Assembly: GCF_024169245.1 (NCBI RefSeq)
Contig: NZ_JALJWP010000001.1
Coordinates: 1,551,501-1,615,500, forward strand
From: Pseudomonas koreensis
GTDB taxonomy: Bacteria > Pseudomonadota > Gammaproteobacteria > Pseudomonadales > Pseudomonadaceae
DNA: 64,000 nt
Direction of reading: 5' to 3'
The notes beneath the pieces were generated by a model. It was not told where the DNA came from and ran no database searches. It was given only the letters and a program-made list of their open reading frames with translations. Positions 1-64,000 of the stretch are shown piece after piece. A program made the translations under genes and the position numbers. How positions within the stretch are numbered: position 1 is the stretch's first letter; the number at the start of each line of letters is the position of its first letter.

Positions 1-1
1 C

Positions 2-343
2 TTTGTGGCGATCCTCGGGATTCTCGCGCTGATCGGCATCATCATCCGCAACTCGGTGATCCTGGTGACCCAGATCGACGAGTTCGAGCAAAAGGGCTAC
101 GCGCCGTGGGACGCGGTGGTCGAAGCCACCGAACACCGACGCCGACCCATCCTGCTGACCGCCGCAGCGGCGAGCATGGGCATGATCCCTATCGCCCGGG
201 AAGTGTTCTGGGGGCCGATGGCCTACGCGATGATCGGCGGGATTGTCGTGGCGACGCTGCTGACGCTGCTGTTTCTACCGGCGCTGTATGTGGCCTGGTA
301 CAAGATTCGCGAGCCGCAGAAAGACGAAAAACCGGCCCAGTGA
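2..343 (+). CDS. RND efflux transporter, C-terminal fragment
   Basis: This is the last 113 codons of an inner-membrane RND (AcrB/HAE1-like) drug or metal exporter; the reading frame is open to the window edge, so the start lies outside. The visible part holds the last transmembrane helices: a hydrophobic segment near ILGILALIGIIIRNS, then the cytoplasmic stretch with EATEHRRRPILLTA, typical of the end of RND pumps, then a last helix and a short charged tail. RND pumps work with a periplasmic adaptor and an outer-membrane channel; neither is visible here. A GTG at position 5 is internal, not a start. Confidence 0.9.
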   Translation, partial: FVAILGILALIGIIIRNSVILVTQIDEFEQKGYAPWDAVVEATEHRRRPILLTAAAASMGMIPIAREVFWGPMAYAMIGGIVVATLLTLLFLPALYVAWYKIREPQKDEKPAQ

Positions 344-401
344 GGTTGATCCTGGCATCTTTGGGAAAGGTCTGACTTACAGCGTGAGAGGACTGCGCTA
401 A

Positions 402-428
402 CGTCCCTCCTTCATTCGTGGAGGGACG
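402..428 (+). promoter_or_regulatory. Hairpin covering the ribosome binding site of the next gene
   Basis: Positions 402-410 and 420-428 form a perfect 9-bp stem (CGTCCCTCC with GGAGGGACG) around a 9-nt loop. The 3' arm is the Shine-Dalgarno sequence itself; the start codon follows at 433. There is no T-run, so this is not a standard terminator for the pump gene upstream. Confidence 0.55.
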
Positions 429-432
429 CCCG

Positions 433-2685
433 ATGTCGACTGGTTCCGGCAAATTACGCGGATTGCTGTTGCTCGCATTGTTAAGCCTGTCGCCGGTGGC
501 GCTGGCCGAGGTGCTGCTGGAAAACGATCTGTGGCGGGTGCGGATCGATCCCGCGACGCTGGCGGTGCGCGTAGAGCCCGCCGGGCGTCCGGCAGTGCAA
601 GCATCGGCTGGAGTGTTGCGGCACAAGGTCGGTGGATTGGTCAGGCACGGCAATCGTATCGACTGGCAGTGGGACGACGGGCGCTGGGCGCTTCGCGTTG
701 TTCTTGAGCAGCGTGACTTGTCGTTTTCGATCACGGCCCGGGCGCCCTCGGAAATCGAGTTTATCCATCAGCCCGCCAGTGCAATGGGGCAAGCGCTCAT
801 CTGGCCGCTTGCCGAAGGACGCTATGTGCCGCGCGGTGATGCGGTGTGGCAAAAATTCCTCCTCGCGCAAGGCGTGCTCAATACCACCCAGGATCTGAGT
901 CTGCCGCTATGGGGAATGGAATACGCGGACTTCAGCCTGCACTGGCTGCTGACCAACCCCTACAACAATCAGCTGCGTTTCAAGGCAGCGGGTGATGCTT
1001 TGGGGTTGTCAGCCAGGCATCGTTTCACTTCGCTTGAACCGTCGACGCCGCTGACCTTCAGGCTGTTTCTCGGTGACGCGGATCCGTTGGCCGGCGCGAA
1101 GCGCTACAAACAGTGGCTGGTCGAAACCGGTCAGTATGAAACCTTACAGAGCAAGCTGGTCAAGACCCCGCAAGCGGCGAAGCTGATCGGTGCGGCGCAT
1201 GTCTATCTGTGGGGCACCGATCTGCTCGGCCGCGATAATGTGCGTAATTGGCCACTGCTGATTGCCCGACTGCGCGGCCCGGGGCTGCTGGTCAGTGAGC
1301 TTCGTGCGGCGATGGATGGTGCAGCGCTGCGGCTGATCGCCAGCGAAACCGTACTCAATCGCTATCAGCAGACGCTGCTGTTGCGCAGCCTCAATCAGGC
1401 GTTGAACACTCAGGCGCGCAAAACCTGGCAGGCGCGTGCGGTCCCGGACATGCAGGCGCTGGCCAACGGGTATGCTGATGTGCGCGCGCAACTGGCGGTT
1501 GTTCTGACGGATGCGCTGAAGCCTGATGCTTCGAGCTGGGGTAGCACCTTGTCGCGCCTGACCATCGAACGATTACAGAACGCCGGGCTGTCGCGTTTAT
1601 GGCTGGGACTCGGCGAGGGCTGGGAAGGTGGACTCTGGCACCCGGAGGCAATTCGCGCGGCCGTCGCGGCGGGGTATCTGATCGCCCCGTATGACTCCTA
1701 TGAAACCGCCCTGCGCCGAGACGAAAATCCGCACTGGACCACCGCGCACCTGGGCGACCTTGCCAATACCGAATGCGCGATCATGCTGCAAAGCGGCGCG
1801 CTGAAAAGGGGGTTTCAGCAATCCGGTCACTACACCGATCCGCGATGTGTACGACCGTTGCTGGAGCGGCGCATCAATGCGATCCAGAAGTCCGTAGGAT
1901 TCAACAGCTGGTTTCTCGACGCTTACGCCGCTGGCATGCTGTTCGACAGTTACCGTCCCGGGGCGCCGATGACCCAGGCGCAGAATGCCGAGGGCAACGT
2001 GGCTGCATCGCGCTGGATCAACCATGTATTGCAACTGCCGAGCGGTTCCGAGGACGGCAATGCGGTCACCGCTCAGGGTTTGCTGTTCGCCCATGGCATG
2101 CAGACACCGGTAATCGGCTGGGGCGATAGCGAAATGAGCCAGCCGGGCCAATCGGAGTTTTTCGTCGGTCGGTGGTACCCGCCGGAGCAGCCGGCGGTGT
2201 TTTTCAAGTCGACCCGGCTGAAGGCTGACTACCGACGCGTTCATTTCGCTCCCGCCAGCCGTCTACCGCTGTATCAGGCGGTATTCCACGGTTCTGTCAT
2301 CACCAGTCATCACTGGTTGTTCGATAATCTGAAGCTGAGCGATGTGCGGGTGGAAAACGAGCTCACCCAGCTGCTCTACAACGTACCGCCGCTGTACCAC
2401 CTGAGCGCGGCCAGCCTTGATCAGCGCTTGCCGTTGATTGTGCGTCAGAACCAATTCTTTCGTCCGCTGCACGAACGTCTGGCGACGCAAGCGCTGACAG
2501 CTTTTGACTGGTTGAGCGAGGATCGCCTGCTACAGCAGACGACGTTTGCCGACGGCACGCGACTGCTGGCCAATTTCGACGCCGCTCCACGCAATTGGCT
2601 GGGCCGGACGTTATTGGCACAAAGCCTGACTGCGCTGTTGCCGGACGGTAGCGACAGTCAGTATCAGGTCCAGGCGGCGCCTTGA
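433..2685 (+). CDS. Putative secreted glycoside hydrolase-like protein
   Basis: A 750-residue exported protein. The ATG at 433 is chosen over the GTG at 418 because GGAGGG sits 8 nt upstream and the protein then begins with a clear signal peptide (hydrophobic core LLLLALLSLSPVALA, cleavage before EV). An N-terminal beta-rich region (GVLRH, RFKAAGDA) is followed by a larger part with repeated aromatic and acidic clusters. The segment FNSWFLDAYAAG and later VIGWGDSEM look like glycosidase active-site strands, and I recall similar Pseudomonas proteins being labelled glycoside hydrolases (GH101/GH129-like or DUF5696-like), but the family and substrate are uncertain. It stands alone between the pump and a convergent methyltransferase. 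Its ribosome binding site lies in a hairpin. Confidence 0.6.
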   Translation: MSTGSGKLRGLLLLALLSLSPVALAEVLLENDLWRVRIDPATLAVRVEPAGRPAVQASAGVLRHKVGGLVRHGNRIDWQWDDGRWALRVVLEQRDLSFSITARAPSEIEFIHQPASAMGQALIWPLAEGRYVPRGDAVWQKFLLAQGVLNTTQDLSLPLWGMEYADFSLHWLLTNPYNNQLRFKAAGDALGLSARHRFTSLEPSTPLTFRLFLGDADPLAGAKRYKQWLVETGQYETLQSKLVKTPQAAKLIGAAHVYLWGTDLLGRDNVRNWPLLIARLRGPGLLVSELRAAMDGAALRLIASETVLNRYQQTLLLRSLNQALNTQARKTWQARAVPDMQALANGYADVRAQLAVVLTDALKPDASSWGSTLSRLTIERLQNAGLSRLWLGLGEGWEGGLWHPEAIRAAVAAGYLIAPYDSYETALRRDENPHWTTAHLGDLANTECAIMLQSGALKRGFQQSGHYTDPRCVRPLLERRINAIQKSVGFNSWFLDAYAAGMLFDSYRPGAPMTQAQNAEGNVAASRWINHVLQLPSGSEDGNAVTAQGLLFAHGMQTPVIGWGDSEMSQPGQSEFFVGRWYPPEQPAVFFKSTRLKADYRRVHFAPASRLPLYQAVFHGSVITSHHWLFDNLKLSDVRVENELTQLLYNVPPLYHLSAASLDQRLPLIVRQNQFFRPLHERLATQALTAFDWLSEDRLLQQTTFADGTRLLANFDAAPRNWLGRTLLAQSLTALLPDGSDSQYQVQAAP

Positions 2686-2686
2686 T

Positions 2687-3313
2687 TCAGACTTTGCGCC
2701 ACACGCTCGCCAGCCACGGCTGCTGCTCACGCGGCAACCCGGCGGGGCGGTAGTAATGCTCAAGCTCGACAAAACCCGCCGTCGTCAGCAACCCACGCCA
2801 GGCCTCCAGATCGTGATAAGAGCCGTAACGCGGGCCGTTCCAGCCTTCCCGGTTGTCCCCGCGCGGATTGGAGCTGAACAGCACGCCGCCCGGTTTCAGG
2901 GTGCCGTGCAGTTGCCCTAGCACTTGCGGCAAAACCTGCAACGGCACATGAAACAGCACGGCATTGGCAAAGATCCCGTCGAAGCGCTCCGCCGGCAGAT
3001 CAAGCTTGAGAAAGTCCTGCTGCCAGACTTCGCAACCGCTGTCCTCGCGGGCCATGCGCGCGAATTCCTGCGAGCCATCGAGGCCGATCGCGACGTGGCC
3101 CATGCGCGTGAAAGCCTGTAAATCCCGGCCCGGGCCGCAGCCGAAATCCAGAATCGTCAACGGCGCCGCGCCGGGGATATGGCGCAGCAAGGCTTCAATG
3201 TTCTGGCTGACATCGTGGTCGCGAGTGCCCTCACGGAAATCCTCGGCCACCGAGTTGTAATGACCCAGTGTCGTGGCGGTGATCTGTTCGAGGTCGCTGG
3301 GCGTCTGCTTCAT
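2687..3313 (-). CDS. Class I SAM-dependent methyltransferase
   Basis: A soluble Rossmann-fold methyltransferase of 208 residues. Motif I is LDFGCGPGRDL, followed by the acidic GLDGSQEF strand that binds the SAM ribose, then FDGIFANAVLFHV (motif IV region) and LKPGGVLFSS, the usual post-IV loop. The substrate cannot be deduced. I take the ATG at 3313; the longer frame opens with a TTG at 3367 that falls in the T-tract of a terminator belonging to the gene upstream on the same strand. It ends 1 nt from the convergent glycosidase-like gene, so the two transcripts meet head-on. Confidence 0.8.
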   Translation of the reverse strand: MKQTPSDLEQITATTLGHYNSVAEDFREGTRDHDVSQNIEALLRHIPGAAPLTILDFGCGPGRDLQAFTRMGHVAIGLDGSQEFARMAREDSGCEVWQQDFLKLDLPAERFDGIFANAVLFHVPLQVLPQVLGQLHGTLKPGGVLFSSNPRGDNREGWNGPRYGSYHDLEAWRGLLTTAGFVELEHYYRPAGLPREQQPWLASVWRKV

Positions 3314-3365
3314 GATCGATGCTGTATTGGCGATGAGAGAGCGGACTATAAGCTTTTTCACCGGC

Positions 3366-3403
3366 AAAAAAACGCCGCCTGCGCTGGCGACAGCACAGGC
3401 GGC
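3366..3403 (-). terminator. Rho-independent terminator of the DUF6124-type gene
   Basis: On the minus strand GCCGCCTG (3403-3396) pairs with CAGGCGGC (3381-3374) and is followed by a run of seven T (3372-3366). It ends the small gene at 3419-3775 and separates it from the methyltransferase. Confidence 0.8.
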
Positions 3404-3418
3404 GATGGTGGCCAGGCC

Positions 3419-3775
3419 TCAGTGCTGCTTCGCTCCAAGACAGTCGATCGAACGGTCCATCATTGCCTTGGCCATTTCCAGCAAATGCCAGACCGAGAAC
3501 ACCATGGCTCGATCCGCGCCCCCGAGCTGGTCACCGCATTGATGGACGGTCACCGAAGCGCAGCGCAGCAGATCGGCAACATACAACTGGGCGTCCTCCA
3601 GCGTCACATCCTCGCTGATGCTGTAGACGCGTTTCTGTCCCGCCAACGTGACCTGAGTGCCTGCCAGGTGCGAGTCGACGGCGCGGCACAGTGCAGAGCG
3701 ATCCTTGAGCAAATCCTCGGTGAACCGCTTGCTGGAGGTAAGGCTGAGTGGCGGATCGGCAAGATTTTTTTCCAT
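3419..3775 (-). CDS. Small DUF6124 (formerly DUF3077)-type protein
   Basis: A 118-residue soluble protein of a family that I recall as common in Pseudomonas and of unknown role. It has a hydrophilic N-terminus of about 50 residues, then the pattern VYSISEDVTLEDAQLYVADLL and two amphipathic helices ending LLEMAKAMMDRS, as usual for DUF3077/DUF6124. A good ribosome binding site (AGGAG, 7 nt before ATG) fixes the start. It is monocistronic, with a terminator right after it. Its 5' region (3836-3993) folds into a structured leader that has a relative ahead of the small gene at 47095-47397. Family assignment is from memory of the sequence pattern. Confidence 0.65.
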   Translation of the reverse strand: MEKNLADPPLSLTSSKRFTEDLLKDRSALCRAVDSHLAGTQVTLAGQKRVYSISEDVTLEDAQLYVADLLRCASVTVHQCGDQLGGADRAMVFSVWHLLEMAKAMMDRSIDCLGAKQH

Positions 3776-3817
3776 GGGTAAACTCCTGACTTCAAGTGGG
3801 AGCCAACCATTTCGCGA

Positions 3818-3979
3818 CTAAACGAGCAGGACGGCGGCTGCACGCAGATCAGTCGCCGGCCGCCAGTTATCGGCGCACTCGAAAGTGCCCTGCGCACAGC
3901 CAATCGGGTAGCTCAAAGCCTCTGCCGAGGTCAGGCCTGACTGCACGCCCAGCGAATCCGGACAACGGAATCCGGTCAC
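3818..3979 (-). CDS. Possible 53-codon leader ORF (or decayed reading frame)
   Basis: A GTG-initiated frame of 53 codons with GC-rich third positions, ending TAG 42 nt before the DUF6124-type gene. It contains the segment GCAQGTFECAD, which resembles DCVWDTLGCAG encoded in the same relative frame by the leader of the gene at 47095. No convincing ribosome binding site is visible, and the paired RNA structure of the region explains the nucleotide conservation at least as well. It could be a translated leader peptide, a remnant of one, or no gene at all. Confidence 0.2.
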   Translation of the reverse strand: MTGFRCPDSLGVQSGLTSAEALSYPIGCAQGTFECADNWRPATDLRAAAVLLV

Positions 3980-3993
3980 TGCAAAACAGTGAC
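3836..3993 (-). promoter_or_regulatory. Candidate structured RNA leader, copy 1
   Basis: Read on the minus strand: hairpin 1 (GTCACTG/CAGTGAC, 3993-3975), hairpin 2 (CCGGA/TCCGG with 8-nt loop, 3975-3958), about 56 nt of other sequence, then a 12-bp stem with two G-T pairs (3901-3890 with 3847-3836). That stem encloses a hairpin GCACT-TTCG-AGTGC that carries one bulged G before two further G-C pairs. The ATG of the DUF6124-type gene lies about 60 nt downstream. The same order, with compensated base changes, occurs at 47457-47630. Function is not known to me. Confidence 0.55.
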
Positions 3994-4371
3994 GAGCGGA
4001 GATTAGCTACCGGATATTTCGGGTACAAGCGGGCAAATTATTCTAGGAATCGTCCTGCAAACCCGCGTGGTTCGGGCTGGCGAAACGATAAAACCTGTGT
4101 AGGAAATATCTGAATTTTGCTAAGGGCGTTGCCTTGATTTGTGCGATCACCTGCTCAGCAGGTGGTGGCCACCTGCCGCTATCGACCTTAGCGCTTATTC
4201 AGTCCGCGCGCCAGTCTGGCCCAGCGTTCACTGACAACCGGGATTCGCGCAATACAAGCCAAGAGGCCGGCGAGCACTTGCGATGAACACAGGGCAGCAC
4301 CTGATAGTTCTTACAGTATCGACACTCGGAAAAAACGCTCATTCTTCACCCAAAGATGAGCAAGGGCGCTT
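3994..4371. other. Intergenic region before the tccC-like gene, with nested hairpins
   Basis: No gene is visible. At 4148-4176 three segments can form two mutually exclusive hairpins: CACCTGC (4148-4154) with GCAGGTG (4158-4164), or GCAGGTGG (4158-4165) with CCACCTGC (4169-4176). A further 5-bp hairpin (CGCTA/TAGCG) follows at 4177-4193. No clear promoter or terminator was recognised. Confidence 0.4.
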
Positions 4372-7185
4372 GTGACCATGAATGTTCACCACGACACCGC
4401 CACGCCGACGCTTTCAGTCATCGACCCTCGTTTGCTGGCGATCCGCAGCGTCGGTTATTGCCGGCATCCGGATGCACCCGCCATCGAATCGCGCATCACC
4501 CGGCAGATCTTTGATGAGGCGGGGCGTCAGGTAGCGTCGTGGGATCAGCGTTTGTACGGCGTTGCGCCCAAGCCGAATCTGGCCACACTCTACGCATTGA
4601 GCGGTCAAGAGTTACTCACAGACAGCGTCGACGCCGGTTGGCAGGTGCGGCTGTTGAATGAAGCGGGTTCGATGTGTTCTGGCTGGGATGCGCGGGGCAG
4701 CCAGAGTCATCGCCAATACGATGATCTGCAGCGACCGCTAGCCCTCACCGAGCAGGCACAGGACGGGCAGTCTCGCGTGGTCGAGCGCTGGATCTATGGA
4801 AAAGCCACCGATGATCGCGCGCTGCACAACCAGTGCGGTCGACCGATCCGCCACGACGACCCGGCCGGCAATCGGCACTTCGATGATTACGGCCTCGGCG
4901 GTGCAGTGGTGGTGGAGTCGCGACGGTTTTTGATCGAACTCGAGACACCTGACTGGCCACTCGATCCCGACCGTCGAGATGCCTGTCTTGAGGAAACAAC
5001 GTACGTCACCCGGCAGACTTTCACTCCAACCGGCGACTTGCAGCATCATATCGACGCGGTTGGCAACCTCCGCACCCAGCATTACAACGTCGCCGGGCAA
5101 TCCTGCGCGACCTGGCTTGTGCAGGCCGGCGAGGGCAGGCAGCCGAAGTGTCTTGTCAGCGCCATTCGCTACAACGCCCAGGGTCAGATCGAAAGTGAAA
5201 CGGCCGGCAACGGCGTCATCGCTCGTGCCGAATACAGCCGCGATGACGGCCGTTTGCTCAGACTGCTCGCCAGTGTCGGCGCGCAAAAGCCGTTGCAGGA
5301 TTTGAATTACATATACGATCCGGTAGGCAACATCGTCAGCCTGGAAGACAAGACTCAAGTCGTGTCCTGGTTCAACAATCAGCGCATCGATCCGGTCAGA
5401 CGGTATCGCTACGACAGCCTTTATCAACTGGTCGAGGCCAGCGGTTGGGAAGTCAGCCAGCCCAGCCATGGTCCGGCCTTGCCGGATCTGCTGCCAACGC
5501 CGCTGGACCCCAATCAACGGCGCAACTACACGCAGAAATTCAACTACGACGCAGCGGGTAATCTGATCACTCGCCAGCATAGCGGTGCGCCGGGTTTTTC
5601 GATGTACACCTCCACTTACAGCAATCGAAGCCTGGCGGAGCGCGATGACGGTTCTTTGCCCGGAGAACCGGAGATAGCGCTGGGATTTGATGCAGCGGGT
5701 AATCAGCTGGAGTTGCAGCGCGGACAGGCCATGTCCTGGAATATACGCAATGAGTTAAGCCGGGTTGTGCAGGTGCGGCGTCAGAATGACAGCGATGACT
5801 ACGAATGTTATCGCTACGACGAGCCTGGCCATCGGTTGCGTAAAACGACAGTCAGTCAAGCTACCGGGCAAACGCTGACAGCGGAGGTTCGTTATCTGCC
5901 TGGTCTCGAGATTCATCGCGAGGGTAACGGTGTCGAGCGCCATGTAATCAGTGTCGACGCCGCGCGTAATCAGGTGCGGGTACTGCACTGGCCAAGCGGG
6001 GCGGAAGGCGACCAACTGCGTTACGGCCTCAGTGATCATCTCGGTTCCAGCACGCTGGAATTGGATGATGGTGCGGGAATTTTGACTCAGGAGCATTATT
6101 ACCCGTTTGGTGGCACGGCGTGCTGGGCGGGGAAAAACTCATTGGTGGCGAAAAACAAAACGATTCGCTACTCAGGTAAAGAGCGGGATGTGACCGGGCT
6201 TTATTATTATGGTTATCGTTATTACGCGTCGTGGTTACAACGCTGGACGAGTCCTGACCCTGGCCGAGATATCGATGGAGTCAATCTTTATGCAATGCTA
6301 GGAAATAGTCCGCTGATTTTCGTTGATAAACAGGGGATGGTCAGAGGTTTGAGCAGCATTTTGAGCGGCGCAAGTGATGCGGAACATGCGCGCAAGTCCC
6401 ATTTCGAATTGCACTTGCTCCCCAGAATAATGGCTAGAAAAGACTCGGATAAGAGTTTTGCCATTGTCAAAATCAAAAGGATGGCGCGCATCCAAAGCGA
6501 TGTGGCTGCGGATGAATTGCTGCAAGCCGCTGTTGATGTCATATCCAGGGCGAAACTGACTTTCAATATAAATCCGGAAAGCATCCCTGAACTAAAAGGT
6601 GATGGCCTCAGGAATATTTGGCATCAGGGGGTTAAACCGGGTTTTGCATCGGAGTTCCGGGACGGTTTCGAAATGGACATGTTTGACTATGTTCATTCTC
6701 CTTCCAAAATAATAAAAGAGTATGGCTCGGTCGATCATCCTAAATTCAGTGGGGATTTCAGGCCTGTTTATGGAGCTCTGAAACTCTCCGCCGGTCTTGC
6801 CAGCGCGGGTGGCGCTTCAGCCTATGGATCTGCTGCCTTCCATCTGAAGGATGAGTCACGTAAATATATGACGTTGATTGGAGCCGACAGCTTCGATCTC
6901 AAGCCTTCAATCAATAATCTGGCTTCATTCGGAAATCTGTATCCGGTGTTTCACGAAATGCAACGCGAAACATGGCAAGTATTGACAAGGATTATGTCGG
7001 GTGCCGAAACGGATCTGGCTTCGCCTGATGAATACGTGGAGTGGCAATCTCATAACAGCGTCAAGTGGAAAGACATGACGAGTCTGGTTTTTCAGCGAAG
7101 AGAAGATATGGAAAACATAATTGACCAGGGGAATACCCGGGCTTTTCTGAAAAAAAATTCTATTACTCCAAGTTATGTCGGGTGA
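4372..7185 (+). CDS. tccC: Orphan TccC-like RHS toxin with DUF3626-like C-terminus
   Basis: A 937-residue Tc toxin C-subunit. The N-terminus (PTLSVIDPRLLAIRSVGY, then RITRQIFDEAGRQ) is the TccC signature, followed by YD/RHS repeats (YNAQGQIESE, YDPVGNIVS, YDAAGNLI). The RHS core lies at about residues 596-650 (YSGKERDVTGLYYYGYRYY to LYAMLGNSPLIFVD); in this family the shell self-cleaves after the core and releases the variable C-terminus. That domain, about residues 655-937, is visibly AT-richer. It contains RPVYGALKL, YGSAAFHLK and EYVEWQ, a pattern I recall from DUF3626 and which resembles the Arg/Ser/Glu layout of ADP-ribosyltransferases. No TcA or TcB gene is in the window. GTG 4372 has AGGG 5-6 nt upstream; ATG 4378 is an alternative start. 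Confidence 0.85.
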   Translation: MTMNVHHDTATPTLSVIDPRLLAIRSVGYCRHPDAPAIESRITRQIFDEAGRQVASWDQRLYGVAPKPNLATLYALSGQELLTDSVDAGWQVRLLNEAGSMCSGWDARGSQSHRQYDDLQRPLALTEQAQDGQSRVVERWIYGKATDDRALHNQCGRPIRHDDPAGNRHFDDYGLGGAVVVESRRFLIELETPDWPLDPDRRDACLEETTYVTRQTFTPTGDLQHHIDAVGNLRTQHYNVAGQSCATWLVQAGEGRQPKCLVSAIRYNAQGQIESETAGNGVIARAEYSRDDGRLLRLLASVGAQKPLQDLNYIYDPVGNIVSLEDKTQVVSWFNNQRIDPVRRYRYDSLYQLVEASGWEVSQPSHGPALPDLLPTPLDPNQRRNYTQKFNYDAAGNLITRQHSGAPGFSMYTSTYSNRSLAERDDGSLPGEPEIALGFDAAGNQLELQRGQAMSWNIRNELSRVVQVRRQNDSDDYECYRYDEPGHRLRKTTVSQATGQTLTAEVRYLPGLEIHREGNGVERHVISVDAARNQVRVLHWPSGAEGDQLRYGLSDHLGSSTLELDDGAGILTQEHYYPFGGTACWAGKNSLVAKNKTIRYSGKERDVTGLYYYGYRYYASWLQRWTSPDPGRDIDGVNLYAMLGNSPLIFVDKQGMVRGLSSILSGASDAEHARKSHFELHLLPRIMARKDSDKSFAIVKIKRMARIQSDVAADELLQAAVDVISRAKLTFNINPESIPELKGDGLRNIWHQGVKPGFASEFRDGFEMDMFDYVHSPSKIIKEYGSVDHPKFSGDFRPVYGALKLSAGLASAGGASAYGSAAFHLKDESRKYMTLIGADSFDLKPSINNLASFGNLYPVFHEMQRETWQVLTRIMSGAETDLASPDEYVEWQSHNSVKWKDMTSLVFQRREDMENIIDQGNTRAFLKKNSITPSYVG

Positions 7186-7199
7186 ACACTGACAGTAGC

Positions 7200-7230
7200 G
7201 CCCCCAAGTTCGCAGCCGATGGCTGGGGGC
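7200..7230. terminator. Hairpin between convergent tccC-like and metI genes
   Basis: GCCCCCA (7200-7206) pairs with TGGGGGC (7224-7230); the interior AGCC/GGCT can also pair. There is no long T-run on either strand, so it is a weak but well-placed bidirectional terminator candidate. Confidence 0.45.
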
Positions 7231-7264
7231 TGACTTTCCAGCCACCGGAAGCAAAGAGTCTAGT

Positions 7265-7909
7265 TCAGCGTTTGTTGAGCCCCCGAGCCAACCGATCCCC
7301 ACCCAACTGAATCACCGCCACCAACGCCACGAGCAAGACAATCACCGTCAACATGATCTGGCTGTCGAAGCGCTGATAGCCGTACCGATAAGCGATATCC
7401 CCCAACCCACCGGCACCAATCGCGCCAGCCATCGCCGACGAATTGATCATGGTCACCAGGGTAATGGTGAAGCCGCCGACAATCCCCGGCAGCGCCTCGG
7501 GCAACAGCACATGCCAGACGATGTGCCAGCGCCGGCAACCCATGGCCTGCGCGGCTTCGATCAGGCCATGATCGACCTCGCGCAGACTGACCTCGGCAAT
7601 TCGTGCAAAGAACGGCGTCGCAGCAATCGTCAGCGGCACCACAGCCGCCCATACACCGTAAGTTGTGCCGACGATCAGGCGGGTGAATGGAATCAGCGCG
7701 ACCATCAGGATCAGGAATGGAATCGAGCGGAACAGATTGACGAATGCACCCAGCGCACGATTCAACACCGGCGCTTGGTAGATCCCGCCCTTGTCACTGG
7801 TGACCAGAACCACCGCCATGGGAATGCCCACCAGCAGCGCGATCAGCGACGACACGCCGACCATCAAAAAGGTGTCGATAAAACCCTGCAGCAAGCGATC
7901 AAACCACAT
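7265..7909 (-). CDS. metI: Methionine-type ABC transporter permease
   Basis: A 214-residue inner-membrane permease with five predicted membrane segments (first [18 protein letters not shown]). The EAA loop that contacts the ATPase reads [20 protein letters not shown]. The ATG at 7909 overlaps the end of metN by 11 nt, so translation is probably coupled. With MetN and MetQ it imports methionine or a related sulfur compound; the FMN monooxygenase and SfnB-type genes upstream in the same operon suggest that the cargo may be an organosulfur compound. Last gene of the operon. Confidence 0.88.
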
Positions 7910-9020
7910 AACCCAATACCTCCACCCGTTGCGCCCAGTGCCCGGCGCGTTCACGCATTTGTTCGGTGCTGAAAGTCGAGCCGCTGACGGCCAGCAACAG
8001 CTGCCCCAGCGCATGACCCTGAATGCGTTCGACGCCACCCTGAAGCAACTTCACCCGGCCACCCAATGCAGCGAATAATGCGGCCAGATCCGGCTCGTCT
8101 GCCGCACTGCCGGTGAACTGCAAACGCAACACCACCGCTGCATCAGAAGCCGTGGATTGCGCCTGCAAACGGCTTTGCAATTCTTCCGGCAGGGCGTGCT
8201 GCAGCGGCGCCAGCAGGGTCTGGCTGACTGCGTGTTGCGGATTGCCGAACACTTGCCACACCGACCCTTGCTCGACCACATGGCCATGCTCGAGCACGAC
8301 GACGCGGTCGCAAATCTCGCGGATCACCGCCATCTCGTGAGTGATCAGCACAATGGTCAGGCCCAGGCGTTTATTGATCTCGCGCAACAGGCCGAGGATC
8401 GACTGCGTGGTTTCCGGGTCGAGGGCCGACGTCGCTTCATCGCAGAGCAGAATGTCCGGGTCATGTACCAGCGCGCGGGCGATGCCGACGCGCTGTTTCT
8501 GCCCGCCGGAAAGCTGCGCCGGGTATGCCTTGTGCTTGCCTTGCAGGCCGACCAGTTCGAGCAGTTCGCGGACCTTGTTCTCGCGTTGCGCTTTCGGCAC
8601 ACCGGCCACTTTCAGCGGCAACTCGACGTTCTGCCAGACGGTCTTGGCCGACATCAGATTGAAGTGCTGGAAGATCATGCCGATGCGTCGGCGCAGGGCG
8701 ACGAGGCGGTCTTCATCGAACTCGCCGATATCCACCTGATCGATCAGCACGCGGCCCGATGTCGGTTGCTCGAGACGATTGATCGTACGGATCAACGACG
8801 ACTTGCCAGCGCCGCTGCGGCCGATGATGCCGAACACTTCCCCGCGCTGGATTGCCAGGTCGATGCCCTGCAAAGCCGCGAGCGGACCTTGCCGGCCGTT
8901 GTAGGTTTTGCCCAGGCCGATAAAGCGTACGTGGGCGCGATTCAACTCGGGGTGCAGCTCGGTTTGTTCAGCATTGTGTGGCTCTGGAAGCTCCAGTCGC
9001 CGTTGGATCGCGGCAGTCAT
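7899..9020 (-). CDS. metN: Methionine-type ABC transporter ATP-binding protein
   Basis: A 373-residue ATPase. Walker [10 protein letters not shown] is at about residues 67-75, followed by the LSGGQKQR signature, Walker [13 protein letters not shown] and the LITHEM switch. The C-terminal part from about residue 285 is the length of the NIL regulatory domain that senses methionine in MetN. The ATG at 9020 lies 2 nt after the metQ stop codon. An unusually long N-terminal extension of about 30 residues precedes the first conserved strand. Confidence 0.88.
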
Positions 9021-9022
9021 GT

Positions 9023-9832
9023 TCAGCTTTCCCAACCGGCCTGATAGAGCTTGCCGTGGGCTTTATCCAGCGCCGCGCGAACGGCTGGCGAATGCTGATA
9101 GATGTCGACGAACTTGATCAGGCGCGGGTCGGTTTTGCTCTTCGGCTGGATGACGAACTGGATCACGTATTCCTTGTGATCGAGACCGTCGAAAAGCAGC
9201 GCCGAGCCGGCATCGAAGGTCTTCGCCAGTCGGATATAGGCCGGGTAACCCTGGACCAGATCGGCGTCGTCATACGCGCGCACCAGTTGCACAGCTTCGA
9301 CCTGAAGGATCTTGATCTTCTTCGGGTTGGCGACGATGTCGTCCTCGGTGGCCTTGTAGCCGACCCCCGGTTTCAAGGTAATCAAACCGGCCTTGGCGAG
9401 CAATTGCAGACCGCGACCGCTGTTGATCGGATCGTTGGCGATGGCGACGCTGGCGCCTTCGGGCAGCTCATCGAAGCTTTTGTATTTCTTCGAATACAGG
9501 CCGACGTTGTTGATGATCCCCGGTGCGAACGGCACCAGGTCGAAACCGGACGCGGCTTTGGCATTTTCCAGGAACGGGATGTGCTGGAAGTAATTCACGT
9601 CGATATCACCAGCGGCGAGGCTGACGTTGGGCGCGATCCAGTCGGTGAATTCCACCAGCTCGACTTTCAGGCCTTGCCTGGAGGCCTCTTCGACGGCGGC
9701 TTCCAGCGGAATGGCAAACGCGGCGGTGGTGCCGATTTTCAGTGGGGCATCGGCAGCGAATACCGCCGAGCTGAACAGGCCGAAGGCCAGGGCCAGTGCT
9801 TTGACTGGGTGGGACAGAATTTTTTTGGTCAT
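9023..9832 (-). CDS. metQ: Methionine-type substrate-binding protein
   Basis: A 269-residue periplasmic NlpA/MetQ-family receptor. The ATG at 9832 gives a signal peptide ([19 protein letters not shown]). Family signatures are [28 protein letters not shown] and [14 protein letters not shown], the loop that grips the ligand backbone. There is no lipobox cysteine after the signal peptide, so it is likely soluble. A longer frame upstream reads through a REP repeat and is not credible as coding. Gene order is monooxygenase, repeat, metQ, metN, metI. Confidence 0.88.
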
Positions 9833-9862
9833 GATCAGTTTCCAGTCAGTAAGTATTTTCTC

Positions 9863-9971
9863 TGATCGTTCCCACGCTCCGCGTGGGAATGCAGCCCGGG
9901 ACGCTCTGCGTCCCAACAGCGGACGCGGAGCGTCCATTGAGGCATTCCCACGCAGAGCGTGGGAACGATCA
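9863..9971. repeat. REP doublet, family A
   Basis: Two nested inverted units. The outer arms read TGATCGTTCCCACGCTCCGC and its near-complement, the inner arms GGACGCTCTGCGTCC and GACGCGGAGCGTCC. It lies between the monooxygenase and metQ inside the operon. The same unit occurs at 28638-28750 and 32484-32589. Confidence 0.85.
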
Positions 9972-9982
9972 GTTCAAAAGGG

Positions 9983-11341
9983 TTAGTGGCGATACTCGGA
10001 ACCGGTGTGTTGCTCGGGCAACTGCGCCTCACCGCGAAACAACTTCTCGCGTAAGGTCCCGCCCTCATACGCAGTCTTGTACGAGCCGCGCCGCTGCAAC
10101 TCGGGAATCACCAGTTCGATGAAATCGACATAGCTTTCCGGGGTGACGATGCGGGTCAGGTTGAAACCGTCCAGCCCGGTTTCGGCGATCCACGCTTCCA
10201 GCGCATCCGCCACTTGCTCGGGCGAACCGACCACGGTGATGTAGCGGCCACCCAGGGCGTGCTGGTCGAGCAATTTGCGCCGGGTCCAGTCGTTGTTCTG
10301 CAGGTTTTTCGTCGCTGACTGAATCGCGTTGCTCTTCACGTACTGGATCGGTTCGTCGATTTCGTACTGGGCAAAGTCGATGCCCGTGGACGCGGAAAAG
10401 TGCGCCACGCCAGCCTCGGCACTGGCGTAACTCAAGTACTCGGCATGCTTGGCCCAAGCCGCCTCTTCAGTGGCACCGACAATGACGTTGAGGCCCATGA
10501 ACACCTTGATGTCTTGCGGATTGCGCCCGGCCTCGACCGCGCTGGCGCGGACTTTATCGACCTGCACCTTGGTCGACGGTTTGTTCTGACCGCTGATGAA
10601 CACGCACTCGGCGTGACGCCCGGCGAAGAGCAATCCGCGATCGGAGCTGCCAGCCTGAAACAGCACCGGCGTGCGCTGCGGTGATGGTTCGCAGAGGTGA
10701 TAACCCTCGACCTGATAGAACTCGCCCCTGTGCTCGACCTTGTGCACTTGTTCCGGGTTGGCGTAGATGCGCTGCTCGCGGTCGTTGAGCACCGCGCCGT
10801 TTTCCCAACTGCCTTCCCAGAGTTTGTACAACACCTGCAGATATTCTTCGGCCTGATCATAGCGACGGTCGTGTTCGACCTGTTCGCGCAGCCCCATGGC
10901 TTTGGCGGCGCTGTCCAGGTAACCGGTGACGATGTTCCAGCCAACGCGACCGCGACTCAGATGATCGAGCGTCGACATGCGCCGGGCGAACAGATACGGC
11001 GGCTCGTAAGTAAGATTGGCGGTCAGGCCGAAGCCAAGGTTTTTGGTGACAGCGGCCATCGCCGAAACCAATAGCAGCGGATCGTTGACCGGCAACTGAA
11101 TCGACTCTTTCAGCGTCACGTCGATCGAATTCTGGTAGACGTCGTAGACGCCGACGATGTCAGCGATGAACAAGCCGTCGAACAGCCCGCGCTCGAGCAA
11201 CTGCGCCAGTTCGGTCCAGTACTCGATGGTGTTGTAGCGAGTCGAGGTGTCGCGCGGATGTGTCCACAGGCCATGATTGATATGGCCGATGCAGTTCATG
11301 TTGAACGCATTGAGCAGCATCTTCTTTTTCGCAGCAGCCAT
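9983..11341 (-). CDS. NtaA/DmoA/SfnG-like FMN-dependent monooxygenase
   Basis: A 452-residue flavin monooxygenase of the luciferase superfamily, NtaA/SnaA/DszA branch. Typical segments are LNAFNMNCIGHINHGLW at the N-terminus, HLSRGRVGWNIVTGYLDSAA in the centre and PVLFQAGSSDRGL. These enzymes use reduced flavin from a partner reductase to oxidise sulfides, sulfones or aminopolycarboxylates. Its ATG overlaps the stop of the SfnB gene upstream (ATGA), and metNIQ follows, which points to desulfurisation of an imported sulfur compound. The exact substrate cannot be read from sequence, and no flavin reductase is in the window. Confidence 0.82.
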   Translation of the reverse strand: MAAAKKKMLLNAFNMNCIGHINHGLWTHPRDTSTRYNTIEYWTELAQLLERGLFDGLFIADIVGVYDVYQNSIDVTLKESIQLPVNDPLLLVSAMAAVTKNLGFGLTANLTYEPPYLFARRMSTLDHLSRGRVGWNIVTGYLDSAAKAMGLREQVEHDRRYDQAEEYLQVLYKLWEGSWENGAVLNDREQRIYANPEQVHKVEHRGEFYQVEGYHLCEPSPQRTPVLFQAGSSDRGLLFAGRHAECVFISGQNKPSTKVQVDKVRASAVEAGRNPQDIKVFMGLNVIVGATEEAAWAKHAEYLSYASAEAGVAHFSASTGIDFAQYEIDEPIQYVKSNAIQSATKNLQNNDWTRRKLLDQHALGGRYITVVGSPEQVADALEAWIAETGLDGFNLTRIVTPESYVDFIELVIPELQRRGSYKTAYEGGTLREKLFRGEAQLPEQHTGSEYRH

Positions 11342-12534
11342 CAGATGGTCCCCCGCAGCGGCGGCTTTTCATCATTGAGGTAGTAATTGCCCACCGCGTG
11401 ATACTTCCAGCGCACTGGGTCATGCAGGGTGTGCACGCGAGCGTTGCGCCAGTGCCGGTCGAGGCCGTGTTCGCTGAGGGTCGCCTGGCTGCCAGCCAGT
11501 TCGAACAGCGTACTGCCAGCGGCGAGGGAAATTTCCGTGCTGATTGCGCGGGCTTCGGCCACCGCGATCGATGCGGCAGCGACAGTGTCAGCATTGGTTT
11601 CAGCTTGCGCGGCATCAAGCAATTCGCCGGCGCGTTCGAGCATGGCTTCGGTGGCGTGCAGACGAATGCTCAAGTGGCCGAAGCTCTTCAGCGTCAGCGG
11701 ATCTTCGGTGGCTTTGTCGTTGCCGGAATCGATCCACGGACGGGTCTTGCTGCGCACGAAGTGCAAGGCATCTTCGTAAGCGGCGCGGGCGATGCCGGTG
11801 TCGATGGCGGCGTGAAGAATCTGCGCCAGCGGGCCGACGGTGGTCGGGCGCTCGAAAGCGCTCTGGAACGGCAGGACGTCTTCAGTCGCCACATACACAT
11901 CTTCGAACACCACCGAACCGCTGCCGGTGGTGCGCTGGCCGAAGCCGCTCCAGTCGTCGATCACCGTCAGGCCTTTGCTCTCGCGCGGGACGAAGGCCAG
12001 TTGCTGTACGCCGTTTTCATCGACCACCGACGTCGGGATGCGCTGCGCGTAAATCGCCCCGGTCGAGTAGAACTTGCGACCGCTGATGCGATAACCGTTA
12101 CCGTCGCGGGTAAGGCTGGTGACACGGTCGTGAGCGGTTTTGGTGCCCAGTTCTGCCAAGGCATTGCCGAAGCGTTGCCCGGCGAGGACCTCGGCATACA
12201 GGCGCTGTTTCTGTTCGTCGCTGCCATTCACGCGCAGCACTTCCAGCGCGTAAAAATGGTTCTGCGGAATCTGTCCCAGCGAGGCGTCGGCCTGGGCGAT
12301 CAGCGCGATGACTTTGGCCAGGGTGACGTTGGATACGCCAGCGCCGCCATATTCTTTCGGCACGCTGATGCCCCACAGGCCTGAGCGGGAAAACACTTCG
12401 AGCTCTGCCAATGGCAGGCGGCGTTCGCGGTCGCGCAGGGCGCTGTCGCGCTTGAAATCTTCGGCCAGGTCGCTGGCGACGATCAGGGCTTGCTCATCGC
12501 TGGTGATGACCGCGACGTGATGGGATAGCGTCAT
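11341..12534 (-). CDS. sfnB: SfnB-family sulfur acquisition dehydrogenase (copy 2)
   Basis: A 397-residue flavoprotein of the acyl-CoA dehydrogenase/DszC fold. Visible features are SGLWGISVPKEYGG, the flavin-contact region NALAELGTKTAHD, FYSTGAIYAQ and the C-terminal RHWRNARVHTLHDPVRWKYH shared by SfnB and DszC. SfnB-type enzymes are made under sulfate limitation and act on sulfones or related compounds. It follows a second, clearly paralogous gene by 26 nt and overlaps the monooxygenase gene by 4 nt, so the three are one transcription unit. Confidence 0.82.
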   Translation of the reverse strand: MTLSHHVAVITSDEQALIVASDLAEDFKRDSALRDRERRLPLAELEVFSRSGLWGISVPKEYGGAGVSNVTLAKVIALIAQADASLGQIPQNHFYALEVLRVNGSDEQKQRLYAEVLAGQRFGNALAELGTKTAHDRVTSLTRDGNGYRISGRKFYSTGAIYAQRIPTSVVDENGVQQLAFVPRESKGLTVIDDWSGFGQRTTGSGSVVFEDVYVATEDVLPFQSAFERPTTVGPLAQILHAAIDTGIARAAYEDALHFVRSKTRPWIDSGNDKATEDPLTLKSFGHLSIRLHATEAMLERAGELLDAAQAETNADTVAAASIAVAEARAISTEISLAAGSTLFELAGSQATLSEHGLDRHWRNARVHTLHDPVRWKYHAVGNYYLNDEKPPLRGTI

Positions 12535-12560
12535 AGGGGTTCTCCAGATGACTGGTCGTC

Positions 12561-13802
12561 TCAGATCCAGGAATGGCGGGCCGGCAATGTGCCGTTCAGG
12601 CGATAAGCGCCGATCGCGTGATACTTCCAGCGCACTGGGTCGTGCAGGGTGTGCACGCGGGCGTTGCGCCAGTGGCGGTCGAGATTGAACTCGGCGAGGG
12701 TCGCGCGACTGCCCGCCAGTTCGAACAGCTTTTCGCTGGCCAGCAGCGAGATCTCGGTGGTCAGCGCTTTCGCTTCGGCCACGGCGATAGACGCGCGTGC
12801 GGCCGATTCGGCAGTCAGCGGTGCGGCGTGGACCTGATCGAGTACTTTGCCGGCCTTGCGCAGCAGTGCTTCGGCAGCGTGCAGTTCGATTTTCAGTTTG
12901 CCGATATCGGCGATCACGTAGAGGTCATCGCTGGCGCGCTCGACCCTGGCATCGATCCATGGCCGTGCGCGGGTTTTGACGAAATCGATGGCGTCATCGA
13001 TGGCACCACGGGCGATGCCGGCGTCGATGGCCGCTTGAATCAGCTGCGACACTGCGCCTTGGGTATTCGGCTTCTCGTTGATCTTCCAGTTGTCGATGAC
13101 CAGGCTCGACTCGACGCGCACGTTGTTCAGCAAAATCGTGCCGCTGGCGGTGGTGCGCTGGCCGAAGCCCGACCAGTCATCAACGATGCGCAAACCCGGT
13201 GTGCCGCGACGGACGAAAGCCAGCACTTGCTTGCCGTCATCGTTCAGCGCTTTCACCGCGACCCAGTGCGCGAACAGGGCACCGGTGGAGTAGAACTTCT
13301 GGCCGTTGATCACGTAGTCGTCGCCATCGGCGCTGATTCGCGCTTTCAGTTCCAGAGTATTTTTTGTGCCGCGTTCCGGGCCGGCATTACCGATGCGCCA
13401 GCCTTCCAGAACACTCTGGAACAGCTGCTTTTTCTGCGCTTCGGTGGCGCTGCCGAGGACCAGATTGATGATGCCGAACTGGTTCTGCGGAATCTGCCCG
13501 AGCGCCGGGTCGGCGGCGGAAATGATCGCGAATACTTCGGCCAGCGTGACGAAGGAAACCTGAGGGCCGCCGTATTCACGGGGGATGGCAATGCTGCCCA
13601 GACCGCTACGGGTGAACTGTTCGATTTCCGACCACGGCAGCTTGCGCTGGCGGTCGCGTTTGGCCGCCTGCACGCGAGCAACCTGCGCGAGGTCATGGGC
13701 GGCCTTGATCGCTTGAGCATCGTTGCGCAGCACTTGCGCGGGCAACAACAGTGGGGCGATGTCCAGATCGGACTGCACGTTGGCATCTGCAAGACTGGAC
13801 AT
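12561..13802 (-). CDS. sfnB: SfnB-family sulfur acquisition dehydrogenase (copy 1)
   Basis: A 413-residue paralogue of the following gene, with the same landmarks: SGLGSIAIPREYGG, GNAGPERGTKN, FYSTGALFAH, DDWSGFGQRTTASG and the C-terminal RHWRNARVHTLHDPVRWKYH. The start at 13802 has an AGGGAG ribosome binding site about 8 nt upstream. It is the first gene of the sfnB-sfnB-monooxygenase-metQNI unit; an AT-rich block about 155-190 bp upstream resembles sequence in front of tauA and tcyJ. Two adjacent copies may act on different substrates or form a mixed enzyme. Confidence 0.82.
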   Translation of the reverse strand: MSSLADANVQSDLDIAPLLLPAQVLRNDAQAIKAAHDLAQVARVQAAKRDRQRKLPWSEIEQFTRSGLGSIAIPREYGGPQVSFVTLAEVFAIISAADPALGQIPQNQFGIINLVLGSATEAQKKQLFQSVLEGWRIGNAGPERGTKNTLELKARISADGDDYVINGQKFYSTGALFAHWVAVKALNDDGKQVLAFVRRGTPGLRIVDDWSGFGQRTTASGTILLNNVRVESSLVIDNWKINEKPNTQGAVSQLIQAAIDAGIARGAIDDAIDFVKTRARPWIDARVERASDDLYVIADIGKLKIELHAAEALLRKAGKVLDQVHAAPLTAESAARASIAVAEAKALTTEISLLASEKLFELAGSRATLAEFNLDRHWRNARVHTLHDPVRWKYHAIGAYRLNGTLPARHSWI

Positions 13803-13956
13803 CAGTGCCGCTCCCTGGCTGCACGCAATGCCCTGGCGATCTGCACTGGGGTGATTGTGTTCCGGACCATACCTACCTCACATCTCATGAAAAACGCCGC
13901 GAAGTGCGACGATTGAAAGAATGTCCGGTGGTCCGGTGCATATACCCTAAGCGCGT

Positions 13957-13992
13957 ATAAAAATTAAATAAACTAACTTTTAGGAATATGCA
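13957..13992 (-). promoter_or_regulatory. AT-rich candidate regulator site upstream of the sfn operon
   Basis: On the plus strand the block reads AAATTAAATAAACTAACTTT followed by TAGGAATATGCATAG. Its left half matches AAATAAATAACTTTTT before tauA (32413-32428), and its right half matches TTTAAGGAATATG before tcyJ (17687-17699). A CysB-type or other sulfur regulator site is an inference. Confidence 0.4.
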
Positions 13993-14064
13993 TAGAAGGG
14001 GGGTGTCAGCGTTGGTTGCAGACTTTCAGGTGAGAGGTAGCTAACCTCCCGTCCTGAGCAGGTC

Positions 14065-14829
14065 TCACTTGGTGCGCGATTCGGCGGCCTTGAATTCGGT
14101 CTTCAACGGGACTTTCACATACGGGTTCACGCAACCGATTTTCAATGTGCGCGGCGGCGCCCAGCGTGAGTTGTTGCCGACCCGGTCGAGGATGCAGTAC
14201 GTCACGTCCAGCCGCAGGTCTTCGCCTGCTTCGACGATGACCGCCGGTGGTACCCACACCTGAATCGGCAGCCCGACATCCGCAGCCGTGACCGGCGCCA
14301 GGTCCATGCGCACGTCGCCCCAGCGCAGCGTGATGGCGTCGTCTTCGGCCATGTTCAGGTAGGGCTCGATGGTCAGCGGCACGCCGCGTTTGATCTGGTT
14401 GGGGTTCACGCCCTGACGGCGAATCGCTTCGGGGATGATCACCGGTGCCAGTTGCTGGTTTTCGTCTTCGCACTGCGCGGGGGGCTGGCCACCGGGGCAA
14501 TCGAGTTTGACCTGCACCCGCGTCGCTGCTGATAAGGCCGGACCCTGGCCAACCTGCATCACGCGGTAGTGAATACGCGCGGTGCCATTAGCGATGAAAC
14601 TCTCCGGCACGCGCAGGCTGACTGACGCTCCGATGTCGCTAGCGCTCAGAACTTTCGAAGCGACATAACATTTGTTCCAGAACAGTTCGATCAGATCGCC
14701 AACGTCCATGCCGCAATAGGGCGGCACATCGATCAGCAGGTGGGCTGCTGTTGCCAGGTTGATGCCGGTTTTCTGTGCGCATGCCAGCGTTGGCGCTGCA
14801 AGTTCGGGGGTGTGCGAAGTGCGGGTCAT
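14065..14829 (-). CDS. Hypothetical protein with two tandem beta-type domains
   Basis: A 254-residue protein with no function I recognise. The ATG at 14829 follows a strong AGGAGAG ribosome binding site. The protein looks like two copies of one domain of about 95 residues: copy 1 has LLIDVPPYCGMDVGDLIELFW and VSLRVPESFIANG; copy 2 has LTIEPYLNMAEDDAITLRWG and IQVWVPPAVIVEAGE. Each ends with alternating strands and a cysteine (LDCPGG, LKIGCVNP). No signal peptide or membrane helix is visible. The repeated W-G and YLNM-type pattern resembles repeats in large Pseudomonas surface proteins, but that is only an impression. Confidence 0.6.
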   Translation of the reverse strand: MTRTSHTPELAAPTLACAQKTGINLATAAHLLIDVPPYCGMDVGDLIELFWNKCYVASKVLSASDIGASVSLRVPESFIANGTARIHYRVMQVGQGPALSAATRVQVKLDCPGGQPPAQCEDENQQLAPVIIPEAIRRQGVNPNQIKRGVPLTIEPYLNMAEDDAITLRWGDVRMDLAPVTAADVGLPIQVWVPPAVIVEAGEDLRLDVTYCILDRVGNNSRWAPPRTLKIGCVNPYVKVPLKTEFKAAESRTK

Positions 14830-15285
14830 CGGTTTCTCTCCTTGAAGCCTTGCAGCGAAATCCGTTTCTGGAAAAAAGGCGCGAATCAACTGGCAATAAA
14901 AGCGACAAGTAGGGGCTCGTTTTTATTGTGCGCTGTTGAACTAAGTGGCGCCGGTTGTCGACTAGATAAAAGTCTGCGGAGAGGGGTGTCAATAGGGGTG
15001 ATTAGTTAATCCGCAAATTACAAGTTAATCAGAAAGCTCCTACGTCACTGAGGCACTAAACCTGGCCTCAAGTGCGAAACCAGCTACATGAAAGCGCCGA
15101 TTCCGTGGCGTTTTTTGAGGGTTTGTCCGCGGGCAAACGTATGGAAATATGACGATTCGAGGATGTGCGCAAGCGTTGCGCAATGTATATCTGCGCACGT
15201 TATTGATGAATCTTTAAGTAATTCAGGTCTTGAAGGAGACGTAACTTCCATCCGTGGAAGTTGACGGTTGTTGCAAGCGAAGTTC
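14830..15285. other. Intergenic region without recognised gene
   Basis: No convincing frame is present. A short CGCC/GGCG hairpin followed by TTTTTT sits at 15094-15116 on the plus strand, where no plus-strand gene precedes it. An 8-bp hairpin (AACTTCCA, loop TCCG, TGGAAGTT) at 15243-15262 lies just beyond the end of the cystine operon and may mark its 3' end. Confidence 0.4.
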
Positions 15286-16035
15286 TCAGGCGTGATTCAG
15301 AAACTTGCTGAGAAACTGTTGGGTGCGTTCTTCTTTTGGATTGGCAAACAGCGCTTTAGCTTCACCCTGCTCGACAATTACGCCCTTATCGAAAAACACT
15401 ACGCGATTGGCCACGTCACGGGCGAATCCCATTTCGTGGGTGACAATCACCATGGTGCGATTTTCTTCGGCAAGGCCGCGAATGGTCGCCAGCACTTCGC
15501 CAACCAGTTCCGGGTCGAGCGCCGAGGTCGGTTCGTCGAACAGAATCACTTCCGGCTCCATCGCCAACGCCCGGGCAATCGCTACGCGCTGTTGCTGACC
15601 ACCGGAAAGACGACGCGGATAAGCGTCCTCCTTGCCAGCAAGCCCTACTTTGGTCAGGAGCTTTTTGCCCAGGGCAACCGCTTGTTCGCGCGGCATCTTC
15701 TTGACCACGATCGGGCCTTCGATGACGTTTTCCAATGCGGTGCGATGGGGGAACAGGTTGAAGTTCTGGAACACGAAGCCGACGTGCTGGCGCAGGTTGC
15801 GCACCAGACTCTGCTGCTGGTTCAGCGGGCGGCTGGTATCGATCTCGATATCGCCGACCTTGATCCGGCCACTGGTGGGTTCTTCGAGGAAGTTCAGGCA
15901 ACGCAGGAACGTCGTTTTCCCCGAGCCACTGGGGCCGATGATCGCGACGACTTCGCCTTCCTTTACCTCAAGGTCAATGCCGTTGAGCACGACCTGACCC
16001 TTGAATTGCTTGGTCAGTTTTTCCACGACAATCAT
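15286..16035 (-). CDS. tcyN: Cystine ABC transporter ATP-binding protein
   Basis: A 249-residue polar amino acid transporter ATPase of the YecC/TcyN type: Walker [11 protein letters not shown]-loop FQNFNLFPH, signature LSGGQQQR, Walker [14 protein letters not shown]-loop [10 protein letters not shown]. The ATG at 16035 is preferred because AGGAG lies 10 nt upstream and it sits 4 nt after the permease stop; a GTG/ATG further up at 16056 would overlap the permease by 17 nt. Last gene of the tcyJLN operon, which lies next to D-cysteine desulfhydrase as in enterobacteria. Confidence 0.88.
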
Positions 16036-16039
16036 CGGG

Positions 16040-16705
16040 TCAGGACTCCTGGTCATGCCGATTGACCCGCTCTTCCAGCTTGTTCTGGAAGTGCGAAAGC
16101 ACCGTGGCCAGAATCCAGTAGATCAGCGCGGCGGCAAGATACATGGTGAAGACTTCGAAAGTCCGGGCGGTAATCAACTGCGCCTGGCGGAACAGCTCCG
16201 GCACCTGAATGGTCGCGGCCAGCGCGGTGTCCTTGACCAGCGAAATGAAGCTGTTGCCCAGCGGCGGCAATGCCGTGCGCATCGCTTGCGGCAGGATGGC
16301 CCGCCGCAAGGTCTGCGCGCGGGTCATGCCGATGCTCGCAGCAGCTTCCCACTGACCGCGCTCGATCGAACCGATCGCGGCACGCAGGATTTCACAGGCG
16401 TAGGCGGCCATGTTCAGCGAGAAGCCGATCAGCGCAGCGGGCAGCGGATCCAGCTTCATGCCCAGTTGCGGCAAGCCGTAATAGATCACGAACAGCTGCA
16501 CCAGCAACGGCGTACCGCGAAAGAACGACACGTAGATGCGGGCCAGCCAACTGACCGATTTGAAGCGCGACAAGCGCATCAGTGCCAGGCCGAAGCCCAG
16601 CAGCAGACCGAAGAACATCCCGCCGAGGCTGAGGACTACCGTGTAGTACGCGCCCTTCAACAGGAAGGGCGCGGAATCCAGCGCGAGTTGGAAAGCCTCT
16701 TCCAT
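16040..16705 (-). CDS. tcyL: Cystine ABC transporter permease
   Basis: A 221-residue His/Glu/Gln/Arg/cystine-type permease. Membrane segments include [25 protein letters not shown]; the EAA loop is [22 protein letters not shown]. The stop of tcyJ and this start codon share one nucleotide (TAATG), so translation is coupled. Acts with the TcyJ receptor and TcyN ATPase to import cystine and possibly related diamino acids. Confidence 0.87.
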
Positions 16706-17505
16706 TATTTAGTGACGTCTGCGTTGAAGTACTTCTTCGACAGTTTCTCAAGGGTGCCGTCGGCACGCAGTTCGTCGAGCGCCTTGTTCACCGCTGCCAG
16801 CAGTTCAGGCTCGCCTTTGCGCAGGGCGATACCGGATTCCTGACGTGAGAAGGCTTCACCGGCAGCGACGGTTTTCGGGGCTTTCTTGGCGTATTCCAGA
16901 GCAGCCAGACGGTCGATCAGGATGGCATCGGTGCGACCGTTGTTGAGGTCGGCGAACTTGGTAGGATCATCGTCGTAGGTGCGCACGTCAGCACCCGGCA
17001 CGTTGGCGCGGACCCACTGCTCGTAGTTGGTGCCCAGGCCGACACCGACCTTCTTGCCGGACAGGTCAGCGGCGGTCTTGATATTCAGCGCCGACTCTTT
17101 GCTTTTCAGCACGAGGGCCTGGATGCCGGAGACGGTGTACGGTTCGGAGAAGTCATACTTCTTCTTGCGCTCGTCGGAGATAGTCACCTGATTGACCACC
17201 AGGTCCAGACGCTTGGATTCCAGAGCAGCGAGGATGCCATCCCATTTGGTCGGCTGGATCTTGGCTTTGACGCCGAGTTTCTGCGCCAGCGCTTCGGACA
17301 GCTCTACTTCGAAACCGGACAGCTTGCCGTTCTCGTCGACGAAGCTGAACGGAGGATAAGTGCCTTCCAGGCCGACGTTGAGAACGCCTTTGTCCTTGAT
17401 CTGTTGCAACTGCTCACCGGCCACTGCCTGGCCAATCAGGCCGGCGCTGAGCGCAAGACCCAGCGAACCGACCAGCAGAGTGCGACGTAGTGCGGAAATA
17501 TTCAT
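16705..17505 (-). CDS. tcyJ: Cystine-binding periplasmic protein
   Basis: A 266-residue family 3 solute-binding protein with a signal peptide (LLVGSLGLALSAGLIGQAVAG). Signatures are LNVGLEGTYPPFSFVDENGKLSGFE cut short here as GLEGTYPPFSF, DLVVNQVTISDERK and a Gly-rich ligand loop KKVGVGLGTNYEQW. The protein resembles FliY/TcyJ; the neighbouring D-cysteine desulfhydrase supports cystine as ligand. It heads the tcyJLN operon; an AT-rich block 167-194 nt upstream shares TTTAAGGAATATG with the sfn promoter region. Confidence 0.86.
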   Translation of the reverse strand: MNISALRRTLLVGSLGLALSAGLIGQAVAGEQLQQIKDKGVLNVGLEGTYPPFSFVDENGKLSGFEVELSEALAQKLGVKAKIQPTKWDGILAALESKRLDLVVNQVTISDERKKKYDFSEPYTVSGIQALVLKSKESALNIKTAADLSGKKVGVGLGTNYEQWVRANVPGADVRTYDDDPTKFADLNNGRTDAILIDRLAALEYAKKAPKTVAAGEAFSRQESGIALRKGEPELLAAVNKALDELRADGTLEKLSKKYFNADVTK

Positions 17506-17671
17506 GACAAGCCCCTGTGTTTTCTTATGGAAGACGCTTAAGGAATGTAGGCAAATGGGTGATTTGGACGACAGCGCTATCCTGCCTTAATGCAGCTTAA
17601 GCGTCTCGCCCGAAATTCGCCTGCGGCGAGACTATAAGATGTCTGTTTTAGACTTGAAAATACTTAATATG

Positions 17672-17699
17672 GAAACTGTTATTCATTTAAGGAATATGT
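17672..17699 (-). promoter_or_regulatory. Candidate regulator site upstream of tcyJ
   Basis: The plus-strand block GAAACTGTTATTCATTTAAG then GAATATG contains TTTAAGGAATATG, nearly the same as TTTTAGGAATATG upstream of the sfn operon (13978-13990). A shared sulfur regulator is an inference. Confidence 0.35.
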
Positions 17700-17709
17700 G
17701 TGGCTTCTT

Positions 17710-17783
17710 AAAAGATCGCAGCCTTCGGCAGCTCCTAGGGGTGATCCCAGTATTAGCTGCCGGAGGCGGCGATCTGTTGATCT
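17710..17783. repeat. REP-like doublet, family B (degenerate)
   Basis: AAAGATCGCAGCCTTCGGCA with CTCCTA, then an imperfect complement TAGCTGCCGGAGGCGGCGAT. It lies between dcyD and tcyJ, which are on the same strand. Confidence 0.7.
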
Positions 17784-17787
17784 GCTC

Positions 17788-18780
17788 TTATAAAAAATCC
17801 TTGTAGGCAAACAACGCCGGCGCGCCACCGGTGTGCAGAAAGATTATCGGACCATCATCGAAGCGCTGCCGGCCAATCCCGTCGAGCAGACCGGCCATGG
17901 CCTTGCCGGTGTAGACCGGGTCAAGCAACAGACCTTCCTGGCTGGCCAACAGTTTCACCGCCGCCAGTGTGCCGGCATTCGGCTCGCCATAACGCGGGCC
18001 GAAATATTCGTCCCACAGCTCGACCTTGAAACTGCCCGGCAACTCGACACCCAGCAATTCTGCCGTGCGTTCGGCCAGACCCTGCACCTTCGGCCGCTGA
18101 TCTTCCTCACTGCGCGAGACCGTCACACCAATCACTGGCAATTGCGGCAGCGCCTCACTCAGCGCCAATCCGAGACCACTGTGAGTTCCGGCACTGCCGG
18201 AGGCCAGCACCACTGCGGCGAAATCGATGCCGCTGTCCCTGATCTGCTCAGCCAGTTCCAGCCCGGCGCGCACATAACCCAGGGCACCGAGCGCATTGGA
18301 CCCGCCAATCGGTACCAGATACGGCTTTTTGCCGTTGCTGCGCAGGCGCGCGGCGAGGGCGGCCAGTTGTTCGTCGGCATTGTCGAGGTTTTCGACCAGC
18401 TCGACCTTGGTATCGAACAGATCCAGCAGCAGGCGGTTGCCGTTGCCGGTGTAATTGCTGTCGTCAGTGCCCAGCGGATTTTCCAGCAGCGCCACACAGC
18501 CAAGGCCAAGTCTGGCGGCGAGTGCAGCGGTCTGGCGCACGTGGTTCGATTGCAGCGCGCCTGCGGTAATCAGCGTGTCGGCGCCTTGTGCCAGCGCATC
18601 GGCGGCCAGGTATTCGAGTTTGCGCAGCTTGTTGCCTCCCATGGCCAGCGGCGTCAGGTCATCGCGTTTGATGTACACCTCGCGGCCGAGCCAGGCAGAC
18701 AAGCGCTCAAGTTTTTCCAGCGGCGTGGGATGGCTCAGCAGGTCGAGACGGGGAAAGCGTTGCAGCTGTTGTTTGATCAT
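17788..18780 (-). CDS. dcyD: D-cysteine desulfhydrase
   Basis: A 330-residue PLP enzyme that splits D-cysteine to pyruvate, ammonia and sulfide. The PLP lysine is Lys51 in [10 protein letters not shown], with the SNHVRQTAA phosphate/substrate loop near residue 78 and HTGGAPALF close to the C-terminus. The ATG at 18780 begins [15 protein letters not shown], matching the usual start; the open frame reaches 76 codons further back without support. Placement beside tcyJLN matches the known cystine uptake/D-cysteine arrangement. It could also act as an ACC deaminase-like enzyme, but the context favours DcyD. Divergent from epsC. Confidence 0.88.
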
Positions 18781-18970
18781 GAGTCCGTACTGGCGCAGAA
18801 GAATGGAAGGACTATAGGCACGCGCTTTTGCCCGGGCAACCGCCAATCGCTTATAGCCAAATGGACTTAACCCAGCACTATCAGTTCTTAATTCGCCAGC
18901 AAAGGCATGCCGTAAAGTAGGCGCCGTTGACGCGGCCAGACAGTCCGGCCGCCCGTAAGGAGACTTCACC

Positions 18971-19897
18971 GTGAGCGAGCGTTCCAGCCATTGGCAATTG
19001 CAGACCATCGTCAGCCAGCTGCGCAGCGCGCGGGATCAGTGGCGTGCACAGAATGGCCGGGCTTCAGGAGAGCAGGGTGGCCGCGAGTTGCCGTCGCGGG
19101 CGGCGATGGCGGAAATTCTTGAGGCGTTGTGCGGCGCGCTGTTCCCGATGCGCCTGGGGCCCGTGGATCTGCGCGAGGAAAGCGAAGATTTCTATGTCGG
19201 TCACACCCTTGATGTGGCACTGAATGCCTTGCTGGCACAGACACGGCTGGAGTTGCGTTACGTCGCCCGTCACAGCGCGCAGGATGACAGTGAAGTCGAG
19301 GCTCGGGCGATTCAGATCGTGCAGGATTTTGCTCTCGCGTTGCCGGGGCTGCGCACGCTGCTCGACACCGACGTGCTGGCGGCTTACCACGGCGACCCGG
19401 CAGCACGCAGCGTTGATGAAGTTCTGCTGTGCTATCCGGGTATTCTCGCGGTAATTCACCATCGTCTCGCGCACCATCTGTATCGTGCCGGGCTGCCACT
19501 GCTGGCGCGGATCAGCGCGGAAATTGCCCATTCGGCGACGGGCATCGATATCCACCCGGGCGCGCAGATCGGTCGTAGTTTCTTCATTGATCACGGCACT
19601 GGCGTGGTGATTGGCGAGACCGCGATCATCGGCGAGCGGGTGCGCATTTATCAGGCAGTCACTTTGGGCGCCAAGCGCTTTCCGGCGGATGAGGACGGCC
19701 AGTTGCAGAAGGGCCACCCGCGCCACCCGATCGTTGAGGACGACGTAGTGATTTATGCCGGGGCGACGATTCTCGGCCGGATCACCATCGGCAAGGGCTC
19801 GACCATCGGCGGCAACGTGTGGCTGACGCGCAGCGTGCCGGCGGGGGCGAATCTGACCCAGGCGAATCTGCAGCATGATGACGGGACGCAGAAGTAG
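18971..19897 (+). CDS. epsC: Serine O-acetyltransferase (EpsC type)
   Basis: A 308-residue enzyme that makes O-acetylserine, the carbon skeleton for cysteine. The catalytic left-handed beta-helix runs from about residue 185 ([56 protein letters not shown]). An N-terminal helical region of about 170 residues is longer than in CysE and typical of the plant-like/EpsC branch. GTG start with AAGGAG 9 nt upstream. Divergent from dcyD across 190 bp, so cysteine synthesis and D-cysteine breakdown share a control region. Confidence 0.9.
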
Positions 19898-19926
19898 GCC
19901 TGGTCGAGACTTCAAGATTGCCGACC

Positions 19927-20018
19927 TGTAGGAGCTGACGAGTGAAACGAGGCTGCGATCTTTTGATCTGGCGTTTCAAGACAAGATCAAAAGATCGCAG
20001 CATTCGGCAGCTCCTACA
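19927..20018. repeat. REP-like doublet, family B
   Basis: Inverted pair: TGTAGGAGCTG ... GGCTGCGATCTTTTGATCTG facing CAAGATCAAAAGATCGCAGC and CAGCTCCTACA. It lies downstream of epsC. Confidence 0.85.
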
Positions 20019-20139
20019 GGGGTTAGCCATGAGATCTTACCGTTGAACGAATGCCTTCAATCACGCGTCATAACCCTCCTCGGGCGCTGTAGGAAACCTA
20101 CCGCCCGGCCCGGCGATTAGTCCTTACCACTGCATTCAT

Positions 20140-20169
20140 GTTTAACTTGAACGTTCATTCAAGTTAAAC
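20140..20169. promoter_or_regulatory. BetI-like operator palindrome upstream of betT
   Basis: Perfect 12-bp inverted repeat GTTTAACTTGAA / TTCAAGTTAAAC separated by CGTTCA, about 90 bp before the betT start. The core TTGAACGTTCATTCAA resembles BetI (TetR family) choline-responsive operators. The binding protein is not encoded nearby. Confidence 0.6.
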
Positions 20170-20260
20170 CGGTGGTTCGCTGCCCGCTCACAACAGGAGG
20201 CTTGCCTTTGCTGAGTCCGATCATTTCAGCCACGTTTCAACCCCTCGAGGTGCACGTTTC

Positions 20261-22261
20261 ATGAGTGCATCGTCTACCCCCGCCAGCGGTCTGGTGCGCA
20301 TGAATCCGCCGGTGTTCTACTTCGCCGCGACGGTCATCCTGCTGTTTGGTCTTGTCGTCATTGCCATCCCTGAGCAGGCCGGCGCCTGGTTGCTGGAAGC
20401 GCAAAACTGGGCGGCCAATACGGTCGGCTGGTACTACATGCTCGCGATGACGCTGTATCTGGTCTTCGTGGTGGTCACCGCCTTATCCGGCTACGGCAAG
20501 ATAAAACTCGGTGCCGACCACGACGAGCCCGAATTCAGTTATCTGTCGTGGGCCGGCATGCTGTTCGCCGCCGGGATCAGCATCACGCTGTTCTTCTTCT
20601 GCGTCTCCGAACCGCTGACGCACATGCTCCAGCCGCCGCAAGGCGAGGCCGGCACAGCTGACGCCGCGCGCCAGGCGATGCAGATTCTGTTTCTGCACTG
20701 GGGCCTGCATGGCTGGGGCGTGTTCGCGTTTGTCGGCATGGCGCTGGCCTATTTCGCGTATCGGCACAATTTGCCGCTGGCCCTGCGTTCGGCGCTGTAC
20801 CCGCTGATCGGCAAGCGCATCAACGGCCCGATCGGCTATGCAGTGGACGGCTTCGGCATCATCGCCACGGTGTTCGGTCTGGGTGCCGACATGGGCTTCG
20901 GCGTGCTGCATCTGAATTCCGGTCTGGACTACTTGTTCGGCATCGCCCACACCCAGTGGATTCAGGTAGGCCTGATCACGCTGATGATGGGCGCAGCGAT
21001 CATCGTTGCGGTCTCTGGCGTCGACAAAGGCGTGCGGGTGATGTCGGATATCAACATGCTGCTGGCCTGCGGATTGCTGCTGTTCGTTTTGTTTGCCGGG
21101 CCGACTCAGCACTTGCTCAATACGTTGATCCAGAACGTCGGCGACTACCTCGGCGCGTTGCCGATGAAAAGTTTCGACCTCTACGCCTACGACAAACCGA
21201 GCGACTGGCTGGGTGGCTGGACCGTTTTCTACTGGGCCTGGTGGATCGCATGGTCGCCGTTCGTGGGCCTGTTCATCGCGCGGATTTCCCGTGGCCGCAC
21301 CATCCGTGAATTCGTTTTCGGCGTGCTGCTGATCCCGCTCGGTTTCACCCTGGCGTGGATGTCGATCTTCGGCAACAGCGCCCTGGACCAAGTGCTCAAT
21401 CACGGCATGAGTGCGCTGGGGATGTCGGCCATCGACAATCCGTCGATGAGCATTTATCTGCTGCTGGAAACCTACCCGTGGAGCAAGACCGTCATCGCCG
21501 TGACGGTATTCATCAGCTTTGTGTTCTTCGTCACCTCGGCGGACTCCGGCACCGTGGTCCTCTCGACGCTGTCAGCCAAGGGTGGTAACCCGGACGAAGA
21601 CGGGCCGAAATGGCTGCGGGTGTTCTGGGGCGCGATGACTGCGCTGATCACCAGTGCGCTGCTGTTTTCCGGCAGCATCGACGCGTTGAAGTCGGCGGTG
21701 GTGCTGACCTCGTTACCGTTTTCGTTGATTCTGCTGCTGATGATGTGGGGTCTGCACAAGGCGTTCTATCTGGAATCGCAGAAGCAGATCGCGCAGCTGC
21801 ATTCGCTGGCGCCGGTCTCCGGTTCGCGGCGCGGCACCGGTGGCTGGCGCCAGCGCTTGAGTCAGGCGGTGCACTTCCCGTCCCGCGACGAGGTGTACCG
21901 CTTCATGGAAAGCACGGTGCGTCCGGCGATTGAGGAAGTGACCGCCGTGTTCGTCGAAAAAGGTCTGCACGTGGTCACCCAGCCGGATCCGGCGCATGAC
22001 AACGTCAGCCTGGAAATCGGTCATGGCGAACAGCATCCGTTCATCTATCAGGTGCAGATGCGCGGCTACTTCACGCCATCGTTCGCGCGTGGCGGCATGG
22101 GCTCCAAGCAACTCAACAATCGCCGCTACTATCGCGCTGAAGTGCACTTGAGCGAGGGCAGTCAGGACTACGATCTGGTCGGCTACACCAAAGAGCAGAT
22201 CATCAACGACATCCTCGACCAGTACGAACGGCACATGCAGTTCCTGCATCTGGTGCGTTGA
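20261..22261 (+). CDS. betT: BCCT-family choline transporter
   Basis: A 666-residue inner-membrane transporter with twelve membrane segments. BCCT landmarks are LHWGLHGWGVF, the Trp-rich signature FYWAWWIAWSPFVGLFIARI and SRGRTIREF. After the last helix a cytoplasmic tail of about 140 residues (from about QKQIAQLHS to the end) matches the long C-terminal domain of BetT that tunes activity to osmolarity. Choline imported here would feed glycine betaine synthesis. The betIBA genes are absent from the window, but the BetI-like palindrome upstream links it to them. Confidence 0.87.
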   Translation: MSASSTPASGLVRMNPPVFYFAATVILLFGLVVIAIPEQAGAWLLEAQNWAANTVGWYYMLAMTLYLVFVVVTALSGYGKIKLGADHDEPEFSYLSWAGMLFAAGISITLFFFCVSEPLTHMLQPPQGEAGTADAARQAMQILFLHWGLHGWGVFAFVGMALAYFAYRHNLPLALRSALYPLIGKRINGPIGYAVDGFGIIATVFGLGADMGFGVLHLNSGLDYLFGIAHTQWIQVGLITLMMGAAIIVAVSGVDKGVRVMSDINMLLACGLLLFVLFAGPTQHLLNTLIQNVGDYLGALPMKSFDLYAYDKPSDWLGGWTVFYWAWWIAWSPFVGLFIARISRGRTIREFVFGVLLIPLGFTLAWMSIFGNSALDQVLNHGMSALGMSAIDNPSMSIYLLLETYPWSKTVIAVTVFISFVFFVTSADSGTVVLSTLSAKGGNPDEDGPKWLRVFWGAMTALITSALLFSGSIDALKSAVVLTSLPFSLILLLMMWGLHKAFYLESQKQIAQLHSLAPVSGSRRGTGGWRQRLSQAVHFPSRDEVYRFMESTVRPAIEEVTAVFVEKGLHVVTQPDPAHDNVSLEIGHGEQHPFIYQVQMRGYFTPSFARGGMGSKQLNNRRYYRAEVHLSEGSQDYDLVGYTKEQIINDILDQYERHMQFLHLVR

Positions 22262-22285
22262 ATGGCCACTGAGCGCCGGGACGAT

Positions 22286-22546
22286 TCACGCCTCGGCGCT
22301 CAGCACCATGAACAAAACCATCGCTGCCATCGGCACGCCGAATACCGCACTGCCCAGCGCAATCGCCGACCCCAACGGTTGCCCCGAATGCACCACACCG
22401 ACCGCGCCATTGATCAGCGTCAACGCCAGCCACAGCGCCGCAAAAGCGTAGGCCAGCGTGTGGCGGCTGAAGCCGATGTGCTCGCCGATGTAAAGCATCA
22501 GCGCGAGCAGGGCCAGGCCGAAGACGATGATGATGGTGGTGTGCAT
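22286..22546 (-). CDS. Small hydrophobic membrane protein
   Basis: An 86-residue protein with three hydrophobic segments (HTTIIIVFGLALLALMLYIG, AYAFAALWLALTLING, GSAVFGVPMAAMVLFMVL). The ATG at 22546 is used; the longer frame up to 22606 is translated REP repeat sequence (MSLLAKA), so it is not a likely start. Function unknown. It is convergent with betT, 24 nt apart. Confidence 0.65.
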   Translation of the reverse strand: MHTTIIIVFGLALLALMLYIGEHIGFSRHTLAYAFAALWLALTLINGAVGVVHSGQPLGSAIALGSAVFGVPMAAMVLFMVLSAEA

Positions 22547-22589
22547 GGCGGGTTTGGCCTGGTGGATGGGTGTTGCCTGATCGGCCGCC

Positions 22590-22681
22590 TTCGCGAGCAG
22601 GCTCACTCCTACAGTGGGTCGCGGCTGCCCGCAAATCCTGTGGTCAACCCCATTCCCTGTAGGAGTGAGCCTGCTCGCGAT
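22590..22681. repeat. REP-like doublet, family C
   Basis: TTCGCGAGCAGGCTCACTCC faces GTAGGAGTGAGCCTGCTCGC across about 50 nt. It lies upstream of the small membrane protein gene and downstream of the LacI-type gene. Confidence 0.85.
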
Positions 22682-22735
22682 AGGGCCCCCAGGTTCTCCT
22701 CTAGAGCATAGCCAATCCCGCCGCTGCGATATTCA

Positions 22736-23773
22736 TCAGATGCTTTCGCGCTCGATCACTTGGCACTGCAGCAGATTCAGCCGCTGCACTTCGTCGCTCG
22801 GCAATACCCCAAGGCTTTCCAGCACGCGTGTCGCGGCGAGTACACCGATCTCCAGCGCCGGCGGTTTGATCGTGCTCAGGCTCGGCAACAGCATCTCGGC
22901 AAACGGGTAATCGCCGAAGCCGAGCACGGCGCAGTCTTCGGGGATTCTGATGCCCGCGCGTTGTCCGGCGAGCAGGCCGCCGGCGGCGAGGTTGTCGTTG
23001 GCGAAGATGATCGCGTCGGGGCGCGGTGAGGCGTTCATCAAGGCTTCCATCGCTTGCTTGCCGGCCTCGAACGGTGCGCGGCCGGCGTCCGGAGCGAAGA
23101 GCCATGGCTCCCTCCCTGCGCCTCGCAGAGTGGCGGCATAACCATCGCGGCGCTCCAGGGCACTGAAGTCCCCCGGCGCGCTGTTCTGCACGAAAGCGAT
23201 GCGTTGATAGCCTTTCTCCAGCAAGTGTCTTGCCGCTGTAACGCCCACTTCGAAATGCGAAAAGCCAATCTGCATCGGCTCGCGTTCCGGCTGGTAATCC
23301 CAGGTTTCGATGACCGGGATATCCGCCTCGGCGAGCATCTTCTCGGTGCCTGCGCTGTGGAAGTGGCTGGTCAGCACCAATGCCGCCGGCGACCAGCCGA
23401 GAAACGCACGCACGGCATTCTCCTCCTGCTCGATATCGAAATAACTCGACGCCAGCAACAGCTGATAACCGTGTCGACTGAGGGTGTCGCTGAAGCCCTG
23501 GATGGTGTTGGCGAAGATCGGCCCGGAGATGTTCGGAATGATCATGCCAACGATTTTTCCGCGCGCCGAGGCCAGGCCGCCTGCCACCAGATTCGGCACG
23601 TAGCCCAACTCGGTGACCACTGCCGCAATGCGCTCGCGACGCTCAGGCGAAACCTGTTCGGGCTGATTGAAATACCGCGAGACGGTAATCGCCGACACCC
23701 CGGCCGCCCGCGCCACGGCGTTCAACGTGACACGGCCGGCGCCTCGGCGTTTGCGCGTTTTCTCGTCGCTCAA
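22736..23773 (-). CDS. LacI/GntR-type transcriptional regulator
   Basis: A 345-residue repressor. The N-terminal helix-turn-helix reads VTLNAVARAAGVSAITVSRY with hinge PNLVAGGLASARG, followed by the periplasmic-binding-protein-like sensor (IVGMIIPNISGPIFA, FSALERRDGY, DAIIFANDNLAAGG). The TTG at 23773 is chosen because AGGGG lies 8-10 nt upstream; ATG 23803 has no ribosome binding site. Divergent from the TonB receptor, and the intergenic region holds a 14-bp LacI-type palindrome, so it probably controls that operon and itself. The effector is unknown; the sequence is closest in style to gluconate (GntR) repressors. Confidence 0.85.
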   Translation of the reverse strand: MSDEKTRKRRGAGRVTLNAVARAAGVSAITVSRYFNQPEQVSPERRERIAAVVTELGYVPNLVAGGLASARGKIVGMIIPNISGPIFANTIQGFSDTLSRHGYQLLLASSYFDIEQEENAVRAFLGWSPAALVLTSHFHSAGTEKMLAEADIPVIETWDYQPEREPMQIGFSHFEVGVTAARHLLEKGYQRIAFVQNSAPGDFSALERRDGYAATLRGAGREPWLFAPDAGRAPFEAGKQAMEALMNASPRPDAIIFANDNLAAGGLLAGQRAGIRIPEDCAVLGFGDYPFAEMLLPSLSTIKPPALEIGVLAATRVLESLGVLPSDEVQRLNLLQCQVIERESI

Positions 23774-23818
23774 GACTCGACCCCTGTAAAAACCGAATCG
23801 CATATAAAAGTAATTTTT

Positions 23819-23854
23819 CAGTATTGGACGCTCTATGCGCAGGTGCCAATACTG
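23819..23854. promoter_or_regulatory. 9-bp inverted repeat in the lacI/tonB divergent region
   Basis: CAGTATTGG (23819-23827) and CCAATACTG (23846-23854) flank 18 nt. It could be a second operator half-site pair or a hairpin in the leader. Confidence 0.45.
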
Positions 23855-23858
23855 GCGA

Positions 23859-23872
23859 TGTTAGCGCTAACA
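23859..23872. promoter_or_regulatory. LacI-family operator palindrome
   Basis: TGTTAGCGCTAACA is a perfect 14-bp palindrome with the central CG typical of LacI/GntR-family operators. It lies about 100 bp before the TonB receptor start and 86 bp before the regulator start. Confidence 0.65.
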
Positions 23873-23975
23873 AAGCGCGTTGTCTGCTACTCGCTCGAGC
23901 GAATGCCCAAGACAGATTCAGGCGCTGTCGTCGCAGAACGGCAGCGGTTCAGGGCCATTTTTCGAGCGGATACCT

Positions 23976-26201
23976 ATGCGCAATTTTCCTGGGGCACCAC
24001 ACACACTGACGCAGTCGATTCGCGCGGCGGGCTGGATTTTCACCGGGCTGGCGGCGCTGCCGCTGCCCACGGCGTTTGCCGCTGACAGCAGCGATCAGGA
24101 ACCGACGCTGAAATCCGTCACGGTTACCGCGACTCGCCGGGAAGAGTCGCTGCAGAAAGTACCGGTGGCAGTTTCGGTGCTCGACGGCGAACAGCTCGAA
24201 CGCGACAACCGTAACGGCGTGGCGAGCATCGTTCAGCAAGTGCCGTCGCTGAATTTCCGCACCGGCGCCTCGAACAAGGACACCTCGTTATTCGTGCGCG
24301 GCGTCGGCACCATTTCCACCTCACCCGGCGTCGAGCCGACCGTGGCGACGGTGATCGATGGCGTGGTGTATGCGCGGCCCGGTCAGGCCACGCTGGATCT
24401 GCTCGATCTTGAGCGCGTCGAAGTGCTGCGCGGCCCGCAAGGCACGCTGTTCGGCAAGAACGCCTCGGCCGGTGTACTCAACATCACCAGCAAAGCGCCG
24501 ACCGCCGAAACCCACGGTTACATCGATCAGTCGTACTACAGCGGCAACGAAAGCCGCACCCGTTTCGGCCTCGGCGGCAGCCTCATTCCGGACACGCTGA
24601 AGGGCTCGATCAGCACCTCGTTCGGCACCTACGACGGTAACGTCGACAACCAGCACAACGGCCACGAGGTCAACGGTTACAACCATCGCGGCGTGCGCGG
24701 CAAACTCGAATTCACCCCGAACGACGACATCACCTTCACCCTGATCGCTGACTACATGCAGTCCCACGACGACGCGCCCAATGGCGTTGTCAGCCAAGCG
24801 CTGCCCCCGGCCTTCGCCAACGCGCTGAGTCCGGTGAATGCCACCAGCCACAACCGCAATATCAACACCGACACCCGCTCTCACATCGAAGACATCAACA
24901 AAGGCCTGTCCGGCCAGCTCGATTGGCAATTGGGTGATTACACGCTGACGTCGATCACGGCGTGGCGTGGCTGGGACAACACCCAGTATCAGGACGGCGA
25001 TCGCCTCGGCACCGTGACCGCCGCGTTCCCCGGCACCGCAGACAAGGGCGATCTGACATTCGACCAGTACTCGCAAGAGTTGCGCCTGGCCTCACCGAAG
25101 GGCGAGTTTCTCGAGTACGTCGGCGGCCTGTTCTACATGCATGGCAAGGACGACGAGACCTACCGGCGCATCCTGACCACCACGACTCGCACCGACCGTG
25201 GCGTCGCCGACTACAGCACCACCAGCGACAGCTACGCGGTGTTTGGCGAGAGCACGCTGAACTTCACTGGGGACTTTCGCGGCATCGCCGGCCTGCGCTA
25301 TACCCACGATGATCTGGAATACGATCACCGTCGCGTATCCACCTCGGCCACCACGGTCAGCGGCATTCAACCCGCGACGAGCAGCTCAGGCTCGGTGGAC
25401 GAAGACGGCTGGTCCGGTCGCCTCGGCTTGCAGTACGACCTGAGCGATACCGTCACCACTTACCTGACCTATTCGCGCGGTTACAAAGGCCCGGCCTACA
25501 ACGTGTTCTTCAACATGCAACCGCGCGATACCGAAGCGCTGAAACCGGAGACTTCCAACACCTGGGAGGCGGGGATCAAAGCCACTTCGTGGAACAATCG
25601 CCTGACCACCAACCTGGCGGTCTTCCACAGCGAGTACGACAACTATCAGGCGAACTTTTTCGACACCGTCGCCGGGCAGGTGGTGACGCGTCTGATCAAC
25701 GCCGGCAGCGTCACCAGCGAAGGCGTTGAACTCGATTACGCCCTGCAAGCCACCCAGCAGCTGAAGTTCTCCGGCGCACTGGCCTACACCCGCGCACGCA
25801 TTGATGAGTTCGCCTGCCCGGCCGGCGCAGCGGCGTCGTGCAACGTCAACGGCAAACCACTGCCGTTCAGCCCGGACTGGAAAAGCTACGTGCGCGCCGA
25901 CTACACAATCCCCCTGGACAATGGCCTCGATATTGAATTGGGCACCGATTACAGCTGGCAGAGCGAAGTGCAGTACGACATCAGCCAGAACCCCGATACC
26001 AAGCAGGGCGCCTATGGGCTGTGGAACGCCAGCGTCGCGCTGGCCGATTACAGCAACGGCTGGCGCGTCGCCCTGCTCGGCAAGAATCTCGCCGACAAAT
26101 CCTATTCGCCATTGCTGGCCAGTGGCGGCAGCTACATCTATCGCGCCGTGCCGCGCGATGACGAACGCTACTTCGGCGTGCAACTGCGCAAGGATTTCTG
26201 A
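23976..26201 (+). CDS. TonB-dependent outer-membrane receptor
   Basis: A 741-residue outer-membrane receptor. The ATG at 23976 gives a signal peptide ending LPTAFAADS. Next come a TonB box-like LKSVTVTATRREES, the plug domain (VPVAVSVLDGEQL, VEVLRGPQGTLFGKNASAGV) and a beta-barrel ending in the aromatic C-terminus YFGVQLRKDF. The plug style is that of the pesticin/FyuA-like group often used for substrates other than siderophores. The FMN monooxygenase gene starts 1 nt after it, and a LacI-type regulator is divergent, so it probably imports an organic nutrient, perhaps a sulfur ester or a sulfonate. No siderophore genes are nearby. Confidence 0.85.
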   Translation: MRNFPGAPHTLTQSIRAAGWIFTGLAALPLPTAFAADSSDQEPTLKSVTVTATRREESLQKVPVAVSVLDGEQLERDNRNGVASIVQQVPSLNFRTGASNKDTSLFVRGVGTISTSPGVEPTVATVIDGVVYARPGQATLDLLDLERVEVLRGPQGTLFGKNASAGVLNITSKAPTAETHGYIDQSYYSGNESRTRFGLGGSLIPDTLKGSISTSFGTYDGNVDNQHNGHEVNGYNHRGVRGKLEFTPNDDITFTLIADYMQSHDDAPNGVVSQALPPAFANALSPVNATSHNRNINTDTRSHIEDINKGLSGQLDWQLGDYTLTSITAWRGWDNTQYQDGDRLGTVTAAFPGTADKGDLTFDQYSQELRLASPKGEFLEYVGGLFYMHGKDDETYRRILTTTTRTDRGVADYSTTSDSYAVFGESTLNFTGDFRGIAGLRYTHDDLEYDHRRVSTSATTVSGIQPATSSSGSVDEDGWSGRLGLQYDLSDTVTTYLTYSRGYKGPAYNVFFNMQPRDTEALKPETSNTWEAGIKATSWNNRLTTNLAVFHSEYDNYQANFFDTVAGQVVTRLINAGSVTSEGVELDYALQATQQLKFSGALAYTRARIDEFACPAGAAASCNVNGKPLPFSPDWKSYVRADYTIPLDNGLDIELGTDYSWQSEVQYDISQNPDTKQGAYGLWNASVALADYSNGWRVALLGKNLADKSYSPLLASGGSYIYRAVPRDDERYFGVQLRKDF

Positions 26202-26202
26202 G

Positions 26203-27522
26203 ATGAGCCGACAGATGAAACTCGGTGCCTTTCTCATGGCCACCGGGCACCACGTGGCAGCGTGGCGGCACCCGGATGTGCCGGCGGATGCGGGGCTGGA
26301 TTTCGCCCATTACAAACGCCTGGCGCAGATCGCCGAAGCGGCAAAGTTCGACGCGCTGTTCGTCGCCGACAGCGTCGCCGCACCGACCCAGGATATCGCC
26401 AGCCGCATGGCGCGCTCCGATCACTTCGAGCCGCTGACGTTGCTCTCGGCACTGAGCGCGGTAACCGAGCACATCGGCCTGATCGCCACGGTCACCACCA
26501 GTTACAACGAGCCGTACCACGTGGCGCGCAAGTTCGCCTCGCTCGATCATTTGTCGGGCGGACGTGCCGGATGGAATCTGGTGACTTCGGACAACGCCGC
26601 CGAGGCGCTGAATTTCGGCCGCGACGCACACCTCGGCCATGCCGAACGCTACAGCCGCGCCCGGGAGTTTCATCAGGTGGTCACCGGGCTCTGGGACAGT
26701 TGGGAGGACGATGCCTTCCACCGCGACAAGGCCAGCGGCGCCTATTACGATCCGCAGAAGCTGCATGTGCTCGATCATGTGGGTGAACATTTCCGGGTCA
26801 AAGGCCCGCTGAATGTCGCGCGCTCGCCACAGGGGCAGCCGGTAATTGTCCAGGCCGGATCGTCCGAAGCCGGGCGTGAGCTGGCCGCGCAAACCGCTGA
26901 AGTGGTGTTCACCGCACAGACTTCGCTGGGCGCCGCTCAGGCGTTTTACGCCGATATCAAGGGACGCTTGCCCAGGTTCGGACGCAGTGCCGATTCGCTG
27001 AAAATCATGCCTGGGGTTTTTGTGGTGGTCGGTGCCAGTGAGGCCGAAGCGCAGGAAAAGTGTGAAACGTTTCAGCAATTGGTCGAACCCGAGGTGGGCG
27101 TCGCGCTGCTTGAGCGTATGCTGGGCAACTTCGATTTATCGAAGTACCCGCTGGACGGGCCATTGCCAGAGTTGCCGCTGACTGACAGCGGTCAGCAGAG
27201 TCGACAGAAGCTGCTGACCGAGCTGGCGGGTCGGGAGAACCTGACCCTTGCCGAACTCGGTCGCAGGATTGCTGGCGGGCGGGGGCATTACAGTCTGGTC
27301 GGTACGCCGGCGCAGATTGCCGATCGCCTGCAGGAGTGGTTCGAGCAAGGCGCGGCGGACGGCTTTAACGTGCTGGTGCCGCACCTGCCGGGCGGGCTCG
27401 AAGATTTCGCCAACGGCGTAGTGCCGGAACTGCAACGGCGTGGCTTGTTCAGAACTGAATATGAAGGCCGCACGTTGCGGCAGAACCTGGGCCTGGCTCG
27501 ACCCGGCAATAGATTTGCGTAA
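26203..27522 (+). CDS. NtaA/SnaA/DszA-type FMN-dependent monooxygenase
   Basis: A 439-residue luciferase-fold monooxygenase. Landmarks are MKLGAFLMATGHHVAAWRHP, HLSGGRAGWNLVTSDN and PVIVQAGSSEAGRE. ATG 26203 follows the TonB receptor stop by 1 nt. It differs clearly from the monooxygenase at 9983-11341 and is expected to act on the compound taken up by the receptor. An oxygen- and FMNH2-dependent C-S or C-N bond cleavage is typical of the family; the substrate is unknown. Confidence 0.82.
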   Translation: MSRQMKLGAFLMATGHHVAAWRHPDVPADAGLDFAHYKRLAQIAEAAKFDALFVADSVAAPTQDIASRMARSDHFEPLTLLSALSAVTEHIGLIATVTTSYNEPYHVARKFASLDHLSGGRAGWNLVTSDNAAEALNFGRDAHLGHAERYSRAREFHQVVTGLWDSWEDDAFHRDKASGAYYDPQKLHVLDHVGEHFRVKGPLNVARSPQGQPVIVQAGSSEAGRELAAQTAEVVFTAQTSLGAAQAFYADIKGRLPRFGRSADSLKIMPGVFVVVGASEAEAQEKCETFQQLVEPEVGVALLERMLGNFDLSKYPLDGPLPELPLTDSGQQSRQKLLTELAGRENLTLAELGRRIAGGRGHYSLVGTPAQIADRLQEWFEQGAADGFNVLVPHLPGGLEDFANGVVPELQRRGLFRTEYEGRTLRQNLGLARPGNRFA

Positions 27523-27525
27523 CAG

Positions 27526-27552
27526 CCTTCGCGAGCAGGCTCGCTCCCACAC
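27526..27552. repeat. Single REP-like unit, family C
   Basis: CCTTCGCGAGCAGGCTCGCT followed by CCCACA, one arm only, between the monooxygenase and the aldo/keto reductase. Confidence 0.7.
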
Positions 27553-27594
27553 GAGCAATCGACACCCATTTCAAGACAGACAAGAGAGGATTCG

Positions 27595-28632
27595 ATGACT
27601 TACACCGCTGCCGAAAACCGCTACGACTCCATTCCCTACCGCCGCGTCGGCCGCAGCGGTCTGGTGCTGCCGGCCTTGTCGCTGGGCCTGTGGCACAACT
27701 TTGGTGACAGCACACCGATCGACACCCAGCGCGCCTTGCTGCGCACCGCGTTCGATCTGGGCATCAACCATTTCGATCTGGCCAACAACTACGGCCCGCC
27801 GTACGGCAGCGCCGAGATCAATTTCGGGCGCCTGCTGCGCGAAGACTTCAAGCATTACCGTGACGAACTGATCATCTCCAGCAAGGCTGGCTGGGACATG
27901 TGGCCTGGCCCGTACGGCCAGGGCGGCGGATCGCGCAAATACGTGCTGGCGAGCCTCGACCAGAGCCTGCAACGCCTCGGTCTGGACTATGTGGATATCT
28001 TCTATTCGCATCGCTTCGACCCGGACACCCCGCTGGAAGAAACCGCCAGCGCCCTCGCCACTGCCGTACAGCAGGGCAAAGCGTTGTACATCGGTATCTC
28101 GTCCTATTCCGGGGTGAAAACCCGCGAAATGGCTGAGCTGCTGAAAGAGTGGAAGGTGCCGCTGTTGATTCATCAGCCGGCGTACAACCTGCTCAATCGC
28201 TGGGTGGAAAAGGATCTGCTCGACACCACCGATGAACTCGGCACGGGCGTCATCGCTTTTACTCCACTGGCGCAGGGCTTGCTTACCGACAAATACCTCA
28301 ACGGCGTTCCGGCCGATGCACGGGTCAATCGCCCGGGCGGCGGTTCGTTGCAGGCGTCGCATTTGTCCGAAGCGAACATTGCCCATGTGCGCGCATTGAA
28401 TGAAATCGCCAAACGTCGCGGCCAGAGCCTGGCGCAACTGGCGCTGGCGTGGACGCTACGTGACCCAAGGGTAACCTCGGCGTTGATCGGTGCGAGCCGG
28501 CCGGAGCAGATTATCGAGAACGTCGGCGCGCTGAAGAATCTGGATTTCAGCGCTGCAGAGCTGGCGGAGATCGATCGGTTTGCCCAGGAGGGCGGGATCA
28601 ATCTTTGGGAGAAGCCTTCGACGGCGGAGTGA
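27595..28632 (+). CDS. mgrA: Aldo/keto reductase (MgrA/YghZ type)
   Basis: A 345-residue NADPH-dependent (beta/alpha)8 reductase resembling L-glyceraldehyde 3-phosphate reductase. Catalytic residues are seen in NHFDLANNYGPPYGSAE (Asp and Tyr) and SSKAGWDMWPGPYG (Lys), with the histidine in YSHRFDPDTP. The C-terminal cofactor motif is SALIGASRPEQI. The start is preceded by an AGAGAGGA ribosome binding site. It lies 72 nt after the monooxygenase, with a single repeat unit between, and probably belongs to the same LacI-controlled operon, reducing an aldehyde released by the monooxygenase. That link is inference. Confidence 0.83.
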   Translation: MTYTAAENRYDSIPYRRVGRSGLVLPALSLGLWHNFGDSTPIDTQRALLRTAFDLGINHFDLANNYGPPYGSAEINFGRLLREDFKHYRDELIISSKAGWDMWPGPYGQGGGSRKYVLASLDQSLQRLGLDYVDIFYSHRFDPDTPLEETASALATAVQQGKALYIGISSYSGVKTREMAELLKEWKVPLLIHQPAYNLLNRWVEKDLLDTTDELGTGVIAFTPLAQGLLTDKYLNGVPADARVNRPGGGSLQASHLSEANIAHVRALNEIAKRRGQSLAQLALAWTLRDPRVTSALIGASRPEQIIENVGALKNLDFSAAELAEIDRFAQEGGINLWEKPSTAE

Positions 28633-28637
28633 CAGAC

Positions 28638-28750
28638 TGATCGTTCCCACGCTCCGCGTGGGAATGCATCAACGGACGCTCCGCGTTCGGCTTTAGATGG
28701 GACGCAGAGCGTCCCGGGCGGCATTCCCACGCAGAGCGTAGGAACGATCA
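28638..28750. repeat. REP doublet, family A
   Basis: TGATCGTTCCCACGCTCCGC to the complementary arm GAACGATCA, with inner arms ACGGACGCTCCGCGT and ACGCAGAGCGTCC. The last three bases (28748-28750) form the tauD stop codon on the minus strand. Confidence 0.85.
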
Positions 28751-29590
28751 AGCAAAGAACGGCACATCCCCCAACACCGTCGCGCGCTGCATCACCCGCC
28801 GTGCCGGGCGGTAATCGTCCACCGCGTAATGCTGGGTCACGCGGTTATCCCAGAACGCAATGTCGTCTTTCTGCCAGCGCCAGCGAATGGTGAATTCCGG
28901 CCGGGTCGCGTGGGCGAACAGAAACTTCAGGATCGCCTCGCTCTCGGTTTCCGAGAGCTCGTTGATCTTTGAGGTAAACCCTTCATTGACGAACAGCGAG
29001 CGCCGTCCGCTCACCGGGTGCGTGCGAATCACCGGGTGCGACAGCGGTGGATTCTTGCGCCGCGCCTCTTCCCACTGGGCTAGCGCCTCCGGCGTATTGC
29101 CGTAGCGCTCCAGTGGAAACGAACGGGTGAAATCGTGAGTCGCCGTCAGCCCTTCGAGCAGGGTTTTCATCGGTGCCGACAACGCTTCATACGCGGCGAT
29201 ACCGCTCGCCCACAAGGTGTCGCCACCGAATTCCGGCAGCAACTTGGCGCTGAGCACGGCGCCCATCGCCGGCGTCGGCAGGAACGTCACGTCGGTGTGC
29301 CAGATCGCGTTGTCGCGCACGTCGGTGACGGCGGTGTCGAGGATCAGTACTTCCGGTTGCTCCGGTACGTTCGGGTAGATCGGGTGAATGTGCAGGTCGC
29401 CGAAGTAATGCGCGAAGCGTGCCTGCTGTGCCGGCTCGATCGGCTGGTTACGGAAGAACAGCACCTGATACTTGAGCAGCGCCTGCTCGATAGCGTCGCG
29501 GTGTTCCAGGCTCAGCGGCTGGCTGATGTCGACGCCGCTGATCTGCGCGCCGAGGGCCGAGCTTAACGGGGTGATGTTGAGGGTGCTCAT
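28748..29590 (-). CDS. tauD: Taurine dioxygenase
   Basis: A 280-residue Fe(II)/2-oxoglutarate dioxygenase that turns taurine into sulfite and aminoacetaldehyde. The iron ligands are His98 and Asp100 (IWHTDVTF) and His254 ([10 protein letters not shown]); Arg269 (VMQRAT) should bind 2-oxoglutarate. Length fits TauD. It is the last gene of tauABCD, separated from tauC by a REP doublet, so it may have a lower or separate level of expression. Its stop codon is supplied by the first bases of another REP element. Confidence 0.9.
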
Positions 29591-29619
29591 GGTCGTTCTC
29601 GTCGAATTCGGGGCCTCCT

Positions 29620-29707
29620 GTGTAGGAGCTGCCGAAGGCTGCGATCCTTTGATCTTGATCTTCTTGAAAAAAGATCAAAAGATCGCAGCCTTCGGCAGCT
29701 CCTACAC
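29620..29707. repeat. REP-like doublet, family B
   Basis: GTGTAGGAGCTGCCGAAGGC ... CAAAAGATCGCAGCCTTCGG as an almost perfect inverted repeat between tauC and tauD. Confidence 0.87.
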
Positions 29708-29728
29708 AGGGGATTCATTTGGAATTTG

Positions 29729-30562
29729 TCAGTGCGTCTGGCCGTGCCATGGCACCAGTTTGCGCTGCAATGCGCGCAGGCCCATTTCCATGGCGAAGGC
29801 GATCAGGGCGATGACCAGAATCCCCAGCACCACCACGTCGGTGACCAGAAATTGCGCGGCCGACTGCACCATGAAGCCGAGGCCGCTGGTGGCCGCGATC
29901 AGTTCAGCGGCGACCAGGGTCGACCAGCCAACTCCGAGGCCAATGCGCACGCCAGTGAGTATGTCCGGCAAGGCGCTGGGCAGAATCACATGACGAATCA
30001 ACTGCACGCGCGTCGCGCCCAACGACTGCGCTGCGCGCAGTTTTGCCGGGTCGACGGTACGTACGCCAGTCGCGGTGGCAATCGCAATCGGCGCAAAAAT
30101 CGCCAGATAGATCAGCAGCACTTTCGACAACTCGCCGATGCCGCACCAGATCACGATCAGCGGCAGATAGGCGAGCGGTGGGATAGGGCGGTAGAACTCG
30201 ATCAACGGATCCAGCACGCCGCGAGCGATGCGGTTGGCGCCGATGGCGATGCCCACCGGCACAGCGGTCAGAATCGCGAAGCCGAGACCCAGGCCGATGC
30301 GGCTCAGGCTCGCGCCCAAATGCTGCCAAAGGGTCGAGTCCATGTAACCGGTAGTCGCCAGCAACCAGCCTTTTTGCAACACGGCGGACGGCGGCGGGAG
30401 GAACAGCGGTTCGATCAGTCCAGTGGCGGTCACCGCCCACCAGATCACCAACAACGCAAACAAGGTCAGCAAGCTGATCCAGCGCGTGCTGAGGCTACGG
30501 CGTACCGGAATGCTCACCGAAGGGGTTTTCACCGCCGCAGCGGAAACGTCGTAACTGCTCAT
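29729..30562 (-). CDS. tauC: Taurine ABC transporter permease
   Basis: A 277-residue inner-membrane permease with about six membrane segments ([34 protein letters not shown]). The EAA loop reads [23 protein letters not shown]. Its start overlaps the tauB stop by 4 nt (ATGA). It forms the taurine channel with TauB and TauA. Confidence 0.9.
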
Positions 30563-31353
30563 GCGCGCTCCTGCCGGGGTACGGCGCTGCGTTGCGAGAA
30601 GACTTTGCTCAACACGTGTTCGCGGGTTTCGATAAATCGCGGATCGGATTTGATCGCGCGGGCCGACTCGCCAGCGGCGTAGCGCTGACCGAAATCCAGA
30701 TGCAGACGCTCAACGATCTGCCCTGGATTCGGCGCCAGCAGAATCAGGTCCGTGGCGAGGAACACCGCTTCTTCAATGTCGTGGGTAATCAGGAAAACCG
30801 GCTTGGCCGTGCGTTGCCAGACTTGCAGCAACAGCTCCTGCATCTGCTCGCGAGTGAATGCATCAAGCGCACCGAACGGCTCGTCCATCAGCAACACGCG
30901 CGGATCAGCAGCAAGGGCGCGGGCGAGGCCGACGCGTTGTTTCTGGCCACCGGACAATTGCCAGATGCGCCGGTCTTCGAAGCCGGCGAGATCGACTAGC
31001 GCGAGCATTTCCCGGGCGATTTTTTCCCGCTGGTCCTTGCCGACACCGGCCAGTTCGAGGCCGAAGCCGACGTTCTCCAGCACGTCCTGCCAGGGCAGCA
31101 AGGCGTCGTCCTGAAACACTACGCCTCGTTCGGCGCTCGGGCCTTTGACCGGCACGCCGTCGAGGGTGATGCGCCCGGCACTCGGTTCGACGAAGCCGGC
31201 AATCAGGTTCAACAGCGAAGTCTTGCCACTGCCGGACGGGCCGAGGGCGACCAGCAACTGCTGCGGCCCCAGGGTCAGAGAAATATCCGCCAGCACCGGC
31301 TCGGGGCTGCCCGGGTACTGTGCGCTGATGCGCTCCAGCTGTAGCAAGGCCAT
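30559..31353 (-). CDS. tauB: Taurine ABC transporter ATP-binding protein
   Basis: A 264-residue ATPase: Walker [11 protein letters not shown]-loop [10 protein letters not shown], signature [10 protein letters not shown], Walker [13 protein letters not shown], switch [11 protein letters not shown]. The alternative SsuB assignment is less likely because tauA and tauD flank it. It follows tauA by 15 nt. Confidence 0.9.
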
Positions 31354-31368
31354 CGCTGTATCTCCCGA

Positions 31369-32346
31369 TCAGTTAGTGATGTATTTGGCACTGACGTAAG
31401 GCGCGTAGTCCGGCAGCACGGCTTCGACCTTGCCTTGCTCCTTGAGGAACGCGGCGGTGTCAGTGATGGCTTTGGTGGTCGGCGCGCCGAGGTCACTGAC
31501 TTGATCCGCCGCCAATGGGTAGACGTTGCCCTGCAGCAGCAATGGAATGTCGCTGGCCTTGGCACCAGACAGCTTCACCAGTTTGTCGACGTTGCTCTGA
31601 TTCGCCAGCCACGCTTTCGGGTCTTTGCGGTAGTCGGCGTAGGCGTCGAGGGTGACCTTGGCGAACGCGGTGACGATTTCCGGATGCTTCTCGGCGAAGT
31701 CCTTGCGCACGATCCACGCATCGAAGGTCGGCGCACCGAACTTGGCCAGCTCGCCGGAAGTAATCAGCACTTTGCCATTTTCCTTGGCCACACCCAGTGC
31801 CGGATCCCACACGTAAGTGGCGTCGATGTCGCCGCGTTTCCACGCGGCGATGATCGCTGGCGGCGCGAGGTTGAGCACGGTGACTTTCGACGGATCGATG
31901 TTCCAGTGCTTGAGCGCGGCGAGCAGGCTGTAATGCCCGGTGGACACGAACGGCACGGCGATTTTCTTGCCGATCAGATCCTGCGGCGTTTTGATGCCGG
32001 AACCGTCGCGCGCAACCAGCGCTTCAGCGGCGCCGATCTGCGTGGCAATCAGGAAGGTTTCCACCGGCACTTTGCGGGTGATCGCGGCGGTCAGCGGGCT
32101 CGAACCGAGGTAGCCGATCTGTACATCGCCGGACGCGATGGCGGCGATGATGTCGGCACCGTTATCGAACTTGCGCCAGCTGATGTCGGCCTTGGTGGCT
32201 TTCTCATAGGCACCGTCGGCCTGAGCGACTTTAGCCGGGTCGACGGTGGTCTGGTAGGCGACAGTGAGATCGGCCGCCTGGGCCAGGAAGCTTGCAGCGG
32301 CCAGCGAGGCGGCGGCAAGCAGGCGAAGCGGGAAATTCAGTTTCAA
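31369..32346 (-). CDS. tauA: Taurine-binding periplasmic protein
   Basis: A 325-residue receptor with a signal peptide (LLAAASLAAASFLAQAAD). TauA signatures are VAYQTTVDPAKVAQADG, GDVQIGYLGSSPLTAAI and DATYVWDPALG. It heads the tauABCD operon. An AT-rich block 67-84 nt upstream resembles the one before the sfn operon, consistent with joint control under sulfate limitation. Confidence 0.9.
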   Translation of the reverse strand: MKLNFPLRLLAAASLAAASFLAQAADLTVAYQTTVDPAKVAQADGAYEKATKADISWRKFDNGADIIAAIASGDVQIGYLGSSPLTAAITRKVPVETFLIATQIGAAEALVARDGSGIKTPQDLIGKKIAVPFVSTGHYSLLAALKHWNIDPSKVTVLNLAPPAIIAAWKRGDIDATYVWDPALGVAKENGKVLITSGELAKFGAPTFDAWIVRKDFAEKHPEIVTAFAKVTLDAYADYRKDPKAWLANQSNVDKLVKLSGAKASDIPLLLQGNVYPLAADQVSDLGAPTTKAITDTAAFLKEQGKVEAVLPDYAPYVSAKYITN

Positions 32347-32412
32347 TTGGGAGCTCCAGATCAGGCGACCGAATGTCGGCGTGAAAGGAGACTAAATGAT
32401 CTAAGAATCGAG

Positions 32413-32430
32413 AAATAAATAACTTTTTCG
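32413..32430 (-). promoter_or_regulatory. Candidate regulator site upstream of tauA
   Basis: Plus-strand AAATAAATAACTTTTTCG matches AAATAAACTAACTTTTAGG upstream of the sfn operon with one inserted base and two changes. Likely a sulfur-control element; CysB is the first candidate. Confidence 0.4.
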
Positions 32431-32483
32431 AATGAGCTTATGAGCGGAAAAATCTAGGGCAGGAGAGGATGTGGGCCTTTAAC

Positions 32484-32589
32484 TGATCGTTCCCACGCTC
32501 TGCGTGGTAACGCCTCAAGGGACGCTCTGCGTCCAAAGTGACGCGGAGCGTCACAGGCTGCATTCCCACGCAGAGCGTGGGAACGATCA
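32484..32589. repeat. REP doublet, family A
   Basis: TGATCGTTCCCACGCTCTGC to GTGGGAACGATCA, with inner arms GACGCTCTGCGTCC and GACGCGGAGCGTC. It lies between gshA and tauA. Confidence 0.85.
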
Positions 32590-32603
32590 AGGCCGGGGCG
32601 GCT

Positions 32604-34187
32604 TTAATTGCTGATTGCCAGGATGCTCGCCTGATACGCGCCGACAAACACGTCGAAATCGCCGACCTCGTTCTGCTCAAGCTCGGTCTGCTGTGCCAGG
32701 GATGCCCGGGCCAGTTCTTCAAACTTCGCTTGCTCGTCAGCCGCCAGCGGTTCGCTGCGGAAGAACTCGGCATGCGCCTGGCTCTGGCGCAGGGAGAACT
32801 GCGCGAAGCTTTCCTTGTGCTCGGCCATGGCGGCCAGCACCTGCGCCGATGGCGTCAGGGAAGGGTCGTTGACCTTGGCCAGTTGCGCATCCAGCGCTTT
32901 GCTGTGGGCATCGCCGCCGACGCTCTGATCGAGCATCGCCGCCAGCGGTGCAATCTGCTCGAGCAGCTCGGCCGCCCATTGCTTCATCTCGACCGGCTGA
33001 CCGTCACGCTGCAATTGCAGGCCTGGACGGCGGCCTTCCTTGACCACGCTGAGGAAGTTCGAGGTGGCGTTGCCGCACGAAGTGTTGGTCAGCAGCGGGC
33101 TGTCGTTCAGCGCGCAGTACAGCAAAAAGGCGTCGATGAAGCGCGACTCGGTGATGTCGATGCCCATCGGCAGGAACGGGTTGATGTCCAGGCAGCGCAC
33201 TTCGACGTATTGAATGCCGCGCGCCATCAGCGCCTGGATCGGCCGTTCGCCGGTGTAGGTCACGCGTTTCGGGCGGATGTTGGAGTAGTACTCGTTTTCG
33301 ATCTGCAGGATGTTGGTATTGAGCTGCACCCACTCGCCATCTTTGTGCGTGCCCACTTCAACGTACGGCGCGTAAGGCGTTGCCACCGCTTCGCGCAGGC
33401 TGTCGGTGTAGCTGGTCAGATCGTTGTAGCAGGGCGTCAGGCCGGCCTGGGCGTTGCTCTGATAACCGAGATCGCTCATGCGCAGGCTGGTGGCGTACGG
33501 CAGATACAGCGTGTCCGGATCGAGCTGTTCGAGCTGATGCGAACGCCCGCGCAGGAAACCGGCATCCAGTGCCGGCGATGCGCCGAACAGGTACATCAGC
33601 AGCCAGCTGTAGCGGCGGAAGTTGCGGATCAGCGCGATGTAGGACACCGACTGGAAATCGCGATCGGTGCCGACGAAACCTTCGGCCTCGCGCAGCAATG
33701 GCCAGAGCTGTTCCGGCAGGGAGAAGTTGTAGTGAATCCCGGCGATGCATTGCATGGTCTTGCCGTAGCGCAGGGCCAGGCCCTTGCGATAGACGTACTT
33801 GAGCTGACCGATGTTGGAGGTGCCGTAATAGGCGATCGGGATATCTTCCTCGGCCGGCAACGGGCACGGCATCGATGGACTCCACAGGTACTCGTTGCCG
33901 AGCTTGCTGTAGGCAAAGCGGTGAATCCTGTCCAGGCTCGCCAGCGTGTCGGCAGGATCCGGCAGGGCGGGTGTGATGAATTCCAGCAGCGATTCGGAGT
34001 AGTCGGTGGTGATCTGTTCGTTGGTCAGCGCGGAACCCAGGGCTTCGGGGTGCGGCGTTTGCGCCAGGCGACCTTCACTGGTCACACGCAGGCATTCACG
34101 TTCGATACCGTGCAGGCACTGCTTGAGCAGAGAGAGGTGGGCGCGCTCGCCGAGCAGAGCCAGGCGGCGGTTGAGAAGTTCGCTCAA
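32604..34187 (-). CDS. gshA: Glutamate-cysteine ligase
   Basis: The 527-residue enzyme of the first step of glutathione synthesis, gammaproteobacterial class. Landmarks are [43 protein letters not shown] and [13 protein letters not shown]. The TTG at 34187 is chosen: AAGGAA lies about 7 nt before it, and the protein then starts with the usual [13 protein letters not shown] at the family's normal length; the GTG at 34202 overlaps the ribosome binding site. Monocistronic, flanked by REP elements on both sides. Confidence 0.93.
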
Positions 34188-34306
34188 TTTGGATTCCTTC
34201 ACGCGTCAGTCGCCCCAATATGGGGGTGGGCAGGACGGTCTACAAGGGTGAAGTTGAAACTGGCGTTATCGCCTGGTTTTCTAGCCTGTCAGCCGCACAC
34301 ATAACC

Positions 34307-34390
34307 CGTAGGAGCTGCCGGAGGCTGCGATCTTTTGATCTTGCTGTTGAAAAACAAAATCAAAAGATCGCAGCCTGCGGCAGCTCCCAC
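34307..34390. repeat. REP-like doublet, family B
   Basis: CGTAGGAGCTGCCGGAGGCT ... facing AGATCGCAGCCTGCGGCAGC and TCCCACAG, between the PaaI-type thioesterase and gshA. Confidence 0.85.
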
Positions 34391-34433
34391 AGGATTCGTT
34401 GCGCCGAAATTAACTCAAAATGATGAGCAACAT

Positions 34434-34816
34434 CTACAGGACAGCGAAGGTGCCTTGCGCTTTTGCGACCAGTTTGTCGCCCTGCATGACCTCGGCTTCG
34501 ACCACCAGCGTGCGCCGGCCCGGGTGGATCACCCGGGCCGTGCACAGCACCTCGCCGTCGGAAACGGCGCGGATGTAGTTGATCTTGCACTCGATGGTCG
34601 CGCTCTGCTGATCGAAGCCATGGCTGCTGGAACAAGCCAGGCCCATGGCAATGTCGACCAGACTGAACAGCGCGCCGCCGTGCAGCTTGCCGCCACGGTT
34701 GCGCAGTTCGGGCTCAAGAGCCAGGGCGACTTGCGCCACCCCGGTTTCGAGGCTGTGCAGGCGGCAGCCCAACAGCTTGAAAAACGCGCTCTCGACGAGC
34801 CCGGCCGGCATTTCCA

Positions 34817-34817
<1 letters not shown>
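34434..34817 (-). CDS. PaaI-type hotdog thioesterase
   Basis: A 127-residue hotdog-fold acyl-CoA thioesterase. The active-site region is RNRGGKLHGGALFSLVDIAM, in which the Gly-Gly and Asp positions of PaaI enzymes are conserved. The start overlaps the tex stop codon by 3 nt (ATGA), so it is translated from the tex transcript. The pair tex-thioesterase also occurs in P. aeruginosa as I recall. Substrate unknown. Confidence 0.85.
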
Positions 34818-37141
<2,324 letters not shown>

Positions 37142-37500
37142 AAAACCACCTGACATAGTATGAAAAGCAGGCTCACAGGCACGCAGATAAAGGCCTGGAG
37201 GCTGATTGAGCGGCTGAAAGATTGCCGCTGCCTGGATCAAGAGGCTGCCCATTGACCCGTGAAATCGAACAGTTGCTGCACATGGCCGGAAAAAATACCG
37301 GCCACTTACGGTAACGATTCAGACGTTGCCTGGCGCAAAACGCCGCGCATTATAACCAGCGTTCTGTCATTCGGGGGCGTCGCAGTCTGTAGGCATAAAC
37401 CCCGGTTTTCTGGCAGTGAAGGAAAAATCTGCTAACAATGCACACGGTGCGTATAACGGCAGCTACGCCATAATGCGCGCCGAGCTAAAAGGAGCATCCA
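37142..37500. other. Divergent control region tex / ompR
   Basis: 359 bp without a gene. It must hold the promoters of tex and ompR. The ompR ribosome binding site (AAAAGGAG, 37488-37495) is clear; no operator or terminator was recognised. Confidence 0.5.
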
Positions 37501-38241
37501 ATGAGCAGCACTGCACAAACGGCTGAAGGCGAAAAAATTCTTATCGTTGATGACGATCCGGGGCTGAGCAGCCTGCTGGAGCGTTTCTTCGTCAGCAAGG
37601 GCTACCGTGCCCGTACCGTTCCGAACACCGAGCAGATGGATCGTCTGCTGGCGCGTGAAGTGTTCAATCTGGTCGTTCTCGACCTGATGCTGCCGGGCGA
37701 AGACGGCCTGACCGCTTGCCGCCGCCTGCGTGGCGCGAACAACCAGATTCCGATCATCATGCTCACCGCCAAGGGCGATGAGCTGAGCCGTATCAAGGGC
37801 CTTGAACTGGGCGCCGATGATTACCTGGCCAAGCCGTTCAACCCGGACGAGCTGATGGCGCGGGTCAAAGCGGTCTTGCGCCGTCAGGCCGCACCGGTAC
37901 CGGGCGCGCCGGGCAGCGAAGACGAAAACGTCACCTTCGGTGATTACGTGTTGTCGCTGGCCACCCGCGAACTCAAGCGTGGCGACGAGGTGCACATGCT
38001 CACCACCGGTGAGTTCGCTGTACTCAAGGCTTTGGTGATGAACGCGCGTCAGCCGCTGACCCGCGACAAACTGATGAACCTGGCTCGTGGCCGTGAGTGG
38101 GATGCGTTGGAGCGTTCCATTGACGTGCAGATCTCGCGTCTGCGCCGGATGATCGAGCCCGATGCGTCGAAACCGCGCTACATCCAGACCGTCTGGGGCG
38201 TGGGTTACGTGTTCGTACCGGATGGCGCCGCCACCAAGTGA
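37501..38241 (+). CDS. ompR: Response regulator OmpR (AmgR)
   Basis: A 246-residue response regulator. The receiver domain has the acidic pair in IVDDDPG, the phospho-acceptor Asp61 (VVLDLMLPGEDG) and Lys111 (LAKPFNP); the C-terminal winged helix covers about residues 145-240 (LMNLARGREWDALERSIDVQISRLRR region). In P. aeruginosa the orthologous pair is AmgRS, which controls envelope stress and aminoglycoside tolerance; in enterobacteria it is OmpR-EnvZ. It is followed by envZ after 113 nt with a degenerate repeat between. Confidence 0.92.
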   Translation: MSSTAQTAEGEKILIVDDDPGLSSLLERFFVSKGYRARTVPNTEQMDRLLAREVFNLVVLDLMLPGEDGLTACRRLRGANNQIPIIMLTAKGDELSRIKGLELGADDYLAKPFNPDELMARVKAVLRRQAAPVPGAPGSEDENVTFGDYVLSLATRELKRGDEVHMLTTGEFAVLKALVMNARQPLTRDKLMNLARGREWDALERSIDVQISRLRRMIEPDASKPRYIQTVWGVGYVFVPDGAATK

Positions 38242-38248
38242 TCGGTGA

Positions 38249-38343
38249 TTTGTAGGAGCGGGTCTGCCGGCTCTGGTCGCCTGACCATTGCCACAGACTC
38301 GCAATCCGCAATATGCGAGCATTGCTCGCTCCTGCAAGTGTGT
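38249..38343. repeat. Degenerate REP-like sequence between ompR and envZ
   Basis: TTTGTAGGAGCGGGTCTGCC at one end faces GCGAGCATTGCTCGCTCCTG at the other with partial complementarity. It separates the two genes of the operon. Confidence 0.45.
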
Positions 38344-38354
38344 AGCGGTTAAAG

Positions 38355-39668
38355 ATGAAAACCCCCGTCTGGTTCCCCCAAAGCTTTTTCTCTCGCACCC
38401 TTTGGCTGGTGCTTATCGTCGTGCTGTTTTCCAAGGCGCTGACCCTGGTTTATCTGTTGATGAACGAGGACGTGCTGGTGGATCGCCAATACAGTCACGG
38501 TGTCGCTCTGACGCTGCGCGCCTATTGGGCCGCCGACGAAGAAAACCGCGCAAAAATTGCCGATGCCGCGACCCTGATTCGGGTGGTCGGCGCCGGTGTG
38601 CCGGAAGGCGAACAGCACTGGCCTTACAGCGAAATCTATCAGCGTCAGATGCAGGCGGAACTGGGTGCCGACACCGAGGTGCGGTTGCGCATGCACTCAC
38701 CACCGGCACTGTGGGTTCGCGCACCCAGTCTGGGTGATGGCTGGCTGAAAGTACCGTTGTATCCACATCCGCTGCGCGGCCAGAAAATCTGGAACGTGCT
38801 CGGCTGGTTCCTTGCCATCGGCCTCTTGTCGACAGCATCGGCATGGATATTCGTCAGCCAGCTCAACCAGCCGTTGAAGCGTCTGGTCTATGCCGCGCGG
38901 CAACTTGGCCAGGGCCGTAGCGTGCGCCTGCCGATCAGCGACACGCCGAGCGAAATGACCGAGGTTTACCGCGCGTTCAACCAGATGGCCGAAGACGTCG
39001 AACAGGCCGGGCGCGAACGCGAGCTGATGCTGGCGGGGGTGTCCCACGACTTGCGTACGCCGCTGACACGCTTGCGCCTGTCGCTGGAACTGATGGGCGA
39101 CCACACCGACCTCACCGACGACATGGTCCGCGACATCGAAGACATGGACGCGATTCTCGATCAGTTCCTCGCATTCATTCGCGACGGTCGCGACGAGTCG
39201 GTGGAAGAAGTCGACCTCAGCGATCTGGTGCGTGAAGTGGCCGCACCGTACAACCAGAACGAAGAGAAAGTGCGCCTGCGCCTGGAACCGATTCAGCCTT
39301 TCCCGCTGCGTCGGGTTTCGATGAAGCGTTTGCTCAACAACCTGATCGGCAACGCCTTGAACCATGCCGGTGGCAGCGTTGAAGTCGCGGCTTATGTTTC
39401 CGGTGACGTCAGCGCGCCGTATGTGGTGCTGAGCGTAATGGACCGTGGCGCCGGGATTGATCCGTCCGAGCTCGAAGCGATTTTCAACCCGTTTACCCGA
39501 GGTGATCGGGCTCGCGGTGGCAAAGGTACCGGGCTGGGACTGGCGATCGTGAAAAGGATTGCGGCGATGCATGGCGGCAATGTCGAATTGCGCAACCGGT
39601 CCGGGGGTGGGCTTGAAGCGCGGGTGAGATTGCCGTTGGGGTTGATGTTGCCCCGCGATGCGGTGTAA
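38355..39668 (+). CDS. envZ: Sensor histidine kinase EnvZ (AmgS)
   Basis: A 437-residue membrane kinase. Two membrane helices (near residues 13-35 and 145-165) enclose a periplasmic sensor of about 110 residues; then HAMP (LNQPLKRLVYAARQLGQG), the H-box with phospho-accepting His about 231 (GVSHDLRTPLTRL), N-box LLNNLIGNALNHAGG, and G-boxes DRGAGIDP and GKGTGLGLAIV. It phosphorylates OmpR. A REP doublet follows directly. Confidence 0.92.
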   Translation: MKTPVWFPQSFFSRTLWLVLIVVLFSKALTLVYLLMNEDVLVDRQYSHGVALTLRAYWAADEENRAKIADAATLIRVVGAGVPEGEQHWPYSEIYQRQMQAELGADTEVRLRMHSPPALWVRAPSLGDGWLKVPLYPHPLRGQKIWNVLGWFLAIGLLSTASAWIFVSQLNQPLKRLVYAARQLGQGRSVRLPISDTPSEMTEVYRAFNQMAEDVEQAGRERELMLAGVSHDLRTPLTRLRLSLELMGDHTDLTDDMVRDIEDMDAILDQFLAFIRDGRDESVEEVDLSDLVREVAAPYNQNEEKVRLRLEPIQPFPLRRVSMKRLLNNLIGNALNHAGGSVEVAAYVSGDVSAPYVVLSVMDRGAGIDPSELEAIFNPFTRGDRARGGKGTGLGLAIVKRIAAMHGGNVELRNRSGGGLEARVRLPLGLMLPRDAV

Positions 39669-39676
39669 AGCCTGAA

Positions 39677-39764
39677 AAAAAGATCGCAGCCTTCGGCAGC
39701 TCCTACTGGAAATGCATTCCCCTGTAGGAGCTGCCGAAGGCTGCGATCTTTTGCTTCTAGCCCT
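39677..39764. repeat. REP-like doublet, family B
   Basis: AAAAGATCGCAGCCTTCGGC with AGCTCCTAC facing GTAGGAGCTGCCGAAGGCTG. Between the convergent envZ and rimK genes. Confidence 0.87.
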
Positions 39765-40662
39765 TGCCCTTGGTCCGGGTCATATTCGGCCCGCCATTCT
39801 TTTCAAGATGTTCGATGATAATCCCGGCCACGTTCTTGCCGGTGGTGGTCTCAATCCCTTCCAGTCCCGGCGACGAATTCACTTCCATCACCAGCGGGCC
39901 ATGATTGGAACGCAGAATATCCACACCCGCTACCGCCAGGCCCATGACTTTGGCGGCGCGTAACGCGGTCATGCGTTCTTCCGGGGTGATCTTGATCAGG
40001 CTGGCGCTGCCGCCGCGGTGCAGGTTGGAACGAAACTCGCCCGGCTTGGCCTGACGCTTCATCGCCGCGATCACCTTGTCGCCGACCACGAAGCAGCGGA
40101 TGTCTGCGCCGCCAGCTTCCTTGATGTATTCCTGAACCATGATGTTCTGCTTCAGGCCCATGAACGCTTCGATCACCGATTCTGCCGCCGTGGCTGTTTC
40201 GCACAGCACCACGCCGATGCCCTGAGTGCCTTCAAGCACCTTGATCACCAGCGGTGCGCCGTTGACCATGGCGATCAGGTCGGGAATGTCATCCGGCGAG
40301 TGAGCAAAACCGGTGACCGGCAAACCGATCCCGCGCCGCGACAGCAACTGCAGCGAACGCAATTTGTCCCGCGAACGGGCAATGGCCACCGATTCGTTGA
40401 GCGGGAACACACCCATCATTTCGAACTGACGCAACACCGCGCAGCCGTAGAACGTCACCGACGCGCCAATCCGCGGAATCACTGCATCAAAACCTTCCAG
40501 CGGTTTGCCGCGGTAATGGATCTGCGGCTTGTGGCTGGCAATGTTCATGTAGGCGCGCAAGGTGTCGATCACCACCATTTCATGCCCGCGCTCGATTCCG
40601 GCTTCGACCAGACGGCGGGTGGAATACAGACGCGGATTACGCGACAGCACAGCGATCTTCAT
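39757..40662 (-). CDS. rimK: Ribosomal protein S6 glutamate ligase RimK
   Basis: A 301-residue ATP-grasp ligase that adds glutamate residues to the C-terminus of ribosomal protein S6. Landmarks are [13 protein letters not shown], the ATP-grasp [15 protein letters not shown] and the metal site [14 protein letters not shown]. The start overlaps rimB by 4 nt. Published work on P. fluorescens describes rimABK as an operon in which RimA and RimB tune RimK and thereby the translation of many proteins. Its last codons run into the REP doublet. Confidence 0.92.
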
Positions 40663-41138
40663 GCAACACCTGTGGAGGAGGTAGATACCGGGAACACCGG
40701 CTTGTCTTGTACATATTTGATGCCCGGATTGACCACCAACTGGCCATCGATCAGGGCTTTGGAGCCGAGCAACAGGCGATAGCGCATGGACTTGCGGCAG
40801 GCCAGGGTGAATTCCACCGGCCAGACCCGATCACCCAGGGCCAGCGTGGTGCTGATCACGTAGCGCACCTGCGCATGGCCATTGGAGCTTTTGATGGTTT
40901 TGCGCGTGACCAGCGGGGCTTCGCAGCGGCGGTGACGCAATTGCACCACCGTGCCCAGGTGCGCGGTGAAGCGCACCCATTTCTCGCCGTCGCGTTCGAA
41001 CGGTTCGATGTCGGTGGCGTGCAGGCTGGAAGTGCTGGCGCCGGTGTCGATTTTCGCGCGCAGGCCGGCGACTCCCAGGCCCGGGAGCGCCACCCACTCG
41101 CGCAGACCGACAACGGTCAAATGATCAAATGTCTTCAA
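40659..41138 (-). CDS. rimB: RimB, retropepsin-like protease
   Basis: A 159-residue protein with the active-site signature [15 protein letters not shown] (Asp-Thr-Gly, aspartic protease type) at about residues 27-41. Older annotation calls the family ATP-dependent zinc protease. In the rimABK operon it is reported to trim glutamates from modified S6 and to interact with RimK. Lies 16 nt after rimA and overlaps rimK. Confidence 0.9.
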
Positions 41139-41154
41139 TGAAAAAAACCAAGGA

Positions 41155-41934
41155 TTAGCGCTTCCAGGCTTCGTCTGGCACCTGGGGCAACGCTTTGAAT
41201 GCAGGTCTGGCGAACCAGTAGCCCTGCATCAGAAATATTCCACAGTCCGCGAGGAAATCCCGCTCCCCGACGCTCTCGATGCCTTCGGCAATGACTGTAA
41301 CGTCCAACTCCGCACACATTGTGACAATCCCCCGCACGATCACCTGACGGACACGGTCTTGATCGACATCGCGGATCAGCGCCATGTCGAGTTTGATCAG
41401 GTCCGGTTGGAAATCAGCCAGCAGATTGAGCCCCGAATAGCCGGCACCGAAATCGTCGATGGCGGTCTTGAAGCCGAATTCGCGGTATTCACGCAGAATA
41501 TTGGTCAAATGGCGATAATTATCTACGTGCTCGATTTCCAGGGTTTCGAAAATCAGCCGGTCGATCGGAAAGTTGTGTTTTCGTGCGGCCTCCAGCGTGC
41601 TGCGAATGCATAGCTCTGGACGGTAGACGGCGTTGGGCAAAAAGTTGATCGACAAGTGTGTCTGCATATTAAGGTTCGCCGCACCTTCGATGGCGCGGGT
41701 CCGGCAGAGCTGGTCGAAACGGTAGCGATTGTCTTCTGTAACCTGATTTAACACGGACAGTGCGCCTTCTCCTGCCACGCCTCGCACCAGCGCTTCGTGG
41801 GCAAACACGGACTGATCGCGAAGGTCGACGATCGGCTGGAAGGCGAAGGCAAAATCGAAGTCCAGCGGCTCGCTTTGCTGGCAGCCCTGGCAACCGCCGT
41901 TGGGCGAGGTCAATGAAGTCGGAAATTTTGTCAC
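41155..41934 (-). CDS. rimA: RimA, EAL-domain cyclic-di-GMP phosphodiesterase
   Basis: A 259-residue cytoplasmic EAL protein, almost only the catalytic domain. Motifs include FAHEALVRG (EAL), INFLPNAV, FETLEIEH, IDDFGAGYSGLNLL and VIAEGIES, so the metal and catalytic residues appear intact. A Cys cluster near the N-terminus (GGCQGCQQ) could bind metal. First gene of rimABK, linking cyclic-di-GMP to RimK. Divergent from hslR. Confidence 0.9.
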   Translation of the reverse strand: MTKFPTSLTSPNGGCQGCQQSEPLDFDFAFAFQPIVDLRDQSVFAHEALVRGVAGEGALSVLNQVTEDNRYRFDQLCRTRAIEGAANLNMQTHLSINFLPNAVYRPELCIRSTLEAARKHNFPIDRLIFETLEIEHVDNYRHLTNILREYREFGFKTAIDDFGAGYSGLNLLADFQPDLIKLDMALIRDVDQDRVRQVIVRGIVTMCAELDVTVIAEGIESVGERDFLADCGIFLMQGYWFARPAFKALPQVPDEAWKR

Positions 41935-42050
41935 TCGGTCACTCCAGGCCGGTCATGCGGCGAAGATCACAGTCTATCTGGTGGGCCGGGTTCTTGCGCC
42001 CGACAGAAACGGTAGTACAGTTCCGACTACTGGCTGAACGAGGAATTCAT

Positions 42051-42455
42051 ATGGCGCAGAAACAGGAGGAGGACGACAAGGTCCGTCTCGATAAATGGCT
42101 ATGGGCGGCGCGCTTCTACAAGACTCGTGCCCTGGCCAAAGCAGCGATTGAAAGTGGCAAGGTGCATTGTCGCGGCGAACGCTGCAAACCGGGCAAGGAG
42201 CCACGCATAGGCGATGAGTTCGAGATTCGCACCGGCTTCGAAGTGCGCACCGTGAGGGTCGAGGCCTTGTCGATCGTGCGTCGTGGCGCACCCGAGGCGC
42301 AGACCCTGTATGCCGAGACCGAGGCGAGTATCGCCAAGCGTGAAGCGGCTGCGGCGATGCGCAAGGCAGGGTCGTTGGGCGTGAGCACCGATGGCAAGCC
42401 GAGCAAGAAGCAGCGGCGCGATCTGTTCAAGTTTCGCGGTAGCAACGACGAGTAA
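42051..42455 (+). CDS. hslR: Heat shock protein 15 (S4-type RNA-binding)
   Basis: A 134-residue S4-domain protein (VRLDKWLWAARFYKTRALA, ESGKVHCRGERCKPG) with a basic, lysine-rich tail ending KKQRRDLFKF. Hsp15 binds stalled 50S subunits that carry a nascent chain. ATG 42051 with AGGA 7-8 nt upstream. A REP doublet starts at its stop codon. Confidence 0.9.
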   Translation: MAQKQEEDDKVRLDKWLWAARFYKTRALAKAAIESGKVHCRGERCKPGKEPRIGDEFEIRTGFEVRTVRVEALSIVRRGAPEAQTLYAETEASIAKREAAAAMRKAGSLGVSTDGKPSKKQRRDLFKFRGSNDE

Positions 42456-42530
42456 AAAGATCGCAGCCTGCGGCAGGTCCTACAGTTGGAATGCGATCCC
42501 TGTAGGAGCTGCCGAAGGCTGCGATCTTTT
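42455..42530. repeat. REP-like doublet, family B
   Basis: AAAAGATCGCAGCCTGCGGC facing GTAGGAGCTGCCGAAGGCTG and CGATCTTTT, between the convergent hslR and PAP2 genes. Confidence 0.85.
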
Positions 42531-42544
42531 CGAGGCACCACCAT

Positions 42545-43345
42545 TTACCGGGCGGAAATTACACTCATCCGCGACACCAGCGGCAACTTGCCCAGCAGCG
42601 CGAAAACCGGCGCGGTCAGCTTCAACCAGAAGTTCGACGCGTGCCAGGCAAACGGCGTGTAGTAACCCCAGCCCAATGCCCAGACCGCCAGCAGCACACC
42701 ACCGATGTAGTCGTCCTGGCCCCAGTGCGCGCCAGCCACCAGGCGCGGCAACATGAACAGCACTGCCAGACCCCAGACCGTCAAAAACTGGCCGACGGTG
42801 CGGCTGAACACGCCCATGAACAGCGCCCAGATCAATAGCACCGAAGCATGATCCCCGGGAAAGCTCTGGCCCGAACGGTCCTTCAGCTCCCAGGTTTTTT
42901 CTAGGTGCGGAAAATAATCGCTGATGTGCACGGCACCCTCGATCACCATCGACGGGCTGCTGTGCTGCCAGCCCATGTGATCGGCGAATTTGGAAAACAG
43001 CGCGCGAATCACCACCATCAACAGCAGGATCGAGAAAAAACCGAAGAATGCGCGGCGCACGTCGATCGCCCTGAAGACCCAGTCGCCCTTGATCAGCAGC
43101 GTCAGCAAAATGAGTCCGACGACGATGTCAAACGGGCGCAGACTTGCAATTGCCCAGATGTGGAGCCATATCGGGTTGCTGGCCAGTGGTGCATTGAGCG
43201 AGCGGAACAGCCACTCGTCGAAAATCACACACAGCATCTGGCCCGTAGGCCATAACCAGAAAGCCAGTAGCGCCAACGGCACTACGTTACACAGAACCAG
43301 CCGGCCGAGGTTCCACCTTGATTGGAACAAACCCGGATTGTTCAT
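42545..43345 (-). CDS. PAP2-family membrane phosphatase
   Basis: A 266-residue inner-membrane phosphatase with about six helices. The PAP2 motifs are visible: KDRSGQSFPGDHAS (with the PGDH histidine) and RLVAGAHWGQDDYIGG (Arg and His of motif 3). It probably removes or transfers phosphate on an undecaprenyl or lipid A carrier; similarity to LpxT-type enzymes is possible but not decisive. Divergent from hslO. Confidence 0.82.
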   Translation of the reverse strand: MNNPGLFQSRWNLGRLVLCNVVPLALLAFWLWPTGQMLCVIFDEWLFRSLNAPLASNPIWLHIWAIASLRPFDIVVGLILLTLLIKGDWVFRAIDVRRAFFGFFSILLLMVVIRALFSKFADHMGWQHSSPSMVIEGAVHISDYFPHLEKTWELKDRSGQSFPGDHASVLLIWALFMGVFSRTVGQFLTVWGLAVLFMLPRLVAGAHWGQDDYIGGVLLAVWALGWGYYTPFAWHASNFWLKLTAPVFALLGKLPLVSRMSVISAR

Positions 43346-43451
43346 AAAATGCCTCCCATGGCGAAAAGCGCCGGCACCAAATAAAGTGCCAGCAAGCGCA
43401 AATTTTCACGTTTTGTAACCATTTTGTCATCACATTCAGATACCCAGACTT

Positions 43452-44354
43452 ATGACCGACCTAGCGGATACCGATTTCACTCAACGCTTCATCTTCGATG
43501 ACAGCGACACTCGCGGCGAGCTGGTAGCGCTGGAGCGCAGCTACGCCGAAGTCCTCGCCAAGCACCCGTACCCGGAGCCAGTCGCGCAGTTGCTCGGCGA
43601 ACTGATGGCGGCCGCGTCGTTGCTGGTCGGCACGCTCAAGTTCGATGGCCTGCTGATCTTGCAGGCGCGTTCGGAAGGGCCGATTCCATTGCTGATGATC
43701 GAGTGCTCCAGCGAGCGCGAAATCCGTGGCCTGGCGCGCTATGACGCCGAGCAGATCGCGGCTGACGCCACCCTCAGCGACCTGATGCCGAACGGCGTTC
43801 TCGCCCTGACTGTCGATCCGACTGTGGGCCAGCGCTATCAGGGCATCGTCGACCTCGACGGCGAAACGCTCTCCGATTGCTTCACCAATTATTTCGTCAT
43901 GTCGCAGCAAGTCGGCACGCGCTTCAAGCTGTTCGCCGACGGTCGTCGTGCCCGTGGCCTGCTGCTGCAGCAATTGCCCGCCGATCGCTTGAAAGACGAA
44001 GAAGAACGGGCCGCCAGCTGGCAGCACCTCACCGCGTTGGCCAGCACTCTGAGCGCCGATGAACTGCTCAGCCTGGACAACGAAACCGTGCTGCATCGCC
44101 TGTACCACGAGGAGCAAGTGCGCCTGTTCGATGTGCAGCATCTGCGTTTCAGTTGCAGCTGCTCGCGGGAACGCTCCGGCAATGCGCTGGTCAGTCTGGG
44201 GCTGGAAGATGCGCTGGCGCTGGCAGCCGAGCAGGGCGGCAAAGTCGAGATCGATTGCCAGTTCTGCAATCAGCAGTACCTGTTCGATGCGGCCGATATT
44301 GCTCAATTGTTCGCTGGCGCGGGCGTCGATACGCCGTCAGATACCCGTCACTAA
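43452..44354 (+). CDS. hslO: Hsp33 redox-regulated chaperone
   Basis: A 300-residue chaperonin that becomes active under oxidative stress. The C-terminal zinc-binding switch has the four cysteines in FSCSCSRE and CQFCNQQY (about residues 234-272). N-terminal landmark: [17 protein letters not shown]. Located directly ahead of pckA, as in other gammaproteobacteria. Confidence 0.93.
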
Positions 44355-44466
44355 AACGGTTCAGCGCAGGTAAATTCACTGCGGAATGACGGAATATCGC
44401 CGTTACGACGGGAGGACCCTACTCTTTTTGGGCTTTTCTGGCATAATCCGGCCCACTTTTTTCGCG

Positions 44467-44491
44467 GTAGTAGTGCACGACTTTCTACTAC
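44467..44491 (+). promoter_or_regulatory. Hairpin in the pckA leader
   Basis: GTAGTAG (44467-44473) and CTACTAC (44485-44491) form a 7-bp stem with an 11-nt loop, 45 nt before the pckA ATG. No T-run follows, so it is more likely a leader structure or operator than a terminator for hslO. Confidence 0.35.
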
Positions 44492-44535
44492 AAAACGTTT
44501 GGAGCACACTCGGCCACTGGCCGACGGGGAACCTC

Positions 44536-46077
44536 ATGACGCAAGCCAATAACGCCGTGTACACCGATCTGAGTGTTGATGATCTGGTAAAAGAAGCCCT
44601 GAATCGCGGTGAAGGCGAGCTTGCCGATACCGGCGCTCTGGTTGTTCGCACCGGTCACCGCACCGGCCGTTCGCCAGTCGACCGTTTCATCGTTGAAGAG
44701 CCTTCCACCCAGGCCGCTATCGCCTGGGGCCCGATCAACCGCAAGTTCCCGGCCGACAAGTTCGATGCCCTGTGGGCTCGCGTTGAGGCCTTCAACAACG
44801 CGCAAGAGCACTTCGTGTCCCACGTGCATGTAGGCGCGGCGGAAGATCACTACCTGGCCGTGAAAATGACCACGCAGACTGCCTGGCAGAACCTGTTCGG
44901 TCGTTGCCTGTTCATCAACCCGGCCCAGTACAACCCGGCTGGCCGCGAAGAATGGCAAGTGCTCAACGTCGCGAACTTCGAGTGCGTGCCTGAGCGTGAC
45001 GGCACCAACTCCGACGGCTGCGTGATCATCAACTTCGCGCAGAAGAAAGTGCTGATCGCCGGCATGCGTTACGCCGGTGAGATGAAGAAAGCCATGTTCT
45101 CGGTGCAGAACTTCCTGCTCCCGGCCGCTGACGTGCTGCCAATGCACTGCGCTGCCAACATCGGCGAAGATGGCGACGTGACCCTGTTCTTCGGTCTGTC
45201 GGGCACCGGTAAAACCACCCTGTCGGCCGACGAAAGCCGTTACCTGATCGGTGACGACGAACATGGCTGGGGCGAAGGCGTAGTGTTCAACATCGAAGGC
45301 GGTTGCTATGCCAAGTGCATCGACCTCTCCGAGAAGAACGAGCCGGTCATCTGGAAAGCCATCAAGCACGGCGCGGTGCTGGAAAACGTCGTTATCGACG
45401 ACGCCAAGCACGCCGACTACGCCGATGTCAGCCTGACTCAGAACAGCCGCGCCGCGTATCCGCTGGAGCACGTTGCCAAGCGTTCCGAGAAGAACCTCGG
45501 TGGCGAGCCAAACGCGGTGATCTTCCTGACCTGCGACCTGACCGGCGTGCTGCCGCCAGTGTCGATCCTCAACGAAGAACAAGCGGCCTACCACTTCCTG
45601 TCCGGCTACACCGCACTGGTGGGCTCGACTGAAATGGGGTCGGGCAGCGGCATCAAGTCGACTTTCTCCACCTGCTTCGGCGCACCGTTCTTCCCGCGCC
45701 CGGCTGGCGAATACGCCGAACTGCTGATCAAACGCATCCGCGGCTTCGGCTCCAAGGTCTACCTGGTCAACACCGGCTGGACCGGCGGTGGCTACGGCGT
45801 CGGCCAACGCTTCAACATCCCGACCACCCGCGCAGTGATCGCCGCGATCCAGAGCGGCGCGCTGATCGGTGCAGCCACTGAACACCTCGACACCATCAAC
45901 CTCGACGTGCCACTGGCCGTACCGGGCGTCGACACCAACCTGCTCAACCCACGCAATACCTGGGCTGACAAAGCGGCGTATGACGAGGCAGCGAAAGCCC
46001 TGGCCGGTCTGTTCATCGAGAACTTCAAGAAGTTCGAAGTGAGCGACGCGATCAAGGCGGCTGGGCCGAAGTTGTAA
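44536..46077 (+). CDS. pckA: Phosphoenolpyruvate carboxykinase (ATP)
   Basis: A 513-residue gluconeogenic enzyme: oxaloacetate plus ATP gives PEP and CO2. The kinase P-loop [13 protein letters not shown] is at about residue 221, with [10 protein letters not shown] near the N-terminus for PEP binding and [13 protein letters not shown] near the C-terminus. ATG 44536 begins [13 protein letters not shown]; the open frame extends 50 codons upstream into the leader and is not used. A strong terminator follows. Confidence 0.95.
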
Positions 46078-46099
46078 GTAGTGGTTTGCAGTGAATGAA

Positions 46100-46128
46100 A
46101 AAACCGCCCTTTGGGGCGGTTTTTTTTA
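46100..46128 (+). terminator. Rho-independent terminator of pckA
   Basis: AACCGCCC (46102-46109), loop TTTG, GGGCGGTT (46114-46121), then a T-run to 46127. Confidence 0.92.
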
Positions 46129-46264
46129 TGAGCGAAGATTCCGAGTCAGCTCATTCCCGGAGCTGTTCTTTACATGCCCTAGCCATGTATCAATATTTCT
46201 TCACTTTTTGCGTACTACGACCAGAATAATGGCACTTAACGCTACAACAGCTTGACCCTCTTAA

Positions 46265-46537
46265 CTATGGCCATTGCCGCCGTGCATGCAGGACACGAAG
46301 CACTTCAACACAGTCTTTTTTGATTACGTAGACGATGACGTAGTTGGAGGCTGCAACGATTTCACGTGTGCCGTCGACCTTGCCCTTTTTGTACAAGGTT
46401 GGGCGCTGTCTTGCGATTTCCCCTTTTGATTCGAACATTTCATCGAGGTCCGCAGCCGCGTCGGGGTTGTCCTGGCTGATGCGGTTCATTATCCGGTCTC
46501 GGTCAGCAAGCGCTTCCGGGCGCCAGACCAACCTCAT
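46265..46537 (-). CDS. ParE/RelE-family toxin
   Basis: A 90-residue toxin of the RelE/ParE superfamily: LVWRPEALADRDRIMNRI at the N-terminus, PTLYKKGKVDGTREIVA in the middle, YVIVYVIKKDCVEVLRVLHARRQWP at the end. The Arg-X-X-Leu-His-X-Arg pattern is typical of ParE-like gyrase toxins. Its ATG overlaps the antitoxin stop codon (ATGA). The order antitoxin then toxin is the common one. Confidence 0.88.
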   Translation of the reverse strand: MRLVWRPEALADRDRIMNRISQDNPDAAADLDEMFESKGEIARQRPTLYKKGKVDGTREIVAASNYVIVYVIKKDCVEVLRVLHARRQWP

Positions 46538-46983
46538 CAGCGCCCTCGTTGACGCAGGGCATCACGCTTGGCGGCGAATATTCGGCGAGCGTCTGCATCG
46601 CTGACACTAGGTCGTGGATCATCGATGCTGATCTGGACCTGGCGTTTGAACCATTCTTCATAAGCGGCGGCTTCATGCGCTTGCTTCAACGCTTCGGAGC
46701 GATCAGGGCGGGCGTAAGTTTTCAGTTGCAGCGGATCATAACCGGAGGCATCCACGTTGAATTGGCTAATGCCCAAGCCTTGCAAATAGGTCACCAGCGT
46801 CTCCATTTTTTTGAACAGCCGCAATTGACCACTACGCTGAGCGGTCAGCTTATATATGTTCCTGCCTTGATGAATTTCTATCGACCAGCCACCCGATTTG
46901 GCGACGATATTCGTGCCGCTGACAGAACCGTTTTCAACCAAGTGAACAAGGGTGCTGTGATCGATGGTTTCAGTGCTGGTCAT
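46537..46983 (-). CDS. Antitoxin with ParC-like N-domain and PaaA2-like tail
   Basis: A 148-residue partner of the ParE-type toxin. The last 50 residues (AAAYEEWFKRQVQISIDDPRP then SVSDADARRIF) match the toxin-binding part of PaaA2-type antitoxins. The first 90 residues (LVHLVENGSVSGTNIVAKSG, AQRSGQLRLFKKMETLVTYL) form a separate domain that I recall from ParC-family partition-associated proteins, so the antitoxin is larger than usual. ATG 46983 is chosen; the frame is open 20 codons further. Domain identities are from memory. Confidence 0.72.
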   Translation of the reverse strand: MTSTETIDHSTLVHLVENGSVSGTNIVAKSGGWSIEIHQGRNIYKLTAQRSGQLRLFKKMETLVTYLQGLGISQFNVDASGYDPLQLKTYARPDRSEALKQAHEAAAYEEWFKRQVQISIDDPRPSVSDADARRIFAAKRDALRQRGR

Positions 46984-47094
46984 AAAAGCGAGCCCTTCGC
47001 TGAGTGATGGCTCCCATCGTACGCAATCAATAGTAGTTTGCAAAATTCGACTCCTTGCGGTGCACAGGACGTGGACGGCGATATGTTTTGTTCG

Positions 47095-47397
47095 TTACTG
47101 GGCCGGCGCTTTCCAGTTGAGCATTTGTGTCTGTGCGACTTGCAGCAGGTCGCAGCCGTCCTGGGTCAGTAGATAGAGGGCGTGGGTGAGGTGGGGGATG
47201 TCTTCGACGTCGGCTTGTTTGAAGTTGAGGCAGTACAGGGTTTGCAGAAGGTCGCTGGAGGCGCGCAGGCGCTGGACGGCGCACTCGAGGATGTCCTGCG
47301 GGTTGGCTTGTGTGTCGATGATCAGCGGTTTGCTGTCGGTGAGGTTTGATTCGAGTGGGCGGTAGCGATCGGCGATGTATTGACGGCGTGCTTTCAT
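47095..47397 (-). CDS. Small Pseudomonas-type hypothetical protein
   Basis: A 100-residue soluble protein without recognised function, mainly helical: DSKPLIIDTQANPQDILECA, LRASSDLLQTLYCLNF, and LTHALYLLTQDGCDLL. The pattern resembles the DUF6124/DUF3077 protein at 3419-3775 only loosely, but both have the same type of leader. ATG 47397 overlaps the stop of an upstream open frame (ATGA). The 111 nt to the antitoxin gene downstream show no terminator. Confidence 0.55.
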   Translation of the reverse strand: MKARRQYIADRYRPLESNLTDSKPLIIDTQANPQDILECAVQRLRASSDLLQTLYCLNFKQADVEDIPHLTHALYLLTQDGCDLLQVAQTQMLNWKAPAQ

Positions 47398-47675
47398 TTT
47401 TCGACCCCCAGATGCTGCAAATGAAGCCGCCACATCGTGACCAAGCGACAGGAGGCGACTGTGTTCGGGTTGGTCAACCGGTGAGGATCGTGCACATACC
47501 CGGCACACCCGAGGGTGTCCCAAACACAGTCACCATAAACTGCAGGCAAGTGAGTGCCCGCGGCATACAGTGCATGCGTATACACGAACCAATCGGGTGA
47601 CCAAGCCCGAGTCGCTGAACAGACAGCGACAGCCACGACTATAGGTTCGCACCACCCGCTCGTGATAGCCGACAA
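47394..47675 (-). CDS. Possible leader ORF coupled to the small gene at 47095
   Basis: An open frame of 93 codons that ends TGA inside the ATG of the next gene (ATGA overlap). The C-terminal part MWRLHLQHLGVEK and the segment DCVWDTLGCAG look protein-like. The leader of 3419-3775 encodes a similar SCSFSREMVGSHLKSG, but in a different frame from its GCAQGTFECAD part, so the reading frame there is broken. The region may have evolved from a coding sequence, or the similarity may only reflect conserved RNA. The start codon is unclear and no ribosome binding site was seen. Confidence 0.3.
   Translation of the reverse strand: MSAITSGWCEPIVVAVAVCSATRAWSPDWFVYTHALYAAGTHLPAVYGDCVWDTLGCAGYVHDPHRLTNPNTVASCRLVTMWRLHLQHLGVEK
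47457..47630 (-). promoter_or_regulatory. Candidate structured RNA leader, copy 2
   Basis: Read on the minus strand: hairpin 1 (GTCGCTG/CAGCGAC, 47630-47611), hairpin 2 (TCGGG/CCCGA with 8-nt loop, 47610-47593), about 61 nt, then a 13-bp stem with one G-T pair (47531-47519 with 47469-47457) enclosing ACACC-CTCG-GGTGT with one bulged G before two G-C pairs. The next ATG (47397) is 60 nt downstream. Compared with copy 1, base pairs change on both sides in hairpin 1 (A-T to G-C), hairpin 2 and the tetraloop hairpin. Confidence 0.58.
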
Positions 47676-47742
47676 GGCATCGCGTGAAGTAGGAACGGGA
47701 AGAACTCTATGCCGGACGTTGCTATCGATTCTTCAACGTTTT

Positions 47743-48885
47743 TCAACGCAGATGCTGGTAACCGGAAATATCCAGCAGGCTCGTGGTCAGTCCGGTTGCC
47801 GGCCGGTAGATCGTGCCTTTCACCGCCGAGAACGGCACCCCTTTGCTGCCCAGCGAAACATAGCGCTCACCTTGATCCAGTTCGGTGAAGTAGGTGTAGG
47901 AAACGCTGTGCATCTTCTTGTAGCGCGCTTCGTCGGCGACGATGGCGCCACTCAGGCGCAGGAGCTCGGCTTCGCTCAGGTTCAGGGTTTTTTCCAGTTG
48001 TACGCCCCAGCGCTTGAGGCAGGTTTCGGCGAGGTGGCGGACGATGCGGCCAGGCGCGACCAGCGTTTTCAGGTCGCCGCTGCCGGTGGGCACGCCACCG
48101 GCAGCGGTGGCGTTGCCGGCCATGGTCGCGTGGCGTCCAGCCATCGGGTAGATGCAGGTCTTGGTACCGGGAGCGGTTTGTGGAATGACACAGCTGAAAC
48201 CTTTGGAGCGTTCATCGCGAGCGTAGAAGGCAACATATTCTTTGACATTGGCACCGAGTTTGACACGCGCATCCTGGAAGTTGCCGATTCCCGGTACGGG
48301 ATCAAGGGCGAATATCTTCACCGGAATATTGCTCAGCTCGCGATCATTCAACATCGCATTGGCCAACATATGGCAACTTACACCGCCTCGGCTCCAACCC
48401 ACCAGATTCACTTGGGTGGGAATAATGCCGTCCTTGCGGAACGTTTTGATGATCTGCTCCTGCAACTTCTGCTGGGTCACGCTGCGGTCACCGTAGTTGT
48501 ATTTACGCCAGAACCACGAACCCTCGATCTTCACATTTTCAATAGGAATGCCGGCGGCTTTAAGACGGTTGTATTGAGCCTCGGTCAGTTGCTCACGCTG
48601 CCAATCGCACTTGCCCTTGATGATATTGACGGCGTGCTGCACGTTTTCTTCCCAGCCTTTGCCGAAAAGCGTGCCGCTGAGGCCATACTCTTTGGTCTTG
48701 GTGAACAGGTCGTCAGCCTGCAGGTTGCCGCTGCCTGGTCCATCCACAATGATCCATTCGGCGAACTCGCGACCTTTATGGTTGGCCGCGAGCGTCGAAA
48801 CCAGTTCGCCGTCCCAGAAGTTTTCATGGGCGGTATCGAACTTGTTGGAACCCGTACCGCAGAAAAATATAGTTAGAACTGTCAT
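47743..48885 (-). CDS. Serine hydrolase resembling type VI lipase effectors
   Basis: A 380-residue alpha/beta hydrolase without signal peptide. The nucleophile elbow is GWSRGG (Ser165), preceded by the DUF2235-like N-terminal strand IFFCGTGSNKFD; Asp195 (FALDPVPG) and His252 (GRHATMAG) are plausible triad partners. This layout is shared with Tle-type phospholipase effectors of type VI secretion and DUF2235 proteins. No VgrG, PAAR or adaptor gene is adjacent; a small lipoprotein gene lies 357 nt upstream on the same strand. Lipase activity is inferred. Confidence 0.6.
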   Translation of the reverse strand: MTVLTIFFCGTGSNKFDTAHENFWDGELVSTLAANHKGREFAEWIIVDGPGSGNLQADDLFTKTKEYGLSGTLFGKGWEENVQHAVNIIKGKCDWQREQLTEAQYNRLKAAGIPIENVKIEGSWFWRKYNYGDRSVTQQKLQEQIIKTFRKDGIIPTQVNLVGWSRGGVSCHMLANAMLNDRELSNIPVKIFALDPVPGIGNFQDARVKLGANVKEYVAFYARDERSKGFSCVIPQTAPGTKTCIYPMAGRHATMAGNATAAGGVPTGSGDLKTLVAPGRIVRHLAETCLKRWGVQLEKTLNLSEAELLRLSGAIVADEARYKKMHSVSYTYFTELDQGERYVSLGSKGVPFSAVKGTIYRPATGLTTSLLDISGYQHLR

Positions 48886-49242
48886 GGTGTTGCTCTCATT
48901 AAGTTGAAGAGCAACAAGTTAGAGTGAGTTGCGTGTATAAATAAAGCATGTTGGTGTTTCTGCGTTTGTAATGGGGCAAGTTATATGTTTTTTTTGGTGA
49001 GCTTTTTGATTGAAAATTTTAATAAAGTAGCCCTGCACCAGTAACTAAAGTGTGTGGGATTGAACAGGTCACTCCGGCTGGAGCGACCAGTTAGAAGCGG
49101 TTTTTCGCCGTTGCAGGTCTTGGATGGACGACAGGGATTGATACATCAGCCCGGCCCATGAGTGCGAGCGAGCAACCGCCAAAGCGCGCATGAGCAGATA
49201 CTCAATGGGCAGTTGCGCGTGGCGGCGTTGCTGTCTTGTTGA
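48886..49242. other. Region between hydrolase and small lipoprotein
   Basis: Contains on the minus strand a frame that continues in phase after the lipoprotein stop codon (49242 to 49069; peptide segment IEYLLMRALAVARSHSWAG), which has no own start signal. At 49067-49088 a 9-bp hairpin (GGTCGCTCC/GGAGTGACC on the minus strand, one G-T pair, loop AGCC) could end that transcript, but it lacks a T-run. The stretch 48900-49040 is AT-rich and probably carries the hydrolase promoter. Confidence 0.4.
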
Positions 49243-49374
49243 TCAGGCCATTGCTGGTGATACGTTCGTCAGGCAGCTGGCAAGGTCCGGTATTTCACCG
49301 GGCAGCGGCATGCATCCAGCCAACAGCAGTGAGGCGATGATGAGCGTAAGGGCCAATTTCAGTTTGTTCGACAT
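49243..49374 (-). CDS. Small lipoprotein
   Basis: A 43-residue predicted lipoprotein: positively charged start (MSNKLKLAL), hydrophobic core TLIIASLLL and lipobox LLAGC, leaving a mature part of about 22 residues (CMPLPGEIPDLASCLTN). ATG 49374 has AAAGGA 6 nt upstream. The frame stays open for 58 codons after the stop, so the gene may be the truncated front of a longer lipoprotein, for example an immunity protein for the hydrolase downstream; that is speculative. Confidence 0.55.
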   Translation of the reverse strand: MSNKLKLALTLIIASLLLAGCMPLPGEIPDLASCLTNVSPAMA

Positions 49375-49622
49375 GTTCATTCCTTTGGGGAGTAGTGCAC
49401 ACAACAGCCGTACAGGCTTGCAGGTGTAATCGTGGACAGAACAAGCACGCTAGCGCGATGCCGAGAAACGCCGCGATAAACAAATCGTGTCGTCTGTTTT
49501 CGCCTGTGGCCGAGCCTTGCGGGCTGTATCATTCCGTATTGATTTGCCCTCGACCTTTTCTCGACTCGCTGCGATCGCCCGCTAGGCTTTTGGCATGTCA
49601 GCGGTCAAAGGAGTGACAGCGT

Positions 49623-51551
49623 ATGCACAGCACCCTGGAACAGGTGTTTGGTTATCCACAGTTTCGCCCGGGTCAGGAGGCCGCAATCAGCGCGGTGCTG
49701 GCGGGGCGCTCGGCGGCAGCGATCTTTCCCACCGGCTCCGGTAAATCACTTTGCTACCAGCTGCCGGCACTGCTGCTGCCGCACCTGACGCTGGTGGTCT
49801 CGCCGTTGCTGGCGTTGATGCAGGATCAACTGGCCTTTCTCAAGCGCCACGGTATTTCGGCGGGCAGCATCGATTCGGCACAGAGCCGCGAGGATGCTAA
49901 CGACGTCATGGCCCGTGCGCGTTCGGGTGAGTTGAAGATTCTGATGATTTCCGTCGAGCGCCTGAAAAACGAGCGCTTCCGCAACTTCTTGCAGCAGGTA
50001 CGGATCTCGTTGCTGGTGGTCGATGAAGCCCACTGCATTTCCGAATGGGGCCACAATTTTCGGCCCGATTACCTGAAATTGCCGGACTACCAGCGCCAGT
50101 TCAACATCCCGCAGGCTCTGCTGCTGACTGCCACAGCCACACCGAAAGTCATTGCCGACATGCAGGAGAAATTCGCGATCGCCCCGGTGGATGTAGTGAC
50201 CACCGGTTTCTATCGGCCCAACCTCAACCTGCTGGTTGAACCTGTGCGTGGCCAGGACAAGCGCCGACGTCTGGTCGAATGGATGACCGAGCGTCCCGGG
50301 CAACCGAGCATTGTCTACGTCACGTTGCAGAAGACCGCCGAGCAAATCGCCGAGCATCTTCAACGCAACGGTATCCAGGCCGAGGCTTATCACGCAGGTT
50401 TGCCCCACGATCAGCGTGATGGCATTCAACGCCGCTTCATGGCCGGGCAGTCCAATTGCATCGTTGCCACCATCGCCTTCGGGATGGGCATCGACAAGAG
50501 CGACATTCGCAACGTCGTACATTTCGACCTGCCCAAATCCATCGAAAACTACAGCCAGGAAATCGGTCGCGCCGGGCGTGACGGTCAGCCCTCTGACTGC
50601 CTCGTGCTGGCCAATCGCGACAGCCTCAATGTGCTGGAGAACTTCGTTTACGGCGACACACCCGAGCGCGATGGCATTCGTTGTGTACTCGATGAACTGA
50701 AAGCTTCGGTGCCCGATGGGCAGTGGGAGTTTCTGCTCGGGCCATTGGCGGATCAGAGCAATATTCGCTCGTTGCCATTGAAGACTTTGCTGGTGCAGCT
50801 GGAGCTGCGCGGTCTGATTGCTCCGCGTTACGCCTATTACGCGGAGTATCGCTTCAAATATTTGCTCGAGCCGGAGGCACTGCTCCAGCGCTTCGAAGGC
50901 GAACGCAGGGATTTCGTTGCGGCGATCATCAGAACGTCCGCGCGAGCACGCACCTGGGCCACGGTAGATTTCGAGGCGATGTATTCGCAGTATTCCGCCG
51001 AGCGCAATCGCGTGGTGACAGCGCTGGATTACTTCCAGGAAAAAGGCTGGGTCGAGCTGGAGAGCAAGCAGATGACCGAGGTCTACAGCCTGTTGCATAG
51101 CGATTTTGATAGTGATGCGCTAAGCACTGAGCTGCATGAGTATTTCACCCGCCACGAACAGACTGAGGTGGCGCGGATTCACGCCATGCTCGAGGTGTTC
51201 GCCACCGAACGCTGCCTGGGTTACCGCCTGGCCGAATATTTCGGTGATCACAATGCCCCCGAGCGTTGTGGCCATTGTTCGGTGTGTCATGGCCATGTCG
51301 CCCGGTTGCCCGAGCCGCCAGCGCTCCCGGCGCTTGTGGATAAAAACTTCGCAGAATTATGTGGTGAATTTATCCACAGGCATGAGCAGCACACAGGGCG
51401 CATTCCGTCGGCCGAACGCCTGACGCGGTTTCTGTGCGGTATCAGCGTGCCGTTGTTCACCAAGCTCAAGGCACGCGCGATTCCAGGATTCGCGGCGCTG
51501 GAAGAGCATCCCTACGCTGAAGTCCGCGAGTGGGCGCAAGAGCACCTCTGA
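49623..51551 (+). CDS. recQ: RecQ-family ATP-dependent DNA helicase
   Basis: A 642-residue superfamily 2 helicase: Walker A FPTGSGKSLCYQ (residues 35-46), DEAH box VVDEAHCISEWGHNFRPDY, LLTATATP, and motif VI SQEIGRAGRDGQ. The zinc-binding cysteines appear in ERCLGYRLAEYFGD and ERCGHCSVC. Compared with classical RecQ the order after the helicase core is unusual: there is a winged-helix part and no clear HRDC domain, so it is a RecQ-like paralogue active in repair. GTG/ATG choice is simple: ATG 49623. Confidence 0.87.
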   Translation: MHSTLEQVFGYPQFRPGQEAAISAVLAGRSAAAIFPTGSGKSLCYQLPALLLPHLTLVVSPLLALMQDQLAFLKRHGISAGSIDSAQSREDANDVMARARSGELKILMISVERLKNERFRNFLQQVRISLLVVDEAHCISEWGHNFRPDYLKLPDYQRQFNIPQALLLTATATPKVIADMQEKFAIAPVDVVTTGFYRPNLNLLVEPVRGQDKRRRLVEWMTERPGQPSIVYVTLQKTAEQIAEHLQRNGIQAEAYHAGLPHDQRDGIQRRFMAGQSNCIVATIAFGMGIDKSDIRNVVHFDLPKSIENYSQEIGRAGRDGQPSDCLVLANRDSLNVLENFVYGDTPERDGIRCVLDELKASVPDGQWEFLLGPLADQSNIRSLPLKTLLVQLELRGLIAPRYAYYAEYRFKYLLEPEALLQRFEGERRDFVAAIIRTSARARTWATVDFEAMYSQYSAERNRVVTALDYFQEKGWVELESKQMTEVYSLLHSDFDSDALSTELHEYFTRHEQTEVARIHAMLEVFATERCLGYRLAEYFGDHNAPERCGHCSVCHGHVARLPEPPALPALVDKNFAELCGEFIHRHEQHTGRIPSAERLTRFLCGISVPLFTKLKARAIPGFAALEEHPYAEVREWAQEHL

Positions 51552-51552
51552 T

Positions 51553-51635
51553 CTGTAGGAGCTGCCGAAGGCTGCGATCTTTTGATGTTGATTTCTTCAA
51601 GATCAAAGGATCGCAGCCTTCGGCAGCTCCTACAG
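51553..51635. repeat. REP-like doublet, family B
   Basis: CTGTAGGAGCTGCCGAAGGC ... GATCGCAGCCTTCGGCAGCT as an inverted pair directly after the helicase stop codon. Confidence 0.87.
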
Positions 51636-51759
51636 GGGTCATCAAGGCAGGCGCTGCATCCATCCGCTGAATGTCGATCATCACGCTAATAAACTTCAAA
51701 AAGCGTCGTGGCCTGACTAAGGTTGGAATCTGTCTTCGGGCCACCCACAAGAGAACAAC

Positions 51760-52986
51760 ATGAGCCAGACATCCTTCGAAATCCAGCAGGCTGCGGTGAT
51801 CGGCGCAGGCACCATGGGCCGTGGCATTGTCATGTGCCTGGCCAATGCCGGCGTGAGCGTGCAGTGGGTGGATAACAATCCACAGATGCTTGAGCAGGCG
51901 CTGACGACGGTCGCCGAAACTTATGCACACAATGTGCGTCAGGGCCGCATCGATCAGGCCGAAGCGGATGCGCGAATTGCTCGTGTGTCTGCGGCGGCGG
52001 ATTACGCAGCGATTCGTAATGTCGATCTGGTGATCGAAGCGGTGTACGAAAACCTCGAGCTGAAGCAGAAGATCTTTCGCGAGCTGGATGGCTTGCTCAA
52101 GCCCGAGGCTCTGCTGGCGAGCAACACCTCGGCGCTGGACATCGACGCCATCGCGGCTGCTACGCGGCGCCCGGAACAGGTGCTGGGTCTGCATTTCTTC
52201 AGCCCCGCGCACATCATGAAACTGCTGGAAATCGTGCGCGGTGCGCAAACCTCGCCAGCGGCGCTGGAGGCAGCGCTGGCACTCGGCAAGCGCATGGGCA
52301 AGGTCAGCGTGGTGTCGGGAAATTGCCACGGTTTCATCGGCAACCGCATGCTGCATCCGTATGTTCTTGAAGCGCGCAAGATGCTCCTCGAAGGCGCTTA
52401 TCCACAGCAGGTGGATGCTGCCCTGCAAGGCTTCGGCTTTGCCATGGGGCCGTTTCGCATGTACGACGTGGTCGGCATAGATCTGGAATGGCGTGCTCGT
52501 GAGCTAGCTGGCAAGGGGCAAGATGCGCCCGAGGTTCAGGTGGATAACCGCCTGTGCGAGCTGGGCCGGTTCGGGCAGAAGTCCGGTAACGGTTATTACC
52601 ACTACGAGCCGGGCAGTCGACAGGCCGAGCATGATCCTGAAGTGGATGCGCTGGTGCTGCGGGTCAGCGAAGAGTTGGGGTTTCAACGCCGCGAGATCGG
52701 CCCCGAAGAAATTCTTGAGCGTTGTTTGCTGGCGCTGGTCAATGAGGGCGCGAAGATTCTGCAGGAAGGTATCGCCGGCTCGGCCCGTGACATCGATCTG
52801 GTGTACTTGAACGGTTATGGTTTTCCAGCGGAAAAGGGTGGGCCGATGGCGTGGGCGGATCGGCAGGGGTTAGCGGATATCCATCAGCGCCTGCTGGCGC
52901 TGGAGACGCGCCAGGGCGATCAGTGGAAGCCGGCGCGGCTGATTGGCGAGCTGGCGGCGCAGGGGAGGGGTTTTGCCGATCGTTGA
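51760..52986 (+). CDS. 3-hydroxyacyl-CoA dehydrogenase
   Basis: A 408-residue NAD-dependent dehydrogenase of fatty acid beta-oxidation, the HAD half of FadB-type proteins. The NAD loop is VIGAGTMGRGIV (residues 13-24), the dyad region LGLHFFSPAHIMKLLEIV; two C-terminal domains follow (GNRMLHPYVLEARKML, YLNGYGFPAEKGGPM). A thioesterase gene follows after a REP doublet, a pairing also known from P. aeruginosa as I recall. Confidence 0.88.
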   Translation: MSQTSFEIQQAAVIGAGTMGRGIVMCLANAGVSVQWVDNNPQMLEQALTTVAETYAHNVRQGRIDQAEADARIARVSAAADYAAIRNVDLVIEAVYENLELKQKIFRELDGLLKPEALLASNTSALDIDAIAAATRRPEQVLGLHFFSPAHIMKLLEIVRGAQTSPAALEAALALGKRMGKVSVVSGNCHGFIGNRMLHPYVLEARKMLLEGAYPQQVDAALQGFGFAMGPFRMYDVVGIDLEWRARELAGKGQDAPEVQVDNRLCELGRFGQKSGNGYYHYEPGSRQAEHDPEVDALVLRVSEELGFQRREIGPEEILERCLLALVNEGAKILQEGIAGSARDIDLVYLNGYGFPAEKGGPMAWADRQGLADIHQRLLALETRQGDQWKPARLIGELAAQGRGFADR

Positions 52987-53009
52987 CACTTGTCGGCCGT
53001 GCTGACGTC

Positions 53010-53073
53010 TTCGCGAGCAGGCTCGCTCCCACAGGTTGGCGCATTCCAATGTGGGAGCGAGCCTGCTCGCGAA
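53010..53073. repeat. REP-like doublet, family C
   Basis: TTCGCGAGCAGGCTCGCTCC CACA is split here only by a 15-nt spacer from its complement TGTGGGAGCGAGCCTGCTCG CGAA. It lies between the dehydrogenase and thioesterase genes. Confidence 0.88.
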
Positions 53074-53130
53074 AGCTGTGCCGATATTTTGAATTAGACT
53101 CGCCAAAATAGCCTTGGGAATTGCTGATCA

Positions 53131-53562
53131 ATGTCCAACCCGACACCACAACGCACCGACTACCCCCACTTCCAGCCCATCACCACACGCTGGCACGACA
53201 ACGACGCCTACGGGCACGTCAACAACGTTACCTACTACAGCTTCTTCGACACGGCGGTGAACACCTATCTGATTCAGGTCGGCGGCCTGGATATCCATGA
53301 CGGCGAAGTAGTGGGATTCGTGGTCAGTTCTGCCTGCGATTATTTTGCCTCGATCGCTTTCCCCGATCTGATCGAGATCGGACTGCGGGTCGGCAAGCTG
53401 GGCAACAGTTCGGTGCAATACGAACTGGCTGTGTTCAAGGTCGGCCAAAGCGAGGCGTGTGCGGCGGGGCGGTTCGTGCATGTGTTTGTCGATCGGGCGA
53501 GCAATCAGCCGGTGCCGATTCCTGCCGGTTTGCGCGGGGCCCTGGAACGGTTGGTCATCTGA
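53131..53562 (+). CDS. 4HBT-type acyl-CoA thioesterase
   Basis: A 143-residue hotdog thioesterase. The active-site signature [20 protein letters not shown] carries the catalytic Asp of the 4-hydroxybenzoyl-CoA thioesterase type. It likely hydrolyses acyl-CoA intermediates left by the neighbouring hydroxyacyl-CoA dehydrogenase. Confidence 0.87.
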
Positions 53563-53570
53563 TCACGCAA

Positions 53571-53601
53571 AAAAAATCGCAGCCCCAGGGGCTGCGATTT
53601 T
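53571..53601. terminator. Bidirectional Rho-independent terminator
   Basis: AAAATCGCAGCCC (53573-53585), loop CAG, GGGCTGCGATTTT (53589-53601), with A-run before and T-run within the stem. It serves the convergent thioesterase and glycine-zipper genes. Confidence 0.88.
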
Positions 53602-53617
53602 CATTCAAGCCTTCGCC

Positions 53618-54100
53618 TTAACGGTGGCGATAGTACTTGTGATGCTTGCGGTGGCCGTAGGCATGGCCGCGACCTGGATGACCACGGTCGCGGTAATAGC
53701 GGCGATCATCATGGCGGTCATAACGACGATCATTGTCGTCACTCTTGTTGCCCATGTAGTTACCCAGCGCGCCACCTGCGCCGCCACCAGCGGCGGAGCC
53801 GATCAGGCTGCCGGTGGTGCCGCCGAGGCTGCGGCCGACGACGTTACCGCCGGCTGCACCCAGTGCACCGCCGATGGCCGCTTCGCCACGGCTGCGCTTG
53901 TCTGCGCCGACCGCACTACCACCCGCGCCGCCCAGGGCTGCGCCGATGGTGGAACCTGTATTGCCGCCTAACGATTGACCGACGACCGAGCCAAGAACCC
54001 CGCCCAATGCGCCGCCCACACCTGCTTCGGTGGTGCCTCCGGCAGAAGCGAAGCCACTGACCAGGCCAAGGGACAACAAGAGAATCGAGGAGAACTTCAT
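53618..54100 (-). CDS. Glycine-zipper envelope protein
   Basis: A 160-residue exported protein with signal peptide (ILLLSLGLVSGFASAGG), two glycine-zipper segments (GVGGALGGVLGSVVGQSLGG; IGGALGAAGGNVVGRSLGG) and a very basic and His/Tyr-rich tail (DRRYDRHDDRRYY). Glycine-zipper proteins insert in or line the outer membrane. Function unknown; a stress-related outer-membrane role is typical of relatives. Confidence 0.78.
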   Translation of the reverse strand: MKFSSILLLSLGLVSGFASAGGTTEAGVGGALGGVLGSVVGQSLGGNTGSTIGAALGGAGGSAVGADKRSRGEAAIGGALGAAGGNVVGRSLGGTTGSLIGSAAGGGAGGALGNYMGNKSDDNDRRYDRHDDRRYYRDRGHPGRGHAYGHRKHHKYYRHR

Positions 54101-54164
54101 AGAGGATGAGCCTCAAAGGGATGACGGCGCCGATCCTGAGGCTCTGCATTGGGCGTGACAATCA

Positions 54165-54292
54165 AAATCCGACGAATAACACGACTTGTATACAATATTG
54201 CAAGTTACTGTTTTTTCACCGGAACTTAACCGATTTTCGCCGGTCTTTAGCTACTTCGGACAGGCCGTTTTTATACAAAAACGGCCTTTTTT
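54165..54292 (+). ncRNA. Candidate small RNA with terminator
   Basis: A strong terminator (GGCCGTTTTT, loop ATAC, AAAAACGGCC, six T; 54263-54292) lies on the plus strand with no plus-strand gene upstream. A TTGTATACAA palindrome (54186-54195) and an AT-rich stretch precede it. A short transcript of about 100 nt would explain the terminator. The 5' end is a guess. Confidence 0.35.
54262..54292 (+). terminator. Orphan Rho-independent terminator
   Basis: 10-bp stem GGCCGTTTTT/AAAAACGGCC with 4-nt loop and T-run 54287-54292. No recognised gene ends before it on this strand. Confidence 0.75.
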
Positions 54293-54345
54293 GTGGGCGT
54301 TTGAAAAGTGCTAGCCGTAAGAAGTGTATTGAATGTCCTACCGCC

Positions 54346-54410
54346 TTCGCAAGCAAGCTCGCTCCCACATTTGAACTGCATTCCAATGTGGGAGCGAGCT
54401 TGCTCGCGAA
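54346..54410. repeat. REP-like doublet, family C
   Basis: TTCGCAAGCAAGCTCGCTCC ... faces GTGGGAGCGAGCTTGCTCGC; the arms carry the same matched changes (CAAGC/GCTTG) relative to other copies. Downstream of the molybdoenzyme gene. Confidence 0.87.
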
Positions 54411-54431
54411 TAGGCCGGTACTGACGCCGCT

Positions 54432-56780
54432 TTAGGCGGATTTAGCCATGATCAATCCCGTCTCACTCGCCGCTTCCAGCCGGATCGCAATGAACTTCGA
54501 TGTCGGCGTATGACTGCCATCCCCGGTGCTCTCCAATGGCACCAGCGGATTCACTTCCGGGTAATAAGCCGCCGCCTGACCGGCTGGAATATCAAATGCC
54601 AGCAGCGTGAAGCTCTTCACCCGACGCTCGCGGCCGTCGTCCCAGATCGACACGATGTCGGCTTTCTGCCCCGGACGGAAGCCCAGACGAATGATGTCGG
54701 CCTCATTGGCGAACAGCACGTCGCGCTGGCCCTTCACGCCGCGATAGCGGTCGTCGAGACCATAAATCGTCGTGTTGTACTGATCGTGAGAACGCATCGA
54801 TTGCAGGATCAGATCCGGCACCTGGCCGGTGGCACGGGTACGCTCGTGAACCAGATCTTTCGGCAACTGGTTGGCGCGGAAGTTGGCCCGGCCAGACGGC
54901 GTGTTCCACTTGCGGGCACCAGCCGAGTTGCCCAGATAGAAGCCGCCCGGGTTTTTGATCTTGTCGTTGAAGTCCTTGAAGTTCGGGATGGTGTCGGCGA
55001 TCAGTTCGCGAATGCGCCCGTAATCGGCCACCAGCCAGTTCCAGTCCACCGGTTGGCTGCCCAGCGTGGCGGCAGCGATGCCGGCGATGATCGACGGCTC
55101 CGAGCGCATCTGGTTCGACAGCGGCTGCAACTGGCCGTTGGAGGCGTGGACCATGCTGAACGAGTCTTCCACGGTCACCGCTTGCGCGCCTTCGCTCTGG
55201 ATGTCGATATCGGTACGGCCCAGGCACGGCAGGATCAGCGCGTCTTTACCGTGAGCGAGGTGACTGCGGTTGAGCTTGGTGCTGATCTGTACGGTCAGGT
55301 CGCAGTTGCTCAGCGCTTCGAAGGTGCGCGAGCTGTCCGGGGTGGCCTGGGCAAAGTTGCCGCCCAGACCGATGAAGACCTTGGCGCGACCCTCAGCCAT
55401 CGCATGGATCGCTTCGACCACGTTGTGCCCGTTGTGGCGCGGCACCTTGAACTGGAAGCGACGTTCCAGCGAATCGAGGAACGCCACCGGTGGACGCTCG
55501 TTGATGCCCATGGTGCGGTCGCCCTGCACGTTGCTGTGACCACGCACCGGGCACAGACCGGCGCCAGGTTTGCCGATATTGCCGCGCAGCAGCATCAGGT
55601 TGGCGATCTCCTGAATGGTCGGCACCGAATGACGGTGCTGGGTGATGCCCATGGCCCAGCACATGATCACGTTCCTGCCTTTGGCGTACATGCGTGCGGC
55701 TTGCTCGATTTCGACCAGCGTCAGGCCGGACTGCTCGACGATCTGCTCCCACGACGTGTCGTCAACGATGCCTAGATACTCCAGCACATTGGTGCTGTGG
55801 GCATTGAGAAAATCGTGGTCGAACACCGCCGGCTCACCAGCCTTCTGCGCATCGCGTTCCCATTGCAGGAGGAACTTGGCCATGCCGCGCAGCACCGCCA
55901 TGTCACCGCCGAGTGCCGGGCGGAAGTAGGCAGTGTTGGTCGGCTTGTCGCCGTTGGTGAGCATTTCGATCGGGTGCTGTGGATGCTGGAAGCGCTCCAG
56001 ACCGCGCTCTTTCAGCGGATTGATGCACACCACCTGGGCGCCGCGTTTCACCGCCTCACGCAACGGCTCGAGCATGCGCGGATGGTTGGTGCCGGGGTTC
56101 TGGCCCCAGACGAAAATCGCATCGGCGTGTTCGAAGTCGTCGAAGGTCACCGTGCCCTTGCCGACACCGACGCTCTGCGCCAATGCCACGCCGCTGGCCT
56201 CGTGGCACATGTTCGAGCAGTCAGGGAAATTGTTGGTGCCGTAAGCACGCACGAACAGCTGATAAAGATACGCCGCTTCGTTGCTGGCGCGGCCGGAGGT
56301 GTAGAACTCGGCCTGATCCGGGCTCGGCAGATCGCGCAGGTGCTTGCCGATCAGGGCGAAGGCATCTTCCCAGCTGATCGGCTTGTAGTGATCTGACTCA
56401 GCGTCGTAAACCATAGGCTCGGTCAGACGGCCCTGATATTCCAGCCAGTAATCGCTCTGCTCAAGCAGCGCAGTCACGCTGTGTTTGGCGAAAAATTTCG
56501 CATCGACGCGGCGTTTGGTCGCTTCCCAGTTCACCGCTTTCGCGCCGTTCTCGCAGAACTTGACCATGCCGCTTTCCGGCGAATCGCCCCAGGCACAACC
56601 TGGGCAGTCGAAGCCGCCGTTCTGGTTGGTCTTGAGCATCATGCGCAGATTTTTCAGGGCGTTGTCGCTGGTCAACCAGGCCTGGGCCACACTGATCAGG
56701 GCGCCCCAGCCGCCGGCGGCACCTTTGTAAGGCTTATAACGCGGGACAGGTTTCTGGTCGGCTTGATGATGTTGGCTCAC
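54432..56780 (-). CDS. FdhF/YdeP-type molybdopterin oxidoreductase
   Basis: A 782-residue member of the formate dehydrogenase H-like group. N-terminal GGFDCPGCAWGDS keeps only part of the usual 4Fe-4S ligands. The molybdenum-site cysteine is in NMCHEASGVAL (Cys instead of Sec). Cofactor-binding segments are FVWGQNPGTNHPRML, GLGGNFAQATPD and the C-terminal PDLILQSMRSHDQYNT. The GTG at 56780 overlaps the fdhD stop (GTGA) and has GGAG about 9 nt upstream. The real substrate of the YdeP/FdhF group is unclear; formate is not proven. Confidence 0.85.
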   Translation of the reverse strand: MSQHHQADQKPVPRYKPYKGAAGGWGALISVAQAWLTSDNALKNLRMMLKTNQNGGFDCPGCAWGDSPESGMVKFCENGAKAVNWEATKRRVDAKFFAKHSVTALLEQSDYWLEYQGRLTEPMVYDAESDHYKPISWEDAFALIGKHLRDLPSPDQAEFYTSGRASNEAAYLYQLFVRAYGTNNFPDCSNMCHEASGVALAQSVGVGKGTVTFDDFEHADAIFVWGQNPGTNHPRMLEPLREAVKRGAQVVCINPLKERGLERFQHPQHPIEMLTNGDKPTNTAYFRPALGGDMAVLRGMAKFLLQWERDAQKAGEPAVFDHDFLNAHSTNVLEYLGIVDDTSWEQIVEQSGLTLVEIEQAARMYAKGRNVIMCWAMGITQHRHSVPTIQEIANLMLLRGNIGKPGAGLCPVRGHSNVQGDRTMGINERPPVAFLDSLERRFQFKVPRHNGHNVVEAIHAMAEGRAKVFIGLGGNFAQATPDSSRTFEALSNCDLTVQISTKLNRSHLAHGKDALILPCLGRTDIDIQSEGAQAVTVEDSFSMVHASNGQLQPLSNQMRSEPSIIAGIAAATLGSQPVDWNWLVADYGRIRELIADTIPNFKDFNDKIKNPGGFYLGNSAGARKWNTPSGRANFRANQLPKDLVHERTRATGQVPDLILQSMRSHDQYNTTIYGLDDRYRGVKGQRDVLFANEADIIRLGFRPGQKADIVSIWDDGRERRVKSFTLLAFDIPAGQAAAYYPEVNPLVPLESTGDGSHTPTSKFIAIRLEAASETGLIMAKSA

Positions 56781-57616
56781 GCTTGATTCTCCATCGCGGG
56801 GCTGTACACCCGCGGCGCACTTTTCTGCGGCAGGTGGATGAGATTGAGGTTGTGGCGCCGGGCCCATTGCACGGCCAGGCCAGTGGGTGCCGACAGGCTG
56901 ACCAGGGTCTGGATGCCGGCACGCAGGACTTTCTGGATCAGTTCGAGGCTGCAACGGCTGGTGACAATCGCCAGCCCGCCTTCAGTGGATATCTTCTGGC
57001 GGATCAGCCCGCCGATCAGCTTGTCGAGCGCGTTATGCCGACCGATGTCTTCGCGGCCGAGCAGCAATTCACCGCTGGCATCCATGAACACCGCCGCATG
57101 CACCGCGCCGCAGTGCTGACCGAGCGGCTGGAACGCGCCGATGCGCTGGCGCAAGCCGTCGAGCCATTCGATCGGTGGCAACGCCGCGCCCGGCAACACC
57201 TTGAGGTCGGGCAGCGCCTGCTCTACCGCTTCGACGCCGCACAGCCCGCAACCACTGGTGCCGGCCAACTGCCGACGTTGCTGCTTGAGGTTCCAGAACG
57301 CACGGTTGGCGATGGTCACTTGCGCGTATTGCGCCGAGCCTGCGCCTGTTAGCTGCAGATCATAGATATCGCTGGCGTCTTCGATGATGCCGCTGCCAAG
57401 GCTGAAACCGACGATGAAATCTTCAAGGTCGGTCGGCGTAACCAGCATCACTGCCTGGCTGATGCCGTTGTAGGCGATCGCCAACGCGACTTCCTCGGCC
57501 AGCGCGGTGCTGGCCGATGCCTCGAAGGATAGATCGCTGTAGCTGTAGGTCTGGCTGGCGGCAGGCGCGGGCGTTTCGATTGCTGGCGCCGCGCAGGCTG
57601 GGCGCTTGGCGTTCAT
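56777..57616 (-). CDS. fdhD: Formate dehydrogenase accessory sulfurtransferase FdhD
   Basis: A 279-residue protein that passes sulfur from IscS to the molybdenum cofactor of formate dehydrogenases. The catalytic CxxC is Cys123/Cys126 in SGCGLCGVEA; other landmarks are EDFIVGFSLGSGII and GREDIGRHNALDKLIGG. Cotranscribed with the FdhF-type gene (4-nt overlap) and preceded by a LysR gene on the same strand. Confidence 0.92.
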   Translation of the reverse strand: MNAKRPACAAPAIETPAPAASQTYSYSDLSFEASASTALAEEVALAIAYNGISQAVMLVTPTDLEDFIVGFSLGSGIIEDASDIYDLQLTGAGSAQYAQVTIANRAFWNLKQQRRQLAGTSGCGLCGVEAVEQALPDLKVLPGAALPPIEWLDGLRQRIGAFQPLGQHCGAVHAAVFMDASGELLLGREDIGRHNALDKLIGGLIRQKISTEGGLAIVTSRCSLELIQKVLRAGIQTLVSLSAPTGLAVQWARRHNLNLIHLPQKSAPRVYSPAMENQA

Positions 57617-57673
57617 GGCATCACCGACGGTTTGATCAGGGTTAAGACTAGGCGCGGCAACTTGTCGCGTCTA

Positions 57674-57698
57674 ATCGCTATTACCGATCTACCGATAG
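57674..57698. promoter_or_regulatory. LysR-type binding box upstream of fdhD
   Basis: ATC-N9-GAT (57674-57688), the classic LysR box, overlaps a 7-bp direct repeat TACCGAT at 57682-57688 and 57690-57696 and an outer CTAT/ATAG pair (57678-57698). It is 58-82 bp before the fdhD ATG. Confidence 0.5.
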
Positions 57699-57717
57699 AC
57701 GCTGTCGATCAAGCGTC

Positions 57718-58596
57718 TTATGGCGATTTTTGATACAGCGCGAAACAGGCTTCGGCCAGTGCCGAGCGCGGCGCGCCACGGCGCATGATCAGGCCCAGCG
57801 GCGCGAGGGTATGGGCATTCTCGATGGGTTGCAGACGCAGGTGATCGGCGAGGTTTTCCGCGCCGCCGTCGAGCGGCATGATCGCGCAGCAAAAGCCGCC
57901 ATGTACCGCTTGCAGCAGTTGATGCACCGCGTCGGTTTGCAGCAGCGGCTGCGGCGTCAGGCCGCGGCTGTGGAAGTTGTGGTCGATGGACTGGCGAAAG
58001 TGCATGCCGCTGGTGAGCATGCACAGCGGCAGTTCGACCAACGATTCCCAGCTCAGAGGTTCTTCGCCGAAGCTGAACGAACGCTCGTCATACAGCAGGC
58101 CCATGCGCGTCTCGTTGAAGGCCAGCGAATCGAAACGCTCGCCGTCCAGGCGTTCCAGATACGACACGCCGATGTCGATGCGGTTATTGGCCAAGTGTTC
58201 GAGCACCTGCTCGGAGCTGAGCGACGACAGCTCGAAGCGCAGTTCCGGGTGCGCTGCGTGCAGACGTTGCATCAGCGGCAACGGATCGAAACTCGACAGC
58301 GGTACCACACCCAGGCGCAGCGTACCGATCAGGTTGCCGCGACAGGCCGCCGCTTCCGCCTGCAAGCCGTCGTAAGCCGCCAGCACCGTGCGCGCCCACG
58401 CCAGCACACGCTCGCCCGGCGCGGTGAAGCCTTCGAAGCGCTGGCCGCGGTTGACCAATGGCAGATCAAGTTCTTCTTCGAGGCTGCGCAAGCGCATCGA
58501 CAGGGTCGGCTGGGTGATGTGGCAGCGCGCGGCGGCCTGGCCGAAATGGCGGGTTTCGTCGAGGGCGATGAGGAATTTCAGCTGCTTGATGTCCAT
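57718..58596 (-). CDS. LysR-family transcriptional regulator
   Basis: A 292-residue regulator. The N-terminal helix-turn-helix is FGQAAARCHITQPTLSMRLRSLEEEL; the effector domain starts near GTLRLGVVPLSSF. It lies immediately upstream of fdhD-fdhF on the same strand, with a LysR box in between, so it probably controls that operon. The ligand is unknown. Confidence 0.88.
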   Translation of the reverse strand: MDIKQLKFLIALDETRHFGQAAARCHITQPTLSMRLRSLEEELDLPLVNRGQRFEGFTAPGERVLAWARTVLAAYDGLQAEAAACRGNLIGTLRLGVVPLSSFDPLPLMQRLHAAHPELRFELSSLSSEQVLEHLANNRIDIGVSYLERLDGERFDSLAFNETRMGLLYDERSFSFGEEPLSWESLVELPLCMLTSGMHFRQSIDHNFHSRGLTPQPLLQTDAVHQLLQAVHGGFCCAIMPLDGGAENLADHLRLQPIENAHTLAPLGLIMRRGAPRSALAEACFALYQKSP

Positions 58597-58734
58597 CTTC
58601 GCTCCGGGCGGTTGGCGGGGTGTGGCGATTCTACCGCCTGCGGCGCGGCAGCGTCATTGGTCGGACTGGAACCGGGTTTGGCTGGGGTGGTCTAGTCTTG
58701 GACGACTGACCCTTTATTCCATGGAGTGAATGCA

Positions 58735-59184
58735 ATGAGCCTGTTCAGTTTTTTGAAAGAAGCCGGTGAAAAGATTCTCGACGCGCTGACGCCGGACAAG
58801 GCCGAGGCTAACAGCGCAGCGCTGACCAAGCATGTACAGGAAGCGCTGACCGGTATCGACACGTCGAAGATTCAGGTCAAGGTTGAGGGCGAGAAGGTCA
58901 TCGCCACGGGTGAAGCAGCGAGTCAGGAAGAGAAAGAGAAAATCCTCTTGGCCTTGGGCAACGTAGCTGGTGTGACTGGCGTGGATGATCAGATCACCGT
59001 GACCGGTGGAGTTGCCACTGCCGCGAAGTTTGTCACAGTCGAGAAGGGCGACACGCTGAGTGCGATTTCCAAGCGCGTGTATGGCGACGCCAACCAGTAC
59101 AACAAGATATTCGAGGCCAACAAACCTCAGCTCAAACATCCAGACAAAATCTATCCGGGCCAAGTACTGCGTATCCCTGAATAA
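58735..59184 (+). CDS. lysM: BON-LysM protein (Kbp/YgaU)
   Basis: A 149-residue protein with a BON domain (about residues 20-90) and a C-terminal LysM domain ([20 protein letters not shown] ... [11 protein letters not shown]). The E. coli relative Kbp binds potassium and helps growth under osmotic stress. ATG 58735 has GGAG 8 nt upstream and is chosen over ATG 58726. It has no signal peptide. Confidence 0.9.
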
Positions 59185-59195
59185 CGCAAAACCAT

Positions 59196-59281
59196 TGTAG
59201 GAGCTGCCGAAGGCTGCGATCTTTTGACTTTGATTTTTAAAACCAGGATCAAAAGATCGCAGCCTTCGGCAGCTCCTACAG
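59196..59281. repeat. REP-like doublet, family B
   Basis: TGTAGGAGCTGCCGAAGGCT ... GATCGCAGCCTTCGGCAGCT, a long inverted pair between the convergent lysM and yrfG genes. Confidence 0.88.
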
Positions 59282-59284
59282 GGG

Positions 59285-59947
59285 TCAAAGCCCTGCAATC
59301 AAATCGCGGTAATCCTCGACTGCGGCAAACTCCGCAGTGTCCTTCGGCCCTTTTCGGCTGTCCGGTTCTTTCACCGCGAGCAAATGCGCCACGCCAAAAT
59401 CCCGCGCACTGCGCAGGATCGGCAAAGTGTCGTCGATGAACAGGCTACGTGCCGGATCGAAACCGATGTCCGCCTGCAAGGCATCCCAGAACTGCGGGTT
59501 CTCCTTGGGATAACCATAGTCATGCGAGCTGATCAGCCGCTCGAAGTAGGGCGCCAGTTCGATCCGTTCCAGTTTCAACGACAGCGAATCGCGGTGCGCA
59601 TTGGTGATCATGATCACCCGTTTGCCGGCACGCTTGATTGCGTCGAGAAAGGTATCGGCATCCGCACGCAGGGCGATCAGGTGCGCGGTCTCCTGTTTCA
59701 GTTCGCGCACTGACAGCTTCAGCTCCGCGCTCCAGAAATCCAGGCAGTACCACTGCAACTGGCCGGCGTGGCGTTCGAACAACGGCTGCAATTCCAGTTC
59801 GGCCATGGCCCGGCTGATGCCGTGCAGTTCGGCATAGCGCTGGGGCAGGTGCTCGAGCCAGAAATGGTTGTCGAAGTGCAGATCCAGCAGCGTGCCGTCC
59901 ATGTCGAGCAGAACGGTATCGATGTCGGACCACGGTAAAGAAGGCAT
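59285..59947 (-). CDS. yrfG: GMP/IMP nucleotidase (YrfG)
   Basis: A 220-residue HAD-superfamily phosphatase: motif I LLDMDGTLLDL (Asp15 and Asp17), motif II VIMITNAHRD, motif IV SLFIDDTLPILR. YrfG dephosphorylates purine nucleotides. Divergent from nudE, with which it is conserved next door. Confidence 0.88.
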   Translation of the reverse strand: MPSLPWSDIDTVLLDMDGTLLDLHFDNHFWLEHLPQRYAELHGISRAMAELELQPLFERHAGQLQWYCLDFWSAELKLSVRELKQETAHLIALRADADTFLDAIKRAGKRVIMITNAHRDSLSLKLERIELAPYFERLISSHDYGYPKENPQFWDALQADIGFDPARSLFIDDTLPILRSARDFGVAHLLAVKEPDSRKGPKDTAEFAAVEDYRDLIAGL

Positions 59948-60035
59948 GGCAACGTCTCGAACGGTGAAAGGATATCCGACGCTAACAATCGGGAAAGCCG
60001 CGTTATAGTAGCGCGTTCACGCCAAGGAGCTTTGC

Positions 60036-60605
60036 ATGCGCCAGAAACCCACCGTACTCGCCCGTGAGATCGTCGCCACCAGTCGTCTGTTTCGCGTCGA
60101 AGAACTCAAGCTGCGATTTTCCAATGGCGTGGAGCGCACTTATGAGCGTCTGGTCGGCAAGGGCGCAGGCTATGGCGCGGTGATGATTGTGGCGATGCTC
60201 GACGCCGAGCATGCGGTGTTGATCGAAGAATACTGCGGCGGCACCGACGAGTACGAACTGTCTCTGCCCAAAGGCTTGATCGAGCCGGGCGAAGACGTGC
60301 TGGCGGCGGCCGAGCGGGAGCTCAAGGAAGAGGCTGGTTATGGCGCGCGCCAACTTGAACATCTGACCGAGCTGTCGCTGTCGCCCGGTTACATGAGCCA
60401 GAAGATTCAGGTTGTCCTCGCTACCGATCTCTACGAAGAGCGGCTGGAGGGCGATGAGCCGGAGCCGATGCGGGTCGACAAAGTCAATCTGCGCGAATTG
60501 TCGGCGCTGGCGCTCAATCCGCAATTTTCCGAGGGTCGTGCGTTGGCGGCGCTTTATTTGACCCGCGATCTTCTGAGCCAGCGCGGGGTATTCAGCTATG
60601 AGTGA
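60036..60605 (+). CDS. nudE: ADP compounds hydrolase NudE
   Basis: A 189-residue Nudix hydrolase. The Nudix box is GLIEPGEDVLAAAERELKEE with AGYG, near residues 85-107. NudE acts on ADP-ribose, NADH and similar ADP compounds. It overlaps cysQ by 8 nt. Confidence 0.92.
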   Translation: MRQKPTVLAREIVATSRLFRVEELKLRFSNGVERTYERLVGKGAGYGAVMIVAMLDAEHAVLIEEYCGGTDEYELSLPKGLIEPGEDVLAAAERELKEEAGYGARQLEHLTELSLSPGYMSQKIQVVLATDLYEERLEGDEPEPMRVDKVNLRELSALALNPQFSEGRALAALYLTRDLLSQRGVFSYE

Positions 60606-61440
60606 GACGTCGATGAATTTCCCCCATCCGTTGATGGCGCCGGTTGTTGAGCTGGCTTTACAGGCCGGCGAGGCGATTCTGCCGTTCTGGCGTGCCGGCG
60701 TTGAAGTCACGGCCAAGTCCGATGACTCGCCGGTCACGGCCGCCGACCTGGCCGCCCATCACCTTATCGTTGCCGGGCTGACGGCGCTGGATCCGAGCAT
60801 TCCGGTGCTGTCCGAAGAGGACTCCGATATTCCGCAGAGCGTTCGCGCCGCTTGGCAGCGCTGGTGGCTGGTGGATCCGCTTGACGGAACGAAGGAATTC
60901 ATCAGTGGCAGCGAGGAGTTCACTGTCAACATTGCGCTGATCGAAAATGGCCGAGTAGTGTTTGGCGTGGTGACGATGCCGACCAACGGTCGCTTTTACG
61001 TCGGCGGTGGCGGACTCGGTGCGTGGCGTGGTGACAAGGGTGGTACACCAGTGGCCATTCAGGTGCGTGATGTGCCAGGCCCGGGCGAGGCGTTTACCGT
61101 GGTCGCCAGCCGCCGGCACTCCAGTCCTGAACAGGAGCGTCTGCTGGCCGGGTTGAGCGCCAGTCTTGGTGAGCTGCAACTGGCCAATATCGGCAGTTCC
61201 TTGAAGTTTTGCCTGCTGGCCGAAGGTGCTGCCGATTGCTACCCACGCCTGGCGCCCACTTCACAGTGGGACACGGCGGCAGCTCAGGGCGTGCTGGAAG
61301 GGGCGGGGGGCGAAGTGCTGGATCTGCGCGGCGAGGCGTTCAGTTATCCGCCGCGGGAATCGCTGTTGAACGAGTTCTTCCTGGCGCTGCCGGCGAAGGC
61401 TGCATGGCGTGCGCGACTGTTGGAGTTGGCGCGCTCCTGA
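60598..61440 (+). CDS. cysQ: 3'(2'),5'-bisphosphate nucleotidase CysQ
   Basis: A 280-residue inositol-monophosphatase-fold enzyme that converts PAP, the by-product of sulfate reduction, to AMP. The metal site is seen in SEEDSD and WLVDPLDGTKEFISG, plus SQWDTAAAQGVLE. ATG 60598 overlaps nudE; an in-frame ATG at 60613 (MNFPHPL) is also possible. It fits with the sulfur genes of the window. Confidence 0.92.
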   Translation: MSETSMNFPHPLMAPVVELALQAGEAILPFWRAGVEVTAKSDDSPVTAADLAAHHLIVAGLTALDPSIPVLSEEDSDIPQSVRAAWQRWWLVDPLDGTKEFISGSEEFTVNIALIENGRVVFGVVTMPTNGRFYVGGGGLGAWRGDKGGTPVAIQVRDVPGPGEAFTVVASRRHSSPEQERLLAGLSASLGELQLANIGSSLKFCLLAEGAADCYPRLAPTSQWDTAAAQGVLEGAGGEVLDLRGEAFSYPPRESLLNEFFLALPAKAAWRARLLELARS

Positions 61441-61546
61441 GATCAAAAGATCGCAGCCTTCGGCAGCTCCTACAGAACGGTGTTCGATCACCAATATGTA
61501 GGCGACCACTATGGTTGTTGGAGCTGCCGAAGGCTGCGATCTTTTG
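61441..61546. repeat. REP-like doublet, family B
   Basis: GATCAAAAGATCGCAGCCTT with CGGCAGCTCCTACAG faces GTTGGAGCTGCCGAAGGCTG CGATCTTTTG, between the convergent cysQ and thioesterase genes. Confidence 0.87.
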
Positions 61547-61548
61547 CT

Positions 61549-62004
61549 TCAGCGGTGCAAAACGTACTGCCCGGTAAATCTCACCGCCTCGTCCTCACTT
61601 CCCGCATTCAGTATCCGCGTCTCCAGCGTCAGCCGCGCCCGCCCATAACGCCGATACATCGCCAAAAAACGCTTCCACACCGCCGCATCCGGTGCCGGAC
61701 AAATGGCCACGGCGTCCCCCGTCACTGGCAGCGGATAACTGATCTGCCCCTCCTGAATGACGATGTGCCCATCGGTAATTCCTTCTTCCTTCAGGCGCAA
61801 ATGCAACCAGCCCCAACCGGCGAGCACGGCGCCACAGTAAAGGCTGCCGCCAAACATGGTGCTCTTGTGATTGACGTTGGGCGCGAGGGGCAGGTGCAGG
61901 CTCAATTGCTGCTCTCGCCACTCAAGCACCTCGAGCCCCATCTCGGCGGTCAGCGGAATGTCGTGATGCAGCACCGTTTGCAGGTATTCGCTTTCGCTGC
62001 TCAT
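61549..62004 (-). CDS. YiiD C-type thioesterase
   Basis: A 151-residue hotdog protein resembling the C-terminal half of YiiD: HKSTMFGGSLYCGAVLAGWG holds the likely active site. It starts inside the dctD stop codon (4-nt overlap), so it is translated from the dctBD transcript. Role unknown. Confidence 0.82.
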   Translation of the reverse strand: MSSESEYLQTVLHHDIPLTAEMGLEVLEWREQQLSLHLPLAPNVNHKSTMFGGSLYCGAVLAGWGWLHLRLKEEGITDGHIVIQEGQISYPLPVTGDAVAICPAPDAAVWKRFLAMYRRYGRARLTLETRILNAGSEDEAVRFTGQYVLHR

Positions 62005-63383
62005 TCGTTGTCTTCCCCTTGGCCGCTGTCGCCGAAATTCAGGCCGTGTTTGCGCAGCTTGTCGTGCAGAGTCTTGCGTGGAATGCCCAAGGCTTCGGCG
62101 AGGCTACGCACCGAGCTATGCGAGCGCGCCAGTTCGGCGGCGATCAACGATTTTTCGAAGTTTTCCACTTGCTCGCTGAGGCCTCCGTTGACCACTTCGA
62201 CAGGCGCGGCGCCGCTGCCATCAGCGCTGCTATCCAATGCCAGCTCCAGGCCCAGCGCAAAGCGCTCGGCGGCATTTTGCAGTTCGCGCACGTTGCCCGG
62301 CCAGGTGTGGCGCAGCAGCAATGCGCGTTGCGCCGGTTGCAGCTCGTGGGGCGGCAAACCGTGGCGAGCGCTGGCTTCGTCGGCGTAATGCTGGAACAGC
62401 ACCAAGGCGTCTTCGCCGCGTTCGCGCAGCGGCGGGATGCGCAGCGGTGCGACGTTGAGGCGGTAATACAAGTCGGCGCGGAAGCGGCCCTGATCCGCCG
62501 CCTGGCGCAAATCTTCCTTGGTCGCGGCGATGACGCGGATGTCCAGCGGGATCAACTGATTGCCGCCCAGGCGTTCGACGACGCGCTCTTGTAGCATGCG
62601 CAGCAATTTCACTTGCACGTCCATGCTCATGCTCTCGATTTCGTCGAGAAACAGCGTGCCGCCGTTGGCGAACTCGAATTTGCCGATGCGGCGCTTCTGC
62701 GCGCCGGTAAAGGCGCCGGGCTCATGACCGAACAATTCGCTTTCCACCACCGATTCCGCCAGTGCGCCGGCGTTGATCGCCACGAACGGACCGTTGCGGC
62801 GGCTCGACAAGTCATGCAGTGCACGGGCGACTACCTCCTTGCCGGCGCCGGTTTCGCCGAGGATCAGCACGTCAGCCTTGGTCGCCGCCAGCGCGCCGAT
62901 CTGCTCGCGCAGGCGCAGCATTGGTGTCGAATGGCCAACCAGTCGCGCGCTCAGTTCGTTACGGTCGCTCAAGGCCAGACGCAGGCTGCGGTTGTCCAGC
63001 ACCAAGCGGCGCAAGGACAGCGCGCGACGTACGCTGTCGAGTAGCGCATCGCTGGCAAAGGGTTTTTCCAGGAAGTCGTAAGCGCCGGCGCGCATCGCCT
63101 GCACCGCCAGCGGTACGTCGCCATGGCCGGTGATCAGCAGCACCGGCAGCTCGGGATCCTGTGCGTGCAATTCACCGAGCAGTTCGAGGCCGTCCATGCC
63201 CGGCATGCGAATGTCGCTGACCACCACCCCCGGCCAGTCGCGCTCGAGTTGCGCGGCCAGACCCTTGGCTTCGGACAGCGGCAGGATTTTCAGACCGGCC
63301 AGGTCCAGTGTCTGGCCGAGGGCCTGGCGCAGGTGCGGATCGTCGTCGATCAACACTACCTGGATGCGATTGTCGATGGTCAT
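62001..63383 (-). CDS. dctD: Sigma-54-dependent response regulator DctD
   Basis: A 460-residue NtrC-type activator. The receiver carries Asp57 (VVSDIRMPGMDG); the AAA+ domain has GETGAGKE (Walker A), GAFTGA (sigma-54 contact) and LFLDEIESM (Walker B); the C-terminal Fis-type helix-turn-helix is SVRSLAEALGIPRKTLHDKL. With DctB it senses C4-dicarboxylates and activates dct transport genes with RpoN. The transporter genes are not in the window, so the exact target is an inference from gene order. Confidence 0.85.
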   Translation of the reverse strand: MTIDNRIQVVLIDDDPHLRQALGQTLDLAGLKILPLSEAKGLAAQLERDWPGVVVSDIRMPGMDGLELLGELHAQDPELPVLLITGHGDVPLAVQAMRAGAYDFLEKPFASDALLDSVRRALSLRRLVLDNRSLRLALSDRNELSARLVGHSTPMLRLREQIGALAATKADVLILGETGAGKEVVARALHDLSSRRNGPFVAINAGALAESVVESELFGHEPGAFTGAQKRRIGKFEFANGGTLFLDEIESMSMDVQVKLLRMLQERVVERLGGNQLIPLDIRVIAATKEDLRQAADQGRFRADLYYRLNVAPLRIPPLRERGEDALVLFQHYADEASARHGLPPHELQPAQRALLLRHTWPGNVRELQNAAERFALGLELALDSSADGSGAAPVEVVNGGLSEQVENFEKSLIAAELARSHSSVRSLAEALGIPRKTLHDKLRKHGLNFGDSGQGEDNE

Positions 63384-64000
63384 GCACTTCGGTCCTCGGA
63401 CGGTTGCAGGCTGACTCCGGGCGCGCCGGCGCGCAGGCGCAGGGTGATCAGGGCGCCGCCCTGCTTGTGGTTGGCGAACGACAGCTCACCACCGAAGGCG
63501 CGCATCAGCGTTTCGCAAATGGCCAGCCCCAGACCCAGGCCTTGCGTGCGGGTCTTGGTGGTGTAGAAGGGCTCGCTGGCGCGGCCAAGGGCTTCCATGC
63601 AGAACCCCGGGCCGTTGTCGCGAATGTACAGATTGACGCCGTCGGCGGTGGCTTCGGCACTCAGCCACAATTTACGCGGCGGGCCTTTTTCGGTCAGCGC
63701 ATCAAGCGCGTTGGCCAACAGATTGCCGAGCACTTGGCGCAATCGGGTTTCGCCGGCCTCGACCCACAGCGTCGCGGCGGGCAGATCGCGGATCAGCTCG
63801 ACTTCCATACTGCGCCGACGTTTGGCCAGCAACGCCAGCGCATCGTCCAGCGCCGGTTGCAGGGCGACGCTTTCCGGTGCGTGGCGATCACGGCGGGCGA
63901 AGGCGCGCAGATGAGCGATGATCGAGGCCATGCGCCCGGTTAGTTCGCTGATCAGCTTGAGGTTGCCGCGGGCGTCGTCGGTGCGCTGATGGTCGAGCAG
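63380..64000 (-). CDS. dctB: DctB sensor histidine kinase, C-terminal part
   Basis: The last 206 codons of a membrane kinase; the frame runs past the window edge. Visible are the end of the dimerisation helices (MASIIAHLRAFAR), the N-box VLGNLLANALDAL, and the ATP-lid glycines DNGPGF and GLGLGLAICETL. It overlaps dctD by 4 nt (ATGA). The sensor domain and the phospho-accepting His are outside. Confidence 0.87.
   Translation of the reverse strand: MLDHQRTDDARGNLKLISELTGRMASIIAHLRAFARRDRHAPESVALQPALDDALALLAKRRRSMEVELIRDLPAATLWVEAGETRLRQVLGNLLANALDALTEKGPPRKLWLSAEATADGVNLYIRDNGPGFCMEALGRASEPFYTTKTRTQGLGLGLAICETLMRAFGGELSFANHKQGGALITLRLRAGAPGVSLQPSEDRSA

What the first reader, a model, noticed from the sequence alone, without database searches (positions are those of the whole stretch)
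3836..3993. Structured RNA leader with a diverged second copy 43 kb away
On the minus strand, before the small gene at 3419-3775, I find in order a 7-bp hairpin, a hairpin with an 8-nt loop, and a 12-bp stem enclosing a tetraloop hairpin with one bulged G. The leader at 47457-47630 has the same order. Pairs differ in a compensated way: GTCACTG/CAGTGAC against GTCGCTG/CAGCGAC; CCGGA/TCCGG against TCGGG/CCCGA; GCACT-TTCG-AGTGC against ACACC-CTCG-GGTGT, with the same bulged G. The gap from the last stem to the start codon is almost equal (about 60 nt). This is the pattern of a conserved cis-acting RNA. I do not know a named class with this layout.
Basis: partly seen in the sequence, partly recalled or inferred. 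Interest (0 to 1): 0.85.

Follow-up and report, generated by a model that had tools for sequence, protein, structure and literature searches.

The report
Phage-type C4 antisense RNA modules
Both leaders are copies of a known phage gene lock, the C4 antisense RNA, and this Pseudomonas chromosome carries about thirty of them, most with their own pairing code and set before a small gene of unknown function.

Summary
The two leaders are real and homologous, but they have a name. Each is a P1-type C4 module: promoter, site-1 hairpins (Rfam c4-a1b1), C4 antisense RNA (RF01695), site-2 targets, ribosome-binding site, small gene. Copy 2 scores 65.2 bits as C4 (cut-off 45). Copy 1 scores 27.7 and is decaying: two near relatives have deleted half of C4 but kept the gene. 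The genome holds 32 such modules. In 30 of 32 the gene behind C4 is DUF6124 or DUF3077. In 26 of 32, two C4 segments each make at least 7 consecutive pairs with the stretch before their own gene (88 of 992 non-cognate pairs do); the same words recur at site 1 upstream. There are 30 two-part codes in 32 loci, and near-identical proteins mostly carry different codes (23 of 25 paralogue pairs). C4 exceeds its cut-off in 109 of 119 genomes of the genus, but in 17 of 273 others of the class. The RNA class is known, and multi-copy C4 was reported in Acinetobacter. What I did not find in print is the link to DUF6124/DUF3077 and the locus-specific codes. What the small proteins do is unknown. Verdict: new variant of a known kind.

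The parts
4023..4028 (-). copy 1: -35 element TTGTAC
   Evidence: aligned with the -35 of 31 other modules; P1 P1c4 promoter at the same place
4000..4005 (-). copy 1: -10 element TAATCT, 17-nt spacer
   Evidence: TA....T in 32 of 32 modules, spacer 17 in 30 of 32; the generic consensus scan found no promoter here
3975..3993 (-). copy 1: 5' hairpin GTCACTG/CAGTGAC (part of c4-a1b1, RF03163)
   Evidence: c4-a1b1 3955-4006, 30.6 bits, E 7e-6, below cut-off 46.7; covariation
3957..3974 (-). copy 1: site-1 target hairpin (P1 a1); its loop no longer carries the C4 junction code
3830..3907 (-). copy 1: degenerate C4 antisense RNA
   Evidence: 27.7 bits, E 0.0035, below cut-off 45; orthologues intact in L121 and L123-L128, half deleted in L118 and L119
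3814..3822 (-). copy 1: site-2 target (P1 a2) TTTAGTCGC, still matches C4 segment GACTGA at 3854-3849
3783..3787 (-). copy 1: Shine-Dalgarno AGGAG (P1 b2 position); match to the C4 loop lost
3419..3775 (-). copy 1: gene behind the leader, DUF6124 protein of 118 aa
   Evidence: PF19619 40.4 bits, cut-off 27
3373..3404 (-). copy 1: terminator-like hairpin after the gene
   Evidence: 14-pair stem then T run
47662..47667 (-). copy 2: weak -35 TATCAC, 18-nt spacer
   Evidence: no promoter in the generic scan
47638..47643 (-). copy 2: -10 TATAGT
47611..47630 (-). copy 2: 5' hairpin GTCGCTG/CAGCGAC
   Evidence: c4-a1b1 47590-47644, 33.4 bits, E 9.7e-7, below cut-off 46.7
47593..47610 (-). copy 2: site-1 hairpin (P1 a1) with TTGGTCA
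47579..47587 (-). copy 2: site-1 second target (P1 b1) TCGTGTATA, pairs with the C4 P3 loop
47448..47540 (-). copy 2: C4 antisense RNA; junction TGACCAA 47476-47470, P3 loop CGATCCTCA 47490-47482
   Evidence: RF01695 65.2 bits, cut-off 45
47438..47444 (-). copy 2: site-2 target (P1 a2) TTGGTCA
47402..47410 (-). copy 2: site-2 second target (P1 b2) TGGGGGTCG over the ribosome-binding site
47095..47397 (-). copy 2: gene behind the leader, 100 aa, family without a Pfam model
   Evidence: no Pfam match; relatives in 35 of 99 genomes, own included; C4 over cut-off in 18 of 20 relative loci scanned, out of 30 fetched

Best explanation
Each leader is a P1 immI-type C4 module. One sigma-70-type promoter makes one transcript: site-1 hairpins, C4, site-2 targets, small gene. 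C4 is expected to be cut out at the GG at the foot of its long stem, as RNase P does in P1. The C4 junction segment (7 nt) pairs with the hairpin in front of the gene, and the C4 P3 loop pairs with the Shine-Dalgarno region, so ribosomes cannot start on the DUF6124/DUF3077 gene. Site 1 carries the same two target words and probably acts as a decoy that ties up C4, as IsrK does in Gifsy-1. In this chromosome 32 modules carry 30 different two-part codes, so many modules should lock mainly their own gene. Copy 2 is intact; copy 1 has lost most of its lock. Shown here: identity, order, promoter position, covariation, cognate complementarity, code diversity, distribution. Inferred: processing, repression, decoy role, trans action.
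For: Rfam matches. 31 C4 over cut-off plus copy 1 in the genome, with a c4-a1b1 match just upstream of 31 of these 32. DUF6124 (29, one broken) or DUF3077 (1) directly behind 30 of 32. Cognate pairing above all 20000 permutations at four contacts in 32 loci: hairpin site 1 -19.2 vs -12.4 kcal/mol, hairpin site 2 -11.6 vs -8.5; loop to site 1 score 17.4 vs 12.0, loop to the stretch before the start codon 19.1 vs 11.8. Both site-2 contacts reach 7 consecutive pairs in 26 of 32 modules and in 88 of 992 non-cognate combinations; only copy 1 falls below 6 pairs at any contact. The same in 87 non-redundant loci including other Pseudomonas, other genera and P1 (0 of 5000 permutations, z 18.9 to 29.3). 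P1 record: same order of promoter, a1, b1, c4, a2, b2, icd. Structure covariation. GG at the C4 foot in 32 of 32. In 23 of 25 paralogue pairs (drawn from 10 loci) with equally long, at least 95% identical proteins the codes differ; L016 and L020 proteins are 100% identical.
Against: No expression or processing data for this genome. By duplex energy the cognate partner is best or tied best for only 6 of 32 at the site-2 hairpin (22 of 32 at site 1). A third possible contact, the 3' arm of the long stem with the GC-rich stretch before the Shine-Dalgarno, is only weakly cognate (-13.2 vs -12.2, 27 of 20000 permutations as good, best in 2 of 32). 12 of 32 C4 RNAs have at least one other target at 90% or more of the cognate score, so insulation is partial. 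Copy 1 has lost C4 integrity yet its gene is kept, so the lock is dispensable there. A terminator between site 1 and C4, which a separate decoy RNA would need, stands out in only 5 of 32. Several genomes have many C4 matches and almost no DUF6124 (for example 33 and 1, 28 and 1), so DUF6124 is not the target everywhere. Permutations do not correct for relatedness.
Confidence: 0.82

Rival explanations
1. Cis-only attenuator: no free C4 is made; within one transcript the C4 core pairs either with site 1 or with site 2, and the choice sets translation or Rho-dependent termination.
For: All partners lie in one leader with constant order; the pairings with site 1 and site 2 use the same C4 segments and exclude each other. 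Gifsy-1 isrK-orf45 shows alternative folds of one transcript (passages of PMC4825925).
Against: The P1 and Acinetobacter C4 RNAs are processed (passages of PMC5320573); the fold of C4 itself covaries strongly. Near-identical genes carry different codes, which is easiest to understand if C4 can reach other transcripts.
Confidence: 0.2
2. RNA-antitoxin/toxin pairs: the small proteins inhibit growth (as P1 Icd is annotated to inhibit cell division) and C4 is the antisense antitoxin, a type I-like system spread as a phage moron.
For: DUF6124 stands where icd stands in P1; multi-copy, dispersed, also in viral contigs; copy-specific codes.
Against: No toxicity data; the predicted fold is a helical hairpin without a significant match (best E 0.76); membrane-toxin features were not sought. 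Copy 1 keeps its gene while losing C4, which a strong toxin would hardly allow.
Confidence: 0.2
3. Structured leader bound by a ligand or protein (riboswitch-like cis element).
For: Compensated stems in both leaders.
Against: The junction and loop, which would bind a ligand, vary from locus to locus together with two target sites. It matches a named antisense family.
Confidence: 0.03

Closest known systems
Phage P1/P7 immI operon (C4 antisense RNA, icd, ant)
   Same: Promoter, a1, b1, C4, a2, b2, start codon in the same order; both pairing segments; 68.8 bits for P1 C4 against 65.2 for copy 2
   Different: The first gene is DUF6124, DUF3077 or another small family instead of icd, and no ant was recognised among the families listed for the flanks; chromosomal and about 30 copies
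Rfam C4 RF01695 and c4-a1b1 RF03163
   Same: Copy 2 and 30 other loci exceed the C4 cut-off
   Different: Copy 1 is below both cut-offs; only 12 site-1 copies exceed 46.7 bits. The CUAguCU start of c4-a1b1 lies on the promoter -10
Acinetobacter baumannii Group 1 C4-like sRNAs (PMC5320573, passages seen)
   Same: Many C4 RNAs dispersed in one genome, with variable pairing loops
   Different: In the passages seen the targets were left open; here each C4 but the decayed copy 1 has a matching target in front of the next gene
Gifsy-1 IsrK-orf45-anrP (PMC4825925, passages seen)
   Same: A leader RNA complementary to the following RNA controls translation downstream; the isrK model matches at site 1 in some relatives (51.3 bits at L133, cut-off 50; 35.1 in P1)
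   Different: An antirepressor gene follows there; a terminator after site 1 is not clearly present here

Membership tests
C4 antisense RNA (RF01695) | score at or above the curated cut-off of 45 bits | tested here: met
   copy 2: 65.2 bits. Copy 1 fails: 27.7 bits; it is described as a decayed relative, not filed as a member
C4 antisense RNA (RF01695) | three stems (P1, P2 with tetraloop, P3) with compensatory changes | tested here: met
   27 pairs, 13 with double changes, 0 of 500 shuffles as high; P3 weakest at 84.7% paired
C4 antisense RNA (RF01695) | two segments complementary to targets upstream and at the ribosome-binding site | tested here: met
   copy 2 and the set of 32; in copy 1 both loop contacts are lost and the site-1 hairpin code has changed
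C4 antisense RNA (RF01695) | cut out of the transcript by RNase P | not testable with these tools
   GG at the stem foot in 32 of 32; no RNA data
c4-a1b1 (RF03163) | score at or above 46.7 bits | tested here: not met
   copy 1 30.6, copy 2 33.4 bits; 12 of the other modules pass
P1 immI operon | order promoter-a1-b1-c4-a2-b2-first gene | tested here: met
P1 immI operon | antirepressor gene (ant) in the operon | tested here: not met
   no antirepressor among the families listed for 55 flanking ORFs of 31 loci (66 families matched, 25 shown; rough ORF choice)
IsrK (RF01394) | score at or above 50 bits | tested here: not met
   no match up to E 5 in either window leader; one relative, L133, reaches 51.3
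Type I toxin-antitoxin | the protein is toxic when not repressed | not testable with these tools
   needs expression

The most novel reading that the evidence does not exclude
Pseudomonas chromosomes carry a repertoire of about 30 partly insulated RNA locks over near-identical small helical proteins. Proteins are kept alike while lock codes are driven apart, so each lock is best opened by its own decoy RNA or by an incoming phage RNA of the same code. The array would then work as a sensor or immunity bank against phages with C4/IsrK circuits.
Probability: 0.12. Interest if true: 0.85.

Novelty: new variant of a known kind. Interest (0 to 1): 0.6.

Why it matters
It gives a likely target to a large set of C4 RNAs, and a handle on two families of unknown function (DUF6124, DUF3077). 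One genome with some 30 natural antisense-target pairs, many over nearly the same protein, is a ready test bed for how RNA pairs stay insulated, and for whether bacteria keep phage immunity RNAs as their own regulators or defences.

Tried and rejected
Riboswitch or other cis element: rejected because Rfam names the RNA and its loops vary together with separate target sites. Protein-coding explanation of the leader: not supported, because the stems covary. DUF6124 as phage or plasmid gene: 1 of 50,697 phage records and 0 of 72,556 plasmid records match one family member by tblastn, but 21 of 80 C4-like loci in viral contigs carry it, so it also rides in phage-like DNA. Common neighbour gene: 55 flanking ORFs gave no listed Pfam family in more than two members; BLAST later showed a recurrent family of large proteins beside some modules. 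Some ORFs were wrong-strand picks (for example L001:1-879). Terminator between site 1 and C4: weak, 5 of 32. Structure: DUF6124 model mean pLDDT 70, helical hairpin 59-115 well predicted, no significant PDB match (best E 0.76); copy-2 protein pLDDT 64. DUF6124 against the copy-2 family by profiles: no relation detected, shallow alignments. In one search minus-strand loci were read in the wrong orientation; corrected. L093 was dropped from the pairing analysis because its C4 could not be placed; L099, L102 and L111 were left out as short loci. In one search the L123 row shows unrelated sequence and was not used. The junction of L020 is one letter shorter and was set by hand; its pairs count as different either way.

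Not in print, as far as searched: 'DUF6124' (0 papers), 'DUF3077' (1, a furfural-tolerance mutant list), 'C4 antisense' with Pseudomonas putida (1), with Rfam and Pseudomonas (2), alone (17, 15 listed), 'RF01695' with Pseudomonas (2). No passage that I saw links C4 to these genes; of most listed papers I saw only the listing. The library lacks most subscription papers, and supplements could not be read.

Full report
What is there. On the minus strand, in front of genes 3419-3775 and 47095-47397, lie two leaders with the same parts in the same order. Rfam names both parts. Copy 2 is a C4 antisense RNA (RF01695) at 65.2 bits, above the cut-off of 45; its upstream hairpins match c4-a1b1 (RF03163) at 33.4 bits, below 46.7. 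Copy 1 matches both families in the same places, but below both cut-offs (30.6 and 27.7 bits).

Copies in the genome. The window lies in a 5.97-Mb genome; close protein relatives name the genus as Pseudomonas. It has 31 C4 RNAs above the cut-off, plus copy 1; one further weak match (17.3 bits) was set aside. A c4-a1b1 match sits just upstream of 31 of these 32; 12 c4-a1b1 matches pass their own cut-off. The 32 leaders align from promoter to start codon. The -10 reads TA....T in 32 of 32 and the spacer is 17 nt in 30 of 32; phage P1 has its annotated P1c4 promoter at the same place. A generic promoter scan found nothing in either window leader, so the promoter rests on alignment and on P1. The gene behind C4 is DUF6124 in 29 of 32 (one of them broken) and DUF3077 in one; copy 2 and one more locus have genes without a match to either family. 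Three DUF6124 matches of the genome are not directly behind a C4.

The pairing code. In the P1 record the order is a1, b1, C4, a2, b2, icd, with b2 just before the icd start. The Pseudomonas modules have the same sites. The 7-nt junction of C4 matches a hairpin upstream and a hairpin just behind C4. The C4 P3 loop matches a stretch after the upstream hairpin and the stretch before the start codon, in 21 of 32 with Shine-Dalgarno-type letters; examples are GTTCCTTGATT with AATCAAGGAGC in L001 (11 pairs, one wobble) and 13 consecutive pairs, two of them wobble, in L011. Over 32 loci each contact is on average stronger with its own partner than in any of 20000 permutations. Both site-2 contacts reach 7 consecutive pairs in 26 of 32, and in 88 of 992 non-cognate combinations. 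The same holds in groups of 30, 21, 21 and 16 loci (own genome, other Pseudomonas genomes, orthologues, other genera and P1) and in all 87 non-redundant loci (0 of 5000). There are 19 junction words and 30 two-part codes in 32 loci. 20 of 32 C4 RNAs have no other target at 90% of the cognate score; 12 do. By duplex energy alone the cognate partner is unbeaten in 22 of 32 at the site-1 hairpin, but in only 6 of 32 at the site-2 hairpin; a third possible contact is weak.

Like proteins, unlike locks. Among paralogue pairs with equally long and at least 95% identical proteins, 23 of 25 differ in the code, 21 in both parts; the 25 pairs come from 10 loci and are not independent. L016 and L020 encode identical proteins with different codes. 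Relatedness alone therefore does not explain the match of antisense and target; changes must have been compensated at several places.

Structure. On 30 C4 sequences 13 of 27 pairs show double changes, with 79 double-changed cells against 20.7 in shuffles; slid structures drop to 34-43% paired. Site 1 gives the same picture. P3 is the weakest stem (84.7%).

Copy 1 is decaying. Orthologues with 60-82% identical proteins (L121, L123-L128) have C4 at 60-78 bits, while L122 (76%) has no match. Those with 98-99% identical proteins (L118-L120) have no C4 match at E 0.05, and in L118 and L119 a deletion removes the end of site 1 and the first half of C4 while the ribosome-binding site and the gene stay. 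In the window copy the junction still matches site 2, but the site-1 hairpin code and the loop matches are gone. For copy 2, 18 of 20 relative loci scanned, of 30 fetched, have C4 above the cut-off.

Distribution. C4 above cut-off occurs in 109 of 119 genomes of the genus, own genome included, median 13 matches per genome, 46 genomes with 20 or more, 16 at the scoring limit of 33. In the rest of the class 17 of 273 genomes have it, with 1 to 6 matches under a limit of 15. DUF6124 occurs in 56 of 80 genomes of the genus, and its counts follow C4 counts (Spearman 0.87, not corrected for kinship); none of the 80 has DUF6124 without C4, but some have many C4 matches and almost no DUF6124, so other genes are also behind C4. 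A pattern scan of viral contigs, made from the Pseudomonas consensus, gave 106 stretches; in the 80 listed I parsed 80 C4-like sites in 79. By profiles built here the gene behind was a ~52-aa family in 27, DUF6124 in 21, DUF3077 in 8, the copy-2 family in 3, unclassified in 17 and without a clear frame in 4. In five contigs with DUF6124 modules, from which I scanned selected ORFs, the module lies between a CI-like repressor and mutS (L196, L202), or in contigs with head, terminase or tail genes nearby (L217, L180, L211). In the chromosome most flanks differ from copy to copy, except that some modules adjoin a family of large proteins. In 20 of the pairs listed the homology between copies starts about 177 to 256 nt before C4 and ends near the stop codon. 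This looks like a moron-type cassette that moves with phages and settles in chromosomes; how it moves was not found.

Mechanism. Shown elsewhere: P1 C4 is cut by RNase P and pairs at the ribosome-binding site, and Acinetobacter has many apparently processed C4-like RNAs (passages of PMC5320573); IsrK of Gifsy-1, whose model overlaps site 1 in some relatives, acts in trans to switch on a downstream frame (passages of PMC4825925; review passages of PMC12197685). Inferred here: C4 of each module blocks translation of its small gene, and site 1 titrates C4. A cis-only switch remains possible. What the small proteins do is open: a predicted helical hairpin without a significant structural match.

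Known or new. The RNA class and its site-1 motif are known (PMC2864571, table entry seen), and the Acinetobacter paper says that C4 was predicted in Pseudomonadales (passage). I found no paper linking C4 to DUF6124 or DUF3077. The variant is the chromosomal bank of locus-specific locks over near-identical small genes.

Noticed in passing
L165:3561-7439, L165:8526-11990, L166:4082-7435, L168:4396-8733, L169:4578-7778: Several modules (L001, L003, L017, L020, L029) are followed on the same strand, 180-362 nt after the DUF6124 stop, by large proteins; those seen whole have 1066-1445 aa, share a ~600-aa N-terminal part (27% only for L169) and differ in the C-terminal part (beta-propeller, Ig-like, RCC1). 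A C4-controlled operon is possible.
   Followed up: partly
L167:4679-9460: The L009/L010 pair of modules flanks a helicase like the anti-phage protein ProA (1457.7 bits, cut-off 1500).
   Followed up: no
window 4372-7185: A protein with an RHS core (TIGR03696, 79 bits) lies divergent to copy 1.
   Followed up: no
window 46265-47043: A ParE-type toxin gene and, just upstream of it, a gene with a sub-cut-off PaaA2 match (26.3 bits, cut-off 27) follow the copy-2 gene on the same strand.
   Followed up: no
window 54000-54402: P34 sRNA, Rfam RF02405, 170.7 bits.
   Followed up: no
L066, L067, L078, L085 and others: Another family behind C4 in Pseudomonas: ~52-aa proteins starting like MHALNPSKIRAAAHRAMALAALHANSSL; also behind 27 of 80 viral C4-like sites.
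   Followed up: partly
L073, L075, L080: A 175-aa protein with a WFxARDLxRLL stretch (BRO-N-like, recalled, not tested) behind other Pseudomonas C4 RNAs.
   Followed up: no
just before the -35 in G000 modules: A conserved block with AGAATCCGCCGG in 22 of 32 modules, possibly a protein-binding site.
   Followed up: no
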